Assembly (NCBI RefSeq): GCF_000419525.1
Contig: NZ_ATTE01000001.1
Coordinates: forward strand, 992,001 to 1,056,000
Source: Leucothrix mucor DSM 2157
GTDB taxonomy: Bacteria; Pseudomonadota; Gammaproteobacteria; Thiotrichales; Thiotrichaceae
Direction: 5' to 3'
Length of the DNA: 64,000 nucleotides
Under the pieces are notes generated by a model. The model was not told the origin of the DNA. It saw only the letters and a list, made by a program, of their open reading frames with translations, and searched no databases. A program made the position numbers and the translations under genes. How positions within the stretch are numbered: position 1 is the stretch's first letter; every line of letters starts with the position of its first letter. Below are positions 1 to 64,000 of the stretch, piece by piece.

Positions 1-831
1 GCGCTCTAAAAAGAAGTACTGCGGTTTAGCCCCTGTTACACCGGTCTCACCGGAATAGACCAAGCCATTTTCCAGATTATTTTTAACCTGCAGCATGCCT
101 TTCTCACCAAAGGCTTCCACCCGCTGATCATAACCATACGCTGCACGGCGATTATTGGTAATCACTACAATCGCACCGCTGGCAGTATTCAAGGTCACAC
201 TCGCGGTATCGACATCGCCGGCTTCACCAATCGCCGGATCAACCATCACGCTGCCGGTGGCATAAAGTCGCGTTGGCTCCTCACCGAGTAACCAGCGTGC
301 CATATCAAAATCATGAATCATCATGTCACGAAACAAACCGCCAGATACGCCAATATATTCAATCGGTGGGGGGGAAGGATCACGGCTAGTTATAACAATA
401 GTTTCAAGCTGGCCAATCACGCCAGCCTCAATCTGCGCCTTCAGCGCTGAGAACTGCGGATCAAAGCGACGGTTAAAGCCAAGCATGCAAGTAATGCCCG
501 CTGCATTCACTGCCTCAACGCATTTGGTCGCTTTGGCAAAGTCTAGATCAATCGGCTTTTCGCAGAATACCGGTTTGCCAACCGCAGCGCAGCGTTCCAT
601 TAAAGGGGAGTGGGTATCGGTAGAGCTGGCAACGATAAAGGCATGAATCTCATCATTGGCAAAAGCTTCATCTAAAGAGGTCACTTGTGCGCCATGCGTT
701 TTGGCCACTTCTGCCGCTCCTTCAGGATAAGGGTCAACAACATGGCTAATACGCGCGCCGGGGACTTTCTCGACCGCTAGCGCATGGACTTTACCAATGC
801 GACCTGCGCCGATTAAACAGATATTTAACAT
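1..831 (-). CDS. iolG: Gfo/Idh/MocA oxidoreductase, probable inositol 2-dehydrogenase (3' end outside window)
   Basis: This is an NAD-dependent cytoplasmic dehydrogenase that would oxidise myo-inositol to scyllo-inosose, the first step of inositol catabolism. The 277 visible codons read without a stop to the window edge. The N-terminus carries the Rossmann motif GAGRIG (residues 8-13), and the family motif CEKP follows near residue 90. The start ATG at 831 is preceded by GAGAGG with good spacing. The gene is divergent from the inositol importer, with about 218 bp between starts that hold a candidate IolR operator. The family also includes other sugar dehydrogenases, so the iolG call rests on the iolBCDE neighbours. 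The C-terminus is missing because the gene runs off the left edge. Confidence 0.85.
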   Translation of the reverse strand, partial: MLNICLIGAGRIGKVHALAVEKVPGARISHVVDPYPEGAAEVAKTHGAQVTSLDEAFANDEIHAFIVASSTDTHSPLMERCAAVGKPVFCEKPIDLDFAKATKCVEAVNAAGITCMLGFNRRFDPQFSALKAQIEAGVIGQLETIVITSRDPSPPPIEYIGVSGGLFRDMMIHDFDMARWLLGEEPTRLYATGSVMVDPAIGEAGDVDTASVTLNTASGAIVVITNNRRAAYGYDQRVEAFGEKGMLQVKNNLENGLVYSGETGVTGAKPQYFFLER

Positions 832-866
832 GTATTCCTCTCCATTGGGGTATTCATTATGTGTGA

Positions 867-882
867 TGGAAAAGGTATTCCA
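867..882. promoter_or_regulatory. Candidate IolR operator, GGAA-N6-TTCC palindrome
   Basis: The sequence TGGAAAAGGTATTCCA is an inverted repeat with arms TGGAA and TTCCA and a 6-nt spacer. It lies 36 bp upstream of the iolG start and in the same intergenic region as the importer start. GGAA-N6-TTCC is the form I recall for IolR targets in rhizobial inositol regulons. An RpiR-type regulator is encoded 3.2 kb downstream in this cluster, so both divergent units could be controlled from here. Confidence 0.6.
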
Positions 883-1049
883 AGGGCGATCAAAAATCAA
901 TTTAATTTGTAATAATTATTCCATTTTTAAAAATTATAGAATAATATGTTCTAAAAAATGTAGTTCTGAAGTTTTTTTGGGTAGGTCCGACAAGCTGGAA
1001 AGTTTGGAATATTTACCATTTTTGTTATGTAAATCTAGGAGGATTAATC

Positions 1050-1997
1050 ATGAAGAAAGTATTAAGTATGGCTGCTTTAGCTGTGTCTGTAGCATTAGGT
1101 GGCTCTACTGCGTTCGCGGCATCTCATAGCGAATCAGAAATCAATATCACGGTCGTTTCCCACGGTCAGGCCAATGACGCGTTTTGGTCAGTGGTCAAAA
1201 ATGGGGTTGAAGCAGCCGGTAAAGATATGGGCGTGAATGTGGATTATCGCTCACCAGAAACCTTCAATATGGTAGCCATGTCATCGCTAATCGATGCCGC
1301 AGTTAACCAAGAACCAGATGGCTTAGTGGTTTCGATTCCAGATGGCGATGCACTGGCAACAGCGATTCAAAAAGCCGTTGCAGCGGGTATTCCAGTGGTT
1401 TCTATGAACTCCGGTTCTAGCGTATCTGCCAAGTTGGGCGCACTGCTTCATGTTGGTCAGGAAGAGTTTGATGCGGGTAAAAAAGCCGGTGCAAAACTCA
1501 AAGAACTCGGCGGAACTAAAGCGCTCTGCGTTAACCACGAAGTGGGAAATGTCTCGCTAGATCAACGTTGTGCAGGTTTTGCTGAAGGCTTCGGCGCTTC
1601 AGAAGTACTGCCTACCACCAATGATCCAGGGGATATCAAATCCAAGCTGAAAGCCGCAATGTCTAAAGATGAAGATGTTGATACGGTTCTGACGTTGGGT
1701 GCTAGCACCGCAGGTGAGCCAGCACTAGCCGCGATTGAAGAGATGGGCCAAACCGGCGACATCAAAATCGGTACATTCGATATGTCAGCTAACTTCCTGC
1801 AAGCCGTTGCAGATGGTAAAGCGGCATTCTGTATTGATCAGCAGCAGTACCTACAAGGCTATCTGCCAGTGTCGTTCTTAGCACTGCATGCACGCTTTGG
1901 TTTAATGCCGGGGGGCGATGTGGCTTCAGGTCCAAACCTGATCACTAAAGACAAAGCCGCTCAGGTTGTTGAGCTAGCAGCAAAAGGTATTCGTTAA
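1050..1997 (+). CDS. Sugar ABC transporter periplasmic binding protein, probably for inositol
   Basis: This is a 315-residue periplasmic binding protein of the RbsB/LacI-like type I fold. It delivers the sugar, here probably myo-inositol, to the membrane permease. A signal peptide of about 24 residues ends at AFA-A. The mature protein shows the alternating sugar-binding folds, including the VVSIPDGDA and GIPVVSMNSG segments typical of the family. A strong AGGAGG lies 8 nt before the ATG. It is the first gene of the inositol operon, followed 135 bp later by the permease, with a stem-loop between them that may favour higher expression of the binding protein. The substrate is inferred from context. 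Confidence 0.85.
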   Translation: MKKVLSMAALAVSVALGGSTAFAASHSESEINITVVSHGQANDAFWSVVKNGVEAAGKDMGVNVDYRSPETFNMVAMSSLIDAAVNQEPDGLVVSIPDGDALATAIQKAVAAGIPVVSMNSGSSVSAKLGALLHVGQEEFDAGKKAGAKLKELGGTKALCVNHEVGNVSLDQRCAGFAEGFGASEVLPTTNDPGDIKSKLKAAMSKDEDVDTVLTLGASTAGEPALAAIEEMGQTGDIKIGTFDMSANFLQAVADGKAAFCIDQQQYLQGYLPVSFLALHARFGLMPGGDVASGPNLITKDKAAQVVELAAKGIR

Positions 1998-2023
1998 TCC
2001 CACCTAAAGTGGATTAGTTCGAC

Positions 2024-2050
2024 TGACAGGCCAAGGCCTTTGGCCTGTCA
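2024..2050 (+). promoter_or_regulatory. Intercistronic stem-loop after the binding-protein gene
   Basis: TGACAGGCCA and TGGCCTGTCA form a perfect 10-bp stem around a 7-nt loop. No T-run follows, so it is unlikely to be a strong intrinsic terminator. Its place between binding protein and permease matches the mRNA-stabilising hairpins that raise binding-protein levels in many importer operons. A second short hairpin (CATCCA/TGGATG) lies around 2066-2085. Confidence 0.6.
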
Positions 2051-2132
2051 GGCTACCCTTAGATGTCATCCATGACGCTCTGGATGGGTTTATTCCTGAT
2101 TTCTAAATTATTTGTGCAGAGAGTAAGTACTT

Positions 2133-3254
2133 ATGAGTACATCTGAATCCAATTCATCAGCAGAAACCCCAAAAACTGATGAACGAATAGCTAAAGTCAG
2201 CTTAACAAAAAGTCTCTTGCAACGGCCCGAAGTGGGCGCAATTGTAGGCTTAATCGCTGTCGTTATCTTTTTCTCAATTTATGCCGATAGCCGCATGTTT
2301 ACGTTGTCGGGCATTATGAATTTTATGGAGCCTGCCGCCCAGCTGGGTATTTTAGCCATTGCGGCTGCGCTGCTTATGGTCGGTGGTGAGTTCGACTTAT
2401 CCATCGGCTCGATGATCGCCTTTGCCGGTATTGCGCTGGGGATTCCACTGGTGCTGTGGGGCTGGCCGCTGTCATTAAGTTTGTTATTTGCGCTGGCCGT
2501 TGCGATCGGTGTTGGTGCGCTCAATGGCTTTATCGTACTGCGCTCCGGGTTGCCATCCTTTATCGTGACCTTGGCTTTCTTGTTTATTTTACGCGGCTTA
2601 ACGCTGGTATCACTGAAAGAAGCAACCGGTACCACTCAGCTGCGGGGTGTTAAAGAAGCCGCAGGTGATAGCTGGTTGATGGAGCTGTTTTCCGGCGATG
2701 CCTTGGAAGGCTTATTTGCCTGGCTTGCCAAAATGGACATGATCGATACCTTCAAAAACGGAACCCCAAAAGTGCAGGGCGTACCGGTTGAGATTGTCTG
2801 GTTTGTCGTGTTGGCAATTGGTGCGAGCATCCTGCTAACTAAAACACGCTTTGGTAACTGGATCTTTGCCGTTGGTGGTGACCCGATCGCAGCCCGCAAT
2901 GTGGGTGTGCCGGTTAACTTTGTAAAAATCACTTTATTCGTGTTTACCGCCGTGGCTGCAACCTTGGTTGCAACCATCACCGTACTGGAGTTTGGGACGG
3001 CCGATGCCAGCCGTGGATTACTCAAAGAGTTTCACGCCATTATCGCCGCAGTCATCGGTGGTTGTTTGCTAACAGGTGGTTACGGCTCCGCAATTGGTGC
3101 CATGGTGGGTGCGATTATTTTCGGCATGGTGCAGATCGGAATTACCTACACCAATATCAATCTGGATTGGTTCCAGGTGTTTATGGGTGCGATTTTGTTG
3201 ATTGCTGTTGTACTGAATAACTGGGTCCGTCAAAAGGCGATGTCCTCACGCTAA
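2133..3254 (+). CDS. Sugar ABC transporter permease (RbsC family)
   Basis: This inner-membrane permease of 373 residues forms the translocation channel of the inositol importer. It is strongly hydrophobic after residue 30, with about ten predicted membrane segments. It carries the family-typical [11 protein letters not shown] segment near residue 85 and a [17 protein letters not shown] segment near the C-terminus. It is longer than typical RbsC (about 320) because of an insert around residues 170-210 between membrane segments. It lies 11 bp before the ATPase gene. The function is secure at family level; the substrate is inferred from the neighbours. Confidence 0.85.
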
Positions 3255-3265
3255 GGGAGCTGAAA

Positions 3266-4057
3266 ATGAGTAATACAGATGTAAAGCCAGTCATTGAATT
3301 GGTGAATATCGAAAAGCATTTTGGTGCAGTGATCGCCTTGGCCGGAGTCTCTTTATCGGTGTATCCCGGTGAGTGTCATTGCTTGCTAGGGGATAACGGG
3401 GCCGGTAAGTCGACCTTTATCAAAACCATGTCAGGCGTTCATCAGCCCACCAAGGGCGAGATTAGAATGAATGGTAAGGCGGTGCGCTTTGATAGCCCAC
3501 GCGCCGGTATGGAAGGTGGTATTGCCACGGTGTATCAGGATCTTGCGATGATCCCGCTGATGTCGGTAACTCGTAATTTCTGGATGGGCCGTGAGCCACA
3601 AAAGCGCGTTGGTCCGTTTAAGTTTTTCGACTTTGAAAAAGCCAATGAAGTGACCATGTCCGAAATGGCAAAAATGGGGATTAACCTACGTGAGCCTGAT
3701 CAGGCGGTGGGTACCTTATCCGGTGGTGAGCGCCAAACTGTGGCCATTGCCCGCGCCGTTTACTTCGGGGCCAAGGTATTGATACTCGATGAGCCGACTT
3801 CGGCCTTGGGTGTAAGACAAACCTCCAACGTGCTGGCAACCGTCGATAAGGTGCGCAAAGCCGGTGTTGGTGTGGTGTTTATCACCCACAACGTACGTCA
3901 TGCCATGGCCGTTGGAGACCGCTTTACCGTACTAAATCGCGGTAAAACCTTAGGTACAGCAGTACGTGGTGAGATTACCCCCGATGAGCTTCAGGACTTA
4001 ATGGCCGGTGGACAAGAGCTGGCTTCATTAGAGGGGTCTTTAGGAGGAACGGTTTAA
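3266..4057 (+). CDS. Sugar ABC transporter ATPase, single nucleotide-binding domain
   Basis: This 263-residue ATPase energises the importer on the cytoplasmic face. Visible motifs are Walker [10 protein letters not shown] (42-50), the Q-loop at VYQD (89-92), signature LSGGE (151-155), Walker B VLILDEP (171-177) and the switch histidine in FITH. It has one nucleotide-binding domain, as in FrcA-type importers, not the fused double domain of RbsA, so it should act as a homodimer. The start follows AAGGGAGCTGAAA, a good ribosome site. It ends 61 bp before the regulator gene. Confidence 0.88.
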
Positions 4058-4118
4058 GCCGTTTCACTGATGATTCGTTATACTACGCCGCTTAAGTATT
4101 TTTAGAGAGCACTCATGT

Positions 4119-4982
4119 ATGGCCAAAAATAATTCAGATGTTGTTGCGCCAGTTCTGCCTCAGTCAGTCGAGGAAATGAATGCCTTAATTGTCGAGAAGA
4201 ACGATAAATTAAGCGCACGCCTCAAAGTGATTGCTGCCTGGTTGTTGGAAAACCCGCAGCAAGTGGCATTGAACACGCTGGCAGAAATTGCCAAAACGGC
4301 AGGGGTGCATGCCTCGACCTTGGTGCGCTTCGCGAACTATTTTGGCTTTGATGGCTTCTCCGATTTGCAGAGACTGTACAAGGCTCAGATTATCGATCAT
4401 CAGAGTAATTATTTAGAACGTATCCGTCAGTTAAAGGGTGGCAATACCGAGCCATCCGAAACGCAAGCCAGCGCATTGCTTGATGAATTTGCCGAAGGCA
4501 ATGTGCTGGCCTTGCAGCTACTGCAACAAACGATTAAGCCAGAGGTGTTATCAGCTACGGTTGATAGCTTAAATCAGGCTAACGAAATTTTCTTATGTGG
4601 TTTACGCCGGATGTATCCGGTGGCCACCTATTTACATTACACGCTATGCCATATGAATGTGCGCTGTCATCTGGTGGATGGCACTGCGGCGATGGAGCAA
4701 GAGCAAATGCGCTGGGCCACGCCCGAGTCGGTCTTGATTGCCATTACCGTGAGCACTTATGCCAATGTGACCGCAGAAGTGGTGCGGGCGGCATCGCGCT
4801 TGGGCTGCAAAGTGGTGTTAATTACCGATAGCGAGCTGTGCCCTGTGGCGCATTTAGCCGATCATTTATTAGTGGTGCGGGAGGCCGAAGTCCGGTCATT
4901 CCGCTCCTTGAATTCGACATTATGCCTGGCACAAACGTTGTGCGTTGCGCTGGGCTACCAACGTCAGGAGGAGAAATTATGA
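4119..4982 (+). CDS. iolR: RpiR-type transcriptional regulator of inositol catabolism
   Basis: This 287-residue regulator has an N-terminal RpiR helix-turn-helix domain (about residues 15-95, with the LAEIAKTAGVHASTLVRF recognition helix region) and a C-terminal SIS sugar-phosphate-binding domain (about 130-280). RpiR-type IolR proteins repress inositol genes until an inositol-derived intermediate binds the SIS domain. The gene sits inside the operon: its stop overlaps the iolB start by ATGA (4979-4982), so it should be co-transcribed with its targets. Its probable operator is at 867-882. It is distinct from the DeoR-type IolR of Bacillus. Confidence 0.82.
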   Translation: MAKNNSDVVAPVLPQSVEEMNALIVEKNDKLSARLKVIAAWLLENPQQVALNTLAEIAKTAGVHASTLVRFANYFGFDGFSDLQRLYKAQIIDHQSNYLERIRQLKGGNTEPSETQASALLDEFAEGNVLALQLLQQTIKPEVLSATVDSLNQANEIFLCGLRRMYPVATYLHYTLCHMNVRCHLVDGTAAMEQEQMRWATPESVLIAITVSTYANVTAEVVRAASRLGCKVVLITDSELCPVAHLADHLLVVREAEVRSFRSLNSTLCLAQTLCVALGYQRQEEKL

Positions 4983-5776
4983 GCTTATTACGTAAGCCGG
5001 AAACCCAGGAAAACGGACGTTATCAGCATATCACGCCAGAAAATGCCGGCTGGAAATACGTTGGTTTTGAGGCCTATGATATCGCTGAAGGCGCATCCGT
5101 TAGCTTAGCGGCGACTGATCAGGAACGTTGCTTAGTACTGCTCGCGGGTAAGGCCAATATTCAAGCCGGAGATCAATTGCTGGAAGGCGTTGGCGATCGC
5201 ATGGATGTGTTTGAAGACAAAGCGCCGCATGCTGTATACGTACCTAATGGCGTGGCGATTACCATTACGGCGACGACTGCATTGGATATCGCGGTTTGCG
5301 AAGCGCCGGGCCATGGCAATCATCCGGTGCGTTGGATTAAGCCAGAGGAACTTAACCAAGAGATCCGTGGTGAAGGCAGCAATACCCGCTACATTCGCAA
5401 TATCTTGCCCGATACCGACCCCTCAGCCGATAGCTTATTAGTGGTGGAAGTGAAAACCCCTTCTGGCAACTGGTCAAGCTATCCGCCGCATAAGCACGAC
5501 TCCGACAATATTCCCAGCGAAACGCATCTGGAAGAAACCTATTACCACCGCTTGAATCCGAAGCAGGGCTTTGTGTTCCAGCGCGTTTTTACCGATGAGT
5601 TGGATTTGGATGAAACGGTTTCCGCAGGGGATCGCAGTGTGGTGATGGTGCCGCGCGGTTATCATCCGGTGGGCGTGCCGCATGGCTATGAATCCTACTA
5701 TCTGAATGTGATGGCAGGCCCCACGCGTAAGTGGATTTTCAAAAATCATCCTGACCATGAGTGGATTGTAAAATGA
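4979..5776 (+). CDS. iolB: 5-deoxy-glucuronate isomerase
   Basis: IolB isomerises 5-deoxy-glucuronate to 2-deoxy-5-keto-gluconate in the cytoplasm. The 265-residue protein has the bicupin layout with metal-ligand residues visible in PPHKHD and LEETYYHR and a second conserved stretch GYHPVGVPHGYE. The open frame extends further upstream, but the ATG at 4979 has AGGAGGAGAAATT before it, matches the family N-terminus (MSLLRKP) and overlaps the iolR stop by 4 nt. It also overlaps iolC by ATGA. Length agrees with the family. Confidence 0.93.
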   Translation: MSLLRKPETQENGRYQHITPENAGWKYVGFEAYDIAEGASVSLAATDQERCLVLLAGKANIQAGDQLLEGVGDRMDVFEDKAPHAVYVPNGVAITITATTALDIAVCEAPGHGNHPVRWIKPEELNQEIRGEGSNTRYIRNILPDTDPSADSLLVVEVKTPSGNWSSYPPHKHDSDNIPSETHLEETYYHRLNPKQGFVFQRVFTDELDLDETVSAGDRSVVMVPRGYHPVGVPHGYESYYLNVMAGPTRKWIFKNHPDHEWIVK

Positions 5777-7689
5777 GCGTAGAAAAGACACTGGAGGTAA
5801 TCTGCCTCGGGCGCTGTGCGGTTGATTTCTATGGTGATCAAATCGGCAGCCGCTTAGAAGACATGGGCAGCTTCTCCAAATATTTGGGTGGCTCCTCGGC
5901 CAATATCGCTTACGGCAGCTCGCGCCTCGGGCTGAAATCAGCCATGCTAACGCGCGTTGGTGATGAGCACATGGGCCGCTTCTTGCGTGAAGAATTAGCG
6001 CGGGTTGGTGTCGATACCTCCCACGTGATTACCGACAAAGAACGGCTGACCGGTTTAGTGGTTCTTGGCATCAAAGATCAGGAAACCTTTCCTTTAATCT
6101 TTTACCGACATGATTGCGCTGACATGGCGATTAGCCCGGATGACTTTGAGCCTGAGTTTATTGCGTCCTCCAAAGCACTACTGATTACAGGAACCCATTT
6201 CTCCACCGAAGGAACCTACAAGGCCAGCTTAAAGGCCATTGAATATGCCAAAGCGGCAGGCACCAAAGTGGTGGTCGATATTGATTACCGTCCCGTACTT
6301 TGGGGGCTAACGAGTTTAGGTGATGGCGAGACGCGCTTTATCTCCTCCGAAGACGTCTCTAGTCACTTACAAAGTATTTTGCCGCATTGTGATTTGATTG
6401 TCGGCACCGAAGAAGAAGTGCACATTGCCGGTGGCAGCACCGATACCATGACCGCATTGCGCGCTATTCGTGAACTCACCGATGCGACCATCGTATTAAA
6501 GCTTGGCCCACTAGGCTGCACCGTATTGCACGATGCGATTCCGGCGAGCCCGGATGACTTTGTGGTTTACCAAGGCGTGCGCGTTGAAGTGCTGAATGTG
6601 CTTGGCGCGGGCGATGCCTTTATGTCGGGCTTCTTGCGTGGCTGGTTGCGTGGCGAAGATGATGCAACCTGTACGGCCTATGCTAATGCCTGTGGCGCGC
6701 TGGTGGTTTCACGTCATGGCTGTGCACCAGCGATTCCAAGCGAGGAAGAGCTGTTTTATTACTTAGAACATGCAGCCGATATTCCAAAGCCGGATAAGAG
6801 CGCCGTGCTTAATCAACTGCATCGGGTGACCACCACCCGCGTACCGGCTTCCCGCCCGCAAGTGTGCGTACTGGCCTTTGATCACCGTCGTCAACTGACC
6901 GATATGGCGAAGGAAACCGGCGTTAGTAATGACTGCATTAAAGTGCTGAAGCGCTTGCTGGTAAAATCGGTCGAGCGCGGGATTCAAACCACAGGCTTGT
7001 CAGAATCCGTCGCGGGTGTATTGATTGACGATACCTTCGGGCAAGATGCCTTAAATGATATTACCGGTCGCGGCTGGTGGATTGGACGTCCGGTTGAATT
7101 GCCATCCTCACGCCCGATTGAATTGGAAGGCGGGCGCTCAATTGGCTCACGCCTGAAAACCTGGCCGCTTGAGCACATTGTGAAATGTCTGGTGTTTTAC
7201 CATCCGGATGATTCGGTGGAAATGCGCTTGCAGCAGGAGCGTCAGGCACAGGAGCTATTTGCAGCCTGTCAGGTCAGTGGTCACCAGTTCTTACTGGAAC
7301 TGATTCCTCCGGCTGATAGTGTGGTCGATGACACCACCGCTTCGCGAGCCGTTCAGCGTTTTTACAATGTTGGCGTCAGACCGGATTGGTGGAAACTGCC
7401 ACCACAGTCAGCAGCGAGCTGGGAATCGCTCACGCAGTTGATTGAGCAACGTGATCCGCATTGCCAAGGCGTGGTGCTGTTAGGACTGGCTGCCAGTATG
7501 GAAACCGTCAAACAAGGTTTTCAAGTCGCCGCTCAATACCCACTATGCAAAGGCTTTACCGTGGGGCGTACTTTATTCGCTGAACCATCGCGCCAATGGA
7601 TGTTGGGACATATCAATGATGAGCAACTGATACAAGCTGTGGCCGACAATTACATAGAACTGATTAACGCATGGCAGGAGCTAAAATGA
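5773..7689 (+). CDS. iolC: 5-dehydro-2-deoxygluconokinase fused to a DUF2090 aldolase-like domain
   Basis: This 638-residue fusion has a PfkB-family kinase (about residues 1-325) that phosphorylates 2-deoxy-5-keto-gluconate, with the GAGDAF anion-hole/catalytic-base motif near residue 275. The C-terminal DUF2090 domain (about 330-638) is proposed to act as the 6-phosphate aldolase (IolJ role), yielding malonate semialdehyde and dihydroxyacetone phosphate. No separate iolJ is seen nearby, which supports the bifunctional reading. The ATG at 5773 overlaps the iolB stop. Its end overlaps iolD by ATGA. The fusion is known in proteobacteria and is not unusual. Confidence 0.92.
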   Translation: MSVEKTLEVICLGRCAVDFYGDQIGSRLEDMGSFSKYLGGSSANIAYGSSRLGLKSAMLTRVGDEHMGRFLREELARVGVDTSHVITDKERLTGLVVLGIKDQETFPLIFYRHDCADMAISPDDFEPEFIASSKALLITGTHFSTEGTYKASLKAIEYAKAAGTKVVVDIDYRPVLWGLTSLGDGETRFISSEDVSSHLQSILPHCDLIVGTEEEVHIAGGSTDTMTALRAIRELTDATIVLKLGPLGCTVLHDAIPASPDDFVVYQGVRVEVLNVLGAGDAFMSGFLRGWLRGEDDATCTAYANACGALVVSRHGCAPAIPSEEELFYYLEHAADIPKPDKSAVLNQLHRVTTTRVPASRPQVCVLAFDHRRQLTDMAKETGVSNDCIKVLKRLLVKSVERGIQTTGLSESVAGVLIDDTFGQDALNDITGRGWWIGRPVELPSSRPIELEGGRSIGSRLKTWPLEHIVKCLVFYHPDDSVEMRLQQERQAQELFAACQVSGHQFLLELIPPADSVVDDTTASRAVQRFYNVGVRPDWWKLPPQSAASWESLTQLIEQRDPHCQGVVLLGLAASMETVKQGFQVAAQYPLCKGFTVGRTLFAEPSRQWMLGHINDEQLIQAVADNYIELINAWQELK

Positions 7690-9545
7690 ACACCGTTCGT
7701 TTAACCATGGCGCAAGCTTTAGTGCGCTATCTCACCGCGCAAAAGGTTGAGATTGATGGGCAAATTAAACCGCTATTTGCCGGTGTATTTGCCATCTTTG
7801 GGCATGGCAATGTGGCTGGGTTGGGTGAAGCTTTATACCACCAGCAAGCCGCGCTGCCGACCTATCGCGCGCACAATGAACAAGCCATGGCCCATGCGGC
7901 GATTGCTTATGCCAAGGCCAATAATCGCCAGCAAATAATGGCTTGCACCACCTCGATTGGCCCCGGTGCCACCAATATGGTGACGGCGGCGGCATTGGCC
8001 CATGTAAACCGGATTCCGGTCTTGCTATTGCCTGGCGATACCTTTGCGGCGCGCACGCCAGACCCTGTATTACAGCAGGTCGAGTGCGCTTCTGATCCAA
8101 CCATTAGCGCGAATGATTGCTTCCGTCCCGTGAGCCGTTACTTTGACCGCATTAGCCGCCCTGAGCAGCTAATTACCAGTTTACCAGCGGCCATTAGTAC
8201 GCTGGTGGATGCCGAGTTAGCAGGGCCGGTAACACTCTCATTACCGCAGGATGTGCAAGCCGAAGCTTATGATTACCCTGAAAGCTTCTTCGCTGAAACC
8301 GTGCATTATCAACGCCAACAAGCGCCGGATACGCGTGAGTTAGCTGCAGCGATTGAAGCCTTAAAAAATGCGAAAAAGCCATTACTGATTGCCGGTGGCG
8401 GGGTGCATTACGCGCAAGCCATTGAGCCGCTCAAAGCGCTGATCGAAAGCTATGGCATTCCGGTTGCTGAAACGCAGGCAGGTAAGGGCGCATTAGCTTG
8501 GGACCATCCTAACTATGTCGGCGCCATTGGCGTGACCGGTTGCGATGCGGCCAATAAGCTGGCGGAAGAAGCCGATCTGGTATTGGCCGTGGGCACTCGC
8601 TTGCAAGACTTTACCACTGCTTCACGCACCTTATTCCGCAACCCTGATGTGACTTTGATTCAACTGAATGTCGCGCGCATGGATGCGATTAAGCACAATG
8701 CCAAAGCGCTGGTGTGTGATGCCAAAATTGGTTTGGAGCAGCTAAAATCAGGCTTATCTGGCTGGCAAGTTCCGGCTGAATGGCAAGCGCTTGGCAAAGC
8801 AGAAATTGCCCGCTGGAATGGCTATTATGATCAGGTCACGTCGATTGCCGAAGCGCCAAAAACCGAGACCGGTTTACCCTCCGATGCGCAAGTACTCGGC
8901 TCAGTAAAACGCACTGGTGAAGCTTCCGATATTATTGTGTGTGCAGCCGGTGGCTTACCCGGTGATTTGCACAAACTCTGGCGTACCGAGCAGCCCAATG
9001 GCTATCATTTGGAATACGGCTTTTCCTGCATGGGCTACGAGATTGCCGGTGGCTTAGGTGTGAAAATGGCCAAGCCCGATCGCGAAGTGATTGTGGTGGT
9101 TGGCGATGGCTCCTACCTGATGATGAACTCCGAAATTGCCACCACGGTAATGCTCAATAAAAAGGTCATTATTGTGGTGCTGGATAACCGTGGCTTTGGC
9201 TGCATTAACCGCTTGCAGCGCGGAACCGGTGGCGCGTCATTTAACAACTTGTTGGATGAGGGCACCTTTACCGAAACCGGCGCACCCAAAATTGATTTTG
9301 CGGCACACGCTAAAGCCTTGGGCGCAGAGTCTGAATCGGTCAGTAGTCTGGAAGCATTAGAGGAAGCATTGGGACGTGCTCGCGCAGCCAGCCAAAGCTA
9401 TGTGATTGCCATTGATACCGACCCGTATTTAACCGCCGAGGGTGGTAGCTGGTGGGAGGTGGGTGTGCCTGAAGTCTCCGAGCGTGAGACGGTGACGCAA
9501 GCCTACCGCGAACAGCAGATCGCTAAACAAAAACAACCGTATTAA
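7686..9545 (+). CDS. iolD: 3D-(3,5/4)-trihydroxycyclohexane-1,2-dione hydrolase
   Basis: IolD is a thiamine-diphosphate enzyme that opens the cyclohexane ring to give 5-deoxy-glucuronate. The 619-residue protein has the three-domain acetolactate-synthase-like layout: an N-terminal pyrimidine-binding domain with the conserved glutamate region (RAHNEQAMAHAA), a central domain, and a C-terminal pyrophosphate-binding domain with GDGSYLMMNSE near residue 475. The true start is the ATG at 7686, which overlaps the iolC stop, not the upstream alternative at 7671. iolE follows after 18 bp. Confidence 0.93.
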   Translation: MNTVRLTMAQALVRYLTAQKVEIDGQIKPLFAGVFAIFGHGNVAGLGEALYHQQAALPTYRAHNEQAMAHAAIAYAKANNRQQIMACTTSIGPGATNMVTAAALAHVNRIPVLLLPGDTFAARTPDPVLQQVECASDPTISANDCFRPVSRYFDRISRPEQLITSLPAAISTLVDAELAGPVTLSLPQDVQAEAYDYPESFFAETVHYQRQQAPDTRELAAAIEALKNAKKPLLIAGGGVHYAQAIEPLKALIESYGIPVAETQAGKGALAWDHPNYVGAIGVTGCDAANKLAEEADLVLAVGTRLQDFTTASRTLFRNPDVTLIQLNVARMDAIKHNAKALVCDAKIGLEQLKSGLSGWQVPAEWQALGKAEIARWNGYYDQVTSIAEAPKTETGLPSDAQVLGSVKRTGEASDIIVCAAGGLPGDLHKLWRTEQPNGYHLEYGFSCMGYEIAGGLGVKMAKPDREVIVVVGDGSYLMMNSEIATTVMLNKKVIIVVLDNRGFGCINRLQRGTGGASFNNLLDEGTFTETGAPKIDFAAHAKALGAESESVSSLEALEEALGRARAASQSYVIAIDTDPYLTAEGGSWWEVGVPEVSERETVTQAYREQQIAKQKQPY

Positions 9546-9563
9546 TTTTTCTGAGACACGATT

Positions 9564-10466
9564 ATGAGCGTAAGAATTGGCATTAATCCACTGACCTGGA
9601 CCAATGATGACCTGCCGGCGCTGGGCGCAGAAACCCCGCTCAGCACCTGCCTGAGCGAAGGTAAGCAAGCGGGCTATTCCGGCTTTGAATTGGGAAATAA
9701 ATTCCCACGCGATGCGGCTGTTTTGGGGCCGATTTTAGCGGAGTATGATTTAAAGCTGGTCTCCGGTTGGTACAGCGGCAAGCTGCTGGAACACGATCTG
9801 GACGCTGAGATTGCGGCCATCCAGGATCACCTGAATTTGCTAAAAACACTCGGCGCGACCGAGATGGTTTACTGCGAAGTGACCGGCTGTATTCATGGTG
9901 ATCAGGAAGCGCCATTGAGTGATCGGCCTGTAATAAATGACCCTGCCGTGTGGGCAAGCTGGGGTGCAGCGCTGACCAAGCTTGCAGAATACACACAATC
10001 GCAAGGGGTGCGCTTGGCCTATCACCATCACATGGGCACCGTGGTTCAAAGTGAAGCCGATGTGGATAAGCTCATGGAAAACACGGACGATGCGCTCGGC
10101 TTATTGCTGGATACTGGCCACTTAACCTGCGCTGGTGGCGACCCGATTGCGGTACAAAAACGCTATGCCAATCGCATTAATCACGTGCACTGCAAAGACG
10201 TGCGTCGGGTCGTGTTGGATGAGGTAAACAATCGCGGCAAGAGCTTCTTAAATGGCGTATTGGATGGATTGTTTACCGTGCCGGGCGATGGCTGTATTGA
10301 CTACGCCACGCTGTTTAAAGGCCTGAAAGAGTCTAACTATTCAGGTTGGTTAGTGGTGGAAGCGGAGCAAGACCCCGCAGTCGCGAATCCTCTGAAATAC
10401 GCCACAATGGGTTATGAAAATCTGCGCAAACTGTGTGCCGATGCCGGCATTGAAGTGGTGGTTTAA
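9564..10466 (+). CDS. iolE: Myo-inosose-2 dehydratase
   Basis: IolE removes water from scyllo-inosose to form the trihydroxycyclohexane-dione used by IolD. The 300-residue protein is a TIM-barrel of the xylose-isomerase-like superfamily and starts MSVRIGINPLTW, as in the family. Metal-binding positions are suggested by YHHHMGT, LLLDTGHLTCAG, HVHCKDV and VVEAEQDP. It follows iolD by 18 bp in the same operon. A hairpin follows its stop. Confidence 0.93.
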   Translation: MSVRIGINPLTWTNDDLPALGAETPLSTCLSEGKQAGYSGFELGNKFPRDAAVLGPILAEYDLKLVSGWYSGKLLEHDLDAEIAAIQDHLNLLKTLGATEMVYCEVTGCIHGDQEAPLSDRPVINDPAVWASWGAALTKLAEYTQSQGVRLAYHHHMGTVVQSEADVDKLMENTDDALGLLLDTGHLTCAGGDPIAVQKRYANRINHVHCKDVRRVVLDEVNNRGKSFLNGVLDGLFTVPGDGCIDYATLFKGLKESNYSGWLVVEAEQDPAVANPLKYATMGYENLRKLCADAGIEVVV

Positions 10467-10480
10467 GTTACAAAATAGCG

Positions 10481-10520
10481 AATCAAGGTATGAGGCTTAT
10501 GCTTGGCTTCACCCTTGATT
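10481..10520 (+). promoter_or_regulatory. Stem-loop between iolE and the dioxygenase gene
   Basis: AATCAAGG and CCTTGATT form an 8-bp stem with a 24-nt loop. No T-run follows. It may partly attenuate transcription or stabilise the upstream iol message. Confidence 0.35.
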
Positions 10521-10551
10521 AGCAAGGCTTGCGATAAGAGGAGGTCGATTG

Positions 10552-11694
10552 ATGGGAATGCAACATGCCGCATTAAATATTGATGCCTTTGACCGGCTTT
10601 GTCAGCAGACGCCGCAGCCGGAAGACTATCCGCTGGCTGCGGCAATCGTAAAGCGCGTTGTGTGCTATGACGGCGAGGACTTAAGAGCGGCCTTAGCCGA
10701 TGACGCTCGCCGAAGTCGCTACCAACAAGAGCTAGCGCGGGTGCTAAGCGACGGCCCCGGCGTGTTTGTGATCAAGCACTTCTTTGCCGATACCGCTGTC
10801 ATTGATCGTCATAATCAGGTGGTTGAACAGATCTTTGAGCTACAAGCCAACCAACCTTCAGCCGATCACTTTGCTAAAGCCGGAGCCAATGGTCGCATCT
10901 GGAATGTGATTCAAAAAGCGGCCTTGCTGGATGCGCCAAGTTATGTGGCGTATTACAAAAATCCTTTATTTGGGCTGGTGTCAGAGGCATGGCTTGGCCC
11001 GCATTATCAACTGACTGCGCAGATCAATGTAGTGAGGCCCGATGGACAAGCACAAGCGCCACATCGCGATTACCATCTGGGCTTTCAGGAAAATAGCATA
11101 CTGAAGCAGTACCCACCGCATGTGCATCACATGTCGGCGATGCTGACTTTACAGGGTGCCGTTGCCCACACCGATATGCCGCTGGCCAGTGGCCCGACGC
11201 TGTTATTACCCAACTCGCAGCGCTATCCCGAAGGCTATCTGGCTTGGCGCGATGCGGAGTTTAAAGCTTACTTTGAAGCCCATGCCGTGCAGCTGGCATT
11301 AGAGCAGGGCGATGCCCTATTTTTTAATCCCGCATTGTTTCATGCGGCGGGCAGCAACTACACGGCAGATTTTCATCGTATGGCGAATTTGCTGCAAGTT
11401 TCCTCGGCCTTTGGGCGCGCGATGGAAGCGGTGGATCGTGAAGCCATGTGCCTGGCGATTTATCCCGAGCTATTGCGGATTAAAAACGCGTTGACCGAGA
11501 ATGAATTGGCAGCAGTACTGGATAATACCTGCGAGGGCTATTCCTTCCCGACCAATTTGGATACCGACCCGCCAAGCGCTGGTATGGCTCCGCAAACGCA
11601 AAAAGCCTTAATGCGAGAGTCGCTAAATAAGGCGCGTGATTTTGATACGTTTAAAGCCGCCTTGTTAGCACAGTCTTGCAAGCGGCGCGCTTAA
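10552..11694 (+). CDS. Phytanoyl-CoA dioxygenase family protein
   Basis: This is a cytoplasmic non-haem Fe(II)/2-oxoglutarate oxygenase of 380 residues. The facial triad is visible as H171-R-D173 in the segment APHRDYHLGF, with the distal histidine in FHAAGSN (H264). The ATG at 10552 has AGGAGG 7 nt upstream; the TTG just before it is less likely. It lies on the iol strand, 85 bp after iolE and 25 bp before a dehydrogenase, so it is probably part of the inositol regulon. No standard inositol step needs an oxygenase. It may hydroxylate or demethylate an inositol-related substrate, but this is inference. Confidence 0.72.
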   Translation: MGMQHAALNIDAFDRLCQQTPQPEDYPLAAAIVKRVVCYDGEDLRAALADDARRSRYQQELARVLSDGPGVFVIKHFFADTAVIDRHNQVVEQIFELQANQPSADHFAKAGANGRIWNVIQKAALLDAPSYVAYYKNPLFGLVSEAWLGPHYQLTAQINVVRPDGQAQAPHRDYHLGFQENSILKQYPPHVHHMSAMLTLQGAVAHTDMPLASGPTLLLPNSQRYPEGYLAWRDAEFKAYFEAHAVQLALEQGDALFFNPALFHAAGSNYTADFHRMANLLQVSSAFGRAMEAVDREAMCLAIYPELLRIKNALTENELAAVLDNTCEGYSFPTNLDTDPPSAGMAPQTQKALMRESLNKARDFDTFKAALLAQSCKRRA

Positions 11695-11719
11695 AAAACT
11701 AATACTGGAGTAACTCTTG

Positions 11720-12574
11720 ATGTCCCGCACTACTAGCTATGGAAATGACTTTGGGCAGCAACTCGCTGGCCGCAACTTTTTAATTACCGGCGGCACTCAA
11801 GGCTTGGGTGAAGCCACCGCCCGCCTGTTTATCGAGCGCGGTGCCAGCGGCATTGCCTTAATTGGCCGCAGTGCTGAGCGTGGCAATGCGCTGGCTGCGG
11901 AACTCTCCAGCGAAGCCTGCAAGGTCATTTTTGTACCGGCAGATCTGATGGATAAACGCGCGACGCGCAATTGTGTGGCAGAAACCATCCGCCAATTCGG
12001 TGAGCTACATGGCGTGGTCAACTGCGCAGGCTGCACTGATCGTGGCACGATACTGGATACCGATGATGCCACCTATGACCGTTTATTTGCCGTGAATACG
12101 CAGGCTCCGTTTCTGATTATGCAGGAAGCTTCACGACACATGGTGGAGCGTGGTATCGAAGGTACGATGGTAAATATTTGCTCGGTATCGGCCTACGGTG
12201 GGCAATCCTTTCTGACCTGCTATACGGCCTCCAAAGCTGCGCTGGTGGTAATGACCAAAAACGTGGCTTACTCGCTCATGCGCAATAAAATCCGCGCCAA
12301 TGTTCTGAATATCGGCTGGATGGACTCTCCCGGTGAACATGCCATTCAGCAAAATTTCCACAATGCACCCAGTGATTGGCTGGAGAAGGCAACGGCGAAT
12401 GAGCCATATGGCCGCTTGGTGGTACCCGAAGAAGTGGCTCGAGCAAGTGCGTATTTATCTTCTGCAGAGTCTGGCTTAATGAGTGGTGCGGTGATTGACT
12501 TGGATGAAGGTGTGCAGGGCTGTGGTGATGGACGCGTGCCACAACCCGATAAAGCCATGGTTTGGCCGCAGTAA
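11720..12574 (+). CDS. Short-chain dehydrogenase/reductase
   Basis: This 284-residue NAD(P)-dependent oxidoreductase has the cofactor motif TGGTQGLGEA near residue 26, the NCAG motif region, the catalytic serine region (ICSVSAYGG) and the catalytic pair in YTASK. The ATG at 11720 is chosen over the TTG at 11717; GGAG precedes both. It is the last gene of the inositol cluster and may interconvert inositol stereoisomers or inososes, or act on the product of the neighbouring oxygenase. The substrate is not visible from sequence. Confidence 0.78.
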   Translation: MSRTTSYGNDFGQQLAGRNFLITGGTQGLGEATARLFIERGASGIALIGRSAERGNALAAELSSEACKVIFVPADLMDKRATRNCVAETIRQFGELHGVVNCAGCTDRGTILDTDDATYDRLFAVNTQAPFLIMQEASRHMVERGIEGTMVNICSVSAYGGQSFLTCYTASKAALVVMTKNVAYSLMRNKIRANVLNIGWMDSPGEHAIQQNFHNAPSDWLEKATANEPYGRLVVPEEVARASAYLSSAESGLMSGAVIDLDEGVQGCGDGRVPQPDKAMVWPQ

Positions 12575-12647
12575 GCGGACGCCGCTTTAGATAGGAGCTT
12601 CGCCGCTGAGCCCGATGGCCCAGTGGCTGCTTAATGCGACGGCTTTA

Positions 12648-12824
12648 TTATTTAACCGCGTTAGTTGCCTTTTTACCGATATCGCGAATGGCTTCGCCAG
12701 TATCGGTAACAATCTGCCCGGCACCCTTTGGATTCGCAACCGTCGCACCGGCTGCGCCTATAGCCAAAGCCGTACAGCCCGATAAAAAACTAGTCGCCAC
12801 TAAGACTAAAAAAATACTTTTCAT
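12648..12824 (-). CDS. Small lipoprotein, entericidin-like in size
   Basis: This 58-residue protein has a hydrophobic signal sequence ending in a lipobox (LSGC, cysteine at residue 17), then a glycine/alanine-rich stretch and a basic C-terminus (IRDIGKKATNAVK). The ATG at 12824 follows AGGTAATAGC. It would be lipid-anchored in the envelope. It resembles small entericidin-type lipoproteins in size and layout, but homology is not proven. It converges on the inositol operon and may respond to stress. Confidence 0.7.
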   Translation of the reverse strand: MKSIFLVLVATSFLSGCTALAIGAAGATVANPKGAGQIVTDTGEAIRDIGKKATNAVK

Positions 12825-13046
12825 TGCTATTACCTAAAACGTTTGATTATGGATCAAGTCGATCGAGGGGCGAGTTTAATGCATGAGCTGTGTTTTAACT
12901 ACCTACCTGAAAAAGGCATGGCTTAGCCGTAGTCATAGCGCTTGGTGAACAGCACACAGAATGGCGTTAATTTATTCAAGTGTGCTGCTTTAATCCCTAT
13001 AGTTTGGCATACTGGCCGGAATACCTCCTAAAAATGCATAAAGCCT

Positions 13047-15362
13047 ATGCCACACTCCATTTTTATTAGCTATAGCCATGACTCCGATGCACACCGTGAA
13101 TTCGTTCGCGGTATTGCCGACCGGCTGCGCGCGGATGGTTTGAATTGCCAGATCGACCAATACATTAATGGCTTTCCACCCGAAGGCTGGCAGCGCTGGA
13201 TGGAAACACAGGTCGAGCAAGCGGACTTTGTATTGTTGGTGTGTACTGAAACTTATCTGAAGCGTTATCGAGGTCAAGATGCTGATGGTGGGCGTGGGGT
13301 GAATTTTGAAGGCGTGGTGATCTCGCAAACCTTGTACGACCACTATTATCGGAACACTAAATTTATTCCAGTGATACCGGAGACGGGCAGTTTGGAGAAT
13401 GTGCCATTGCCGTTAAAAGGGTTTAGTACCTATGTGTTGCCGCGAGATTATACGCCACTGTATCGGGTGTTGACGGATCAGCCGGCGACGCCTGCGCCGG
13501 AGATTGGGGCGGTAAAATACCTGCCTCCGGAGAAATCAGGTGGTTTGGCGCTGCGCATTGATTTTGAAAACGAAACCATTGAAGCGGCCTCTTACACCAC
13601 GCTGCCAGTGGCTGCGGTAAAAGCCAAACTCAATGAACTGCAGGCCGAGCTTCATAATGAAAAACGCACCAATAACAATTTGAATGACCTGATCAATCGC
13701 TATCAGGATGAAATTCAGGAATGGAAAGAAAAATACGAAGAAGCTCTAGATCAGAATACGGAAGACCTGCACAAAGAACCGGATAATCCTTTACTGTTGG
13801 CCGAGCGTGAAGCTTTGGAAGACGGTGATTTTGAGCTGACAGCACAGCTTCGGGAGCGCTATTACCGCAAGCAATTGAAAGATAAGCGGGCGGACCAACA
13901 AGCGCGCCTACAAGCATTCGAGCAGCAGCTTGCCGATGAAAATCGGGTGCTCTCTCATGAAGCTTTGATTGCTGGTGAGCGTTGGGAAAGTGCGAATAAG
14001 ATAAGCAGGGCGTTACCGCTGTATCAGGAGGCGGTGGAGATTGATCCGGCTAATCGTGAGGCATGGCGTCAAATCACGTTAACAGCTAAGAAGCTGGGTA
14101 AAACTCAATTAGCTCTGCAAGTTGCGCGTAGTTTGCAAAAGCATTTAGATCCGGAAGTGGATATAAGGTGGTTGTCCATTTCATTAGATGACGAAGGTGG
14201 TTTACTCACAAGCATCGGCGATAACAAGTCTGCTTTGGATCGATACCGACAATCCATGCAGCTAACCCAGAAACTCGTTGAAGCTGAACCAGAAAACATC
14301 GAATGGCAGCGCGATTTGTCGGTGAGCTTTGAGAGAGTAGGTGATATGCACAAGGTCAACGGTGACGGGGTGTCAGCGCTAAAGATGTATGAAGCCAGCT
14401 TGGCCATCGCCAAGGCACTAGCGGAACTCGACCCGAAGCACACGGAATGGCAGCGCGACCTGTCGGTTAGCTTTGAGCGAGTTGGCGATATGCACCAGGC
14501 CAAAGGTGACGGGGTGTCGGCGCTGAAGGCGTATGAAGAATCGCTGGCGATATGCAAGACACTGGCGGAGCTCGACCCGAAGCACACCGGCTGGCAGCGA
14601 GACCTGTCGATAAGCTATAACAAGATTGGCGATATGCACAAGGCTAACGGTAACGGTCTGTCGGCGCTGAAGGCGTATGAGGAATCGCTGGCGATTCGCA
14701 AGACACTGGCGGAGCTCGACTCGAAGCACACCGACTGGCAGCGAGACCTGTCGGTGTGCCATAACAAGGTTGGCGATATGCACTGGGCTAACGGTAACGG
14801 GGTGTCGGCGCTGAATGCGTATGAGGATGGCTTGGCCATCGCCAAAACACTGGCGGAACTCGATCCGAAGCACACGGAATGGCAGCGAGACCTGTTGATG
14901 AGCTATATGAAGGTTGGCGATATGCACCAGGCTAACGGTGACGGGGTGTCGGCGCTGAATGCGTATGAGGATGGCCTTGCCATCGCTAAGAGACTGGCGG
15001 AACTCGACCCAAAGCACACCGGCTGGCAGCGCGACCTGTCGGTGAGCTACGATAAAATTGGCGATATGCACCAAGCCAACGGTGACGGGGTGTCTGCGCT
15101 GAAAGCGTATGAGGATGGTTTGGCAATTGCCAAGGCGTTGGCGGAACTCAATCCTGAAAATGTTGAGTGGCAAACGGATTTGGTGGTGAGTTATGTCAAA
15201 CAGGCTCAGGTTCAACCTGAGAAAGCAAAGGAGCTACTTAGTGACGCGCTGGCAATCCTAATCCGCCTAAACAGTGAAAACCGCCTTGATCATGAAAAAC
15301 AAGGCTGGATACCAATCCTTGAAGATGCACTAATCCAATTACAGCTAGCACAGAAAAACTAA
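13047..15362 (+). CDS. SEFIR-domain protein with coiled coil and tandem TPR-like repeats
   Basis: This 771-residue soluble protein begins with a SEFIR (TIR-like) domain at about residues 1-150: it opens with IFISYSHDSDAHREFV, then has a CQIDQYI segment and the WMETQVEQADFVLLVCT segment typical of SEFIR. Residues about 185-305 are charged and coiled-coil-like (NELQAELHNEKRTNNN). Helical TPR-like sequence begins near 310. Residues 420-707 hold six 48-residue repeats, each starting WQRDL and containing GDMH, GVSAL and LAELDPKHT. Bacterial SEFIR/TIR proteins with repeat domains often act in signalling or anti-phage defence. No effector partner is seen next to it. A defence role is inference. Confidence 0.75.
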   Translation: MPHSIFISYSHDSDAHREFVRGIADRLRADGLNCQIDQYINGFPPEGWQRWMETQVEQADFVLLVCTETYLKRYRGQDADGGRGVNFEGVVISQTLYDHYYRNTKFIPVIPETGSLENVPLPLKGFSTYVLPRDYTPLYRVLTDQPATPAPEIGAVKYLPPEKSGGLALRIDFENETIEAASYTTLPVAAVKAKLNELQAELHNEKRTNNNLNDLINRYQDEIQEWKEKYEEALDQNTEDLHKEPDNPLLLAEREALEDGDFELTAQLRERYYRKQLKDKRADQQARLQAFEQQLADENRVLSHEALIAGERWESANKISRALPLYQEAVEIDPANREAWRQITLTAKKLGKTQLALQVARSLQKHLDPEVDIRWLSISLDDEGGLLTSIGDNKSALDRYRQSMQLTQKLVEAEPENIEWQRDLSVSFERVGDMHKVNGDGVSALKMYEASLAIAKALAELDPKHTEWQRDLSVSFERVGDMHQAKGDGVSALKAYEESLAICKTLAELDPKHTGWQRDLSISYNKIGDMHKANGNGLSALKAYEESLAIRKTLAELDSKHTDWQRDLSVCHNKVGDMHWANGNGVSALNAYEDGLAIAKTLAELDPKHTEWQRDLLMSYMKVGDMHQANGDGVSALNAYEDGLAIAKRLAELDPKHTGWQRDLSVSYDKIGDMHQANGDGVSALKAYEDGLAIAKALAELNPENVEWQTDLVVSYVKQAQVQPEKAKELLSDALAILIRLNSENRLDHEKQGWIPILEDALIQLQLAQKN
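14304..15167 (+). repeat. Six tandem 144-bp in-frame coding repeats
   Basis: Six units begin at 14304, 14448, 14592, 14736, 14880 and 15024, each with TGG (Trp) as first codon. Spacing is exactly 144 bp, so the frame is kept. DNA identity between units is high, which suggests recent expansion or gene conversion. Flanking units before and after are more diverged. Copy number could vary between strains. Confidence 0.9.
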
Positions 15363-15421
15363 AAAAATCCACCCCAGATCTGACAACCAAAACCACCGAT
15401 TGCCAGATCTAGTTCTAAGCG

Positions 15422-15763
15422 TTACGCTTCCGGCTCGATCATATCAACCGCACGATCATGCTCAATTTGCTTATGGCTTTCGATTTGCTTTAACAAAGCC
15501 ACTTTGCATTCACGAATGCATTTGTAGAGATTTTCGCCTTCTCTTTCTGCGCGAATATCCTGATGCTTCGGAAGGCGCAATTCCATGGTCACTTTTTCGA
15601 GTGAGACACCGGCACTATTGGCTGAGTTAATAATCTGAAAGTGCACAACCAGCGTGGTTGCGGTCGGTGCATGCATGAATATTTTCTTAGATTTCTCATG
15701 AATTTCTTTTTCTACTGCTTCACTTCTACCGAGATTACCCCATTCAATTTGTACTGTGCTCAT
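15422..15763 (-). CDS. HPF/RaiA-like ribosome-associated protein
   Basis: This small protein of 113 residues resembles the hibernation-promoting factor / sigma-54 modulation family: MSTVQIEWGNLGRSEAVEKEI is the first strand-helix, followed by strands with a TLVVHFQI segment and a basic helix at the end. Such proteins bind the decoding region of the 30S subunit during stress or starvation. The frame opens at 15778, but the ATG at 15763 has GGAG/GGAA upstream and a family-like N-terminus. It is convergent with the SEFIR gene. Identity is moderate only, and a variant role is possible. Confidence 0.6.
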   Translation of the reverse strand: MSTVQIEWGNLGRSEAVEKEIHEKSKKIFMHAPTATTLVVHFQIINSANSAGVSLEKVTMELRLPKHQDIRAEREGENLYKCIRECKVALLKQIESHKQIEHDRAVDMIEPEA

Positions 15764-15929
15764 ACATTCCATCTCCATGATTGTAAAATTAAATCGTGCA
15801 TGCCCAGCATAGCAAAGAAGCGGCGGTTTACCTAAATCACCGTAAGGGTTTTTGATTACATAAATGACATATTCTTATGCAACTTCAGGCTGTCCAGGTG
15901 CAACTGAGTATTAGTTTGGTTAAAAATAA

Positions 15930-15952
15930 AATACTTTGCATTGCATAGTATT
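15930..15952. promoter_or_regulatory. Palindromic operator overlapping the padR promoter -35
   Basis: AATACT and AGTATT flank two TGCA cores, giving a 23-bp palindrome that departs from perfect symmetry only at the single T's between blocks. It covers the proposed -35 box (TTGCAT, 15936-15941). It shares the CATAGTATT half with the site at 16013-16021, so both are likely bound by the same regulator, most simply the downstream PadR protein. Confidence 0.55.
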
Positions 15953-15965
15953 CTGTGAATATAAT
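15936..15965 (+). promoter_or_regulatory. Sigma-70-type promoter of the padR-HAAS operon
   Basis: TTGCAT (15936-15941) and a perfect TATAAT (15960-15965) are separated by 18 bp. Transcription would start near 15972, between the two palindromes. Confidence 0.5.
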
Positions 15966-16001
15966 ACAAACGTCGACAGGAAGAACGAAATGTAATTAAT
16001 G

Positions 16002-16018
16002 ACTATGCATAACATAGT
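16002..16018. promoter_or_regulatory. Second palindromic operator in the padR leader
   Basis: ACTATG and CATAGT are inverted around 5 nt, just upstream of the padR ribosome site. Half-site sequence matches the upstream palindrome (CATAGTATT). Two sites bracketing the start of transcription fit autorepression. Confidence 0.5.
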
Positions 16019-16038
16019 ATTAGGTGAGTGAATTCTCT

Positions 16039-16383
16039 ATGGAAAACACGACGTATCAAAAATGGTTAGCGCAGCTGCGCAAAGGGTATCTGGAGCTTTG
16101 CGTGCTGGTGGTGTTAGACAAGCAGGACTCGTCCTACGGTTTGGAAATGCTGCAAACATTGGAGCAAGCGGGTCTGTCGGTTAACGAGGGAACGCTGTAT
16201 CCGCTCCTCAACAGAATGTTTAAAAATGGCTGGTTAGATTCACACTGGGTGACTCCCTCAGAAGGAGGGCATCCGAGACGCCATTATCAGTTAAGTGACG
16301 AAGGCAGAGCATTGCTGCCAACGATGTTAGGGATGTTTCAAGATAACCAGCAATCGCTGGATAAGCTGAGGGATTTAAAATGA
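16039..16383 (+). CDS. PadR family transcriptional regulator
   Basis: This 114-residue regulator has a winged helix with PadR hallmarks: the ELCVLVVLDKQDSSYGLEML helix region, the NEGTLYPLLNRM recognition helix and the RRHYQLSDEG wing. It would act as a dimeric repressor. The ATG at 16039 is preferred, with AGGTGAG upstream; a GTG at 16024 would add five residues. The stop overlaps the next start by ATGA, so it is translationally coupled to a HAAS membrane protein, a common PadR partner. It probably represses its own promoter. Confidence 0.85.
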   Translation: MENTTYQKWLAQLRKGYLELCVLVVLDKQDSSYGLEMLQTLEQAGLSVNEGTLYPLLNRMFKNGWLDSHWVTPSEGGHPRRHYQLSDEGRALLPTMLGMFQDNQQSLDKLRDLK

Positions 16384-17150
16384 CCAACAATCAATACATT
16401 ACCGCGCTGAAAAAAGCATTGGCGGGTTTGGATCGTGCTTCACGTGACGACATTATTCAGGAAATTCAAAGCCATGCCGCAGAGTCTGGTAAGCCATTAC
16501 TGGAGCGCTTTGGTTCGCCGGATGAGTTGGCTAAGCAGTATTTAGATGGCGAGATTATCGCAAACCCCGTTGGTAAAAAGATTCTGGGCATTGGCAAAAA
16601 GCTGTTTGCCTGGATTGGAATTGGCTTTGTGGTACTGATCGCTGCGGTTGCTTTATTTATCTGGTATATGTCGGGTGATGACTTTAACTATGCCGATGAA
16701 AATGCCGCTGAGTTAAAAAGCCAGAGTGCCGATTGGGTGAGTAAAGAGTGGGATGCGCCGTTGACGATTAAGTTGGATCAGGCCGCTACCGTGTTCTACT
16801 GGCATGATGCAAAGAGCATTCGCTGGAGCTGTTTGGGCGATATGCAGCCTCGTATTGGTGATGATGCAGTGATGAGTATCCGTCATTCTAAGTGCTTGGT
16901 GTTTTTACCCAAAACGGCGGTCACGATGAATGCGACGCAGTCTGAAACAGTTATCGTGCGTCCTCAGGTATCGCTGGATATCAACATGGAGCAGGCAAGT
17001 TTGCGAGTGGCTGAGAATGGTGTGAAGTACCGGTATGTGACCGATGCCAGCCGCTCAAAGATTGACGGTTTGCAGTCGCATGATGATGCGGAGTACACAA
17101 TTTCGATTAAATCGCATGAGTCGATGGTGGCACCGTATCAGGAAGATTGA
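16380..17150 (+). CDS. HAAS (DUF1700) domain membrane protein
   Basis: This 256-residue protein has an N-terminal HAAS-like helical domain (about 1-65, with YITALKKALAGLDRASRDDIIQEI-type helices and the LLERFGSPDELAKQYL motif), one membrane segment at about residues 73-96, and a beta-rich C-terminal domain. HAAS proteins occur next to PadR regulators and are thought to link membrane events with the regulator. The C-terminal half is not a family I can name. It probably faces the periplasm. A clear intrinsic terminator follows. Confidence 0.75.
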   Translation: MTNNQYITALKKALAGLDRASRDDIIQEIQSHAAESGKPLLERFGSPDELAKQYLDGEIIANPVGKKILGIGKKLFAWIGIGFVVLIAAVALFIWYMSGDDFNYADENAAELKSQSADWVSKEWDAPLTIKLDQAATVFYWHDAKSIRWSCLGDMQPRIGDDAVMSIRHSKCLVFLPKTAVTMNATQSETVIVRPQVSLDINMEQASLRVAENGVKYRYVTDASRSKIDGLQSHDDAEYTISIKSHESMVAPYQED

Positions 17151-17163
17151 TACTTGATGGTAG

Positions 17164-17193
17164 GAAGGGGCTCTTTTTAGAGTCCCTTTTTTT
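17164..17193 (+). terminator. Intrinsic terminator of the padR-HAAS operon
   Basis: GGGGCTCT and AGAGTCCC pair (one G-U wobble) around TTTT, followed by a run of seven T's. Confidence 0.85.
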
Positions 17194-17228
17194 ATGCAAG
17201 CGAGATAAGCATTTAGGTAGAAGGGGCT

Positions 17229-17408
17229 TTAGTCTTTCGTCTGATGCTTTTTCAAAAAGTCTCGAATAAAATGACGCACTTCCCGAGCCGCACTGGTATC
17301 CAGCGCTTCGCACAGGCTCACAAACTGATCCCGCTCTTCCGATTTAATCCGGATAATGAGCTGGCTGTCTTTCTTATGTTGCTTCTCTCGTTTTTCTGAT
17401 TTCTGCAT
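17229..17408 (-). CDS. Small ribbon-helix-helix-like protein
   Basis: This 59-residue, highly charged protein has a lysine-rich N-terminus, then the segment SQLIIRIKSEERDQFVSLCE and AAREVRHFIRDFL, consistent with a ribbon-helix-helix (Arc/MetJ) DNA-binding fold. The ATG at 17408 has AGGACA upstream; the frame opens further back but without a ribosome site. No toxin gene accompanies it. Its regulatory target is unknown. Confidence 0.55.
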   Translation of the reverse strand: MQKSEKREKQHKKDSQLIIRIKSEERDQFVSLCEALDTSAAREVRHFIRDFLKKHQTKD

Positions 17409-17486
17409 GCGCTTGTCCTGTTGCGGGGTTATGATGACTGGCCAATTATAGCAGATAGGCAATGTATATCGTTATGCATGCTGTGG

Positions 17487-18428
17487 CTAATCATTAAAGT
17501 CGCGCATGGCACGTTTGAGTTGGTCATAGCCTTTGTACTTCCACAGTCGCATTTGCCGGTATTTATTGGCACCCCAAAGCTCATTATCTTTCAAAATCGC
17601 ACAGGCTTGCTGCTGAAAAGCTTTGTTTGCCGCGCTATCCGAAATAAAGTCGCTACCACCAAAGCAACAGGTTTCATACAGATCGGTGGTGTCAGGATAA
17701 ATACTGGAATGCTCATGCCCCAGCCAATGAATCATTTCATGAAACATCAACGCCGCGCGGTTTTGATAGCGGTGCATACCGGCTAATTGCAGCGGCTTAC
17801 CTTTGCGAATAACGGCTAGCTGCCCGCTATCCAATTGGTAAAACTCGCGATAGGTGGCCTCATCCAGCTTTTTAGAAATCGAGCCGCTTAAGCGAAAGGT
17901 ATCAATCAAAATGCCGGGAAAGGGCAATCCCTCGGTCATTTTATCTTGCGGGTGTGGTTTGTGGCCGGGCGTGATCGGAGAGTTGGCGACCGCATAGGCA
18001 AAGATCTCATCAGCGACGCAGCGTACGGTTTTAGGCTGATCGCTTTCTAATAAGAGCATCAACTGGAGTGCTTGGGTTTCATGGTAGGGGTGAAGCTTGC
18101 CCATTCGGCTGTTGCCAGCGAGGCAACTGAGGCCTTGTTTTAGTCCGTGTTTAATATCGTTCGTGAGTGTGGTGTGACTGATGGTGGTGCTATTAGCGTT
18201 GTGGTACGGGTAGTTTTGACAGCCTTGATAGTGCAGTTTGGCGCTGGGTAGGGTGACGGTGTTGCTGGGTGGTTCTGGGAAATTAAGCGGTTGGTTTAGC
18301 TGGCTGAGGAAGGTGTCGAGTCGTTGTTCGAAGTCTGGCGCACTGGCAGCGCTTGCGGTGGTTATCGCGGCAAGCAGTAGAATTGTTTGTAACAGTGTTG
18401 CGCTGGTTTTTTTAATTAATCCATACAC
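17487..18428 (-). CDS. Secreted HExxH zinc metallopeptidase-like protein
   Basis: This 313-residue protein has a signal peptide (about 1-28, ending TASA-AS) and a zinc motif HEMIH at about 230-234, continuing WLGHEH, which gives HExxHxxGH as in metzincin-like peptidases. Several cysteines (for example CQNYPY, CLAG, CCFGG, ACAIL) could form disulfides in the periplasm or outside. I do not recognise a named family. Possible roles are peptidase or cell-wall hydrolase processing. A nine-copy hexamer repeat lies upstream, but separated from the start by about 140 bp. Confidence 0.6.
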   Translation of the reverse strand: MYGLIKKTSATLLQTILLLAAITTASAASAPDFEQRLDTFLSQLNQPLNFPEPPSNTVTLPSAKLHYQGCQNYPYHNANSTTISHTTLTNDIKHGLKQGLSCLAGNSRMGKLHPYHETQALQLMLLLESDQPKTVRCVADEIFAYAVANSPITPGHKPHPQDKMTEGLPFPGILIDTFRLSGSISKKLDEATYREFYQLDSGQLAVIRKGKPLQLAGMHRYQNRAALMFHEMIHWLGHEHSSIYPDTTDLYETCCFGGSDFISDSAANKAFQQQACAILKDNELWGANKYRQMRLWKYKGYDQLKRAMRDFND

Positions 18429-18569
18429 TTGATCACTCCCGCAATGGCTTGCAAGTCCGGTGAGTCAAAAATCGTTATTGCTTTATATATCTAATGTATA
18501 TACAAAATTGCGTGTAATTGTCAAGCAAAGTCAGACGGTTGAATCACGCCAGTGCGGAATTTAAGCTTT

Positions 18570-18623
18570 GGATGTGGATGTGGATGTGGATGTGGATGTG
18601 GATGTGGATGTGGATGTGGATGT
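18570..18623. repeat. Nine tandem copies of the hexamer GGATGT
   Basis: Nine perfect units lie in the 292-bp gap between two minus-strand genes, about 142 bp upstream of the metallopeptidase start and next to the 3' hairpin of the preceding gene. Simple repeats of this type can change length by slippage and may alter promoter spacing. The gap outside the repeat and hairpin holds no gene that I can see. Confidence 0.9.
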
Positions 18624-18630
18624 GGGGGAC

Positions 18631-18663
18631 GTTCGGCTGGCCAGTGATTGATGCCAGCCGAAC
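18631..18663 (-). terminator. Stem-loop downstream of the first glycosidase-like gene
   Basis: GTTCGGCTGG and CCAGCCGAAC form a perfect 10-bp stem with a 13-nt loop. It lies 58 bp after the stop at 18721. No T-run follows on the minus strand, so termination may be weak. Confidence 0.5.
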
Positions 18664-18720
18664 ATTAGCGGTATTAATAACTCAAGCGATGCCCTGAATA
18701 AACAGAATCGAGTAAAGCCA

Positions 18721-21051
18721 TTACTCAGTCAGTAGTAATTCACCAAACAACTGAGGGTTTTTCCAAGCGGTATCAGAAGTGGCATTCCAGGAGACTTTGG
18801 CATCGCGTTGATTGCCATTGTCATCGTCATTCACCTGTACTTCAAAGCCCATGCGCATGCCGGCTTTTGGCGTTACATTCAGAACGCTCCACGGAATGGT
18901 GGCTTCCACTCGGTAGCCATTGGCGGTTTTCACCATGCGATGCGTCAGTGCACTGAGGTCACGTTTTGGCGAGCTGCCACCGACAGAGACGGCCTTATCT
19001 TTCATGCGGAAACTCAGCTGGAAGTCATTCTCGCCATCGTAAGTTTCGCCACGGCTGCCATCGGCATCAATATAAATCTCAACCGAGTCATCGGCCCAAG
19101 GTTGGTCGGAGTCATTCACCAGCTTGTCATCCTGAATACCAACCCAGAGCATTAAGCCTTTGTCGTTCCATGCTGCGCGCCACATGGCCGTTAAATCCTG
19201 CGGGCCATTCATGGTGCCTTTAATTAGCTTGGACAAGCGCTGAGCCGTGGCTTTGTGCAGGCCTTCGTTCTTTTTGAGGCTCACCGAGAGTGGCGCGAGG
19301 TTTACTGGCGCTTTGCCGGTGACCAAGTAACTTGGGATCGAGGTAGGCTTAGGCAAGCGCACTTGCTGAGAGGTTTCACAAGCTGGCCACCAGCAGCGTT
19401 CGCCGCGGTTAAAGGCGAGCAAAGCGCGGTATTTCGGTGCGTCATCCATCGTTTGATTGATGAATTCTTTAATGCCCCAGCTACCGTGCCAAGTGTGCGG
19501 GCGCGGTGCCGAGAAGGCGACAAACAGATTACCACCGGCTTTTTTCCACTCACTTAAAAAGCGATAGTATTCACGTGCCATGCGCGGATCGCGGTTTGCG
19601 GCTACTAAGTAGGGCGTCGCGCCTTCAGTCATCTTATGCGTTTTGTGATCGACCAAATGCTGGCCGCCTTCATAGGCCACCAAGTCCACACCATAGGCTT
19701 GTGCAATTTCGGCTTGCTGGCGGATTTTTTTCATCAGGTTATTGATGGAGTAAATATTGTCCGGCGCTGAGAGCAGGGTGAACACATCATCCACGCTTTT
19801 AATTTTGGGCAGTTCTTTTTGGTCGATATAGAAGTAGGGCCCAATCGCCAGTGCATCGGTGTGTTGATACGCTTTGCGATAGCCCAGAATAATTTCACTC
19901 ATCGCAAGGTCGGTGGTCATGCCACCCATCACGCGCACTAAGCGGCTTTTGCCTTTAAAGGCTTGTTCCCAGAGCTTAAAAATGTGCACGCTTTGCTTGG
20001 AGTAATATTTAAAGCCAGCAATCCGGCGATCTTTATCCAGCTTTTGAATCACACCTTGCTGCTTCATGTGCTCGGCTTGCGGCACAAAGACGGCATTCCA
20101 GGCTTCATTGGTGTATTCGATATAGACTTTTAGCGTGGGCTTCAGGTGTTTTTCAACATAGCTGGCAAAGTTGGTGACAAAGTCATCGGTAGCCGCGTGC
20201 GGAATATTAAACCATGGATTGATGTTGAGCTGGTTGGCCAACTCGACCATGATCTCAATCGGAATCCCGCGCATGCCTTCCGGGCCGCCCCAGGTGGCGC
20301 GGTTGAGGCTTGGGCGGTCTTTCCAGTAGCGCAGCGGGTTACGGGTGATGCCGGCCATATTCATAAAGCGCACGACTTTGAAGTCCTTCATGAAGTTCAG
20401 GTAGTCGGGGTTGAACATGATTTGATCGTGGTGATCGGCAAAGCTTAAGTAGGGCGTGCTGCCACAGCTGCTGGCATTATCCACGCGCTTAAAAGGATTG
20501 TCTAAGCAAATGCCGCCTGGCAGCAGCACGCGGATATCGCGCACATAGTCTTTAGGATTGCTTTTATCAATGAATAAGGTCGCGGTAATGGTGCCATCTT
20601 TGAGCGGCTCCATGCGAATCAAGTCCATACCGGGTTGGCTTTTAACGATTTTTACGCTGCCGCCATAGCGCAATTTACCTTCACCATCGTAGCGCACGGT
20701 GTACTCGCCTTTAGGTAGTGCATCCGCGGGGATATGGCTTAGAAAGCGGGTGCCGACTTGGCCGCCATTGAGTGACTTGGGCCAGCCATTGGCATCGTAA
20801 TCGATCTTGCCTTTGGTGAGCCAGGGTCTGGCGGATTCGAAGGGGAGTGACTGACGAAACAAGTCCACGAAGGGCAGACTGGCATCAATCTCGACCGCTT
20901 CATTGGTATTGATCCCGAGCGGTGAGCTTTGGTTAACGAAGACGGGCGCGTCGATTGGCGCATCTTCTGCGATACTGGCAAGGCTTGAAAGTAACAAGCC
21001 ACATACTAGCAATGGTCGGAATAGTCCTTTACTCGGTATTCTAGTAGTCAT
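18721..21051 (-). CDS. Secreted glycosidase-like protein with C-terminal CBM9-like domain
   Basis: This 776-residue protein has a signal peptide (about 1-28), an N-terminal beta-rich segment, a central TIM-barrel-like region and a C-terminal CBM9-like carbohydrate-binding domain (about 590-776, with DDSVEIYIDADGSRG and VEATIPWSVL). Candidate catalytic acids are E316 in YTNEAW and E461 in AYEGGQH, the spacing expected of retaining (clan A-type) glycosidases. It is a paralogue of the next gene, with the same layout. The polysaccharide target is unknown. The central region matches no glycosidase family I can name, so it may be a new or divergent one. Confidence 0.65.
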   Translation of the reverse strand: MTTRIPSKGLFRPLLVCGLLLSSLASIAEDAPIDAPVFVNQSSPLGINTNEAVEIDASLPFVDLFRQSLPFESARPWLTKGKIDYDANGWPKSLNGGQVGTRFLSHIPADALPKGEYTVRYDGEGKLRYGGSVKIVKSQPGMDLIRMEPLKDGTITATLFIDKSNPKDYVRDIRVLLPGGICLDNPFKRVDNASSCGSTPYLSFADHHDQIMFNPDYLNFMKDFKVVRFMNMAGITRNPLRYWKDRPSLNRATWGGPEGMRGIPIEIMVELANQLNINPWFNIPHAATDDFVTNFASYVEKHLKPTLKVYIEYTNEAWNAVFVPQAEHMKQQGVIQKLDKDRRIAGFKYYSKQSVHIFKLWEQAFKGKSRLVRVMGGMTTDLAMSEIILGYRKAYQHTDALAIGPYFYIDQKELPKIKSVDDVFTLLSAPDNIYSINNLMKKIRQQAEIAQAYGVDLVAYEGGQHLVDHKTHKMTEGATPYLVAANRDPRMAREYYRFLSEWKKAGGNLFVAFSAPRPHTWHGSWGIKEFINQTMDDAPKYRALLAFNRGERCWWPACETSQQVRLPKPTSIPSYLVTGKAPVNLAPLSVSLKKNEGLHKATAQRLSKLIKGTMNGPQDLTAMWRAAWNDKGLMLWVGIQDDKLVNDSDQPWADDSVEIYIDADGSRGETYDGENDFQLSFRMKDKAVSVGGSSPKRDLSALTHRMVKTANGYRVEATIPWSVLNVTPKAGMRMGFEVQVNDDDNGNQRDAKVSWNATSDTAWKNPQLFGELLLTE

Positions 21052-21088
21052 ACACCTTGGTCTTATTCTGTTTCTACGGGTGCCATTA

Positions 21089-21123
21089 AGACCGGGCGGA
21101 CTTTTACAAGTTCCGCCCGGTCT
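21089..21123 (-). terminator. Strong stem-loop between the two glycosidase-like genes
   Basis: AGACCGGGCGGA and TCCGCCCGGTCT form a perfect 12-bp GC-rich stem with an 11-nt loop that can pair further (CTT/AAG). It lies 25 bp after the stop of the upstream gene. A poor T-run follows, so it may act as terminator or as an RNA stabiliser. Confidence 0.6.
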
Positions 21124-21147
21124 GTTTAATGCCTATCCGCGCTTGAT

Positions 21148-23451
21148 TTAGTTTGCCAACACCAGCTCCCCAAACATTTGTGGGTTCTTCCAGGCTTGGT
21201 CCACTTTGGCATTCCAGGCTAGTTTTGCATCGCGCTGGTTGCCAGTATCATCATCATTAACTTGAATGTCAAAGCCAATGCGATGTCCATTTTTTGGTCG
21301 TACTTTCAACGTGGTCCACGGGATAGTGGTTTCTAATTGGTAGCCATTTGCCAGCTTGATCATGCGGTGCTTAACCGTATTGATCAGGCCTTTTGGCGTG
21401 CTGCCACCCATTGTTAGTTTCTGATCATACAAGCGATACGTTAACTGAAAGTCATTCCAACCATCGTAGCGGGTTTTACGGCTGCCATCGGCATCAATAT
21501 AGATTTCAATGGAGTCATCGGCCCAAGGCTTCGGTGAATCTTTCACATGACGGTCATCAGTAATATTCACTTTGACATACAGGTTCTGGTCGTCCCAGCT
21601 TGAGCGCCAGTTACCAGCTAAGTCGTTACCACCATGAACGGTACCGCTGATTACGCTGCGCATGCTGTTGGGTGTGGCAATTTGCAAGCCATTACGGGCA
21701 CGGGTTTCCTTGCGGATTCTGACCGATAGCGGCTTGGGTGCAAATTCATCATTGCTTACGTACTTAGGCTGTACCACATTGTTTGGCTTAGGCAAGCGTT
21801 TAATGCTCGCTGAGCGACAGGCAGCCCACCAGCAGGCATTGCCACGTGCAAAGCCCATAAGTGCACGATACTTCGGTGTTTGGTTCATTGGCTGGTTGAT
21901 ATATTCTTTAATTCCCCAGCTACCGTGCCAAGTGTATGAGCGTGGTGCTGAGAAGGCGACGAATAACTTACCGCCTGCTTGCTTCCAACCATTCAACAAA
22001 CGCTGGTACAAAGTTGCCATGTGTGGGTGACGGTTCGCCTGAATAAGGAACGGTGTCGCACCCTCGGTAACCGAGTGAGTCTTGCTGTGTACAAAGTGCT
22101 GACCACCTTCATAAGCGACCAAATCAACGCCATAAGTCTTGGCGATTTCAGCTTGCTGCTTGACGTACTTAAGCGTGTTGTTAATGGAGTAACGGTTATC
22201 CGCCGCTTCTAAATGCTGGAATACTTGACCAACGCTACGAACACGCGGCATACGCTCCTGACCAATGTAGAAGTAGGGTGCGACCGCTAGTGCATCGACT
22301 TCTTTATAGGCATTGCGGTAGCCCAAAATAGTGTTAGACAGATTCGCATCCGTGGTTAAACCACCCATTACACGGACTAAACGCTGCTTGCCACCAAACA
22401 TTTGCTCCCACATCTTAAAGATGCGCACACTTTGCATGGAGTAGTACTTTGCACCGGCCACACGACGGTCGCTGTCTAGCTTATAGCGTAGACCCGTTTG
22501 CTTCATGTGCTCGGCTTGTGGGACGAATACGTCGTTCCAAGTCTCGTTGCTGTACTCTAAGTATACTTTCAAGTGTGGCTTCAAGTTGGCTTTTACATAC
22601 TGCGCATAGCGACGAATAAAGTCGTTATCTGCTTTGTGAGGAATGTTGAACCATGGGTCAGCATTCAGCAGGTTAGCCAGCTTAACCATGATTTCAATCG
22701 GTACACCGCGACGGCCTTCGCTACCACCCCAAGTGGCTTGCTTTGGCACGGGGCGCTTGCTCCAATGTTGCAGGTTGTTACGGGTAATGCCCGCCATGTT
22801 CATAAAGCGCAGTACCTTAAAATCTTTCATGAAGTTCAGGTAGTCTGGGTTAAACGTAATGCGCTCGTGGTGATCTGCAAATGACATAAAGTTGCCACGG
22901 CAATGATTCTTGGCTGAGACGGTGCGGAACGGATTGTTTGCACAAATTCCACCCGGCATAAGAATGCGGATATTACGCACGTGGTTGCCAGGCTGTGTTT
23001 CGTCGATAAACAAGGTAGCCGTGATTTTGTTATCTGTCATCGGCTGAAATTTAATCAGATCCATGCCGCGCATACGCTTTACTAATTTAGCGCTCGCGCC
23101 GTAGCGAATCTTACCGTTACCGTCATACTTAACCGTGTATAAGCCTTGTGGCAGCGCTTGCGGGTTAATCTGGTTCAAAAAGCGAGTGCCGGCGGTGCCG
23201 CGATTTAAACGCGAAGGCCAACCGAATTGGTCAAATTGAACGTGTCCTTTAGTGAACCAAGGCTTGGCTTCATCAAATGGCATGGAGAGTTTGAACAGAT
23301 CCACAAACGGGACACTGGTATCAGTTTCCATCGCTTCATTGGTATTGATGCCCACGGGGGAGGCTTGGTTGACAGCTGCCGCAGTCGCAACCGTATTCAA
23401 TGTTAAGGCCAGTAAGCCGGCCAGTGTTCTGCTGATTATTTTTCTTCTCAC
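21148..23451 (-). CDS. Secreted glycosidase-like protein with CBM9-like domain, paralogue of the next gene
   Basis: This 767-residue protein has a signal peptide (about 1-25), and the same domain order as its downstream paralogue. The catalytic-type glutamates are kept: E303 in YSNETW and E448 in AYEGGQH. The C-terminus has the CBM9-like segments DDSIEIYIDADGSRK and LETTIPWTTLKVRP. Long stretches are identical to the paralogue (for example VRFMNMAGITRN-type and FVPQAEHMKQ), which indicates tandem duplication followed by divergence. The mature protein should be exported and could degrade or bind an algal or cell-surface glycan. The substrate is not known. Confidence 0.65.
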   Translation of the reverse strand: MRRKIISRTLAGLLALTLNTVATAAAVNQASPVGINTNEAMETDTSVPFVDLFKLSMPFDEAKPWFTKGHVQFDQFGWPSRLNRGTAGTRFLNQINPQALPQGLYTVKYDGNGKIRYGASAKLVKRMRGMDLIKFQPMTDNKITATLFIDETQPGNHVRNIRILMPGGICANNPFRTVSAKNHCRGNFMSFADHHERITFNPDYLNFMKDFKVLRFMNMAGITRNNLQHWSKRPVPKQATWGGSEGRRGVPIEIMVKLANLLNADPWFNIPHKADNDFIRRYAQYVKANLKPHLKVYLEYSNETWNDVFVPQAEHMKQTGLRYKLDSDRRVAGAKYYSMQSVRIFKMWEQMFGGKQRLVRVMGGLTTDANLSNTILGYRNAYKEVDALAVAPYFYIGQERMPRVRSVGQVFQHLEAADNRYSINNTLKYVKQQAEIAKTYGVDLVAYEGGQHFVHSKTHSVTEGATPFLIQANRHPHMATLYQRLLNGWKQAGGKLFVAFSAPRSYTWHGSWGIKEYINQPMNQTPKYRALMGFARGNACWWAACRSASIKRLPKPNNVVQPKYVSNDEFAPKPLSVRIRKETRARNGLQIATPNSMRSVISGTVHGGNDLAGNWRSSWDDQNLYVKVNITDDRHVKDSPKPWADDSIEIYIDADGSRKTRYDGWNDFQLTYRLYDQKLTMGGSTPKGLINTVKHRMIKLANGYQLETTIPWTTLKVRPKNGHRIGFDIQVNDDDTGNQRDAKLAWNAKVDQAWKNPQMFGELVLAN

Positions 23452-23751
23452 TTGGTGGAATCCTTTTCTTGTTATCGTTATAAATGCCTAACACTTTTCC
23501 GCCTAAAAAAGCGCTTCGTACAAGTGGATCGAGCTAACTCGTTCCGTCCCTTAATATTTTTTATTATGGGGAGGATTCTAGACAATCGAGTCTAAATGCA
23601 AGATGAATGGTGGTATTTAGTCGGGATTAAAGCGTTTAATGCAGTGGATTATTTTAGTTTTTGGAGTGCTTACCCTGATGAGCGGCAGTTGAGCTTGGTG
23701 AGCATAGACGATACGGGAACGGTGACTGACAGCATAGTAGTGGTCATAAGG
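23452..23751. other. 300-bp intergenic region with a degenerate coding remnant
   Basis: No intact gene is seen. A reading frame from 23596 starts MQDEWWYLVGIK and continues into the 3' end of the LysR gene on the other strand. Its core (23617-23685) is repeated at 30831-30899. A short hairpin (TAGAC/GTCTA, 23579-23594) precedes it. The promoter of the glycosidase-like gene must lie at the left side of this gap. Confidence 0.5.
23617..23685 (+). repeat. 69-bp dispersed repeat, copy 1
   Basis: This segment matches 30831-30899 over 69 bp with no gaps and about nine differences. The frame encodes LVGIKAFNAVDYFSF and PDER, and the differences cluster outside these conserved residues. It looks like a remnant of a multicopy coding sequence. 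Confidence 0.7.
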
Positions 23752-24678
23752 TCATCCCAGCGGATTTGCCGACAGTTTTCCAGCCGCCATCATCGTTTGA
23801 ATTTCTACCGGTACCAAATCCCGCATCACTTTCGCGGCTGGCGATAATGCTAAGCTCGGCAACCAACATAAAGAATGCACTCGTGAAATGCTCGGATTAA
23901 TTAATGGACGTATCATAATCTTGCCCGAAGCGATCTGGCTCAACCAGAAAGTGGCAGGTAAAATACTGTAGGCCAGACCTTCCTCTATCATTTTTCCAAT
24001 CACATTAATACTGGAAGTTTCGTACTTAATATTCAGCGAAATACCACTATTGCGGGCGGCTTCCTCAATACGGCGGCGTAGATCATGTCCATGAAAGGTA
24101 CTCACTAATGGCATATCAGCAAGACTACCTAATGAAACTGAACCCTGACGCGGGCCCGGCTCACCACGGCTTAATAAGTAAAAGTCTTCCTGAAACAGCG
24201 GCAACGATTCGGCCTGTGGCAAATCCACTGCGGCATTGGGTACGATCGCAAAATCAGCTTCCTGATTCATGAGTGCAGTACAGGCGCGGTCGGAGCGGTA
24301 ATCAATAATACGCAGCCGGATTTTCGGATAGTCCTGCTCAATGCGCTTATACAACTCTACAGCAATGGCTGGTGCTAGTGAGGTTATTAAAGCCAGAGTG
24401 ACATCACCGCTTATCTCTACATCACCTTGTCTGACCGAGGTTTTTAACGATTCGATACGACGGATTAACTCGGCAGCTTCTTCACGTAGGCGGCTGCCAG
24501 CACGGGTAAGCGTAATCCCGCGCGAATGCCGGATAAATAATGAAGTCTGTAACTCATGCTCCAGCTGGGCAATTTGTTTGCTGAGTGCCGGCTGCGCAAT
24601 GTTCAACGATTTGGCCGCGGATGACATGGAGCCATGCTGGCAGATGGCTAGAAACTGAGCGAGCTGCTTTGGATGCAT
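23752..24678 (-). CDS. LysR-type transcriptional regulator
   Basis: This 308-residue regulator has an N-terminal winged helix (residues about 1-60, SSAAKSLNIAQPALSKQIAQ as recognition region) and a C-terminal type 2 periplasmic-binding-like effector domain. It is divergent from the tripartite tricarboxylate transporter, 121 bp apart, so it most likely controls that operon with a carboxylate or related effector. A TATAAC-N6-GTTATA palindrome, of T-N11-A type, lies in the shared promoter region. Confidence 0.88.
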   Translation of the reverse strand: MHPKQLAQFLAICQHGSMSSAAKSLNIAQPALSKQIAQLEHELQTSLFIRHSRGITLTRAGSRLREEAAELIRRIESLKTSVRQGDVEISGDVTLALITSLAPAIAVELYKRIEQDYPKIRLRIIDYRSDRACTALMNQEADFAIVPNAAVDLPQAESLPLFQEDFYLLSRGEPGPRQGSVSLGSLADMPLVSTFHGHDLRRRIEEAARNSGISLNIKYETSSINVIGKMIEEGLAYSILPATFWLSQIASGKIMIRPLINPSISRVHSLCWLPSLALSPAAKVMRDLVPVEIQTMMAAGKLSANPLG

Positions 24679-24692
24679 ATGTAAAGCCTTGC

Positions 24693-24710
24693 TATAACTT
24701 TTTGGTTATA
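24693..24710. promoter_or_regulatory. Candidate LysR-regulator binding site
   Basis: TATAAC and GTTATA are inverted around 6 nt and lie 15 bp from the LysR start. This is the shape expected for a LysR-type box autoregulating its gene and activating the divergent transporter. Confidence 0.55.
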
Positions 24711-24799
24711 TCAACTATAGGGAACTGATATTTCAAAGTCTAGCTCGGCTGGACTAATATAATAGTCCTGCGAATGCAGCATGTAATGGAGGAAACATC

Positions 24800-25738
24800 A
24801 TGAAAATTGCTTCGGCTCTTATCGGGCTTGCCTTGCTTAGTACTAGCGTTCAGGCGGACTGGACACCTTCTGGACCAATCAAAACTTATATTGGATTTAA
24901 AGCCGGTGGTGGAGCGGACACTATGTCGCGGCTGATTGCTGAGGATATCCAAACTGAATTTGGTTGGACCATGCTACCGCAAAACCTCACCGGAGCCGGT
25001 GGCGCCGTCATGGCTCGTGAACTCAAATCCCAACCTGCTGATGGTACTGCGATCGGTATCGGCATTACCGACACCTTTGCTTATGGTCGTCTGGCAGCCC
25101 GTGATCCTGGCTATAAGCTTGAGGACTTTGACTACCTTAGCACCTTGGCGGGGACTCAGATGGGCATTGTGGCAAAAACTGGCAAGGGCTGGAAAAATTT
25201 CTCCGATGTAATAAAAGCAGCTAAGTCTGGCACCAAGATTTCCTTTGGCTCGATGACACCGCGCTTGGCCGATGGTGCTTACTACATCGGAAAAGTAAAT
25301 GATGTGGATTTTAATATTGTCTCCAGCTACAAAGGCGGAAAGGATGTCCTGAATGCCATTAATGCCGATGATATTGATCTGGGTTGGGTAGCCGGGCCAC
25401 AAAAATCGGGTGTTGAATCCGGTGACCTGGTGAATCTGGCTAATGGTGAAGATGCTCCGCTATTCATGTCTCCAGACGCGCAGCCACTTTCAGAGCTGGG
25501 TGTGGATTTCTCGTTTGGCGCGACGTTTTTAGCAATGGCACCGGCAGGTTTACCGGATGATGCGAAGGAGGCGTTGGTCAATGCAATTTCTACGGTGCTA
25601 AAGAAAGAGGGTACTCAATCTAATACCTTTATAACCAAGGTGTTCTCGCTAAAGGTGAAGTCTGGCGATGATGCGATGGCTTATATCAAAGCAGAGAGTG
25701 ATGCAGCAGCCACTCTGTTGGCAGCGACAGCGGAGTAA
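24800..25738 (+). CDS. tctC: Tripartite tricarboxylate transporter substrate-binding protein
   Basis: This 312-residue periplasmic protein of the TctC/BugD-like family has a signal peptide (about 1-19, ending VQA). It shows the family motif GGGADTMSRL near residue 37 and NLTGAGGAVMARELKS near 62, which form the ligand pocket for carboxylates. It delivers substrate to the TctAB membrane pair encoded just downstream. GGAGGAAACATC precedes the start. The ligand is unknown; the sulfatase downstream hints at a carboxylate linked to a sulfate ester. Confidence 0.88.
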   Translation: MKIASALIGLALLSTSVQADWTPSGPIKTYIGFKAGGGADTMSRLIAEDIQTEFGWTMLPQNLTGAGGAVMARELKSQPADGTAIGIGITDTFAYGRLAARDPGYKLEDFDYLSTLAGTQMGIVAKTGKGWKNFSDVIKAAKSGTKISFGSMTPRLADGAYYIGKVNDVDFNIVSSYKGGKDVLNAINADDIDLGWVAGPQKSGVESGDLVNLANGEDAPLFMSPDAQPLSELGVDFSFGATFLAMAPAGLPDDAKEALVNAISTVLKKEGTQSNTFITKVFSLKVKSGDDAMAYIKAESDAAATLLAATAE

Positions 25739-25768
25739 GTTCACCACCTAAAAAAGAGGTCGTCGACA

Positions 25769-26341
25769 ATGACGAATCCCGGAAAAAATCATGACCTGCT
25801 AGTGGGCGTGTTGGGGATAATATTATCCCTGATTTGCTTATTTGTCTGGATACCGACCGATATCGATTCGGGGATTCTGGATGTGTGGCGCAGAAATGTT
25901 CGTATCGGTGATGCGATGTTGCCCACTTTTACTACCATTGGACTCTTGCTGGCAAGTATCACGATTACCATCAGAGGCTGGCTGAACCGGGCTTCGCGAC
26001 CTGCTTCACCCGAATCGATAATCGGTGCTATGCCTTATGTGGTGGCTGTTACGCTGATTATGGCGATCTCATTAGTTCTGATGTATTACGCCGGGCCGCT
26101 GCTGGTGTGGTTCTGGTTTGAAGGCGAAGTAACTTACCGGCAGATGCTGGGCACGGCACCTTGGAAATATGCCGGCACAATGACGGGTGGTACCTTTTTA
26201 GTGTTTGCCTATATTTCATTGGTGTCGCAGCAGTTGCGCATACGAAATTTGCTGATTGCGGTGGTTAGCACTGCAGCCATTATTGCGCTTTACGATTTGC
26301 CATTCGATAAGCTGATGTTGCCACCAAACGGAGATTACTGA
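25769..26341 (+). CDS. tctB: Tripartite tricarboxylate transporter small membrane subunit
   Basis: This 190-residue membrane protein has four predicted transmembrane segments (about 10-28, 45-65, 85-110 and 130-180 in two parts), the layout of TctB. It pairs with TctA in a sodium- or proton-driven carboxylate importer. Its stop overlaps the tctA start by one base. Confidence 0.8.
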   Translation: MTNPGKNHDLLVGVLGIILSLICLFVWIPTDIDSGILDVWRRNVRIGDAMLPTFTTIGLLLASITITIRGWLNRASRPASPESIIGAMPYVVAVTLIMAISLVLMYYAGPLLVWFWFEGEVTYRQMLGTAPWKYAGTMTGGTFLVFAYISLVSQQLRIRNLLIAVVSTAAIIALYDLPFDKLMLPPNGDY

Positions 26342-27912
26342 TGGGTGTTCTGGAGTACATTCTGGCGGGTATGCACGAAGCAATTTTCGGCAATCCGGCA
26401 CTTACGCTTGGCGTGTTGGTAATATCCTGGCCAGTGATTATGGTCATCAGTGGCTTTTTTGCCGGGATTCTGATTGGTGCCACGCCAGGGCTGTCTGGTC
26501 CATTTGTAATGGCAATGGCATTACCGATACTGATTTCTGCGTTTGGCTTTACGCCTGACGCCTTGCTACCGGTTATGGGATTTTTGGTTGGCGTGATGAA
26601 GGGAGCGACCGTGGGTGGTGCGGTACCTGCGATTTTGTTTAATACGCCAGGTACACCCGATGCCTTTATGACTTCGCTAGATGGCTACCCCATGGCTCGC
26701 AAGGGGGAGGGCAGTAAAGCACTACGCGTATCGCATTTTGCCTCAGTGACCGGAGATTCATTTTCTGATTTGGTATTGTTTATTGGCGCACCGTTTTTAG
26801 CTTTATCCATTGAGTCTTTTCTGGGGCTTCCGGAGAAAGCGGCGCTAATGATTTTGTCCTTATCATTTATCGCAGCGGTGGTTGGTAAAGATACGTTTAA
26901 AGGTTTGCTGGCAGCTTGCTTTGGTCTATTTATCGCATCGGTCGGTACCGGTACGGATTCTTATCCAAGGCTGTCCCTAGGCAGTGATGTGTTGGCAACC
27001 GGCTTGCCTACTATGTCGGTTGTGATTGGAGTTTTGGTCATTGGTGAGATTTTTCACAGTTTGCAGGAGATTTGGGCAACGGCTCGCGATCAGAAGCCTG
27101 TGATTCATTCCACTGATCCGGGTGATAGTCGCTTAAGCATGGCAGAGCGTATTCATTTGCTGCCTTATATTGGTGTTTCGATGAGTATCGGCACTTTGAT
27201 AGGTATGTTACCTGGTATCGGCACCACGCTAGCCGCAGCGCTAGGTTATTCCGCAGGTAATAAAATGCATCGGGGTGAAACCAAGTTTGGTGAGGGCGCA
27301 CCGGAGGGAATAGCGTCCACCGAAGCGGCTAACTCTGCGGTATCCGGTGCAAATTTGATTCCGGCGCTATCGCTGGGAATTCCGGGCAATGTGGCGGCGG
27401 TCTTTATCATTCTGGCAGCCGATACAATTGGTGGATTTAATCCAGGGCCGGCAGTGTTTCGCTTTACTTCCGATACGGTAAACCCTGAGCTGATTGTAGC
27501 ATTTGGATTATTCACGCTCATGGTGGTCGCTAATATCATGAACTGGTTTACCGGTGCTTGGTTTATGCAGCTGCTGAGTGGCCTGATTCGGATTCCCAAG
27601 CAAGTGTTATTACCCATCGTATTGTTGCTAACAATTACTTCAACCTACGTCCAAGGAAACAGCATGGTCGATATCTATGTGCTGCTGGGCTTTGGAGTGG
27701 TTGGTTATTTTATGAAAGTTTCAGGCATCCCCATTTTGCCACTGGTGATCGCCTATATTTTGGCAGGGCCGCTGGAGACCGCGATTCGCACTGCTTTTGA
27801 GGCCTCGGGCTCTGATCCGATGTTCCTGTTCCATGGATATACTGCACCGCTGTTTTTGCTAATGGCTCTGGTCATTGTTGTGATGTCCGGCTGGATGCGA
27901 AGAAAACGTTAA
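26341..27912 (+). CDS. tctA: Tripartite tricarboxylate transporter large membrane subunit
   Basis: This 523-residue permease has about twelve membrane segments and the family motifs GATPGLSGP (near residue 48) and GGAVPAILFNTPGTPDA (near 97), with a second inverted copy at LPGIGTT and SLGIPGN. It forms the translocation path for the ligand bound by TctC. It is co-transcribed with tctC and tctB and followed by a sulfatase. Confidence 0.9.
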   Translation: MGVLEYILAGMHEAIFGNPALTLGVLVISWPVIMVISGFFAGILIGATPGLSGPFVMAMALPILISAFGFTPDALLPVMGFLVGVMKGATVGGAVPAILFNTPGTPDAFMTSLDGYPMARKGEGSKALRVSHFASVTGDSFSDLVLFIGAPFLALSIESFLGLPEKAALMILSLSFIAAVVGKDTFKGLLAACFGLFIASVGTGTDSYPRLSLGSDVLATGLPTMSVVIGVLVIGEIFHSLQEIWATARDQKPVIHSTDPGDSRLSMAERIHLLPYIGVSMSIGTLIGMLPGIGTTLAAALGYSAGNKMHRGETKFGEGAPEGIASTEAANSAVSGANLIPALSLGIPGNVAAVFIILAADTIGGFNPGPAVFRFTSDTVNPELIVAFGLFTLMVVANIMNWFTGAWFMQLLSGLIRIPKQVLLPIVLLLTITSTYVQGNSMVDIYVLLGFGVVGYFMKVSGIPILPLVIAYILAGPLETAIRTAFEASGSDPMFLFHGYTAPLFLLMALVIVVMSGWMRRKR

Positions 27913-27972
27913 AACCAAATTCATCAGTCGAGGGGATTGTGTTGCCCTCGCTATCTCACAAGGAGTAAAACC

Positions 27973-29499
27973 ATGTCAGACAAACAGTCTAAACCGAATA
28001 TTTTATTTATTACCTCCGACCAGCAGCGCAGGGATTGTTATGGTTTTCGCGGGCGTAAGGTGCAGACGCCGCATCTGGATTTACTGGCCAGCGAAGGCAC
28101 GAGTCTGGAAACGGTGATTACGCCGTGTCTGGTCTGTCAGCCGGCGCGTGCATCGATTCTGACCGGACTTTTGCCACGTACCCATGGGGTGCATGATAAC
28201 GGGATTGACCTTGATCCTGAGCTAGGTGAGAAAGGCTTTGCAGCGTCGTTGTCAGCAGCGGGTTATCACACAGCGATGATTGGAAAGGCGCACTTTGCGA
28301 CCTATCACACCTTTGATTACACTGGGCAAGTTGAGAGCATTACTGGATCTGCGGAGGTACCTGAAGGCTGGCGTGGACCTTACATGGGCTTTGATCATGC
28401 TGAGTTGATTCTGATCGGACATAACTGGTGGCTGCCTGAAAAACCACCCGGTGGTCTGGCTTATGAGGAGTGGTATTACTCTGATGGCCGTGGCGATATG
28501 AAAAACAAGTTGCTATGGGAAACGACCCGTGAACATAAAGGGGCGCCACAGGTTTGGTCATCCAAGCTGCCAGTTGCCTGGCATAACTCTACCTGGCTTG
28601 CTGACCGTACGATTGATTATATTAAACAAGAGCGCGATCAGCCATTCTGCTGCTGGGTTTCATTCCCCGATCCGCATCACCCCTTTGATGCGCCGGAGCC
28701 TTGGGCATCGCTGCATCGCCCTGAGGACGTGGATATTCCGGAGCACCGCACTCGGAATTTGGAAGGGAAACCTTGGTGGCATAAGGCAGCGCTGGAAAGT
28801 GATATTCCGCCGGAGCATTTTGAGTTGCGTGCCAAGTACTCGCGCATGGGTCAGCTTTCCGATGAGCATCTACGGGAAGTGACTGCCAACTATTATGGCC
28901 AGATTGCACTGATTGACCATTCGGTTGGACGCATCCTCACGGCACTCGAAGAGGAAGGTCTGGCCGATAACACTTACATCGTTTACACCACCGATCACGG
29001 CGATTGGTTAGGCGATCATGGTCTGGTTCTGAAAGGCCCGATGGCCTATGAAGGCTTATTAAATATCGGTGCGATTGTGAAAGGGCCGGATGTGCCGAAA
29101 GGTAAAGTCAGCTACGAGCCACTTTCGACGCTGGATCTTGGGGCAACCTTTATGGATTGGGCGGGTGCGGAAAGCCTGATGGAAACTCATGGCCGCTCAA
29201 TGCGCGATGTGATTTCCGGTGACGGAACCCGTGAGTCTGCTTTGAGTGAATGGGAGCTGCTGCCGGGTCGTGTTGGGGTTGGTTTAAGCCTGCGCACTGT
29301 ACGCTCTAAAACAGCTAAGCTGACAATTGATCTTACTTCGCAAGCAGGTGAAATGTACGACTTAGAGAAAGACCCGCATGAGCTGACCAATGTGTTTGAT
29401 GATCCTGCATATAGCGAACTGCGCGAGCAATTAACCGAGATGTTAATGGCGCGTCCGGACGATATTCAGCCTAATAGCACACCGGTTGGACTGGCATAA
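27973..29499 (+). CDS. Type I sulfatase (formylglycine-dependent)
   Basis: This 508-residue hydrolase has the activation motif CQPARASILTG (cysteine near residue 53), where the cysteine is converted to formylglycine. Metal-binding regions are LFITSDQQ near the N-terminus and DHGDWLGDHG near residue 340. There is no clear signal peptide, so it is probably cytoplasmic. The ATG at 27973 with AGGAGT upstream is preferred over an upstream start. Its place after a carboxylate transporter suggests it removes sulfate, or a related ester, from the imported compound. It is also related to phosphonate monoester hydrolases, so the leaving group is uncertain. The activating enzyme is not in the window. 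Confidence 0.82.
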   Translation: MSDKQSKPNILFITSDQQRRDCYGFRGRKVQTPHLDLLASEGTSLETVITPCLVCQPARASILTGLLPRTHGVHDNGIDLDPELGEKGFAASLSAAGYHTAMIGKAHFATYHTFDYTGQVESITGSAEVPEGWRGPYMGFDHAELILIGHNWWLPEKPPGGLAYEEWYYSDGRGDMKNKLLWETTREHKGAPQVWSSKLPVAWHNSTWLADRTIDYIKQERDQPFCCWVSFPDPHHPFDAPEPWASLHRPEDVDIPEHRTRNLEGKPWWHKAALESDIPPEHFELRAKYSRMGQLSDEHLREVTANYYGQIALIDHSVGRILTALEEEGLADNTYIVYTTDHGDWLGDHGLVLKGPMAYEGLLNIGAIVKGPDVPKGKVSYEPLSTLDLGATFMDWAGAESLMETHGRSMRDVISGDGTRESALSEWELLPGRVGVGLSLRTVRSKTAKLTIDLTSQAGEMYDLEKDPHELTNVFDDPAYSELREQLTEMLMARPDDIQPNSTPVGLA

Positions 29500-29513
29500 G
29501 TCGACCCCACTCA

Positions 29514-29551
29514 GACTTCGCTCAGCGCGACTTTTTTGCGCTGGCGAAGTC
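29514..29551 (+). terminator. Stem-loop between the sulfatase and the FMN dehydrogenase remnant
   Basis: GACTTCGC/GCGAAGTC (8 bp) and CAGCGC/GCGCTG (6 bp) stack with a one-nt bulge around a T-rich loop. It has no downstream T-run, so it may be an attenuator. Confidence 0.5.
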
Positions 29552-29587
29552 ATAATCTGATGCGAATTGATTTTTAAGGATGCTCCC

Positions 29588-30727
29588 ATGCCAATAATTA
29601 CCTGTGTTGATGATCTTCGACGGCTGTATAAACGTCGGGTTCCCAAGATGTTTTATGACTATGCGGAATCTGGTTCTTATACGGAATCCACCTTCCGGCA
29701 AAATGAGTAGGACTTTCAGCAGGTACGCATTCGCCAGCGTGTCGGCGTGGACATCAGTAGCATCAATACAGCAACCACCATGGCCGGTGAGTCGGCGGCC
29801 ATTCCGGTAGCCTTTGCGCCGGTTGGCATGTTGGGTATTCAGCATGCTGGAGGGGAGATTAAAGTGGCGCAGGCGGCTAAGGCATTTGGGGTGCCATTTA
29901 CCTTATCCACTATGTCGATTTGCTCTATGGAGCAGGTTGCGGAAGCTACGGGTACGCCGTTTTGGTTTCAGTTGTATGTGGTAAAAGACCGTGGCTTTGT
30001 GAAGGACCTGATTGCGCGGGCTAAAGCGGTGAACTGCTCGGCGCTGATGGTGACCATGGACTTGTCGATGCTTGGGCAGCGCCATAAGGACATTAAAAAC
30101 CGTTTGTCGATTAAACCGGATTTGCGCAATTTACTGAACATTGCCACTAAACCAGCTTGGGCATTGAGCATGGCAACAACGCCGTATCGTAGCTTTGGCA
30201 ATGTTATCGGCCATGCCAAAGGCGTGGATGATATGAGCAGTCTGCTGACATGGGCCAAGGAAGATGTGGATCCCTCTTTGGATTGGGATGATATCGAATG
30301 GATCAAAAAAGAATGGGGTGGTCGTCTTATTATTAAAGGCATTATGGATATTGAAGATGCCAAAATTGCAGCGGATATGGGGATAGAAACGATTGTCGTT
30401 TCAAACCATGGCGGGCGGCAGTTAGACGGGGCTGGTAGTAGTATTTCCTGGTTGCCGAAAATTGCTGAAGCCTTAGATGGTCGGACGGAATTGATGCTGG
30501 ACTCGGGTGTTCGTACGGGTATTGATATTTTCCGGGCCAGAGCCTTGGGGGCTTCGGGTGTGTTATGTGGTCGGGCGATGGTGTATGCGTTGGGTGCTAT
30601 GGGCCAGGATGGGGTGAGCTTGCTGTTGGATATTTTTCAGAAGGAGCTTAAAACGACATTGGGTTTGGCGGGGAAAATAGATATTGAGACGTTGGTCTCT
30701 GGGGATGTTTATTGGCGGAAAAGTTAA
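29588..30727 (+). pseudogene. FMN-dependent alpha-hydroxy-acid dehydrogenase (LldD-like) interrupted by in-frame TAG
   Basis: The reading frame from the ATG at 29588 encodes a protein close to L-lactate dehydrogenase LldD, about 379 residues, like the family. The N-terminal segment PKMFYDYAESGSYTESTF and, after the stop, the active-site segment SNHGGRQLDGAGSS are conserved. Codon 41 is TAG (29708-29710), at a position where the family has a sense codon in the NE-x-DF motif. Downstream, the frame is open to the stop at 30727. A GTG at 29747 could start a shortened protein lacking the first 53 residues. It is probably a recent nonsense mutation, unless the base call is wrong. It would have oxidised a hydroxy acid released by the neighbouring sulfatase. 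Confidence 0.7.
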
Positions 30728-30769
30728 ATATGCGGCAAATTATTTAACCGCGTAAGTCAATCGGTGTTT

Positions 30770-30802
30770 ACAAACCGGCAACTGTGTTCGTTGCCGGTTT
30801 GT
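30770..30802 (+). terminator. Stem-loop after the FMN dehydrogenase remnant
   Basis: ACAAACCGGCAAC and GTTGCCGGTTTGT form a perfect 13-bp stem with a 7-nt loop, 43 bp after the stop at 30727. A T-run is missing, but the stem is very stable. Confidence 0.6.
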
Positions 30803-30830
30803 ATAAGTCATTCTGCGCTGCATACACCGC

Positions 30831-30899
30831 TTAGTCGGGATTAAAGTGTTTAATGCAGTGGATTATTTTAGTTTTATGAGAGTTGGTCCGGATGAGCGG
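30831..30899 (+). repeat. 69-bp dispersed repeat, copy 2
   Basis: It matches 23617-23685 over its length. The frame gives LVGIKVFNAVDYFSF then PDER and continues about 18 codons to a TGA, with no ATG in front. The 253-bp gap between the FMN gene and the MNT gene holds only this repeat and the hairpin. Confidence 0.7.
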
Positions 30900-30980
30900 T
30901 GTGCTTTCTTTGAGAGTGAAGGCTTACGGGTGACTATGCTATGATGTTGGCAACCATTTAATAAGCATCGACTAACTCAT

Positions 30981-31289
30981 ATGAATAAGATTCTTACTGA
31001 TAAATTTCAGGAAATCGAACGCCTGTGTCAGCGGTATCATGTGCGCAAGCTGGAGGTGTTTGGTTCAGTTACTGGCGTGAACTTCGACCCTGAAACCAGT
31101 GATATTGATTTGCTGGTTGATTTCGATGATGTTAGCGTTGACGAGTACGCGGATAATTACTTTGGTTTTCAATCGGCCCTTCAAGAGCTCTTAGGCCTAC
31201 CCATAGAGCTTGTGGTAACCGCAACGCTAAAGAACCCTTATTTCTTAGAAAGTATCGAGGCGGACCGCCGATTTTTATATGCAGCTTAA
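30981..31289 (+). CDS. Minimal nucleotidyltransferase, MntA-like antitoxin
   Basis: This 102-residue protein has the nucleotidyltransferase signature: FGSVTG followed by the DIDLLVDF acid pair. MNT proteins of this size are antitoxins that adenylylate (AMPylate) a HEPN RNase partner. The next frame encodes a HEPN protein overlapping its 3' end, as in MntA-HepT systems. The MNT frame is intact while the HEPN frame is shifted, so the antitoxin may remain after loss of the toxin. No ribosome site is obvious. Confidence 0.8.
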   Translation: MNKILTDKFQEIERLCQRYHVRKLEVFGSVTGVNFDPETSDIDLLVDFDDVSVDEYADNYFGFQSALQELLGLPIELVVTATLKNPYFLESIEADRRFLYAA

Positions 31290-31613
31290 AAGTAAAAATA
31301 CCTTTACGATATTTCCATTGCCGCCGACAAGGTATCTACTTTTTTAAATGGTAAGCAGTGGGAGGATTATGTTGAAGACGACCTACTGCGAGCGGGTGTT
31401 GAGCGTCAATTTGAAATAATAGGTGAAGCACTGAATCAGCTTTCAAAAATCGACCCGGAAACCGTTGCACAAATTAGTGACTACAAGCAGATCATATCCT
31501 TTAGAAACCTACTCATTCACGGTTATGCGGATATCGACGATCGTTTGGTTTGGAGTATTGTGCAAACAAAACTTCCGGGCCTAAGGCTAGAAGTCAGCAA
31601 TCAGTTAGCCTGA
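31279..31613 (+). pseudogene. HEPN RNase toxin (HepT-like), frameshifted
   Basis: The frame 31296-31613 encodes 105 residues starting KYLYDISIAADKV and containing VERQFEIIGEALNQL and RNLLIHGY, the R-x4-H HEPN catalytic motif (RNLLIH). The natural start is probably the ATG at 31279 (MQLKSK), overlapping the MNT stop, but this frame is shifted relative to the HEPN frame at an A5 run (31294-31298); one more A would restore it. A TAA lies directly in front of the HEPN frame, so no start is available upstream in frame. It is probably a loss-of-function mutation or a sequencing error. Programmed slippage is possible but unsupported. Confidence 0.7.
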
Positions 31614-31873
31614 CTCCGAGCATAATCCCCAACCACTGGCCCCATATACGCATCAATATCCGCATCATTGAGTTCGCGTTCGCCTTCATGCCACCACGCT
31701 GCAATCGCAGTCACTTCGCCCAGCGTCACATTCATCGCTTCACTGAATATATACATAATATCGACTTGGTCGGTCATGGCTAATTCAACTGTCATGAATT
31801 TTAGTAGGTCGGAGGGTTTGCTCTGGTTTACTGCCATGCTGCGCAAATGTTCAATAATTGCTTGTCGTTCCAT
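31601..31873 (-). CDS. Hypothetical protein overlapping the HEPN 3' end
   Basis: This reading frame encodes a 90-residue acidic, mostly helical protein (MERQAIIEHLRSMAV to VVGDYARSQAN). The ATG at 31873 has AGGAAA upstream; a longer 107-residue version starts at 31924. I do not recognise it. It is convergent with the HEPN gene and their 3' ends overlap by 13 bp. Confidence 0.45.
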   Translation of the reverse strand: MERQAIIEHLRSMAVNQSKPSDLLKFMTVELAMTDQVDIMYIFSEAMNVTLGEVTAIAAWWHEGERELNDADIDAYMGPVVGDYARSQAN

Positions 31874-31974
31874 GAGGCGTTTTTCCTGCATCGTTGAATA
31901 ATAGTGGCGAATTCTATTATCCAACGAGGGCGATGGCCAGCTAAGGATTGTTAACTAGCGAATTGGCGCATAAA

Positions 31975-32757
31975 TTACAGCGCGCTTTCCAATCCTTTTT
32001 GGACCGCTTCACGCGCCTGAATCGCTTCAGCCCAGCGAATCACATTGGTGTAAGAGGCGGTATCTAAGAATTCGGCAGCGCCATATAACTCGCCCATCGC
32101 CAAACGACCATACCAAGGCCAGATCGCAATATCCGCAATCGAGTAGCCGCTAGCACACATGTATTCACGGTCGGCTAAGAGGCGATCTAATACATCCAGC
32201 TGGCGCTTGGTTTCCATGGCGTAACGATTGATCGGGTACTCCATTGGGTAGGGTGCGTAGCTGTAGAAATGCCCAAATCCACCGCCTAAGAATGAGGCGC
32301 TGCTTTCCTGCCAGAACAACCACGAAATACATTCTGTGCGATCGGCTACCGACTCGGGTAAGAAGGCACCGTATTTTTCAGCGAGATAATTGAGAATTGC
32401 GCAAGACTCAAACACCGCCTGCGATGGCGTCTTTGATTGGTCCAGCAGTGTTGGAATTTTTGAGTTCGGGTTGAGCTTGACGAAATCAGAACCGAATTGC
32501 TCGCCTTCGCCAATATTGATGATGTGTAAGTCGTAAGCCGCATCGGTTTTACCCAGTGCTAACAGCTCTTCCAGCATCACGGTAATCTTTACGCCGTTTG
32601 GGGTGCCGAGTGAGTAGAGTTGCAGTGGCTTATCACCAACCGGCAATACTTTCTCATGCGTCGGGCCAGCGATCGGGCGGTTAACACTCGCCCATTTGCC
32701 GCCGCTTTCCTTGTCCCATGTCCAGACTTTAGGTGGCGTGTATTCGTTATTGCTCAT
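31975..32757 (-). CDS. yghU: Glutathione S-transferase, YghU type disulfide-bond oxidoreductase
   Basis: This 260-residue cytoplasmic enzyme starts MSNNEYTPPKVWTWDK and closely follows the YghU family: residues about 45-130 form the thioredoxin-like domain with YSLGTPNG, NPNSKIPTL and the FESCAIL segment, and the C-terminal helical domain has FLGGGFGHFY and SIADIAIWPWYG. YghU binds two glutathiones and reduces disulfides. The ATG at 32757 has GAGGAC at good spacing. It stands alone, 138 bp after the regulator gene. Confidence 0.92.
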   Translation of the reverse strand: MSNNEYTPPKVWTWDKESGGKWASVNRPIAGPTHEKVLPVGDKPLQLYSLGTPNGVKITVMLEELLALGKTDAAYDLHIINIGEGEQFGSDFVKLNPNSKIPTLLDQSKTPSQAVFESCAILNYLAEKYGAFLPESVADRTECISWLFWQESSASFLGGGFGHFYSYAPYPMEYPINRYAMETKRQLDVLDRLLADREYMCASGYSIADIAIWPWYGRLAMGELYGAAEFLDTASYTNVIRWAEAIQAREAVQKGLESAL

Positions 32758-32895
32758 TGGAATGTCCTCAGGTTTTATCGCCATACGGCAGCTGCAGGAT
32801 AGCGAAGAAATGGTTAATCCGAATGATTGTGCTCTTTTAGACCGGTCAGTACAAATGGTGTGGTTTATTCAAAAGGAGTGCCAATAAACCTGTGA

Positions 32896-33645
32896 CTACA
32901 AGTCCTTAAATGTCGACTTCACATGCTGCCAGGCGATATCCAAATGCTCACGAATTTTCGCCTCAGCCTCATCTGGATCACGATTTAAAATCGCAGTGAA
33001 AATTTCTTCATGCGCGTCGAAATTCATCTGATTACGGTCTGGCATACGTGGCATTTTTTTCCAATATTCAGCCAGCCAACTGGTGTAAGCCTTGTGTACT
33101 GCGGGAAAGACCGGATTGCCCGATATTTTATACAGCACGGCATGAAACGCGACATCGGTGGAGTAAAACTGCTTCGAGTCATTGATCGCTTCTTTGTTGG
33201 CTTGCAGCGCTTCACGCAGCGCACGAATATCATCTTTATCGGCCTTTAGCGCCGCTTCGCGAGCCAGTGCGACTTCCAGCAAAATGCGTGTATCAAAGAG
33301 GTTTTTAATACCGCCCGGTTGATTAAGCAGGTGACTTACAATACCGCCAACCACATCCACTGCGGCTTCATAATCCGGCTTGCGAACCACTGGCCGAAAG
33401 CGTGGCTTGGCTTCGATCAATCCTTTGCTGGCAAGGATGGCAACCGCTTCGCGAACAACCGTGCGGCTCATGCCATACTGGCCCATCATTTCTCGCTCGG
33501 CAGGCAGATTTTCACCGTCTTTAAGGTCGCCCGATAAAATGCGGGCTTCAATCTGGCTAACCATAAAGTCGGCAGCACGGCCGGATTTTTTAAGATCCGG
33601 CTTGCTGGCAGAGGTGGCTGATAATGATGTTTGTTTAGTATCCAT
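32896..33645 (-). CDS. GntR-family regulator of FadR/FCD type for the sugar-acid locus
   Basis: This 249-residue regulator has an N-terminal winged helix (residues about 25-95, with LPAEREMMGQYGMSRTVVREAV) and a C-terminal FCD helical domain with the metal/ligand histidines (DVAFHAVLY, FDAHEEIF, IREHLDIA). FCD regulators bind sugar acids or related metabolites. It lies at the end of the ABC importer operon and probably represses the divergent promoters at 39.8 kb and 41.7 kb through TTTGGT-N3-ACCAAA sites. Confidence 0.85.
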   Translation of the reverse strand: MDTKQTSLSATSASKPDLKKSGRAADFMVSQIEARILSGDLKDGENLPAEREMMGQYGMSRTVVREAVAILASKGLIEAKPRFRPVVRKPDYEAAVDVVGGIVSHLLNQPGGIKNLFDTRILLEVALAREAALKADKDDIRALREALQANKEAINDSKQFYSTDVAFHAVLYKISGNPVFPAVHKAYTSWLAEYWKKMPRMPDRNQMNFDAHEEIFTAILNRDPDEAEAKIREHLDIAWQHVKSTFKDL

Positions 33646-33723
33646 CGAATGAGTTAATCAAACTGTTAAGTGTTTGGCAATGCTTTTTAAGTAACTAAAA
33701 AGGCGTTGGATGAATTGTATTAT

Positions 33724-34710
33724 CTATTTGTTATAGCGCATTGAAACACGAGCTTGCAACAGAATGACTAGCAATAAGAATAAGCCGCGAATCACCATTT
33801 GCCAGTACGCACTCAGGTTGATGGTGCCAAGGCCATTTTCAAAGTTCAGCATATTAAAGACTAAGCCCAGTACCAATGCACCGGCAACCGTGGCAAATAT
33901 TGAACCGACGCCGCCCGTTAGTAAGGTGCCGCCAACCACGACCGAGGCAATTGCGGTAAGCTCCCAGCCTATACCCTCCAGTGGCTGACCAGCACCAAAT
34001 CCAGAGGCTAAAAACACACCGGCTAATCCGGCACAACCACCGCTAACCACATACACAAATACCTTGGCACGGGTGACTTTTAGGCCCATTAATTTAGAGG
34101 CATCCTCACTGCCACCAACGGCGAGCACAGTGCGCCCGATCTGGGTGTATTGCAGCACGACCCAAAAGGCAATCGCCACGATAATCACGATGAGCATGGT
34201 CCAGGGGAGGATATTGTAGATCTTATCCATACCCAATTGGGTAAAGTTGGAGTCCCAATCAACCGATACGGTTTGCGCATCACTAATCACCAGTGCGCCA
34301 CCTTTTGCGCCTAGCATGGTCGAGAGCGTGGCAATGAAGGGTGGAATGCGCATGCCGGTAATCAAAAAGGCATTAATCGCACCAAATGCCATGCCAGCTA
34401 AAATGCCACCTGGTAGGGCGATCAGTAGTCCGTAGGGGCTAAGATAAGCGGCGATCACCGAGCTAAAGGCCGCCACGGAGCCGACTGATAAATCAATCCC
34501 GCCAGTCATAATCACAAAGCACATACCTAGCGCGATAATGATAAACATGGCGTTGTAGTTTAAAAACGATGAAATATTGTAAGCGCCACCAAAGTTCTCA
34601 TAGCGCATCACGCCAAACAGGATGAGTAGTCCAAAAGCCAGCCACACGCCCAGCGTATTGCTGTTATTGCCGAGGTACTTGCGTAAGTCGAAACTTGATT
34701 CGTTAAACAT
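33724..34710 (-). CDS. Sugar ABC transporter permease 2 (YjfF-like)
   Basis: This 328-residue membrane protein of the RbsC/YjfF type has the GGIDLSVGSVAA segment near residue 70 and GGTLLTGGVGSIFA near 265. Together with the next permease and a double-domain ATPase it matches the YtfQRT-YjfF galactofuranose importer layout, which needs two permeases. It is separated from its partner by 3 bp. A 78-bp gap leads to the regulator gene. Confidence 0.85.
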   Translation of the reverse strand: MFNESSFDLRKYLGNNSNTLGVWLAFGLLILFGVMRYENFGGAYNISSFLNYNAMFIIIALGMCFVIMTGGIDLSVGSVAAFSSVIAAYLSPYGLLIALPGGILAGMAFGAINAFLITGMRIPPFIATLSTMLGAKGGALVISDAQTVSVDWDSNFTQLGMDKIYNILPWTMLIVIIVAIAFWVVLQYTQIGRTVLAVGGSEDASKLMGLKVTRAKVFVYVVSGGCAGLAGVFLASGFGAGQPLEGIGWELTAIASVVVGGTLLTGGVGSIFATVAGALVLGLVFNMLNFENGLGTINLSAYWQMVIRGLFLLLVILLQARVSMRYNK

Positions 34711-34713
34711 GAG

Positions 34714-35661
34714 TTACCCCTTGTGCGGATTTTGAATGTAAACAGCCAGCACGATAATAAGTGCCTTGGCGATCAGTGCCACTTCATCTTCAATGCCATT
34801 GGCGAGTAGGGTGTATTTCACCAGTTGGATAATCACCGCGCCGAGTATGGCGCCGAAGATGGGCGCTTTACCGCCTTGGAGTAAGGTTCCTCCAACTACC
34901 GCCGCCGCGATGGCATCCAGCTCCATTAGGTTTCCGTTTTTAGCCGCATCGGAAGCTGAGTTAATGGCAACGACGACTAAGCCCGCAATCCCCGCCAGAA
35001 ACGCGCAAATCATATACACACGGGTTTTCACTCGGCGCACGGGAATGCCAGAAAGCTGCGCCGCGGTTTCATTGCCACCCACTGCCAGAATTTGTCGGCC
35101 AAACACCGTGCGCGTCATCATTAAGTACACAATGATCGCCAGTATAATCGCCAGCCAACCCTGAAACGGCAGTCCTAAAATCTTGCCAGTGCCGATATAA
35201 CTAAAATAGGGATTAGAGAAGGTTTGCAGATTGCCATTGGTGAGTACCTGCGCAATACCACGTCCTGAAATAAACAAAATCAAGGTGGCTATAATCGGTT
35301 GGATCTTTAGCTGGCTAATCAATAAGCCATTAAAGGCACCACACACTACCGCCACAATCAGCGGCACGGTAAAGGCCAGAATCAATCCTATAATCGGATA
35401 GCTTTGACCAAATTCAGATAGGAATATGAGTGGTGCAATGGCTCCGGCTAATGCCATGACCGCGCCGACCGACAAGTCAATACCGCCTGTGGCAATCACC
35501 AGCGTAATACCAATCGCCACAATCGCGATGGTGGCTACTTGAGAGATATTCACGAATAGGGTTTGCAGTTGCAGGAAGTTTGGCGTGACCAGAATATTGA
35601 AAATAATCAGAATGGCCAATGCCATTAATCCACCGTGTTTACGGGCGAGCGTGAGCATCAT
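34714..35661 (-). CDS. Sugar ABC transporter permease 1 (YtfT-like)
   Basis: This 315-residue permease has about nine membrane segments and the GGIDLSVGAVMA segment near residue 62 and GGTLLQGGKAPIFG near 250. Its stop is 3 bp from the YjfF-like gene and it begins one base within the ATPase stop, so the three genes are tightly coupled. It forms the channel with its paralogue. The imported sugar is unknown; a furanose or anhydro-sugar would fit the rest of the locus. Confidence 0.85.
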   Translation of the reverse strand: MMLTLARKHGGLMALAILIIFNILVTPNFLQLQTLFVNISQVATIAIVAIGITLVIATGGIDLSVGAVMALAGAIAPLIFLSEFGQSYPIIGLILAFTVPLIVAVVCGAFNGLLISQLKIQPIIATLILFISGRGIAQVLTNGNLQTFSNPYFSYIGTGKILGLPFQGWLAIILAIIVYLMMTRTVFGRQILAVGGNETAAQLSGIPVRRVKTRVYMICAFLAGIAGLVVVAINSASDAAKNGNLMELDAIAAAVVGGTLLQGGKAPIFGAILGAVIIQLVKYTLLANGIEDEVALIAKALIIVLAVYIQNPHKG

Positions 35662-37199
35662 TATGCGGCCTCCGGTGCAGTTTGCGGGGTGTCGTGGCTG
35701 TGAGCAATGGCTTTCACTAAAGTCTGTTCGGTAATGCCTGGATTCTTTAACTCAGTCACCGACTTGCCATCTTGCATCACCACAATGCGGTCCGCACCTT
35801 CTACTAATTCATCAAACTCAGAGCTGATTAACAGGAGCCCGCCGCCGCTATCCACATACTCGCGAATAATCGCCTGTATCTCGAATTTTGCACCGACATC
35901 TACGCCACGGGTTGGCTCATCTAAAATCAGGAAGTCCGGCTTGATCGCCAACCAACGTGCCAGCAATACCTTTTGTTGATTACCGCCGGACAGCTCTTTA
36001 ATTGGCTGATCCATGTGCGCAATTTTAATACCCAGCGCATCCACGTAATATTGAACAATTTCCTTTTCTTTTTTGCGATCAATTTGTCCGTTGACGGTAA
36101 GTGAGGGGAGTATTGCCAGCGTCAGGTTTTCGCGAACTGACATGTCGGGAATAATACCTTCGATTTTGCGATCTTCAGTTAGAAAGCCAATTCCCAGATT
36201 GATCGAGTCGCGTGCTTTAGTGGGGTGAAAGGCGGCCCCTTTGAAAGTCATGTTGCCGTTTTTAAGGCGATCCATGCCGAAGATGGCGCGGCCGGTTTCA
36301 GTTCGTCCTGAGCCTAGCAGCCCACCTAATCCAACGATTTCACCACGTCTTACGCTTAAGCTGCTGGCGTGTAAATGTTGGCTGGTCGATAGGTTCTCAG
36401 CTTCAAACAGTACCTCACCAAGGGTGTTTTCACCGCCGCCGAGTTCAGTTGAGCCAGCGGCTTCAATTTCAGCGGCATCACGCCCAAGCATACTGGCAAT
36501 CAGCTCTAATTTGGTAGACTCGGCAATGGTTTTCACATCGACGGTTTGGCCATCGCGCATAATGGTCACGCGGTCACAAATCGCAAATAACTCATCCAGA
36601 AAATGAGAGACATACAACACCGATACGCCCGCTGCTTTCAGTGAGCGCACCACGCCAAATAACATGTCGACTTCTTTGTCATCTAACGAGCTAGTCGGCT
36701 CATCCATAATCACCAGCTTGGCATTTAAGGAGACTGCGCGTGCAATCGCGACTAACTGCTGGATGGCCGTGGAGTAACTGCCAAGTGCTTGGGTGACATC
36801 AATGTTTAGCCCGAAGCCATTTAAGATCTCACGAGATTTTTTATGTGCGGCTTTCCAGTCGATTAAGCCACCGAAGCCCCGTGGCTCGTAGCCCAAGACA
36901 ATGTTTTCAGTCACGGTGCGCAGTGGCACTAGGTTTAGCTCTTGATAAATGGTCGCAATGCCGTGCTTCTGAGCATCGCGTGGCCCGGTAATGGTGAGCT
37001 GTTGATTATCAATGGTTACATCACCGCCGTCTTTGGTATAAACGCCGGTTAAAATTTTGATTAGGGTCGATTTTCCCGCGCCATTCTGGCCGATCAAGGC
37101 ATGAACTTCGCCGGGAGTGATTTCCAAGGCAGCTTCATTAAGGGCAATCACGCCGGAGAAGCTCTTGGTAATCCGATTCATTTGAATGAGAGGGTGCAT
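35661..37199 (-). CDS. Sugar ABC transporter ATPase with two nucleotide-binding domains (YtfR/RbsA-like)
   Basis: This 512-residue protein has two fused ATPase domains. The first has Walker A GQNGAGKST near residue 38 and Walker B LVIMDEPTS near 162, but its signature motif is degenerate (LGSYSTAIQQ). The second has the LSGGNQQK signature near 400 and FLILDEPTRGVDVG near 420, but its Walker A (GLLGSGRTE) is degenerate. This asymmetry is typical of the RbsA family. It energises the importer. It overlaps the permease start by one base and follows the binding protein by 64 bp with a hairpin between. Confidence 0.88.
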   Translation of the reverse strand: MHPLIQMNRITKSFSGVIALNEAALEITPGEVHALIGQNGAGKSTLIKILTGVYTKDGGDVTIDNQQLTITGPRDAQKHGIATIYQELNLVPLRTVTENIVLGYEPRGFGGLIDWKAAHKKSREILNGFGLNIDVTQALGSYSTAIQQLVAIARAVSLNAKLVIMDEPTSSLDDKEVDMLFGVVRSLKAAGVSVLYVSHFLDELFAICDRVTIMRDGQTVDVKTIAESTKLELIASMLGRDAAEIEAAGSTELGGGENTLGEVLFEAENLSTSQHLHASSLSVRRGEIVGLGGLLGSGRTETGRAIFGMDRLKNGNMTFKGAAFHPTKARDSINLGIGFLTEDRKIEGIIPDMSVRENLTLAILPSLTVNGQIDRKKEKEIVQYYVDALGIKIAHMDQPIKELSGGNQQKVLLARWLAIKPDFLILDEPTRGVDVGAKFEIQAIIREYVDSGGGLLLISSEFDELVEGADRIVVMQDGKSVTELKNPGITEQTLVKAIAHSHDTPQTAPEAA

Positions 37200-37225
37200 G
37201 CTAAGTGCTCATCGTGAAGAAAGGG

Positions 37226-37247
37226 GCCGGGCAGTGAGCTACCCGGC
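37226..37247 (-). promoter_or_regulatory. Intercistronic stem-loop after the binding-protein gene
   Basis: GCCGGG and CCCGGC pair with a 10-nt loop between the binding-protein and ATPase genes, followed by a moderately T-rich stretch on the minus strand. It may cause partial termination so that the binding protein is made in excess. Confidence 0.45.
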
Positions 37248-37263
37248 AATTTAGGAGGAAATC

Positions 37264-38241
37264 TTAGTAAGCTTCTGCAATGTGATCTTTGGCATTAGCG
37301 CTGGTGAATACGCGGTCTTTAACCTGTACCCAAGGCTCGATTGTTTCGCCAGCGGCATAGCGCTTCATCACATCGCAAGCCAGTGGGCCAAAGAAGGGTG
37401 AGCTTTCAACGGTCACGCCCATTTTGCCATCGATGATTGCTTGTAGTGCGTCGCGGGTACCATCAACGGACACAATCATCACGTCTTTACCTGGCTTGCG
37501 TCCGGCAATTTCTAATGCTTGAATCGCGCCAATCGCCATCTCATCATTATGTGCATACACCACATTCACATCCGGGTGTGCTTGCAGTAGGGTTTCCATC
37601 ACCTGGCGGCCAGTGTCGCGGGCAAAGTCACCAGATTGAGAGGCGACAATGGTCATGTTGTCATGCTTAGCAATCACATCATCAAAGCCTTTTTTGCGGT
37701 CATTAGCAGGGGATGATCCGGTGGTGCCTTCCAGCTCAATAATCACGGCTTTATCGCCTTTGAAATTATCGACCAGCCATTGACCGGCAATGCCACCTTG
37801 CTGAATAAAGTCAGAGCCTAAGAAGGCGACGAAGTCTTTACCCGCGACTGCATTTTTAGGGTCAACCGAGCGGTCAACCAAGAAGGTAGGAATCCCCGCA
37901 GCGAAGGCTTTTTTAACCGCTGGAATCAGTGGCTTTTCTTCGCGGGGAGGTAAGAATAAAACGTCAATACCCTGAGCGATCATGCTATCCACATCGGCTA
38001 CTTGCTTGGCCGCAGAGCCTGCCGCATCGGTTGAAATTAAGTCCCAGCCACAGGACTCTGCCGTATCTTCAAACGATTTTGACTCAGCAATACGCCATGG
38101 GTTATTACTTTCCATTTGCGCGAAACCCACTTTGTAACGATCTTTTACTTCTAGCTTTGGCAGATCCTTTGCGATAACAGAGGTTGTGGCAAATAATGCT
38201 CCAAGCACCAGAGCGGTTCCGGCAATCATCGGTGTTTTCAT
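37264..38241 (-). CDS. Sugar ABC transporter binding protein (YtfQ-like)
   Basis: This 325-residue periplasmic protein has a signal peptide (about 1-24, ending VIA) and a LacI/RbsB-like fold. It resembles YtfQ, the galactofuranose-binding protein, in segments such as RKKGFDDVI, SQSGDFARDTGRQVMET and VYAHNDEMAIGAIQALE. The AACAATG start has GAAGGA upstream. It begins an operon continuing through the ATPase, two permeases and regulator, and follows aldA by 43 bp. Confidence 0.87.
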   Translation of the reverse strand: MKTPMIAGTALVLGALFATTSVIAKDLPKLEVKDRYKVGFAQMESNNPWRIAESKSFEDTAESCGWDLISTDAAGSAAKQVADVDSMIAQGIDVLFLPPREEKPLIPAVKKAFAAGIPTFLVDRSVDPKNAVAGKDFVAFLGSDFIQQGGIAGQWLVDNFKGDKAVIIELEGTTGSSPANDRKKGFDDVIAKHDNMTIVASQSGDFARDTGRQVMETLLQAHPDVNVVYAHNDEMAIGAIQALEIAGRKPGKDVMIVSVDGTRDALQAIIDGKMGVTVESSPFFGPLACDVMKRYAAGETIEPWVQVKDRVFTSANAKDHIAEAY

Positions 38242-38284
38242 TGTTCCTTCTCCATTGGGTTACATTGGTTAAATCAGGTGGGTG

Positions 38285-39751
38285 TTAGTCCCAGCTGAGG
38301 TATACGGTTTGTTTATGTAGATAACCGTCAAATCCATACTTTCCATCTTCACCACCTAAGCCGGAGTGTCCCCAGCCGGAGTGGAAGCCTTGTACTTGTT
38401 CGCCATTGGCGCGATTGAAATAAATCTCGCCAAACTTTAAGTCTTGCGGCAAGCGCATTAGTCGTGAAATGTCTTTAGTAAACAGGTAAGCCGAGAGGCC
38501 AAATTTGCTGTCGTTAGCCATGGCAATCGCTTGCTCAAAATCATCAATTCGTAAGATCGGCGCGATAGGTCCAAACACCTCGTTTTGAATGAGCGGGGAT
38601 TGGTTGTCTTTGACTTCCAGTACCGTGGGCGCATACCAATGGCCTTTTTCATATTGGCCGTCATTCAAAGAGCCACCTTTGAGTAATACCTCCGCACCTG
38701 CATCTATACCGGCTTGCAGCATTTCATCCAGCTTTTGCACTTCAAGGCCACTGACCTTGGGGCCCATATCCGGATTTAGCATTGGGTCGCCAATCGATAG
38801 CGCGGCTGACTTGGCGATGAATTTTTCAGTGAATTCGTCTGCGATCGCGCGGTGTAGGTACATGCGCTCATTACAGGTGCAGATCTGTCCGCAGTTGGTG
38901 TAGCGAGCGATCACTGCCGCGTCGACAGCTTTATCGATATCGGCATCTTCCATCACTATAAAGGGCGCTTTGCCGCCAAGCTCAAGGTGCAATACTTTGA
39001 GCTCCTCAGCGCCAGCGGCGAATATCTTCTTACCGGCCAGCGTGCTTCCGGTCATGGTGACCAGATTAGTAATCGGATGCTCAACCATGGCTTGGCCAAT
39101 GACTGCGCCACGGCCGGTGACTACATTAAATAATCCCTTCGGCAAGCCAACCTGATCGGCTAAACGCGCTAAGAATAATCCGGAGAGTGGGGTGTTTTCA
39201 TGCGCTAATAATACAAAGGCATTACCCGCAACCAAGGCAGGCCCCAGCTTGCGTGCTACTAATGCAGCAGGGTAGTTCCAGGCGGTGAGCCCAACCACAA
39301 CACCACGAGGCACACGGCGAATGTGAATTTCTTCATTGGGATTATCAGAGGGGATAATGTCGCCTTCAATACGACGCGCATTCTCTGCGGCATAACGCAG
39401 GAAGTTTTCAACGGCACCGACTTCGCCATAGGCTTGGTTCAGTGGCTTTCCCTGCTCCAGAGTAATTAAGCGGGCGTATTCATCTTTATGCGCGATAACA
39501 GCGCGGGCCAGTGCTAAGACCATTTTTCCACGCTCAATAGCGGGTTGGCGAGCCCAGGCAACCTGAGCTTGTTTAGCTGCGTTTAGCGCTTGGTCGGCAT
39601 CATCTGGTGTTCCTTCAGGAATGGTTGCGATGATTTGTTCATTGGCAGGGTTCTCGACGTCAATCGTCTGATGCTTTCCTGCGTCGAGCCACTGGCCGTT
39701 GATAAACATACTCGCAGCCAGCCGGCCTGATCCAATATCTTCGAAATTCAT
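38285..39751 (-). CDS. AldA-like aldehyde dehydrogenase, possible anhydrogalactose dehydrogenase
   Basis: This 488-residue NAD(P)-dependent enzyme has the active-site asparagine in AWNYP, the general base in LELGGKAP (about residue 257) and the catalytic cysteine in CGQICTCNER (about 290). It resembles AldA (lactaldehyde/glycolaldehyde dehydrogenase), and shows the QGFHSGWGHSGLGG C-terminal segment. In this context it could oxidise 3,6-anhydro-L-galactose to the acid. It is the first gene of the minus-strand operon, controlled from a promoter at about 39.8 kb carrying a FadR-type operator. Confidence 0.82.
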   Translation of the reverse strand: MNFEDIGSGRLAASMFINGQWLDAGKHQTIDVENPANEQIIATIPEGTPDDADQALNAAKQAQVAWARQPAIERGKMVLALARAVIAHKDEYARLITLEQGKPLNQAYGEVGAVENFLRYAAENARRIEGDIIPSDNPNEEIHIRRVPRGVVVGLTAWNYPAALVARKLGPALVAGNAFVLLAHENTPLSGLFLARLADQVGLPKGLFNVVTGRGAVIGQAMVEHPITNLVTMTGSTLAGKKIFAAGAEELKVLHLELGGKAPFIVMEDADIDKAVDAAVIARYTNCGQICTCNERMYLHRAIADEFTEKFIAKSAALSIGDPMLNPDMGPKVSGLEVQKLDEMLQAGIDAGAEVLLKGGSLNDGQYEKGHWYAPTVLEVKDNQSPLIQNEVFGPIAPILRIDDFEQAIAMANDSKFGLSAYLFTKDISRLMRLPQDLKFGEIYFNRANGEQVQGFHSGWGHSGLGGEDGKYGFDGYLHKQTVYLSWD

Positions 39752-39778
39752 CTCACTCCTCGTAACGCTGTTTCAATA

Positions 39779-39789
39779 TGGTCGTACCA
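39779..39789. promoter_or_regulatory. FadR-type operator at the aldA promoter
   Basis: TGGT-CGT-ACCA is a perfect inverted repeat 28 bp upstream of the aldA start. On the minus strand, TTGACT (39818-39813) and TACTTT (39795-39790) are spaced 17 bp, so the operator overlaps the likely transcription start near 39783. It matches the sites at 39829-39843 and 41731-41745. Confidence 0.6.
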
Positions 39790-39828
39790 AAAGTAATTAA
39801 CAAAATCACCAAAGTCAAATTATTTTTA

Positions 39829-39843
39829 TTTGGTCATATCAAA
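39829..39843. promoter_or_regulatory. FadR-type operator upstream of the GMC oxidoreductase gene
   Basis: TTTGGT-CAT-ATCAAA is a near-perfect copy of the palindrome. It abuts a TTGACA -35-like hexamer at 39844-39849, though I see no convincing -10 for it. Binding here could control the rightward operon. Confidence 0.5.
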
Positions 39844-39927
39844 TTGACAGGTCGAAAATAATATTCAACTATCCATTGGGATTGGTTTCAGCGCTGGCTG
39901 AAATCTAAAAACAGAGGAGAGAGTCGT

Positions 39928-41553
39928 ATGCAAAAGTTTGATTATATTGTGGTGGGTGGTGGCTCATCGGGCTGTGTGGCGGCGGCGAAATTGGTATCCG
40001 AAGGTGGCGCGAGTGTATTGATTTTGGAAGCAGGGCATTCCAATAAGCATCCTTTGTTGGATATGCCACCGGGGATTTTCAAAATGATCAATGGCTCAAA
40101 ATTTATGCGCTACCACAAAACGAACCCACAGGCGCATTTGGGTGGGCGAGTGCATGATATTCCGCAAGGGCATGTGCTGGGCGGTGGCTCCTCGGTGAAT
40201 GCGCAAGTGTATATGCGTGGTCGCCCCGATGATTATAACGAGTGGGATGATATTCTGGCTGGCAATGCCGATAAGGTCGGCTGGCATTGGGAGGACGTGC
40301 TGCCGCACTTTCGCGGCATGGAAAATAACAACCGACTCAATAATGATTTACACAATACCGATGGCGAGATGTTGGTTTCCGACCCTGGTCACGTAAATGA
40401 ATTTTCCCGCTGGTTTATGCAAGCCGTGCAGGCAAAAGGCGAGCCTTACAATACTGACTTTAATGGCTCGCAGCAGCGAGGCGTCGGGCTGTATCAGTTT
40501 ATGAATCGCCACGGAAAACGCAGCTCCTCGGCGTATGCTTTTATCACGCCGCTGGCGAATAATTCTAAGCTTGAAGTGCGTCTGCAATGTGAGGCTACAA
40601 GGGTGCTGTTGGAAGATGGTCGAGCGATTGGCGTGGAATATCGCAATGCGTCGGGCGAGCTGGTTTCGGTATTCGCGGAGAAAGAAGTAATTCTCAGTGC
40701 GGGAGCCATTATCACGCCCAAGCTCTTGATGTTGTCAGGTATTGGTCCTGCTGATCACTTGGTTTCACATGGTATTGAATGCCAAGTTAATTTGCCGGGC
40801 GTTGGGCAAAACTTCATTGATCATCCTGAGGTGCCGATCACGGCATTGGCTAATGGCCCTTATGGTTATTTTAAGCAGGGCGAGGGTTGGCGAATGCTTA
40901 AAAATGGATTGCAATTTAAGTTGTTCGGCTCTGGCCCAATCACCTCGGCAGGGGTGGAAGCGGGTGCGTTTGTTAATCCGCTCAAGCCTGCGGAGTTGCC
41001 AACGATTCAGGCATTCTGCGTGCCCATTGTGTATCTCGATCGCGATACGGTTAATGAAATTCCAAATGATTATGGGCTAACCATTACCACTGTAGTGATA
41101 AAGCCTAAGTCGCGTGGGACTGTCGAATTGGCCTCCGCCGATCCTGCGGCTATGCCGCTACTCTCCCCGAACTTGTTAAAAGATGAAGCTGATATGCAAG
41201 CCATGATGGCGGGGCAGCGATTCTTTATTGATGCCTTTGAGCAGACTCCGTTAAGGCGTCGAATTAAGCAGGTTGTATTGCCAAAGCAGGGTAAGGCTGT
41301 CACTGATGAGGCGCTGCGAGAGCACTGCAAGCGCTTTGTAAAAACCAATTATCACCCCGCAGGTACGGCAAAAATGGGCGCGGATAATGACCCGATGGCA
41401 GTGCTGGATTCGCAGCTTAGAGTGCGCGGCTGCACCGGTTTGCGCGTCTGCGATATGTCGGCGGTGCCTAATATTAATGCAGGAAATACTAATGCGCCGG
41501 CCATGATGTTGGGGAGTCGCTGCGCCCAGTTTATCCTGGAAAATCGTGACTAA
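39928..41553 (+). CDS. GMC-family FAD oxidoreductase (choline-dehydrogenase-like)
   Basis: This 541-residue flavoenzyme has the N-terminal FAD motif VGGGSSG (residues 8-14), the segment GHVLGGGSSVNAQVYMRG near 85, and the C-terminal catalytic histidine in NYHPAGTAKMG near 473. GMC enzymes oxidise alcohols or sugars with a membrane or soluble acceptor. There is no signal peptide. GAGGAGAGAGTC precedes the start. It is the first gene of the rightward sugar-acid operon. Its substrate may be a sugar, polyol or sugar alcohol glycoside. Confidence 0.87.
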   Translation: MQKFDYIVVGGGSSGCVAAAKLVSEGGASVLILEAGHSNKHPLLDMPPGIFKMINGSKFMRYHKTNPQAHLGGRVHDIPQGHVLGGGSSVNAQVYMRGRPDDYNEWDDILAGNADKVGWHWEDVLPHFRGMENNNRLNNDLHNTDGEMLVSDPGHVNEFSRWFMQAVQAKGEPYNTDFNGSQQRGVGLYQFMNRHGKRSSSAYAFITPLANNSKLEVRLQCEATRVLLEDGRAIGVEYRNASGELVSVFAEKEVILSAGAIITPKLLMLSGIGPADHLVSHGIECQVNLPGVGQNFIDHPEVPITALANGPYGYFKQGEGWRMLKNGLQFKLFGSGPITSAGVEAGAFVNPLKPAELPTIQAFCVPIVYLDRDTVNEIPNDYGLTITTVVIKPKSRGTVELASADPAAMPLLSPNLLKDEADMQAMMAGQRFFIDAFEQTPLRRRIKQVVLPKQGKAVTDEALREHCKRFVKTNYHPAGTAKMGADNDPMAVLDSQLRVRGCTGLRVCDMSAVPNINAGNTNAPAMMLGSRCAQFILENRD

Positions 41554-41692
41554 TGGGTCTCGCTGGTAATTGCCTTAAGCGATTGTTCTGGCTGCGATTG
41601 ATGGGTTTTCATCAAGGTCTAGTGAGGCGATTTACAGCTTAAAGCTGAGCGCAGCTGCCAGGTTCTAATTTCAAATGAATTATGAATTCTAA

Positions 41693-41721
41693 TTGACTTG
41701 TTAAATTATATGGTTTTTAAT
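41693..41721 (+). promoter_or_regulatory. Promoter of the enolase-superfamily gene
   Basis: TTGACT (41693-41698) and TTTAAT (41716-41721) are 17 bp apart. The operator at 41731-41745 lies just after the probable start of transcription. The 207-bp gap before this gene holds no other feature. Confidence 0.5.
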
Positions 41722-41730
41722 TTATCAAAA

Positions 41731-41745
41731 TTTGGTCGTACCAAA
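41731..41745. promoter_or_regulatory. FadR-type operator before the enolase-superfamily gene
   Basis: TTTGGT-CGT-ACCAAA is a perfect palindrome with 6-bp arms, located just before the AAGGAGG ribosome site. Its core is identical to that at 39779-39789. Confidence 0.65.
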
Positions 41746-41760
41746 ATAAGGAGGAAGTTT

Positions 41761-42846
41761 GTGCAAATACACAAGATCAATACGCGTCGGTTCAATTTAC
41801 CACTCGCGGAAGTGCTTACTGATGCCAAACACGGTAACCATACCCATTTTGAATTAATCACCACCACCGTCACTTTGGACGATGGTTCGACCGGCACGGG
41901 CTACACTTACACCGGCGGTCGTGGTGGCCATGCCATCAAAGCGATGATCGATCACGACCTTACTCCTTTCTTAATTGGCAAAGATGCTAGCGATGTCAAA
42001 GCCTTATATGATGCCATGCAGTGGCATATTCATTATGTCGGACGCGGTGGCATTGCTTCTTTTGCGATTTCAGCGCTCGATATTGCCTTGTGGGACCTTC
42101 GCGGCAAGCGCAATGAACAGGCGCTGTGGCAAATGGCCGGTGGCGTAAGTGATCGCTGTAAAGCCTATTGCGGCGGTATTGATCTCAACTTTCCGTTACC
42201 AAAGCTGCTGAGCAGCATCCAATCCTATTTAGATCGCGGCTTTAATGGCGTCAAAATTAAAATTGGCCAGCCAACGTTGGCGGAAGATGTGGAGCGGGTA
42301 GCGGCGGTGCGCGAACTGATTGGTGATGATATTGCGCTAATGGTTGATGCCAACTACTCGCTGAGTGTGGAGCAGTCAATTGCCATGGCCAATGCACTCA
42401 AGCCATACAACCTACTATGGTTTGAAGAGCCGACTGTGCCCGATGACTATCACGGTTTTAAGGCGATTGCCGACGCTACGGGAATGCCATTGGCAATGGG
42501 GGAGAACCTGCACACCATTCATGAGTTTGGTTATGCCTTTGACGATGCCAGCTTATCCTTTATTCAACCAGACGCTTCAAACTGCGGTGGCATTACGGGT
42601 TGGTTAGAAGTTGCCAGCCTCTCTCAAAAATACGGCATTCCCGTGTGCAGCCATGGCATGCAGGAGTTACATGTCAGCTTAGTCTCAGGGCGTGAAAATG
42701 CCGGTTGGATTGAAGTACACAGTTTTCCGATTGATGAATACACCTTACGGCCACTCGTGGTTAGCGATCATTTGGCGATTGCGCCATCGGTTCCCGGTGT
42801 CGGCGTCAGTTTCGATTGGGACAAGTTGGAGGCCTGTCATGTCTAA
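41761..42846 (+). CDS. Enolase-superfamily enzyme, candidate 3,6-anhydro-L-galactonate cycloisomerase
   Basis: This 361-residue enzyme of the mandelate-racemase/muconate-lactonising group has the expected active-site parts: a KxK-type lysine pair in GVKIKIG (near 163), metal ligands in [15 protein letters not shown] and MGENLHT, and the catalytic histidine in CSHGMQELH. Start is the GTG at 41761 with AAGGAGG upstream; the frame continues upstream without a ribosome site. The N-terminal capping loop ([15 protein letters not shown]) and the neighbours point to anhydro-galactonate cycloisomerase, but sugar-acid dehydratase is an alternative. Confidence 0.75.
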
Positions 42847-42962
42847 CAAAGACTTCAAGCTAGTCATCATTAATTACTGTTAAGCACGCTTTTAAACCCT
42901 AAACGTAAACCCTCAATGTAAATGTCGGGCGCTTGGTGCGCCCATATAAACGGAACACAGAT

Positions 42963-44000
42963 ATGAGCACATCAGAAATTTCAGCCGCTTATTACAAAGG
43001 CAATAAAGAGTTTAAAGTCGAAAAGATTATGGCTGCTGGCCCACAAGCCAATGAAGTCCAAATTGAAGTGGCCTATTGCGGTATTTGCGGCACCGATCTG
43101 CACGCCTTTCATGGCAGTATGGATGCGCGCATTGGCCTCAACCGTATTATCGGGCATGAAATGTCGGGCGTGATTGCAGCGATCGGTGATGAGGTGACGG
43201 ATTTAAAAGTAGGGCAGCATGTGGTTGTGCGTCCACTGGACCATTGCGGCGATTGTCCTGCCTGCAATGCGGGTCATATTCATATCTGTCATAACTTGAA
43301 ATTTTTAGGGCTGGATACCGATGGCGCATTCCAGCAGTTGTGGAGCGTGCCTGCGCATACCGTGCATGTATTACCGGATAGCTTATCGTTGGCGCATGCG
43401 GCTTTAGTCGAGCCGGTCTCCGTGGCTTGTCATGATGTGCGCCGTAGCCGCGTACAGCCGGGTGAAGATGTCTTGGTTATCGGTGGCGGCCCAATCGGTA
43501 TGCTGGTTGGAATGGTGGCACAGCAAGCGGGCGGCAAAGTGGTGATCTCTGAAGTCAGCCCTGCGCGCTTGGCCATTGCCAAAAAGCTTGGCTTTGAAAC
43601 CATCAATCCTAGAGAGGAAACGCTGGGCGAACGCATTATGGAAATCACTGCTGATAAAGGGGCGGATGTGATTTTCGAAGTCTCAGGTACTCAAGCCGGT
43701 GTCGATGCGATGACCGATGCAGCAGCTTGTCGGGCGCGTATCGTTATGGTCGCGATCCATGCGCAAAAGCCAGTCGTTGATATGTTCCGCTTTTTCTGGC
43801 GCGAGCTGGAGCTGCTGGGTGCGCGAGTTTATGCCCCGGAAGACTACGAAAAAGCGATCGAGTTAGTCACTTCCGGCGGGATTGATGCCGAGACCATGAT
43901 TACGCATATTGGTACACTGGAAACAATCCAGTCCTCCTTCGAAGCGCTGGAGAACAATCCAACGGCAATGAAAAGCCTGATTAAACTTAAAGCGGACTAA
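42963..44000 (+). CDS. Zinc-dependent alcohol dehydrogenase (MDR family)
   Basis: This 345-residue NAD(P)-dependent dehydrogenase resembles sorbitol and threonine dehydrogenases. It has the catalytic-zinc segment CGICGTDLHAFHG, GHEMSG, the four-cysteine structural zinc loop CGDCPACNAGHIHIC, and the Rossmann motif GGGPIGM. The ATG at 42963 is preferred to the upstream start. In this operon it could oxidise 2-keto-3-deoxy-L-galactonate at C5. A hairpin (GGGCGC/GCGCCC) lies about 35 bp upstream. It is 4 bp from the SDR gene. Confidence 0.85.
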   Translation: MSTSEISAAYYKGNKEFKVEKIMAAGPQANEVQIEVAYCGICGTDLHAFHGSMDARIGLNRIIGHEMSGVIAAIGDEVTDLKVGQHVVVRPLDHCGDCPACNAGHIHICHNLKFLGLDTDGAFQQLWSVPAHTVHVLPDSLSLAHAALVEPVSVACHDVRRSRVQPGEDVLVIGGGPIGMLVGMVAQQAGGKVVISEVSPARLAIAKKLGFETINPREETLGERIMEITADKGADVIFEVSGTQAGVDAMTDAAACRARIVMVAIHAQKPVVDMFRFFWRELELLGARVYAPEDYEKAIELVTSGGIDAETMITHIGTLETIQSSFEALENNPTAMKSLIKLKAD

Positions 44001-44004
44001 ATTC

Positions 44005-44769
44005 ATGAGTACTGTATATGATTTAAGCGGCCAGACAGCTCTGGTTACCGGTTGCAAACGCGGAATAGGCAAAGCCATGGCGGTGGCGCTGGCAGAGGCT
44101 GGCGCAGACATTATCGGCGTGAGTGCCTCGCTGGAAAGTGAGGGTAGCGATGTTGAAAAAGCGGTAACCGCAATGGGTCGTAAATTCACGGCGTATCGCT
44201 GCGATTTTTCTGACCGCGCTGCACTCAGAGCCTTTACTGCGCAGCTTGAAGCCGATGGCCACAAGCCAGACATTCTCATCAATAACGCGGGCACTATTAA
44301 GCGCGCACCGGCTGCCGAGCATGCCGATGAACTGTGGGATGAAGTGATCGAAGTTAATCTGTCTTCGCAGTTTGTGCTGAGCCGTGAAATCGGTCGCGGC
44401 ATGGTTGAGCGCGGGCGTGGCAAGATTGTTTTTACTGCCTCGCTACTTACCTTCCAAGGTGGCATTACGGTGCCAGGCTATGCCGCTTCTAAAGGCGGCA
44501 TCGGCCAGTTGACCAAAGCACTAGCTAATGAGTGGGCGTCTAAAGGCGTAAATGTGAACGCCATTGCGCCGGGTTATATCGAAACCGATAACACCCAAGC
44601 CTTGCAGGAAGATAAAGCGCGCTATACGTCTATCTTAGAGCGCATTCCCGCAGGCCGTTGGGGTAAGCCGGAAGACTTTGCAGGGCCGGTATTGTTCTTA
44701 TCATCTTCCGCCTCTGACTATGTGCACGGTACTGTGCTCACCGTCGATGGCGGTTGGATGGGGCGCTAA
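44005..44769 (+). CDS. kduD: KduD-like short-chain dehydrogenase
   Basis: This 254-residue oxidoreductase follows KduD (2-dehydro-3-deoxy-D-gluconate 5-dehydrogenase) closely: TGCKRGIGKAM cofactor motif, LINNAG, catalytic YAASKGG, the conserved NVNAIAPGYIETDNTQ loop and the C-terminus with ASDYVHGTVLTVDGGW. In the reductive direction it would convert a 2,5-diketo-3-deoxy sugar acid to KDG, which enters the Entner-Doudoroff lower pathway. With the zinc dehydrogenase it could epimerise C5 of the deoxy-keto acid. No kdgK or kdgA is present here. Confidence 0.82.
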   Translation: MSTVYDLSGQTALVTGCKRGIGKAMAVALAEAGADIIGVSASLESEGSDVEKAVTAMGRKFTAYRCDFSDRAALRAFTAQLEADGHKPDILINNAGTIKRAPAAEHADELWDEVIEVNLSSQFVLSREIGRGMVERGRGKIVFTASLLTFQGGITVPGYAASKGGIGQLTKALANEWASKGVNVNAIAPGYIETDNTQALQEDKARYTSILERIPAGRWGKPEDFAGPVLFLSSSASDYVHGTVLTVDGGWMGR

Positions 44770-44865
44770 TCTTGCGCTGGTATTAGCTAACTAAGTTACA
44801 CCGCTTTGCGGGCTGATTCCCAGCTCGCAGGGTTTTGATCGAAAGTGGTTATGGAGGAAAATCAG

Positions 44866-45855
44866 ATGAAACCATTAAAACTGTTACAGGGTATTGCTGT
44901 GTCTGTCGTGGCATTTGGCTTTGCAGCCTCAGTTCAGGCAGCCGATGTGTTTAAGTTTGCCCATGTTTATGAGATCGACCATCCGCTACATAAAAGCGCC
45001 GTGATGGCGGCTGAAGAAATTGCCAAGCTGACCGATGGGCGCGTTGAAATCAAAGTGTATCCATCCTCATCGCTTGGTAAAGAAACGGCGCTAAACGAAG
45101 GTTTGTCACTGGGGACTGTCGACATTATTTTCACCGGTGGTGGCTTCGCGGGGTCGACTTACGGACCCATTTCAATGTCGGATTATCCTTTCACACTTCG
45201 CGGCGTGGAGCATTGGAAAAGCTACCGGGACTCTGACTTATTTAAAGAAATGGCCGCAGGCTATAAAGATGCCACGGGTGATATGGCCGAAGTAGCAGCC
45301 TTTAGTTATTACGGCGCACGCCATGTGACGGCGAATAAGGCGATCCTAAAGCCGGAAGATATGAAAAATCTTAAAATTCGCGTACCCAATGCCCCATCGT
45401 ATGTGCTGTTCCCGAAAGCTGTGGGTGCTAATCCAACACCAATGGCATTTTCAGAAGTGTATCTAGCGCTGCAACAAGGTGTGGTGGATGCGCAGGAAAA
45501 CCCTCTGACCACAATTCAGGCGAAGAAGTTTTACGAAGTACAGTCCGATATTAGCCTGACCGGCCACATCAGCAACTCAATACTGACACTGGTTTCGAGC
45601 ATGAAACTGAAAAAGCTGAGCGATGAAGATCGCGCCGCGCTGTTGGGTGTATTGAAGTCTACCGCTGCTTGGTCATCTGATCAGATCATTCAAGCTGAGC
45701 AAGAGCTGGCCGAGTGGTTCCGTGAGAAAGGCATTACCGTTAGCGAAGTTGACCGTGCCCCATTTATGGCTATGGTAAAGCCCGCGCTAACTGAAAAAGG
45801 TATGCCATTCACACCAGAAATGTACGAGCGCTTACAGGCACTTCCTGGTAACTAA
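44866..45855 (+). CDS. TRAP transporter substrate-binding protein (DctP family)
   Basis: This 329-residue periplasmic protein has a signal peptide (about 1-24, ending VQA) and the DctP fold, with LKIRVPNAPSYV and the conserved arginine region and GVVDAQENP near residue 205. It binds a carboxylate, probably a sugar acid such as uronate or aldonate. The ATG at 44866 has GGAGG upstream. A hairpin separates it from dctQ. Confidence 0.88.
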   Translation: MKPLKLLQGIAVSVVAFGFAASVQAADVFKFAHVYEIDHPLHKSAVMAAEEIAKLTDGRVEIKVYPSSSLGKETALNEGLSLGTVDIIFTGGGFAGSTYGPISMSDYPFTLRGVEHWKSYRDSDLFKEMAAGYKDATGDMAEVAAFSYYGARHVTANKAILKPEDMKNLKIRVPNAPSYVLFPKAVGANPTPMAFSEVYLALQQGVVDAQENPLTTIQAKKFYEVQSDISLTGHISNSILTLVSSMKLKKLSDEDRAALLGVLKSTAAWSSDQIIQAEQELAEWFREKGITVSEVDRAPFMAMVKPALTEKGMPFTPEMYERLQALPGN

Positions 45856-45873
45856 GCAATGCCTTGAAACACG

Positions 45874-45903
45874 GCCCTTTCTGTACTGTGGTGCGGGAAG
45901 GGC
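45874..45903 (+). promoter_or_regulatory. Stem-loop between dctP and dctQ
   Basis: GCCCTTTC and GAAGGGC pair with one bulge. A short direct repeat AGTRCTTGATT follows. It may limit read-through so that the binding protein is more abundant than the membrane subunits. Confidence 0.4.
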
Positions 45904-45971
45904 TTGATTACCAGTGCTTGATTGTTAGTACTTGATTAGGTGTAAACACTTCCACTTCATGAGGGCACACC

Positions 45972-46532
45972 ATGTCCAATAATCCCGACACGCATGAGCA
46001 GCAGTTAGCCGCTGAGATTGAAGAAGTCACCGATGATATTTCAGACTTCAGATGGTTTGATGTGCCGATCCTCATTATTTTCTGGGTATTGTTTGGGATT
46101 GTCGCCTTGCAGTTTTTTACCCGTTACGTACTCAACGATAGCTTGGGTTGGACTGAGGAGATTGCCCGTTATTTCCTGATCTTTTTAGGCTTTGTTGGCT
46201 CGGTGGGGTGTGTACGTAAAGGCAAACACATTTTCTTAGAATTCTTTTATCGCTACTTGCCAGACTCTTTTATTAAACCGATTGCACTGCTGGTTGAGCT
46301 AATCGTTGCCGGATTTTTTGGCTACACCGCTTACCTGTGCGTCGAGCTGGCGCAGCGCACCTCGCAAAACATGGTGTCGGTTCCACTGCCTAAAAGCCTG
46401 ATCTATTACACCGTGATGTTGGCTTGCGCTTTTATGGCCTTCTTTGCCGTACTCAATTTCATCCGCATGGCGAAAACCTCAGCCGATGCCGTGTATGCCG
46501 AAAAGCTCGGCGCTAACAGCGAATCCATTTAA
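45972..46532 (+). CDS. dctQ: TRAP transporter small membrane subunit
   Basis: This 186-residue protein has four membrane segments in the DctQ layout, with LNDSLGWTEEIARYFLIFLGFVGS near residue 60. It links the binding protein to the DctM subunit of a sodium-driven sugar-acid importer. dctM starts 11 bp after its stop. Confidence 0.82.
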   Translation: MSNNPDTHEQQLAAEIEEVTDDISDFRWFDVPILIIFWVLFGIVALQFFTRYVLNDSLGWTEEIARYFLIFLGFVGSVGCVRKGKHIFLEFFYRYLPDSFIKPIALLVELIVAGFFGYTAYLCVELAQRTSQNMVSVPLPKSLIYYTVMLACAFMAFFAVLNFIRMAKTSADAVYAEKLGANSESI

Positions 46533-46543
46533 GAGAACTCATC

Positions 46544-47821
46544 ATGGCATTAAGCATACTATTTATACTGCTGGTTCTGTTCCTGATTATGGGCGTACCG
46601 GTTGCGGTTTCCTTGGCCTTGTCATCACTGGTTTATATTCTGATTGATGGCCTGCCAAGCGTGGTGCTGATTCATAATATGATCAATGGCATCGACAGCT
46701 TTCCGTTATTGGCGATTCCATTTTTTATACTGGCCGGTCACCTGATGAACACGGCGGGAATCACTAACAAGATCTTCGCCTTTGCCCGCGCTTTAGTCGG
46801 TTGGATGCATGGCGGACTCGGTCATGTGAATGTGGGCGCCAGCGTCATCTTTGCGGGGATGTCGGGCGCAGCCGTGGCCGATGCCGGTGGCTTGGGCAAT
46901 ATCGAAATCAAAGCCATGCGCGATGCCGGATACGATACCGATTTCTCTGTGGGCATTACCGCCGCATCCTCAACCATTGGCCCGATTATTCCACCCTCAT
47001 TACCCTTGGTGATTTATGGCGTGATGGCGTCGGTTTCGATTGGTGAGCTATTTGCGGCTGGCTTAATTCCGGGGCTGCTCATGGCGGTTTCGCTAATGAT
47101 TATGGTGGCGTGGTTTGCTAAAAAGCGTAACTACCCACGCGATAATCGCTTTGAAATCGTGCGCCTTTGGGTCACCTTTAAGCAGGCATTTTTTCCATTA
47201 CTCACGCCGGCCATAATCATCGGTGGCATTACCACGGGCGTGTTTACACCCACAGAATCCGCCGTGGCTGCGGTGACTTATGCCTTGTTTTTAGGGCTGG
47301 TGGTGTATCGCACACTGAGCTGGAAGCATATCGTGCGGGTGTCTTTAGATACCATTGAAACCAGTGCCGCGATTTTGATGATTGTCTCCAGTGCTGCGAT
47401 CTTCGCCTGGATACTGACAGCCAATCAAGTCGCGACGCATTTGGGGACTTTCCTGCTGGGCTTATCCGACAATAAATACGTACTGCTGATGATCATTATG
47501 GTGCTGGTGTTATTGATCGGCATGTTTATGGAAACCATTGCGGCGATTACCATTTTGGTTCCGGTACTAGTGCCGATTGCTAATACCGTGGGCATTGATC
47601 TGGTGCACTTGGGAATCATCATCATACTGAATTTGATGTTGGGGCTACTCACGCCACCGGTGGGGATGGTGCTGTATGTGCTCTCGGAGGTTTCTGGCGT
47701 CAAGTTTGAACGCTGCGTCACTGCCACCATGCCATTTTTGATTCCACTGGTGATTGTGTTATTGCTGATCACTTTTATACCGGCCATTGCCTTATGGTTG
47801 CCGGAAATGATCTATCGCTAA
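46544..47821 (+). CDS. dctM: TRAP transporter large membrane subunit
   Basis: This 425-residue permease has about twelve membrane segments and the family segments AIPFFILAGHLM, GAAVADAGGLGNI and SSTIGPIIPPSLPLVIYG. It is the translocation subunit for the DctP-bound acid. Start is the ATG at 46544 after AAGAGAACTC. A weak hairpin (ATCCAGC/GCTGGAT, 47920-47946) lies downstream. Confidence 0.9.
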   Translation: MALSILFILLVLFLIMGVPVAVSLALSSLVYILIDGLPSVVLIHNMINGIDSFPLLAIPFFILAGHLMNTAGITNKIFAFARALVGWMHGGLGHVNVGASVIFAGMSGAAVADAGGLGNIEIKAMRDAGYDTDFSVGITAASSTIGPIIPPSLPLVIYGVMASVSIGELFAAGLIPGLLMAVSLMIMVAWFAKKRNYPRDNRFEIVRLWVTFKQAFFPLLTPAIIIGGITTGVFTPTESAVAAVTYALFLGLVVYRTLSWKHIVRVSLDTIETSAAILMIVSSAAIFAWILTANQVATHLGTFLLGLSDNKYVLLMIIMVLVLLIGMFMETIAAITILVPVLVPIANTVGIDLVHLGIIIILNLMLGLLTPPVGMVLYVLSEVSGVKFERCVTATMPFLIPLVIVLLLITFIPAIALWLPEMIYR

Positions 47822-47999
47822 ACGGTGCGTTTTGATTATCAATAAATCGAGGAAAGTGATTCCCGTTATCCTGTATTGTGTTGTGTGCTGAAGGGAATAT
47901 GATACGCCCCATACCAATGATCCAGCTGTGAGATGTCCGGCTGGATTAACGTGAAATCACACACTAAAACAATATTCCTATAAGCAGGACGGTTACAAA

Positions 48000-48653
48000 A
48001 TGAATTTAACAGAAATGGCAAACTTTCGTTATTCTACAAAAGAATTTATCGCGGATAAGAAAGTCTCTGATGAAGACTTCCAGCAGATCAAAAACCTGAT
48101 GCGCATGAGTGCTTCTAGTGTAAACGGTCAGCCATGGCACTTCATTATTGCTAATACTGATGAAGGCAAAAGCCGCATCAGCAAAGGCACGCAGGGCATG
48201 TTTATTTTCAATGAAGCTAAAGTATTAAATGCCTCTCACGTGATTCTGTTTTGCGTAAAAACGGACCTGACGGATGACTACTTAGAGCACCTGTTGGACG
48301 TTGAAGACCAAGACGGTCGTTATGCGGCACAAGAGCATAAAGACATGATGGCTGGCGGCCGTAAGATGTTTGCTGACATCCACCGCAATGACTTAAATGA
48401 CGTGCGCCATTGGAATGAAAAGCAGTTATACCTGAACATGGGTACTGTACTGTTGGGCGCTGCTTCACTGGGTATCGATGCGGTTCCTATGGAAGGTATT
48501 GATGCAGCGGCGTTGGACGCCGAGTTTGGCCTATGTGAGAAAGGTTTGGCTGCCTCTGCGATTATTTCGCTGGGCTACCGCACTGAGACAGACTTCAATG
48601 CAAACCTGCCAAAATCAAGACTGCCTGAAGATGAGATCTTCACAGTATTGTAA
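48000..48653 (+). CDS. nfsB: Oxygen-insensitive NAD(P)H nitroreductase
   Basis: This 217-residue FMN enzyme follows NfsB closely: SSVNGQPWHFIIANT (residues near 38), the FNEAKVLNASHVILFC segment, GIDAVPMEGID and the C-terminal FNANLPKSRLPEDEIF. NfsB reduces nitro compounds and quinones in two-electron steps. It stands alone with a terminator after it. Its expression may be affected by the 48-bp leader before it. Confidence 0.92.
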   Translation: MNLTEMANFRYSTKEFIADKKVSDEDFQQIKNLMRMSASSVNGQPWHFIIANTDEGKSRISKGTQGMFIFNEAKVLNASHVILFCVKTDLTDDYLEHLLDVEDQDGRYAAQEHKDMMAGGRKMFADIHRNDLNDVRHWNEKQLYLNMGTVLLGAASLGIDAVPMEGIDAAALDAEFGLCEKGLAASAIISLGYRTETDFNANLPKSRLPEDEIFTVL

Positions 48654-48702
48654 GGATGAGATCGGACAGCTGCGGCTTGGATAGCGCGCTGTTTTGAGAT
48701 AG

Positions 48703-48734
48703 AAAAGGAGGCTCTTCGGGGTCTCCTTTTTTTT
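48703..48734 (+). terminator. Intrinsic terminator of nfsB
   Basis: AGGAGGCTC and GGGTCTCCT pair (with G-U wobbles) around a UUCG tetraloop, followed by eight T's. Confidence 0.85.
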
Positions 48735-48762
48735 GTCTGTGATTTGCCGAAGGATGGTTGAT
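48729..48762 (+). repeat. 34-bp direct repeat after a terminator, copy 1
   Basis: It matches 50534-50567 at 29 of 34 positions, from the terminator T-run through GTCTGTGATTTG to ATGGTTGAT. Confidence 0.6.
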
Positions 48763-48795
48763 AGACTGGCGTTTTCCCAATTTAGGTGAGCTGCA

Positions 48796-49191
48796 GTGCT
48801 TAAAGGTAGTTTGGTGAGATTCAGTTCTTTTTACTTCATCGTATTTGTTATGTTTTTCTTTATCGAGGTACTGATCGCGCTGTTTGTCAGAGATGCTTTT
48901 GTTCGCCCGTATCTGGGTGACACCTTTGTTGTTATTGTGATTTATTGCTTCGTCTTGTCGTTCTTAAACACGCCGGTGTACCCCACCATCATCGCGGTAC
49001 TATTGTTTTCATATGGTGTTGAGATCATGCAATATTTCAAACTGGTCGAGTTGCTGGGCTTGTCTGAGTATCCACTTGCCCGAACCGTTATCGGCACTTC
49101 CTTTGCATGGGGTGATATGGTTGCTTACACGGCGGGTGCGCTGCTTATTGGATTATTTGAGCGCTATCGCTTAGGCAAATCACTTTCTTAA
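48796..49191 (+). CDS. DUF2809-like membrane protein
   Basis: This 131-residue protein has four predicted membrane segments and matches the DUF2809 pattern: RPYLGDTFVV, VEIMQYFKLVELLG and GTSFAWGDMVAYTAGALL. It starts with GTG at 48796 after AGGTGAG. The function of the family is unknown. It is followed by endonuclease V after 32 bp. Confidence 0.7.
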   Translation: MLKGSLVRFSSFYFIVFVMFFFIEVLIALFVRDAFVRPYLGDTFVVIVIYCFVLSFLNTPVYPTIIAVLLFSYGVEIMQYFKLVELLGLSEYPLARTVIGTSFAWGDMVAYTAGALLIGLFERYRLGKSLS

Positions 49192-49223
49192 GACCGACAT
49201 AACAGGGTAAGGGTTAGCGTTTA

Positions 49224-49721
49224 ATGATATTAGCTGTAGATGTAGATTATCGTGAAAATAAGGCTGTAGTCGCCGGCGTGTGCTTTGAACATTGGAGCGA
49301 TGAAAGCCCGTTGCTTGTGGTTCGCACCGACGTCGCTGACGTTGAGCCTTATGAGCCAGGCTTCTTTTATAAAAGGGAGCTGCCTTGCATTCTTAAGCTG
49401 ATTGAAGCGCATGAGCTGAGCCCGGATCTAATCGTGGTAGATGGTTTCGTTGTGCTTGGCGATGACTCGAAGCCGGGCTTAGGCATGCACTTGTACAATG
49501 CGCTCAAAGGCAAAATCCCAATTTTAGGTGTCGCGAAACGGCGATTTAAAGATACTGAAACCACCGCAGAAGTCTTCAGAGGGGAAAGTAAAAATCCGCT
49601 CTACGTCACCACTGCCGGAATCGATGACGAGATCGCAAGAGGTTTTATCCAGACAATGCACGGCCAGCACAGAATACCAACGCTGTTAAAGCTGGTCGAT
49701 TCTGAATGCAGAGCAATGTAA
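49224..49721 (+). CDS. Short endonuclease V-like protein
   Basis: This 165-residue protein matches endonuclease V, which cuts DNA near deoxyinosine and other damage. The three catalytic acids are kept: D6 in AVDVDY, E52 in GFFYKRE and D73 in LIVVDG. GVAKRRF is also conserved. It lacks the N-terminal 35 or so residues of the Nfi protein of E. coli (223), so it is a minimal form. No ribosome site rules the start strictly; the ATG at 49224 gives a sensible N-terminus. Confidence 0.75.
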   Translation: MILAVDVDYRENKAVVAGVCFEHWSDESPLLVVRTDVADVEPYEPGFFYKRELPCILKLIEAHELSPDLIVVDGFVVLGDDSKPGLGMHLYNALKGKIPILGVAKRRFKDTETTAEVFRGESKNPLYVTTAGIDDEIARGFIQTMHGQHRIPTLLKLVDSECRAM

Positions 49722-49748
49722 CAGGGCGTTATCGCCGATGAGGTTTCC

Positions 49749-50492
49749 ATGAAATTTGCAGTACTGTCTGATATTCATAGCAATGTGTTTGCACTGGAGG
49801 TTGTGATCGCGGATGCACAAAAGCACTCCGTTGATTTGATGGTGAACCTTGGCGATATTCTTTATGGGCCTATCGCACCGAAAGCAACTTATGACCTCTT
49901 AATGCAATATGAAATGGTCACCATTTGCGGGAACCAAGACCGTCAAATATTTGAAGCGGATGCCGAGGAAATCGCCTCAAATCCAACCATGAAATTTATC
50001 ATCGACGACCTTGGCGATGAGCCAATTGCATGGATGAAATCATTGCCGTTTGATGTTCAGCTAAGCCCTGATGTGTATCTGTGTCATGGCACGCCTGACA
50101 GTGACTTAATCTATCTGCTTGAAAATGTGGAGCTTGGCTATGCTTGTTTACGCGCTGATAGCGACATAATAAAACTGCTAAAGGGTCAACGTTCTCAGCT
50201 TATCTGTTGTGGTCATACGCATACTCCCCGAACGGTTTCTTTAACGACAGGGCAGACAATTATCAATCCCGGAAGTGTCGGCTTGCAGGCATATACTGAT
50301 GACGAGCCAACTGTTCATTCAATGGAAAATTACACGTCGATGGCGTCGTATTCTATCGTTGAGAAAGCTGGGGATGATTGGAATATTGAGCAGGTAAGAG
50401 TTCCTTATGATGTGGAGCCTGCGGTTGCGGAGTGTGAAAAGCGGGATAGGCTGGACTGGGTACATTTTCTTAGGACTGGGCGAGGGGTGTAG
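49749..50492 (+). CDS. Calcineurin-like metallophosphoesterase (YfcE-like)
   Basis: This 247-residue enzyme has the phosphoesterase motifs DIHSN (8-12), GDILYG (about 37-42), GNQDRQ (near 61), GHTHTPR (near 158) and NPGSVG. The metal site is complete. Such enzymes act on phosphodiesters or nucleotides. It is 27 bp after the endonuclease V gene and may be co-transcribed. A terminator-like sequence follows. Confidence 0.82.
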   Translation: MKFAVLSDIHSNVFALEVVIADAQKHSVDLMVNLGDILYGPIAPKATYDLLMQYEMVTICGNQDRQIFEADAEEIASNPTMKFIIDDLGDEPIAWMKSLPFDVQLSPDVYLCHGTPDSDLIYLLENVELGYACLRADSDIIKLLKGQRSQLICCGHTHTPRTVSLTTGQTIINPGSVGLQAYTDDEPTVHSMENYTSMASYSIVEKAGDDWNIEQVRVPYDVEPAVAECEKRDRLDWVHFLRTGRGV

Positions 50493-50533
50493 AGCGCAGT
50501 TTTGATAAGGAAAGGGAGACTTTTTTGGAGCTC

Positions 50534-50567
50534 TTTTTTGTCTGTGATTTGGTGGAAAATGGTTGAT
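50534..50567 (+). repeat. 34-bp direct repeat after a terminator, copy 2
   Basis: The segment follows a weak hairpin of the phosphoesterase gene and matches 48729-48762. Confidence 0.6.
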
Positions 50568-50679
50568 TATGTTTAAGCTTTGGCTATTCTGACTTCAGAT
50601 TATATATGACTTTTTAGGTTAACGAACATGGACTTTTGTTTAACACACTACGATATCGGGTACACGGCTTTGGTGAAAT

Positions 50680-51906
50680 ATGAGTAAAACTATCGATTTT
50701 GAGATACAGGATAATAGCTTACTCTTAGTTTACCGCCCGCGCGATGGGACTGATTGGTTAAAAGAAAAACTCACTGGTACACATACATACACTATTAAAA
50801 AGACGTTCACGGTACGTCGGAAAAATATTTCAGAACCATTAAAAAAACAGGATGGCAGGGCTCTTTTAGAATCCAGTGAATTTTTGATTAAATTCAGGCT
50901 TGCTAAGCTAGTTGGAAATTATTGGAATTTCGACAAAGAGGTTCTTGGTATACCTCTTGAGCTTCGAATTCATAGCTCACTGAATTTAAATGTTAAATAT
51001 TTTATAGCGGTTAACGATATATCAGTGTTTTATCGAATTTCTGAGCTGGTCGAAAGTAAGTCTTTGACTATTGGTGGTGAGACTGGGGATGAAGAATGGT
51101 TGTCTGAGGATGATTTTAATCACTTGGTTTCAACATTTCCTAATAGCTATGAGCTTAAGAAGTATGCAAATGCGCGCATGTCATCAGTTTTACGAGAACG
51201 TTTTCAGATGAAGCGAGATGATGAGGCGTTGTATCATAAGTATATTAACAATAAGACTGCCGCGCGTCGTAGGTCTAATGCTTTTTTCGGGATAGAAAAA
51301 TACGAATATGAGAAATATAAAGATCTACACTCTCATTTAATAAAAATGCTTGAGGACGAAAATCAATATAGCGAAAGAGAGTGGCAAAATGAGATAGTAC
51401 AATTCATCCTTCTTCTTTTCCCTAAATACCTATATGCCTTTACAGAAGCACCGGTACTAGATGGTCAGTATGAAAAAGTAAGATCCTTGGACTTTCTCTT
51501 GATCGATTTCTCTGGAAATACAGATATTGTTGAGATTAAAAAGCCTTTCGAGAAAGGTCTCGTCACTCAATCAGGCTATCGTGACAACTACATACCTCGT
51601 CGAGAGCTCTCTGGTACAGTCATGCAGATTGAAAAATATATCTTTCACCTCATGAAGTCGGGAAGGGCTGGGGAGAAAAAGTTGAATGATAAGTATGGCA
51701 ATGACGTTCACGATGGATTTAAAATAAGAATAACTAATCCTAAAGGTATGATTATTTCTGGGCGAACAAATAACCTTTCAGAAAATCAAATGAATGATTT
51801 CGAAGTGGTAAAGAGGAAGTACAATAATATTGTGGATATTCTTTCATATGATGATTTACTCAATCGTCTTGAGCATATCATTAACCGTCTAAGCCAAAAA
51901 ATGTAA
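50680..51906 (+). CDS. sduA: Shedu anti-phage nuclease (SduA, DUF4263)
   Basis: This 408-residue protein has a C-terminal DUF4263 nuclease domain of the PD-(D/E)xK type. The conserved pieces are E238 in WQNE, D271 in SLDFLL and E286-x-K288 in IVEIKKP. Shedu is a single-gene system that cuts phage DNA after sensing infection. The N-terminal 200 residues form a variable domain, as usual for Shedu. The gene is clearly more AT-rich than its neighbours (many AAA and ATT codons), which suggests recent transfer. It has no companion gene. Confidence 0.82.
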   Translation: MSKTIDFEIQDNSLLLVYRPRDGTDWLKEKLTGTHTYTIKKTFTVRRKNISEPLKKQDGRALLESSEFLIKFRLAKLVGNYWNFDKEVLGIPLELRIHSSLNLNVKYFIAVNDISVFYRISELVESKSLTIGGETGDEEWLSEDDFNHLVSTFPNSYELKKYANARMSSVLRERFQMKRDDEALYHKYINNKTAARRRSNAFFGIEKYEYEKYKDLHSHLIKMLEDENQYSEREWQNEIVQFILLLFPKYLYAFTEAPVLDGQYEKVRSLDFLLIDFSGNTDIVEIKKPFEKGLVTQSGYRDNYIPRRELSGTVMQIEKYIFHLMKSGRAGEKKLNDKYGNDVHDGFKIRITNPKGMIISGRTNNLSENQMNDFEVVKRKYNNIVDILSYDDLLNRLEHIINRLSQKM

Positions 51907-52040
51907 CAAAGCTCGCTCTCGACTGTATATCCGCTGTGAATCAAGTGGACGCTCCTATTTATAGAATCTCAGTGCACGCTTGTAAATGGTTAGAGCGGGC
52001 TCTCCGAGCCTGAAGAAGTTAGCCAAACCACGGAGAAACC

Positions 52041-52433
52041 ATGGGCTACGACCTACACATAACCCGCAAAAAATATTGGGCAGACGAAGAGGATGAAGGA
52101 TCAATCTCGCTCTCCGAATGGAGCGCTCAAGTAGAAAACGACCCCGAACTCATCCAAGACCCAGACAACCCCGGAGAAAACAATTATCTATACCTAAGAG
52201 AATCTGGAAATTGGCCACTATGGTATAGCCCCGAGTCGGGAGAAATTAACACCAAAAATCCAGACACTGATGTCATCCAAAAGCTAGTTTGCATTGCCAA
52301 TTCATTGGGTGCCAAAGTTCAGGGCGACGACGGTGAGTTATACGACCTAAACGGCAATATAATCTCCGATCAACCCAGCAAACCAACATCGCCAAATGCC
52401 TCAGCCAAAAAGCCGTGGTGGAAAATTTGGTGA
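52041..52433 (+). CDS. Conserved hypothetical protein (MGYDLHITR type)
   Basis: This 130-residue acidic protein starts MGYDLHITRKKYW, a form seen in many bacteria, often near accessory loci. It contains a tryptophan-rich segment (SGNWPLWYSP) and a C-terminal variable tail. Function is unknown. It lies between the Shedu gene and the 3' end of the MoxR operon, on the opposite strand from the latter. Confidence 0.55.
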   Translation: MGYDLHITRKKYWADEEDEGSISLSEWSAQVENDPELIQDPDNPGENNYLYLRESGNWPLWYSPESGEINTKNPDTDVIQKLVCIANSLGAKVQGDDGELYDLNGNIISDQPSKPTSPNASAKKPWWKIW

Positions 52434-52461
52434 TGGCTGATAAAGCCGCCGCCGTATCCGC

Positions 52462-55089
52462 TCACACCGTCAATTCCACCACCACAGCCCCATACTCCAG
52501 CTCAACCACCATCACACGCCCAGCGTCAGAATGCAGCAGCAAAAATTCACCATCACCGCGACAGGTCAATTCCTCACCTTTCGGGTAAGGAATCTTTAAC
52601 AAAAGGGTGGGAACATTCGCCTCAGTATAAGCATAAACACTCAAGTGATTACTCGTCTCCGATTCAGACCCGATGACCAGCCAATCCGCAAATACCCGCA
52701 GCTGTTGGCAGCTTCCTTCATTGATAGGGTGATATTCATTTTCATTACTTGGATAGAATACAAACGAGGTCATGTCGGTCGATACCAGCAGCAGTTTTCC
52801 GGAGCTACTCATATCAGCAGGAATGTCGCTGAGTGTGGCTTGCCCCAAAGGCGTGCGCTCTTTTAAGAATAAATCAGGGAGTCGGTATTTCCATAATTCA
52901 TTATTGGTGTCGCTTTGCACCAAAAAGCTAAAGCAGGCTGGGTCACGACGTATAAGGGTGACGTCACCTTTTAAATCGCCGAGTGACCATAACGAGACCA
53001 TCGAGGGTTGTTGCAAATCCAATACCCAGAGGCGGTCTGCCTTGGCGACAATCCAGCTCAAACCATCATAATTATCAGCCCAGGTATCGAGCTTGGTTTG
53101 CTGCCAGTAGGTTGTTGAACGTGTCACCAAATCAAACACAGCGACAACTTGGAAGCCTTCATGCATTGCCACCAGCAATGCCTGATAACCCTGATCCGAC
53201 ATCACAATATCATGGCAAATATCCGCATAGCTAGCCAGTAATTCTCCCTGCGCTGAGCGATGCTCCACACCGGCCTCACCAAACGCAAGCAATAACGATC
53301 CATCCGCTAAGCGCTGACAGTCCAATATCTGACGACCAAAACAGGCGGATAGCGCATATTTGACTGGCTGTGTCTGGGTGCGCAGAGGCTGTTTTGAGTT
53401 GGATTCGCTAATGTTTATACGCGACACATCGGTCCGTAATACGTGATCATCGGCTAAGGTGATCAGTCGATTCCAGCGGCTATTGTCATGATGTATCCAG
53501 CCTTTTGCCACATCGCGTAGATAAGGGCGCACGGCCATTGACGCTAAGGATTTGGCGACTGAATTCGTTGGGTACTGGTTGAGTTCGTCAATGAGTTGTA
53601 GACGCTGCGCCGCGCTGCTACTGCTGTCATCGCGAAACAGCTGTTGAATGGCGGGTATGTACTCATCTTCGCCGTCTTGATCATAGAGTGCGAGCTTCAA
53701 CTGGTGTCGAGTCCCCAAGCTGCCACCTAGCGCGGCACTCTCTTTTAACCACGCCAAAACGGCGGGGCGTTTCTCCATCACGGGCCAGCCAATTTCCACC
53801 GCCGTTTCCAGATTACCCGATGCATAGTGCATGTCTGCGAGCATCCAGCGGAGTTGATCGGCTTCTGCTTTATGCGAGGCTGAGAGTAGGGTGATCGCTT
53901 CTTCATAGCGGTTGGAGATGCGTGCTATCTGTATGGCACGCTTCCAATCATCGGCCAGTATCCATTGGCGAATGATACGCGCAGGCTCGACCTGATGACC
54001 TTCGGCAATTTGAGCGGCCATTAAGTACTTTTTGTGCTTTTCAAGATAGCTAATCGCTTGATCAATTTCTTGCAGCAAGTCGACTAACACAAAGGCCGCT
54101 TCTTCGATTCGGCCTTCTGCATCGAGTTTATCAAAGGCTTTTTGATAGGTGTGTTTGAGCATGTTGAGGACTTGCTCATCCAGAGAAATAGATTGGCCAC
54201 CCTGACTTTGTTGCAGGCTAATACTCAACTCAGAACGCGGCATAAATCGCCCGGTAAAAGGATGATCGATGCTATCCAGTGCATCCTTCATGCTGCCTAT
54301 TGGAATCGCGCGTTTTAAGGCTTCTTCGAGATTGCCATCTTGAAATTTTTGGAGGGTATCTTCGATGAATTTTGCCTGAGCCTTGCCAATGGCATCCGCT
54401 AAAGGGCTGCGCATGAGGAGTCTCGATAAGCCCGCTTTGAGCTTATTGAGTACACTGCCGCCAGTTTTAGCAGTGCCATAATCGGAATATTTTGACGGCT
54501 TAGCATCTCTGGCGGCAGTCGTTTTCTGCTTTAAATCCTCCAGCACTTGTTGTAATTCGGCGCTGGGTTTTAGGTCTTCTTTATCAACGATTTCGCTGGT
54601 GCTGGTCTTCTTACCAAAGCTGATAGACTTAGGCTTGTCGGGGATCACAGGGGCGTGTGCCGCTAAAACAACGCACTCATAGTCACCGGCTTCAAACCAT
54701 TGGGCCGGGTCATATTGGTTTTGGTTGTTTAGGGCCGTGTGATGCCATTCACCACGATAGAGTAATCGCAGTTGCTTCGCCGCGCTTTTGCTAGCAGTTG
54801 CTGCTGAGGTGTTGTTTCGAAGGCGATTGGATAAGGTCGAGCCTTGTTTTATCAGCGCCGCGCCAGTGGTTTGGCTGACTTGCTGAAAGCGGGCGGTGGG
54901 TTGAACCAGCACATAGCCAATTTCAAGTTGATACAGCGCTGAGCCATCCTCCCAAAGCGTCAGAATCCGTTGGCGAATATCTGCCTCTTTAAGAAAGTCA
55001 TTCGCAAAAAAGTAGCCATGTACTTCATAAAATCCTGACAGCGCTGAGCGATCTAATTCGTCACTCTTTTGTTCAATGCTTGCGGTCAT
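52462..55089 (-). CDS. Beta-propeller/helical-repeat protein of the MoxR-bpX system
   Basis: This 875-residue protein is the last gene of a four-gene operon. An N-terminal domain (about 1-160, with EVHGYFFANDFLKEADIRQ) resembles the bpX6-type domain of MoxR-vWA-propeller systems. The centre (about 250-540) is helical and repeat-like (TPR-like). The C-terminal part (about 580-875) has repeating strands with the DxDxW-like pattern expected of a beta-propeller. The ATG at 55089 overlaps the stop of the gene before by ATGA. No signal peptide is seen. Its molecular job is unknown; it may present or capture a target for the ATPase. Confidence 0.6.
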   Translation of the reverse strand: MTASIEQKSDELDRSALSGFYEVHGYFFANDFLKEADIRQRILTLWEDGSALYQLEIGYVLVQPTARFQQVSQTTGAALIKQGSTLSNRLRNNTSAATASKSAAKQLRLLYRGEWHHTALNNQNQYDPAQWFEAGDYECVVLAAHAPVIPDKPKSISFGKKTSTSEIVDKEDLKPSAELQQVLEDLKQKTTAARDAKPSKYSDYGTAKTGGSVLNKLKAGLSRLLMRSPLADAIGKAQAKFIEDTLQKFQDGNLEEALKRAIPIGSMKDALDSIDHPFTGRFMPRSELSISLQQSQGGQSISLDEQVLNMLKHTYQKAFDKLDAEGRIEEAAFVLVDLLQEIDQAISYLEKHKKYLMAAQIAEGHQVEPARIIRQWILADDWKRAIQIARISNRYEEAITLLSASHKAEADQLRWMLADMHYASGNLETAVEIGWPVMEKRPAVLAWLKESAALGGSLGTRHQLKLALYDQDGEDEYIPAIQQLFRDDSSSSAAQRLQLIDELNQYPTNSVAKSLASMAVRPYLRDVAKGWIHHDNSRWNRLITLADDHVLRTDVSRINISESNSKQPLRTQTQPVKYALSACFGRQILDCQRLADGSLLLAFGEAGVEHRSAQGELLASYADICHDIVMSDQGYQALLVAMHEGFQVVAVFDLVTRSTTYWQQTKLDTWADNYDGLSWIVAKADRLWVLDLQQPSMVSLWSLGDLKGDVTLIRRDPACFSFLVQSDTNNELWKYRLPDLFLKERTPLGQATLSDIPADMSSSGKLLLVSTDMTSFVFYPSNENEYHPINEGSCQQLRVFADWLVIGSESETSNHLSVYAYTEANVPTLLLKIPYPKGEELTCRGDGEFLLLHSDAGRVMVVELEYGAVVVELTV

Positions 55090-56912
55090 GCGTTTAAGTC
55101 CCACGAAGTCATTTCCTTTCGGGTGCTTATCTCAATGGTCTTTAACAGACCTTTTTCCGTTTGATAATGCAAATAGGGCCTTTGAGGGTTTAGCTCAGCC
55201 CTAACACACGGTTCTGGTAGGACGTAGATGACCTCATTGTAGTCATCCCCAATCAGGGTGAAGGTTTGCCGATCTTGTTTGTTCATGCACACCAGTGCTG
55301 ATTGATGAACCACGGCTTTTGGATCAGTCAAACGATGCAGTCCTATGACTTGGAGTTCGGGCGAGACGATTACCGAAATAAAGTCCTCGACACCTGGGTA
55401 GCGAATATTCCATTCCGTCTCAGAGACTCTGAACGCCACTCGTCCCCCATCCTTCAGGTTCCAACTGGTTTGGTCGATGAATACTTCAGGTTTACTGCGT
55501 TGTACCTGAGTTTGCAGGGGGGCGTGCTTTATCCATTTAAAGTTAGATTGACCTTCAGCGCCCCAATGCAGGCTGAGCGTTCTTTGCTTGGGGTCTAAAT
55601 CAATGTAGTAGAAATAATTCCCGTTATAGCCAAAGGCATAGACTGACTTGGCGACGGTTTCCACGCTGCAGATATCCTCTGAAAACCGCAGGCATCGCAG
55701 ATTGCGTTTAGCATCGACCAACAAGATCAGCTCCGTTTTGATGATTACGGCCATGCTTGGCAGCTGGTCATTCAATTGAATATCGTGGGATTTTTTATAG
55801 CGCTTGTGTTTAAACTGAGGGGGAAACCCTTGTAAAAAATACTCGTCACTGGTCGCCGATAAAATATAGGTGCCTCGCTTATTAACGTACACGCCCAGTA
55901 TGGTGGTTTGCTTTGCAATTGGCAGCTGCGTACTGGGGTTGCGCGTGAGTATTTTGAAGCTTTTCAGATAACGGCTTGCATTAAACAGCACCAGAATCGT
56001 GCCGGTTTGATTCAACAGCCAAGATTTTGATTGGTTAACCTGAACAGTTTCCTGCTTAAAAGGGTTATTCAATATCTGATTGCACAGCTTATCTTCGGGT
56101 AATAATAGCGTCTGTAATTGTTGGCGATGAGCGCGTCCTACCCGGACGGTAATTTTGCGTTGCTCGTCCGCCGCAGCCTGCCTATCGCCCTGAATATTTA
56201 CCTGCATGAGCTGGGGAAAATCATCTAAGGGCTCGGGGGTGACGCACCACACCCGTCCATTAGCGAGTAGTGTTTGATCTAAGCCATCAAGTCGCTGTGT
56301 GAGTACCGATTTGTCGAGCAAGTCGGCTGAGCACATCTGTAACCAGTTTTCGATCAGCGCTGGAGTAATGCCTTCAAACCATTGCTGTTTAGAATCTTGG
56401 ATGACGCCCCAGTGCAGTTTTGCCTGCATAGCTTCGGCGTAACGCAGTAATAAAATTAGCACCGCCAATTGCACCACACGTGGCCGACCTAACTGCTCAG
56501 GCCCACAGTCCAGCAGCACATACACCGCCTCATCATTGGTGCGTTCTCGGTGCGCTAACTTATAAAACTGATGTTCTTTAAAGGCGGCACGGCGAATGAA
56601 TTCTTCCGGGAAGTCATGGTATATCGCCCATTCACTGGTGAGTAGGCGCTCGTAATTGACTAAGGAATGAATGCCTTCAATGCCGTCAGGTTCATCTTGT
56701 CCTGCCATTTCCTGAAGCGGTAAGACTTTAATGACCTTGGATAACACATTCCCCATTTGCTCTAACGGCATGCGCAAATCAGGTAGAAATGCGTGTAGCA
56801 AACTAGCCCATGAACTGATTTCATCGGGCAGTTGATGGCTTTTTTGTTGGTCACTTTCAACGGCGAACGTCGGGGCTTTTGTAGTGGTCGCTGCCAGATT
56901 GTTTTGTGTCAT
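55086..56912 (-). CDS. Degenerate vWA plus beta-propeller protein of the MoxR-bpX system
   Basis: This 608-residue protein has an N-terminal region with a vWA-like core, YVLLDCGPEQLGRPRVVQLA (near residue 140), in which the metal-site serines of the DxSxS motif are missing. The C-terminal half (about 300-608) is strand-rich and propeller-like. The ATG at 56912 overlaps the stop of the gene before by ATGA; a longer start at 56969 is less likely. It would bridge the MoxR ATPase to other subunits, as vWA partners usually do. The lost metal site suggests the contact is non-catalytic. Confidence 0.6.
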   Translation of the reverse strand: MTQNNLAATTTKAPTFAVESDQQKSHQLPDEISSWASLLHAFLPDLRMPLEQMGNVLSKVIKVLPLQEMAGQDEPDGIEGIHSLVNYERLLTSEWAIYHDFPEEFIRRAAFKEHQFYKLAHRERTNDEAVYVLLDCGPEQLGRPRVVQLAVLILLLRYAEAMQAKLHWGVIQDSKQQWFEGITPALIENWLQMCSADLLDKSVLTQRLDGLDQTLLANGRVWCVTPEPLDDFPQLMQVNIQGDRQAAADEQRKITVRVGRAHRQQLQTLLLPEDKLCNQILNNPFKQETVQVNQSKSWLLNQTGTILVLFNASRYLKSFKILTRNPSTQLPIAKQTTILGVYVNKRGTYILSATSDEYFLQGFPPQFKHKRYKKSHDIQLNDQLPSMAVIIKTELILLVDAKRNLRCLRFSEDICSVETVAKSVYAFGYNGNYFYYIDLDPKQRTLSLHWGAEGQSNFKWIKHAPLQTQVQRSKPEVFIDQTSWNLKDGGRVAFRVSETEWNIRYPGVEDFISVIVSPELQVIGLHRLTDPKAVVHQSALVCMNKQDRQTFTLIGDDYNEVIYVLPEPCVRAELNPQRPYLHYQTEKGLLKTIEISTRKEMTSWDLNA

Positions 56913-57319
56913 GGCAACGTCTCGGGGTCGATACGGCTCAGTGGTAAGGCCGCAGAGATATTGAAGCACTGGTGATGCTTGGGATCAATCGCATACTGGC
57001 CCGTGCCAAATAGCGTTGCGACCGCACTGGCAATCAAGGCTATCGGTAAGGAGGGCGATAAGGTTGTCGGCAGGTAGAGATTAGTGACGCCACTTGCCTG
57101 ACCTAAATACAGTGCACCGGGAATCCAAGGGAGATCCTGATTAGCGCCCAGCAGTACAGCCACATCGCTTCCATGCGCTAGCTTCAAGCGAGCTTTTTGC
57201 TCTGGTGTAAAGCTTGCGAGCTTTGCTTTAAATAGAGGGTACTCTGCGGCATAAATCAGTAAGCCACTGGCGGGCAAAGGCTGCTGGGAGGGTTTCCACA
57301 CAATATCCGACAGCTTCAC
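56909..57319 (-). CDS. Small bpX5-like subunit of the MoxR system
   Basis: This 136-residue protein starts with a GTG that overlaps the MoxR stop (GTGA) and resembles the bpX5-like domain of MoxR-vWA-propeller systems: PLPASGLLIYAAEYPLFKAKLA, then LLGANQDLPWIPGALYLGQA and PTTLSPSLPIALIASAVATLFG. It has no catalytic motif that I can see. It is probably a structural or recognition part of the complex. Its stop overlaps the next gene by ATGA. Confidence 0.55.
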   Translation of the reverse strand: MKLSDIVWKPSQQPLPASGLLIYAAEYPLFKAKLASFTPEQKARLKLAHGSDVAVLLGANQDLPWIPGALYLGQASGVTNLYLPTTLSPSLPIALIASAVATLFGTGQYAIDPKHHQCFNISAALPLSRIDPETLP

Positions 57320-58437
57320 GCAACCGTTCCTAACGCCACCAATAAGGCTTCTCTTGCCTGCTTTAAGCCTTCGGGTAAGGTCTCCAGAGAGAACTGTGTG
57401 TCGATCTCACGGCCCAGTGCTTCCAGCGCTAAGGTGTCTCTTTCTCCCACGGGTTGCGCTAGTAGTGCGTTGACCGCAGTTTGCAATTGCTGCGAGCGCG
57501 CCAGTGGGCCTTTGGAGGCATGTTCAGCGGCGGCGGTTAATGTTTCATTTTGCGAGGTGGCGAAGGTGTCTTTTAATAAATCACGTGCTGTTTGCTGAGC
57601 GTGTTCATCACCCACCACATACAACAACGGCCATAAATCTTGTGTCGTCGGATTATCGCGTCCATCTAATATGGCAGCGGCGGCAATCAAGCGCTGGGCT
57701 TTAATAATGCGGCGGTCAGATAGCAGAATATTGGCTTTACGCAATAGGCGAATGCAGTCAGCGAGTGGTCTGATAATCCCGCTCATATCCGCTTGGCGAC
57801 AAGCAGCCGTGAGTTGATCCAGATGGCTAAGTTCGATTTTTTCAATGGCCGTTTTATACTGATACTGCCAACCGTTTTCCAGCAAGCTTTCCAACTGTGA
57901 GTCTGGCACATTATCGACAAAATAGTGTACGAGGAAGCGATCTGCAAATGCCGCCAATGAATCATCTTGTGGTAAATGGTTAGACGCTGCCACGCAAATT
58001 CGCAGCGGGCATTTCAATTGCGTTTGGCCACGCCTGAAAGTTCTTTCGTTGAGAATCCCTAGCAGCGCATTCAAGATTGCGGTTGAGCCCAGAAACACTT
58101 CGTCCAAAAAGACAATGTCAGCTTCTGGCAGCATGTTTTTGGTGGAGGTTTCGACGATGCCATCTTTCAGTTTTTGTAGGTCAATTGGCCCGAATAACTC
58201 GCTGGGCTCAGTGAAGCGGCCCAGCAAGTATTCAAAGTATTGGCTATCAAACATGTCAGAGACGGCACGGACCACCGCGCTCTTTCCCGTACCTGGTGGG
58301 CCGATGATAAGTAGATGCTCTTCTGCAACACAAGAAAGGAGAATGAGATCGACTAAGGTTTCACGGTCCACTAAGCCTGCGGAGGCTTGTTGTGCGGAGT
58401 GCTTGATATGCTGAGCAGTTTCTTTTAAAGATGGCAT
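57316..58437 (-). CDS. MoxR-family AAA+ ATPase
   Basis: This 373-residue ATPase has Walker A GPPGTGKS (46-53), Walker B IVFLDE (108-113) and the sensor-1-like AASNHLP segment. MoxR proteins work as chaperone-like rings with a vWA partner. It is the first gene of the operon of four, joined to the next by a GTGA overlap. The group is known from comparative genomics as part of MoxR-vWA-beta-propeller systems with a proposed role in conflict; experimental work on them is limited as far as I know. Confidence 0.85.
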   Translation of the reverse strand: MPSLKETAQHIKHSAQQASAGLVDRETLVDLILLSCVAEEHLLIIGPPGTGKSAVVRAVSDMFDSQYFEYLLGRFTEPSELFGPIDLQKLKDGIVETSTKNMLPEADIVFLDEVFLGSTAILNALLGILNERTFRRGQTQLKCPLRICVAASNHLPQDDSLAAFADRFLVHYFVDNVPDSQLESLLENGWQYQYKTAIEKIELSHLDQLTAACRQADMSGIIRPLADCIRLLRKANILLSDRRIIKAQRLIAAAAILDGRDNPTTQDLWPLLYVVGDEHAQQTARDLLKDTFATSQNETLTAAAEHASKGPLARSQQLQTAVNALLAQPVGERDTLALEALGREIDTQFSLETLPEGLKQAREALLVALGTVA

Positions 58438-58500
58438 GGGTGCCTCTATGGCTTATTTTTTGCTGTATTTTACACGCAGGCCATCTCATTACCAGATAAC

Positions 58501-59346
58501 TTATCTTAACTCCCTCAGCATTGTCTCTCTGAACAGCAAAGTACCGGCATAACGCGCGCCGGGTTCGGTTAAGTGCCAACCGTCGTAGGAGATCAATTCG
58601 TGGTTGTTGGTAAAGACTTCACAATGCTTATCGGAACCATCGCACAAGACTTTTTGCTGATCGATAAAGCGCGCACGGGTGCCGGTGAGTCCTTCTTTTA
58701 AGATCGCATTAACACGACGAATGTGGCGAGGCACATCGTTGGAGAGCTCCAGTAACTTGTCTGGCGACATGCGTAAGTAATTGCGGATGCTAATTTTACC
58801 GAAGTTTTTATTGCCCAAAACAATCACCCGTTGGTTCGGGCGTAGCTTCAAATACTTCAGGGTATGCGGCAATGCGCGGGCTGCTTTTTGCTTCCAACGT
58901 GCGGCGAAAATGACGACGTCGGCATTTTTTATTTGCTCAGCGGCCAATCTCAAATTATCGACGCGTGCTTCCTGAGCACAAAGCGGCCGGTCTTTCGGGG
59001 CGATGACATTGTGATCAAAGGTTGGCTGGCAGCTATAGGGAATGTAGCGCAAGCTGACTTGGTAGTTCTTGAGGTTTCCCGTTTCAACCGCGCCATTATA
59101 AAAATCACAGGCTTGACTATCGCCGATGATCAGCACCTTGCGCTTGCTGGCTTTCAGGTCGAAAGGTTGTTTGGTAATCGCTTTGCAATGGCGAAAGGTG
59201 TACTCGCCACTGTAGTCAGTGTTGGAGTATTTAATTAGTTGTTGGCGCAGTCCGGCTGCATTAGCCGCGACCATTCCCGAGGTCAGCAATACGATGCTGG
59301 TTAATACAGCCCCGGATACGCGTGCTCTGAATCCATTCATCATCAC
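58501..59346 (-). CDS. Secreted SGNH-hydrolase-like protein
   Basis: This 281-residue protein has a signal peptide (about 1-31) and an SGNH-hydrolase core: the nucleophile in IIGDSQACD (near residue 75) and the catalytic D-x-x-H in DGWHLTEPGARY near 262. The same fold is found as the C-terminal domain of OafA-type acyltransferases, but here it is alone. It may remove or transfer acyl groups on cell-surface glycans. It is 64 bp upstream of the moxR start, on the same strand, and may or may not be co-transcribed. Confidence 0.75.
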   Translation of the reverse strand: MMMNGFRARVSGAVLTSIVLLTSGMVAANAAGLRQQLIKYSNTDYSGEYTFRHCKAITKQPFDLKASKRKVLIIGDSQACDFYNGAVETGNLKNYQVSLRYIPYSCQPTFDHNVIAPKDRPLCAQEARVDNLRLAAEQIKNADVVIFAARWKQKAARALPHTLKYLKLRPNQRVIVLGNKNFGKISIRNYLRMSPDKLLELSNDVPRHIRRVNAILKEGLTGTRARFIDQQKVLCDGSDKHCEVFTNNHELISYDGWHLTEPGARYAGTLLFRETMLRELR

Positions 59347-59551
59347 ATCCGTTATTTTATGATTTAATTAAGTGGGTAGCATAGCAGGTACACAAAATAA
59401 TTAGTGTACGACCAGTGACCACTTGCAGCGTGATAGCTGAAGGCGGGGCATAGGTATTCTGAGGCGCGGTTGACACCACGCAAAGCGTTGACTGAGCAAT
59501 GACTTAGCACTTAGGATGACATTAGCACTTTAAAAATAATTGGAATTATTG

Positions 59552-60649
59552 ATGTTCGATCAAATAAAAGACTCCATCAATCCCGGTAAGAATCCTGACC
59601 TGATTCACGCGCACCAGTTTCAGCGAGACAACTTGCCGACCTTATGGCTGGTAGGCAAAACCGGTGCAGGCAAATCGACCTTTATTCAAGCCATCACCGG
59701 GCTTTCATCGGTTGAGGTCGGAAATGGCTTTGCGCCCTGTACCAAGACCGCGCAGGCTTATGATTTTCCGGAAGATAAGCCGCTGGTGCGTTTTTTAGAT
59801 ACGCGAGGGCTGGGTGAGGCGGACTATGACCCCGAGGCCGATCTGGACGAAATTGGTCAATTAGGCCATGCGCTCGTGGTGGTTATGAAAGCTGATGAGC
59901 CAGAGCAGTCTGCGGTGTTGAGCGCGCTTAAAAAGATTAAACAGAAAAAGAAGATTAAACACTTATTACTGATCCACAGTGCTGTGCTGCTGTCGGATGA
60001 AAAAGATCGCGAGCGCCAAGTTACTTTTAATACGCAACAGGTAAAAGCAGTCTGGGGCGATGATTTTAAATCGGTGGCTGTTGATTTTGAAACTGAGGAT
60101 GGCTCGGTTTACAACTACGATACGCTGGTGGAGGCGCTGGAGGAAATGCTGCCCGTGGTCGGAATCATCGCCGATGTTAAAGGCCATTCAACCATTGAAG
60201 AAGCGAATTTCGATCTGGTCAAAAAAGAAGTGCTTTGGTATGCAGGGACTGCCGCGGCCAGTGATTTGATTCCCGCCGTAGGCTTAGTGTCCGTGCCAGT
60301 CATTCAAGCGAAATTGCTGTACAGCTTGGCGAATCAATACGGCGTTGAGTGGAATAAGCGCACCTTCAACGAACTCATTGGCACATTGGGCAGCAGCTTT
60401 GCTGTGCAATACGGGGTGAAGCTAGGAGTTCGGCAGTTGATTAAATTTGTTCCCGTATATGGGCAAACGGTGGGTGCAGTGACCGCTGCGGCAATGAGTT
60501 TTGGGACGACCTACGGCCTCGGTCGGGCGGCGTGCTATTACTTCTATCACAAGAGTAAAGGCGTTGAAGTCTCACCAGAGACAATGCAGGACTTATATAA
60601 AGATGCCCTTAAAAAAGGCAAGGCGGCGTCGGGTTATGAAGAAAATTAA
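59552..60649 (+). CDS. P-loop GTPase with C-terminal membrane-like domain, gene 1
   Basis: This 365-residue protein has a GTPase domain: P-loop GKTGAGKS (35-42) and G3 DTRG (83-86). The usual NKxD motif is not seen; the position has IHSAVLL. The C-terminal region (about 230-345) is hydrophobic, like DUF697/YcjF-type membrane domains. The ATG at 59552 is preferred to the TTG at 59540. Its end overlaps the start of a second GTPase gene by 14 bp. The pair probably works together at the membrane. Function is unknown. Confidence 0.7.
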   Translation: MFDQIKDSINPGKNPDLIHAHQFQRDNLPTLWLVGKTGAGKSTFIQAITGLSSVEVGNGFAPCTKTAQAYDFPEDKPLVRFLDTRGLGEADYDPEADLDEIGQLGHALVVVMKADEPEQSAVLSALKKIKQKKKIKHLLLIHSAVLLSDEKDRERQVTFNTQQVKAVWGDDFKSVAVDFETEDGSVYNYDTLVEALEEMLPVVGIIADVKGHSTIEEANFDLVKKEVLWYAGTAAASDLIPAVGLVSVPVIQAKLLYSLANQYGVEWNKRTFNELIGTLGSSFAVQYGVKLGVRQLIKFVPVYGQTVGAVTAAAMSFGTTYGLGRAACYYFYHKSKGVEVSPETMQDLYKDALKKGKAASGYEEN

Positions 60650-62207
60650 AGGCTTATACCGTCTGCTATCGGATTTATCAGGCAGCCGTTGGTTGATTTT
60701 TATGATATCAGCGTTGCTTCCGGTGCTGACCATTATGGGCTTTGGTATCGTTTTAGCGATTAAATACGATTACCTACTGATGTTGTCGATCGCGATTACG
60801 ATCAGTACTTTGTTGGTCACGGTGCCCTTGTTTTTTATCAGCCGAATGGCCAAGCAAGAAGAGGCGGAGATTCATCAGGAAGTACTGACTCAGATCAAAG
60901 ATGGTCTGGTGAAAACTTCCAGCGATTGGTCTCAAGCAGAATTAGTGATTTGGAATACCTCAAGAGCTTACACACGGGAGCAATTGAAAGCAGGCATTGA
61001 GTGGGCCAACCTGCATCAAGCAGGCTTTGAGATTTTAGAATTGGTCGCCCAGCAATTCGGTAAAAAGACCTTAGGGTTTTCAATCCCCGAAGGCTTAAAG
61101 CTCTTTGAAGAGGTAAGCCGGCGCTACAAATTAGTGGTGAAAAAAAATATCCCAGGCATTGAGTACATTAAAATTTCTCACATTAAAGCGGGATACAAGG
61201 CTTATGAGAAATACGGCGCAGTCGGCCAAAAAGTGGTGACTGCAGCTATCTGGGCCAATCATGCCAAAAACCTCTACTACAATCCCTTAAAAGTCGTGTC
61301 CGACCTCACTAAAGAGCAGGCCACCGCTTCCATGACCAAGGGCTTTGTGGATGATATGCAGCTCATGGCGAAAGAGGCCTTGCTGGATGAGGTCGCGGCC
61401 GTGGCGATTGATTTATACAGCGGGCGATTTAGCTTAGAGGATGCGGACCTGCAAGTCTCGAATGCCTCTGGGGTGGATGAGGAGCATTTTGCGCCAGCCT
61501 TAGAACCAATTCGCATTGTTACCGTGGGTCAAACTGGGGCTGGAAAATCTTCGATTGTGAACCTGCTAAAAGATGAGTTGGCTGCAGAGGTTGATGTTTT
61601 ACCCTCGACACAGGGCTCAATGGTGTATGACGTCATCGTTAATGATATTGATGTGAGGGTGGTTGATTTACAGGGTTTAGATGGCGATACGAGTACTGAA
61701 AAGCAGATGCTCAAAGAGATGACTCAGGCGGATTTGATTCTGTGGGTACTCAAAGCGAATCAATCGGCGCGTGATCTTGATAAGCAACTCAATGACAAGC
61801 TGGCTTTGTTTTATGCTGATCCTAAAAATATCTCGTATAAAAAGCCGGTGGTGATTGCAGTGGTGAATCAGGTTGATAAGTTAAAACCAATCGCCGAGTG
61901 GGAGCCGCCGTATGACTTGGAGAACCCAGCTAGCGCAAAAGCGAAGATTATCGCTCAGGCGGTTGCTTATAATCGGGAGCTGATGCATTCGGATATTGCT
62001 TTGCCGTTATCGATCTCAACCACTAAAACGCATTTTGGTGTGGAGACGCTTAAGCAAACTTTGGTTGATGGCATTGTTGAGGCGAATAATGTGCAGAGAA
62101 ACCGGCAGCGAGTAGAGGCGATGAAGCGGGGCGTGTCATTTAAAAAGCAATTTGATAAGACGGTGAATGTCGGCAAGAAGATTGTTCGCCATACCTATAA
62201 GGATTAG
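60636..62207 (+). CDS. Membrane-anchored P-loop GTPase, gene 2
   Basis: This 523-residue protein has two N-terminal membrane segments (about 19-42 and 47-70), a helical middle (about 75-285) and a C-terminal GTPase domain: P-loop GQTGAGKS (298-305), G3 DLQG (344-347) and G4 NQVD (411-414). The order is opposite to that of gene 1, which has its GTPase first. Start is the ATG at 60636 within the 3' end of gene 1. The complete nucleotide-specificity motif contrasts with gene 1. A stress or membrane-remodelling role is possible. Confidence 0.72.
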   Translation: MKKIKGLYRLLSDLSGSRWLIFMISALLPVLTIMGFGIVLAIKYDYLLMLSIAITISTLLVTVPLFFISRMAKQEEAEIHQEVLTQIKDGLVKTSSDWSQAELVIWNTSRAYTREQLKAGIEWANLHQAGFEILELVAQQFGKKTLGFSIPEGLKLFEEVSRRYKLVVKKNIPGIEYIKISHIKAGYKAYEKYGAVGQKVVTAAIWANHAKNLYYNPLKVVSDLTKEQATASMTKGFVDDMQLMAKEALLDEVAAVAIDLYSGRFSLEDADLQVSNASGVDEEHFAPALEPIRIVTVGQTGAGKSSIVNLLKDELAAEVDVLPSTQGSMVYDVIVNDIDVRVVDLQGLDGDTSTEKQMLKEMTQADLILWVLKANQSARDLDKQLNDKLALFYADPKNISYKKPVVIAVVNQVDKLKPIAEWEPPYDLENPASAKAKIIAQAVAYNRELMHSDIALPLSISTTKTHFGVETLKQTLVDGIVEANNVQRNRQRVEAMKRGVSFKKQFDKTVNVGKKIVRHTYKD

Positions 62208-62267
62208 TGCTTCGCAATGAAGCCAAGAGCTGGCGTATGAGGCCAGCTCTTGTTACAAACAGCTATC

Positions 62268-63179
62268 TTAAAACGGCGCGTAGTTATCCTGCACCACTGT
62301 TGACTCAACCCAGCGCTTACTGGCATCAACCTCAACACGCTGAGCGCCTTGCATTGGCAGTTGCCCACGGTCGCCAAACAACCACAGTACAAAGTTAGTC
62401 CGCTCGCCACTGGTGATTGGCTGAGCGGCATGTGCAATGTTGCCACGGTGCAGCATGGCGGTGCCGGGCTTAAAGTTTAGCGCGATCTTGCGTCCCATTG
62501 TCTGGTCGTAAAAGTCGACAGCAGACCCGGTAAAGTCTTCGCTTGGCAGATTCAGATTGATGTTCAGTGTCACTGAAGACGCATCGGTATGTGGGCGAAT
62601 CGAGTTGTCGGTATTTGGCTCGTAATAGATCGAAAAGCCGAACGCCTGCGAGTCATATCCCATTATTTCCGGAAACAGCAGTCGTGAGATCGGGCGCATA
62701 TACCGATCAACTATCTCTTGGTAAAACGCTTGGAAACTTGGCGCAGCAAGGTAGCCTTCTGAGCGACGATCAAGCATCGCACCACGACGATTCAGTACGA
62801 TTCCATACGGCGGACGCAGTGGAATTTGTGCATTCCAAACGCCTTCCAAATAGCCACGTAAATCGGCAAGACGCTCCGGATCAAAGAACTGGAACTGGAA
62901 AACATCAGGCGCAACTTCTTGCAACAAATCCTTAATCGCCAATTCTTTGCTTGGATCTTCCCATGCTTGCATCACGGCATCGCGTAGCTTCTTATCCAGC
63001 AGTGAACTGTCCAGAGGAGGGAGGCTATCTTTCTGGTTCTCTTCCCATTCTTTCCACGCATTGCTGAGTAAGTTGCTATTGCTATCCCAAAACTGTTGCA
63101 CTGACGGATCACGGCTAAGCATTGCATCCCGTGAAGGTAGGTCTAAAGCGCGTGCGAGCTGTAATTGATTAAGTGACAT
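62268..63179 (-). CDS. 2-oxoglutarate/Fe(II)-dependent oxygenase
   Basis: This 303-residue cytoplasmic enzyme has the jelly-roll facial triad: RPHTDASSVTLNINL with the HxD pair near 200-202, and the distal histidine and 2-oxoglutarate-binding arginine in HRGNIAHAAQPITSGERTN near 248-267. The ATG at 63179 follows AGGAAT; a start at 63206 would add nine residues. It is related to prolyl-hydroxylase-like oxygenases. Substrate unknown. It is not obviously linked to its neighbours. Confidence 0.7.
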   Translation of the reverse strand: MSLNQLQLARALDLPSRDAMLSRDPSVQQFWDSNSNLLSNAWKEWEENQKDSLPPLDSSLLDKKLRDAVMQAWEDPSKELAIKDLLQEVAPDVFQFQFFDPERLADLRGYLEGVWNAQIPLRPPYGIVLNRRGAMLDRRSEGYLAAPSFQAFYQEIVDRYMRPISRLLFPEIMGYDSQAFGFSIYYEPNTDNSIRPHTDASSVTLNINLNLPSEDFTGSAVDFYDQTMGRKIALNFKPGTAMLHRGNIAHAAQPITSGERTNFVLWLFGDRGQLPMQGAQRVEVDASKRWVESTVVQDNYAPF

Positions 63180-63312
63180 GATCGGTTTAATTCCTGATTT
63201 ATTCATGGGTAAATGCTTCTACCCGAGTGAGGCGTGTAATTTATTACACCTATGTTCGTAGATAAACAGGGCCATTGTGGAAACAGTATAAAGATTTTGA
63301 ATATAATCGCGC

Positions 63313-64000
63313 TTAAATAAACATCCCACCTGAAGCTTCAATCCTTTGTGCGGTAATCCAAGCAGTCTCATCACTGAGTAGGGAGGCAACGATGCCGCCA
63401 ATGTCATCGGGTAAGCCGACTCGGCCTAGTGCGGTTAGGCTAGCGATCTGTTTGTTAATGGCTAAATTGTCTCTGACTGCGCCGCCGCGAAAATCGGTTT
63501 CAATGGCTCCGGGGGCGAGTGTGTTTACTCGAATTTGTCGCGCACTGAGCTCTTTCGCTAAGTAGCGCGTCATGACTTCAACACCGCCTTTCATCATTGC
63601 ATAGGCGCAGTAGCCCGGCAGGCTGAACCGTGTCAGGCCGGATGAGATATTGATAATCCTTCCTCCATCCTGAATGACGGGCAGCAGGGATTGGGTGAAA
63701 AAGAAGGTTCCTTTTAAATGCACATTCATTAAGGCATCAAATTGCGCCTCAGTGGTTTCTGCAAAGGATACGTTATCTCCGGGACCTGCATTGTTGACCA
63801 GATAATCAATGCGGTCGCGTCCAAAGTTGTTCTCTAGTGTCGACTTTAGACTCTCTACAAAAGTCGGGAAGCTGCTGAGATCGCCGACATCTAGTTGTAA
63901 TGCCGCGGCTTTTCCGCCTTTACTCTCAATCGCATCGACGACTGCTTGTGCCGCACTTTGGTTGCTGTGATAGGTAAAGACCACATCAATTCCTTTATCG
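63313..64000 (-). CDS. Short-chain dehydrogenase/reductase (5' end outside window)
   Basis: The frame continues to the right edge of the window. Visible parts include NNAGPG, the catalytic region NISSGLTRFSLPGYCAYAMMKGG (YxxxK form), and RVNTLAPGAIETDF. The C-terminus ends in EASGGMFI. The cofactor motif must lie beyond the window. The substrate is unknown; the enzyme resembles FabG-like reductases. Confidence 0.75.
   Translation of the reverse strand, partial: DKGIDVVFTYHSNQSAAQAVVDAIESKGGKAAALQLDVGDLSSFPTFVESLKSTLENNFGRDRIDYLVNNAGPGDNVSFAETTEAQFDALMNVHLKGTFFFTQSLLPVIQDGGRIINISSGLTRFSLPGYCAYAMMKGGVEVMTRYLAKELSARQIRVNTLAPGAIETDFRGGAVRDNLAINKQIASLTALGRVGLPDDIGGIVASLLSDETAWITAQRIEASGGMFI

Follow-up and report, generated by a model that had tools for sequence, protein, structure and literature searches.

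Other MoxR proteins are assembly chaperones, such as CbbQO and CoxDE, and this is a common role of MoxR proteins. In the RavA-ViaA system of Escherichia coli, the middle domain of ViaA (192-311) is reported to stimulate the RavA ATPase (PMC10585395), and the pair is reported to act via the inner membrane (PMC9489729). The arc2 cluster of Pseudomonas aeruginosa (PA4317-23) is described as combining a MoxR-like ATPase and a VWF-domain protein in one operon (Ting et al., 2022). What is known of the MoxR-vWA-beta-propeller class has so far come mainly from comparing genomes, and our literature search found no experiment on it. For the ternary systems of this class, the text of Kaur et al. (2020, PMC7159879) describes a membrane-spanning segment in the third component, not said there to be universal, and a frequent GXXXTAKS variant of the P-loop, and proposes a conflict model in which invaders are sensed.

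The operon analyzed here belongs to MoxR-vWA subsystem 4, the beta-propeller-containing ternary systems of Kaur et al. It shares with them the MoxR protein, a partner with a C-terminal propeller, a third protein with helical repeats and a propeller, bpX accessory domains (here bpX5 and bpX6) and the absence of a conventional effector. It differs in that the third protein has no membrane-spanning segment and that the Walker A motif is GPPGTGKS rather than the TAKS variant. Compared with RavA-ViaA, the MIDAS residues are changed and two propellers, bpX5 and bpX6 are added. The arc2 cluster, compared by its description, comprises seven genes, and that description mentions no propeller or bpX part.

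Gene organization of the operon

All coordinates are positions in the window, the 64,000-nt stretch of Leucothrix mucor DSM 2157 that was analyzed (NZ_ATTE01000001.1, 992,001 to 1,056,000). Reading the ORFs from the sequence gave four genes on the minus strand from 58437 to 52462, in the 5' to 3' order bpMoxR, bpX5, vWA-like partner with propeller, and bpX6 with alpha-solenoid and propeller. Each junction is a 4-nt overlap (GTGA at 57319-57316, ATGA at 56912-56909 and ATGA at 55089-55086), and with these starts the products have 373, 136, 608 and 875 aa. The features are as follows.

57316..58437, minus strand: MoxR-clade AAA+ ATPase (bpMoxR), 373 aa (Pfam PF20030, E 2.4e-86)
58279..58302, minus strand: Walker A GPPGTGKS, residues 46-53 (sequence)
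56909..57319, minus strand: bpX5 protein, 136 aa, GTG start, 4-nt overlap with the MoxR stop (PF19921, E 1.9e-24)
55086..56912, minus strand: vWA-like partner with C-terminal propeller, 608 aa (AlphaFold model, motif, ViaA profile comparison)
56532..56825, minus strand: N-terminal helical region of the partner, residues 30-127, partly ViaA middle-domain-like (dN/dS, ViaA alignment)
56478..56510, minus strand: replaced MIDAS motif D135-x-G-P-x-Q-x-G-x-x-R145 (alignment)
55089..56042, minus strand: beta-propeller of the partner, residues 291-608 (AlphaFold model and fold comparison)
52462..55089, minus strand: bpX6 protein, 875 aa (PF19922, E 2e-18; AlphaFold model, pLDDT 86.4)
54697..55032, minus strand: bpX6 domain core, residues 20-131 in the model (Pfam and model)
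54484..54486, minus strand: residue 202, insertion point of a hydrophobic segment in many relatives, none here (hydropathy)
53410..54456, minus strand: alpha-solenoid, residues 212-560 (model secondary structure)
52465..53337, minus strand: beta-propeller of the bpX6 protein, residues 585-875 (fold comparison)

The first-pass annotation, made from the sequence alone, had placed four overlapping genes at these coordinates, which the sequence confirmed. It had also named a MoxR AAA+ ATPase, a 136-residue bpX5-like protein and an 875-residue protein with bpX6-like, helical and propeller parts, and had proposed a profile check against Pfam. In that search bpMoxR (288.5 bits), bpX5 (86.3 bits) and bpX6 (67.2 bits) all matched above the cut-off of 27, and the model agreed with the layout of the largest protein. 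As read from the DNA, the four genes thus form a coupled operon encoding a MoxR protein with Walker motifs, a propeller partner, bpX5 and a bpX6-solenoid-propeller protein.

A total of 357 relatives of the MoxR protein were found in one genome collection, and the full operon was checked in the best 80 of these, ranked by MoxR similarity. The order and strand of all four genes were conserved in 73 of the 80 fetched loci, more than chance would give; the remaining seven run into a contig end, which costs them between one and three of the genes. In two of the 73 conserved loci (L058 and L102) the bpX6 gene is cut by a contig end. It is plausible that the four products act as a complex, because the genes stay together and sometimes relocate together.

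The MoxR ATPase

The closest solved relative of the ATPase by sequence is RavA (140 bits), which can be aligned over residues 8-268. On the RavA side the alignment stops at about residue 277 of 498, and the score in the NCBIfam RavA equivalog (164.6 bits) is below the threshold of 681, so in these respects the protein is unlike RavA. The TAKS variant of the P-loop was present in 79 of 81 sequences (GPPGTAKS in 76 and GAPGTAKS in three), and GPPGTGKS was found only in the window and L051.

The vWA-like partner

The first-pass annotation had described the partner as a vWA-like protein that has lost its metal-site serines, followed by a propeller. The loss was borne out, since the DxSxS motif was absent from residues 81-160 in all 75 partner sequences, the window included. 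Among 68 aligned rows the replacing motif was highly conserved (D135 in 65, G137 in 67, P138 in 60, Q140 in 67, G142 in 68 and R145 in 67). The propeller was likewise recovered in the AlphaFold model and by fold comparison (Hsv2, Z 14.8, rmsd 4.3, 278 aligned residues); the fold-search lists were filled by propellers and are silent on the alpha/beta, bpX5, bpX6 and solenoid parts.

The vWA identity is tentative. The partner protein matched no Pfam family above cut-off, and no vWA family occurred among the Pfam matches of 68 partner members at E up to 0.1. When a profile of partner residues 26-290 (68 sequences) was compared by hhalign with ViaA and nine relatives, 179 columns were collinear with ViaA 213-422, spanning the middle and vWA domains; D135 fell on the MIDAS Asp, and partner residues 48-110 paired with ViaA 213-289. 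None of 200 column shuffles, a mild control, was as good as the score of 24.7, but the best of them came close (23.5); the longest shuffled alignment had 95 columns, and the reversed profile scored 14.1. By hhalign's own statistics the alignment was insignificant (probability 2.2%, P 0.021). This pairing of partner residues 26-290 with a ViaA profile of ten sequences was the only one to outscore shuffles. The whole A3 alignment as query against ViaA scored 22.8 (P 0.083), hhalign against E. coli ViaA alone was not significant (P 0.037), and no significant match was obtained with three DUF58 proteins encoded in the L. mucor genome. A ViaA-type middle and vWA module in the N-terminal half of the partner is suggested by the collinear profile but not proven, and the helical region of residues 30-127 is a candidate docking site for MoxR. 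The ViaA link would provide a first testable biochemical mechanism for the class.

The bpX6 protein

The propeller of the bpX6 protein matched the Pwp2-like 5oql_A (Z 19.9, rmsd 3.6, 272 aligned residues). A strongly hydrophobic segment, defined as a hydropathy of 1.9 or more within residues 141-320, was present in the bpX6 protein of 43 of 71 relatives (43 of 72 with the window), and this inserted segment probably spans the membrane. The window protein has no such segment; its maximum was 1.64 over 19 residues, from residue 637 in the propeller. Judged by hydropathy, the window copy appears to be a soluble version and not a membrane-bound one, and it may be easier to purify than its membrane-anchored relatives.

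Sequence variation and selection

The propellers rank with those parts of the system that vary most. Their mean pairwise identities over 70 loci were 0.24 and 0.32, compared with 0.77 for the MoxR AAA domain. Within the bpX6 protein the bpX6 domain (0.37) was less variable than the propeller (0.32) and the linker (0.23). A hypervariable N-terminus of the third component was therefore rejected for this class, which in this respect is unlike the ternary systems of Kaur et al.

Median dN/dS was below 1 in all ten regions (at most 10 pairs per region, with one further pair not scorable), and diversifying selection was rejected on this basis. The lowest medians, both 0.03, were those of the MoxR AAA domain (10 pairs) and the helical region of the partner (nine pairs). 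The highest single values were 0.97 for the partner propeller (L060/L101) and 0.93 for bpX5 (L089/L081).

Distribution and genomic neighbourhood

The bpX5 family was detected in two of 115 relatives and five of 369 class genomes, and both counts include the own genome. Within a single genus, presumably Pseudomonas, 14 of 199 genomes carry bpX6. No match to bpX0 was found in the own genome, though the control genomes gave none either. The MoxR tree tracks host families, and five Lysobacter loci have long common synteny. In three of 16 locus pairs little was common beyond the operon, which was the sole common part of L088 and L062. The description of P. syringae clade 2b-a (PMC9677677) lists ravA, bpX5, 6ND4 and bpX6 as clade-unique genes of a single plasticity region, where 6ND4 presumably corresponds to the partner gene. 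One Massilia (Massilia rubra, L102) carries the partner gene as a tandem array.

Carriage on mobile DNA was considered and rejected. A search with the bpX6 protein yielded one plasmid record, an Embleya replicon of 5.7 Mb in which 28% of the query aligned at 31% identity, and no phage match. Viral contigs contained at least eight MoxR relatives, the best with 37% identity among the matches listed. A clean empty site for the operon was looked for and none was found. Eight of 55 scanned loci had called tRNA or tmRNA genes, which in three of these loci (L057, L085 and L098) lay at most 3 kb outside the operon; none was called in the window.

The Shedu gene that had been noted near the operon is real (50680-51906; PADLOC SduA, E 3e-137). 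A defence-island reading was nevertheless rejected, since this gene, a 130-aa ORF and two LeoA/LeoBC-like GTPases of the window were all unmatched by tblastn (E up to 1e-4) beside the 80 related loci. PADLOC detected no system protein among the four products; the best MoxR match was 7e-06, an AAA overlap, and the other three had none at E up to 0.01. Neighbours were called by an ORF rule and 20 were sampled from 13 loci, several being the second or third gene. Ten of them, from five loci, had no PADLOC match at E up to 1e-10. By Pfam, most of these and of ten more from eight other loci serve metabolism, signalling or regulation; one was HipA-like and three of the 20 had no family. The commonest neighbour family occurred in 18 of 82 loci, on either side and either strand, and none was common to most loci.

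Possible mode of action and alternative explanations

The four genes probably specify a self-contained machine of the MoxR-vWA-beta-propeller class that uses ATP to remodel proteins. A mode of action resembling that of RavA-ViaA is reasonably supported. In this machine the MoxR ATPase would form a hexamer, on which the conserved N-terminal helical region of the partner would dock. With the altered metal site, classical metal-dependent peptide binding may have been lost, and the propellers, which vary more, may have taken over target recognition. The scaffold could be the solenoid-propeller protein, which would be membrane-anchored in many relatives and cytosolic here, and hydrolysis of ATP would drive the release or remodelling of the bound protein. 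Because the operon is patchy in distribution, its biological role is most likely, though not shown to be, an accessory one, giving protection from invaders, antagonists or stress.

The role of the operon can also be read in other ways. The first-pass annotation had noted that MoxR-vWA-propeller systems are named as conflict systems. In such a system, directed against phages or plasmids, the propellers would sense the invader and MoxR would reset or fire a response, as Kaur et al. propose. This rests on the published classification of ternary systems (PMC7159879), and the patchy presence of bpX5 and bpX6, the pair L088 and L062, the clade-unique genes described for P. syringae (PMC9677677) and the array in L102 are in agreement with it. 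Pfam identified no effector domain in the four products, however, and neither they nor ten neighbours gave a PADLOC system protein. The mostly ordinary neighbours, the Shedu gene without counterparts, the lack of phage matches, the distant viral relatives among the matches listed, the absence of any region with a median dN/dS above 1, the MoxR tree and the Lysobacter synteny also argue against it. A conflict system is thus a possible but unlikely explanation, and context alone is insufficient for calling the class anti-phage.

A role in withstanding interbacterial antagonism or damage to the envelope, along the lines of arc2, appears rather unlikely as well. The MoxR and VWF proteins described for arc2 (Ting et al., 2022), the reported action of RavA-ViaA via the inner membrane (PMC9489729) and the probable membrane segment of many bpX6 proteins point in this direction, but the window protein lacks such a segment, most loci have no neighbour family in common, and arc2 is likened by gene description only. 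A chaperone dedicated to assembling a single enzyme or complex would fit the common job of MoxR proteins and the strong purifying selection on the ATPase. Such a chaperone is improbable, as the operon is patchy within genera and its commonest neighbour family is neither frequent nor fixed in side or strand; synteny, by which the first-pass annotation had proposed to recognize an ordinary chaperone for one enzyme, gave it no support.

A more speculative version of the preferred remodelling machine, which we consider doubtful, is a ViaA-derived sensing machine. In it the metal-dependent peptide site would have been exchanged for the new conserved motif and recognition transferred to the variable propellers, on soluble or membrane-anchored scaffolds, with the Massilia rubra array representing different specificities. 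If so, at least one host, M. rubra, would have multiplied the recognition gene alone, giving an innate recognition repertoire without a classical effector.

Genes of the operon and its surroundings

The first-pass annotation had placed four overlapping genes next to a Shedu gene, and both features were recovered. The operon genes encode, in transcriptional order, a MoxR ATPase (bpMoxR), bpX5, a 608-aa vWA-like and propeller protein (the partner) and the 875-aa bpX6 protein. Features are listed by window position.

52462-58437, minus strand: four-gene operon, junctions GTGA, ATGA, ATGA
50680-51906, opposite strand: Shedu gene (SduA), adjoining the operon
52041-52433: 130-aa ORF between Shedu and the operon, no Pfam match
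58501-59346, minus strand: SGNH-domain gene, ending 63 nt before MoxR begins
59540-62207: a pair of GTPase genes that weakly match LeoA/LeoBC

Pfam profiles scored strongly for bpMoxR, bpX5 and bpX6, and none exceeded the cut-off for the partner; NCBIfam and PADLOC returned nothing on the four products beyond generic ATPase or sub-cut-off RavA matches. The GC content of the operon (0.46-0.52) is similar to that of the surrounding DNA in the window, while that of the Shedu gene (0.37-0.42) is below both. No Shedu match was detected beside any of 80 related operons. The GTPase pair is probably native to the genus and outside the operon, because its stretch matched the DNA of three congeners (G006, G003 and G004) at 73-81% identity. 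Congener matches of the SGNH gene sit on contigs other than those of the GTPase pair (fetched loci L018, L019).

Distribution and conservation of the four-gene unit

A contig scan with four aligned MoxR sequences yielded 357 relatives. The best 80 of these 357, which were fetched, include Pseudomonas, Lysobacter, Xanthomonas, Massilia, Chromobacterium, Variovorax, Gilliamella and Frischella, and also take in Myxococcota, Acidobacteriota and others. A stretch of a 5.7-Mb Embleya replicon (L153:8001-8747), 31% identical to residues 218-466 of the bpX6 protein (query P0004) in its solenoid part, hints at relatives in Actinomycetota. Counting the own genome each time, bpX5 was detected in 2 of 115 relatives' whole genomes and 5 of 369 class genomes (four above cut-off), and bpX6 in 3 of 398 phylum genomes. 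Within the genus of genome G601, inferred to be Pseudomonas, bpX6 occurred in 14 of 199 genomes. Among seven genomes of the window's genus, three of them less than 70% complete, a 16-kb DNA query matched the operon in its own genome only.

Of the 80 loci, 73 have the order MoxR-bpX5-partner-bpX6 on one strand, the contig end truncating bpX6 in two of them (L058, L102); in the remaining seven the contig ended before all four genes were reached. With gene starts picked by rule, MoxR and bpX5 overlapped by 4 nt in 51/77 loci; the two other junctions were variable, with a 4-nt overlap in 21/71 and 9/69. In Corallococcus (L071:11143-12946), MoxR and bpX5 stand about 1.8 kb apart, and the DNA between them holds other open frames.

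Among 82 loci, some with short flanks, no flanking family was widely common, the commonest occurring in 18 on either side and either strand. Three of 16 compared locus pairs (L088/L062, L046/L076, L105/L108) had little in common beyond the operon, and the others also shared flanking DNA. The Pseudomonas loci L088 and L062 share a single 6.4-kb stretch (79.5%), which starts about 95 nt ahead of MoxR and ends just beyond bpX6. When locus L143 was compared with five operon-bearing genomes (G817, G823, G824, G849, G856), homology at the operon's place was restricted to the operon among the matches listed. Four genes named ravA, bpX5, 6ND4 and bpX6 are listed as specific to a single P. syringae clade, where they share a plasticity region (PMC9677677). 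The name 6ND4 probably denotes the partner gene: 6nd4 turned up here too as a propeller match in the partner's fold comparison. The MoxR tree (quick method, without bootstrap, ten rows left without host family) accommodates 15 host families with 14 changes, as few as possible; this and a long synteny common to five Lysobacter loci speak against frequent wide transfer. In Xanthomonas phaseoli (L117:10888-16064) the partner and bpX6 genes seem to be broken up over several frames, which looks like decay.

Partner protein and a possible link to RavA-ViaA

In the partner model (pLDDT 81.7, pTM 0.59), helices at the N-terminus precede an alpha/beta core (128-285), and the chain ends in a propeller (291-608); fold comparisons of the partner and bpX6 models gave propeller matches only. 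A vWA-like protein with lost metal-site serines had been proposed. The metal-site motif DxSxS was indeed absent from residues 81-160 in 75/75 partners. Conserved in its stead are D135 (65 of 68 aligned rows), G137 (67), Q140 (67), G142 (68) and R145 (67), so that replacement of the site seems likelier than decay; a strict pattern for this new motif missed 9/75 partners.

Among proteins of solved structure, RavA comes closest to the MoxR ATPase in sequence. Partner residues 26-290 aligned with ViaA over 179 columns, from the middle domain through the vWA domain, setting D135 on the MIDAS aspartate; the partner position aligned with the second MIDAS aspartate of ViaA is Asp in 2/68 rows. The score was 24.7, against maxima of 23.5 and 95 columns in 200 shuffles. 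Kinship of the partner's N-terminal half with the ViaA middle and vWA domains is suggestive and no proof, because the hhalign probability was only 2.2%. The ViaA middle domain raises RavA ATPase activity, and contact with the RavA triple-helical domain was suggested (PMC10585395). Selection on the corresponding partner region is as strong as on the MoxR AAA domain (median dN/dS 0.03 in both; 9 and 10 pairs).

Two forms of the bpX6 protein

In the bpX6 model (pLDDT 86.4, pTM 0.72), a linker of low confidence joins the bpX6 domain to an alpha-solenoid (212-560), and a propeller (585-875) follows. Of 72 sequences, the window's included in the count, 43 carry an inserted segment near reference residue 202, whose one or two stretches of strong hydrophobicity were called by hydropathy alone. 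It was present in 24/26 Pseudomonadaceae, 3/3 Orbaceae and most Betaproteobacteria, and absent from the window, 11/11 Lysobacteraceae, Microbulbifer, Hahella, Zooshikella, four Myxococcota and three Acidobacteriota, requiring six changes on the MoxR tree. Lacking the segment, the window protein would thus belong to the soluble form.

Possible function and variable regions

The conflict-system role claimed earlier gained no strength from the genomic context tests. The conflict assignment of MoxR-vWA-beta-propeller ternary systems rests, as presented in PMC7159879, on class-level arguments; that paper lists 118 organisms for the subsystem, of which 44 are multicellular (P 0.0094). A putatively comparable MoxR-VWF cluster of P. 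aeruginosa was shown to protect against a T6SS toxin (PMC8926400). The best biochemical reading is a RavA-ViaA-like remodelling machine with the propellers as recognition surface. Mean pairwise identity over 70 loci, window included, was 0.77 for the MoxR AAA domain, 0.24 for the partner propeller and 0.23 for the bpX6 linker, and the ranking of regions was nearly unchanged within 26 Pseudomonas loci. In Massilia rubra (L102:11457-19738), bpX5 and bpX6 flank a tandem array of partner ORFs, five in all: four are nearly full-length and 29-74% identical mutually, and the fifth is a propeller only. Its relative L090 has a single partner ORF.
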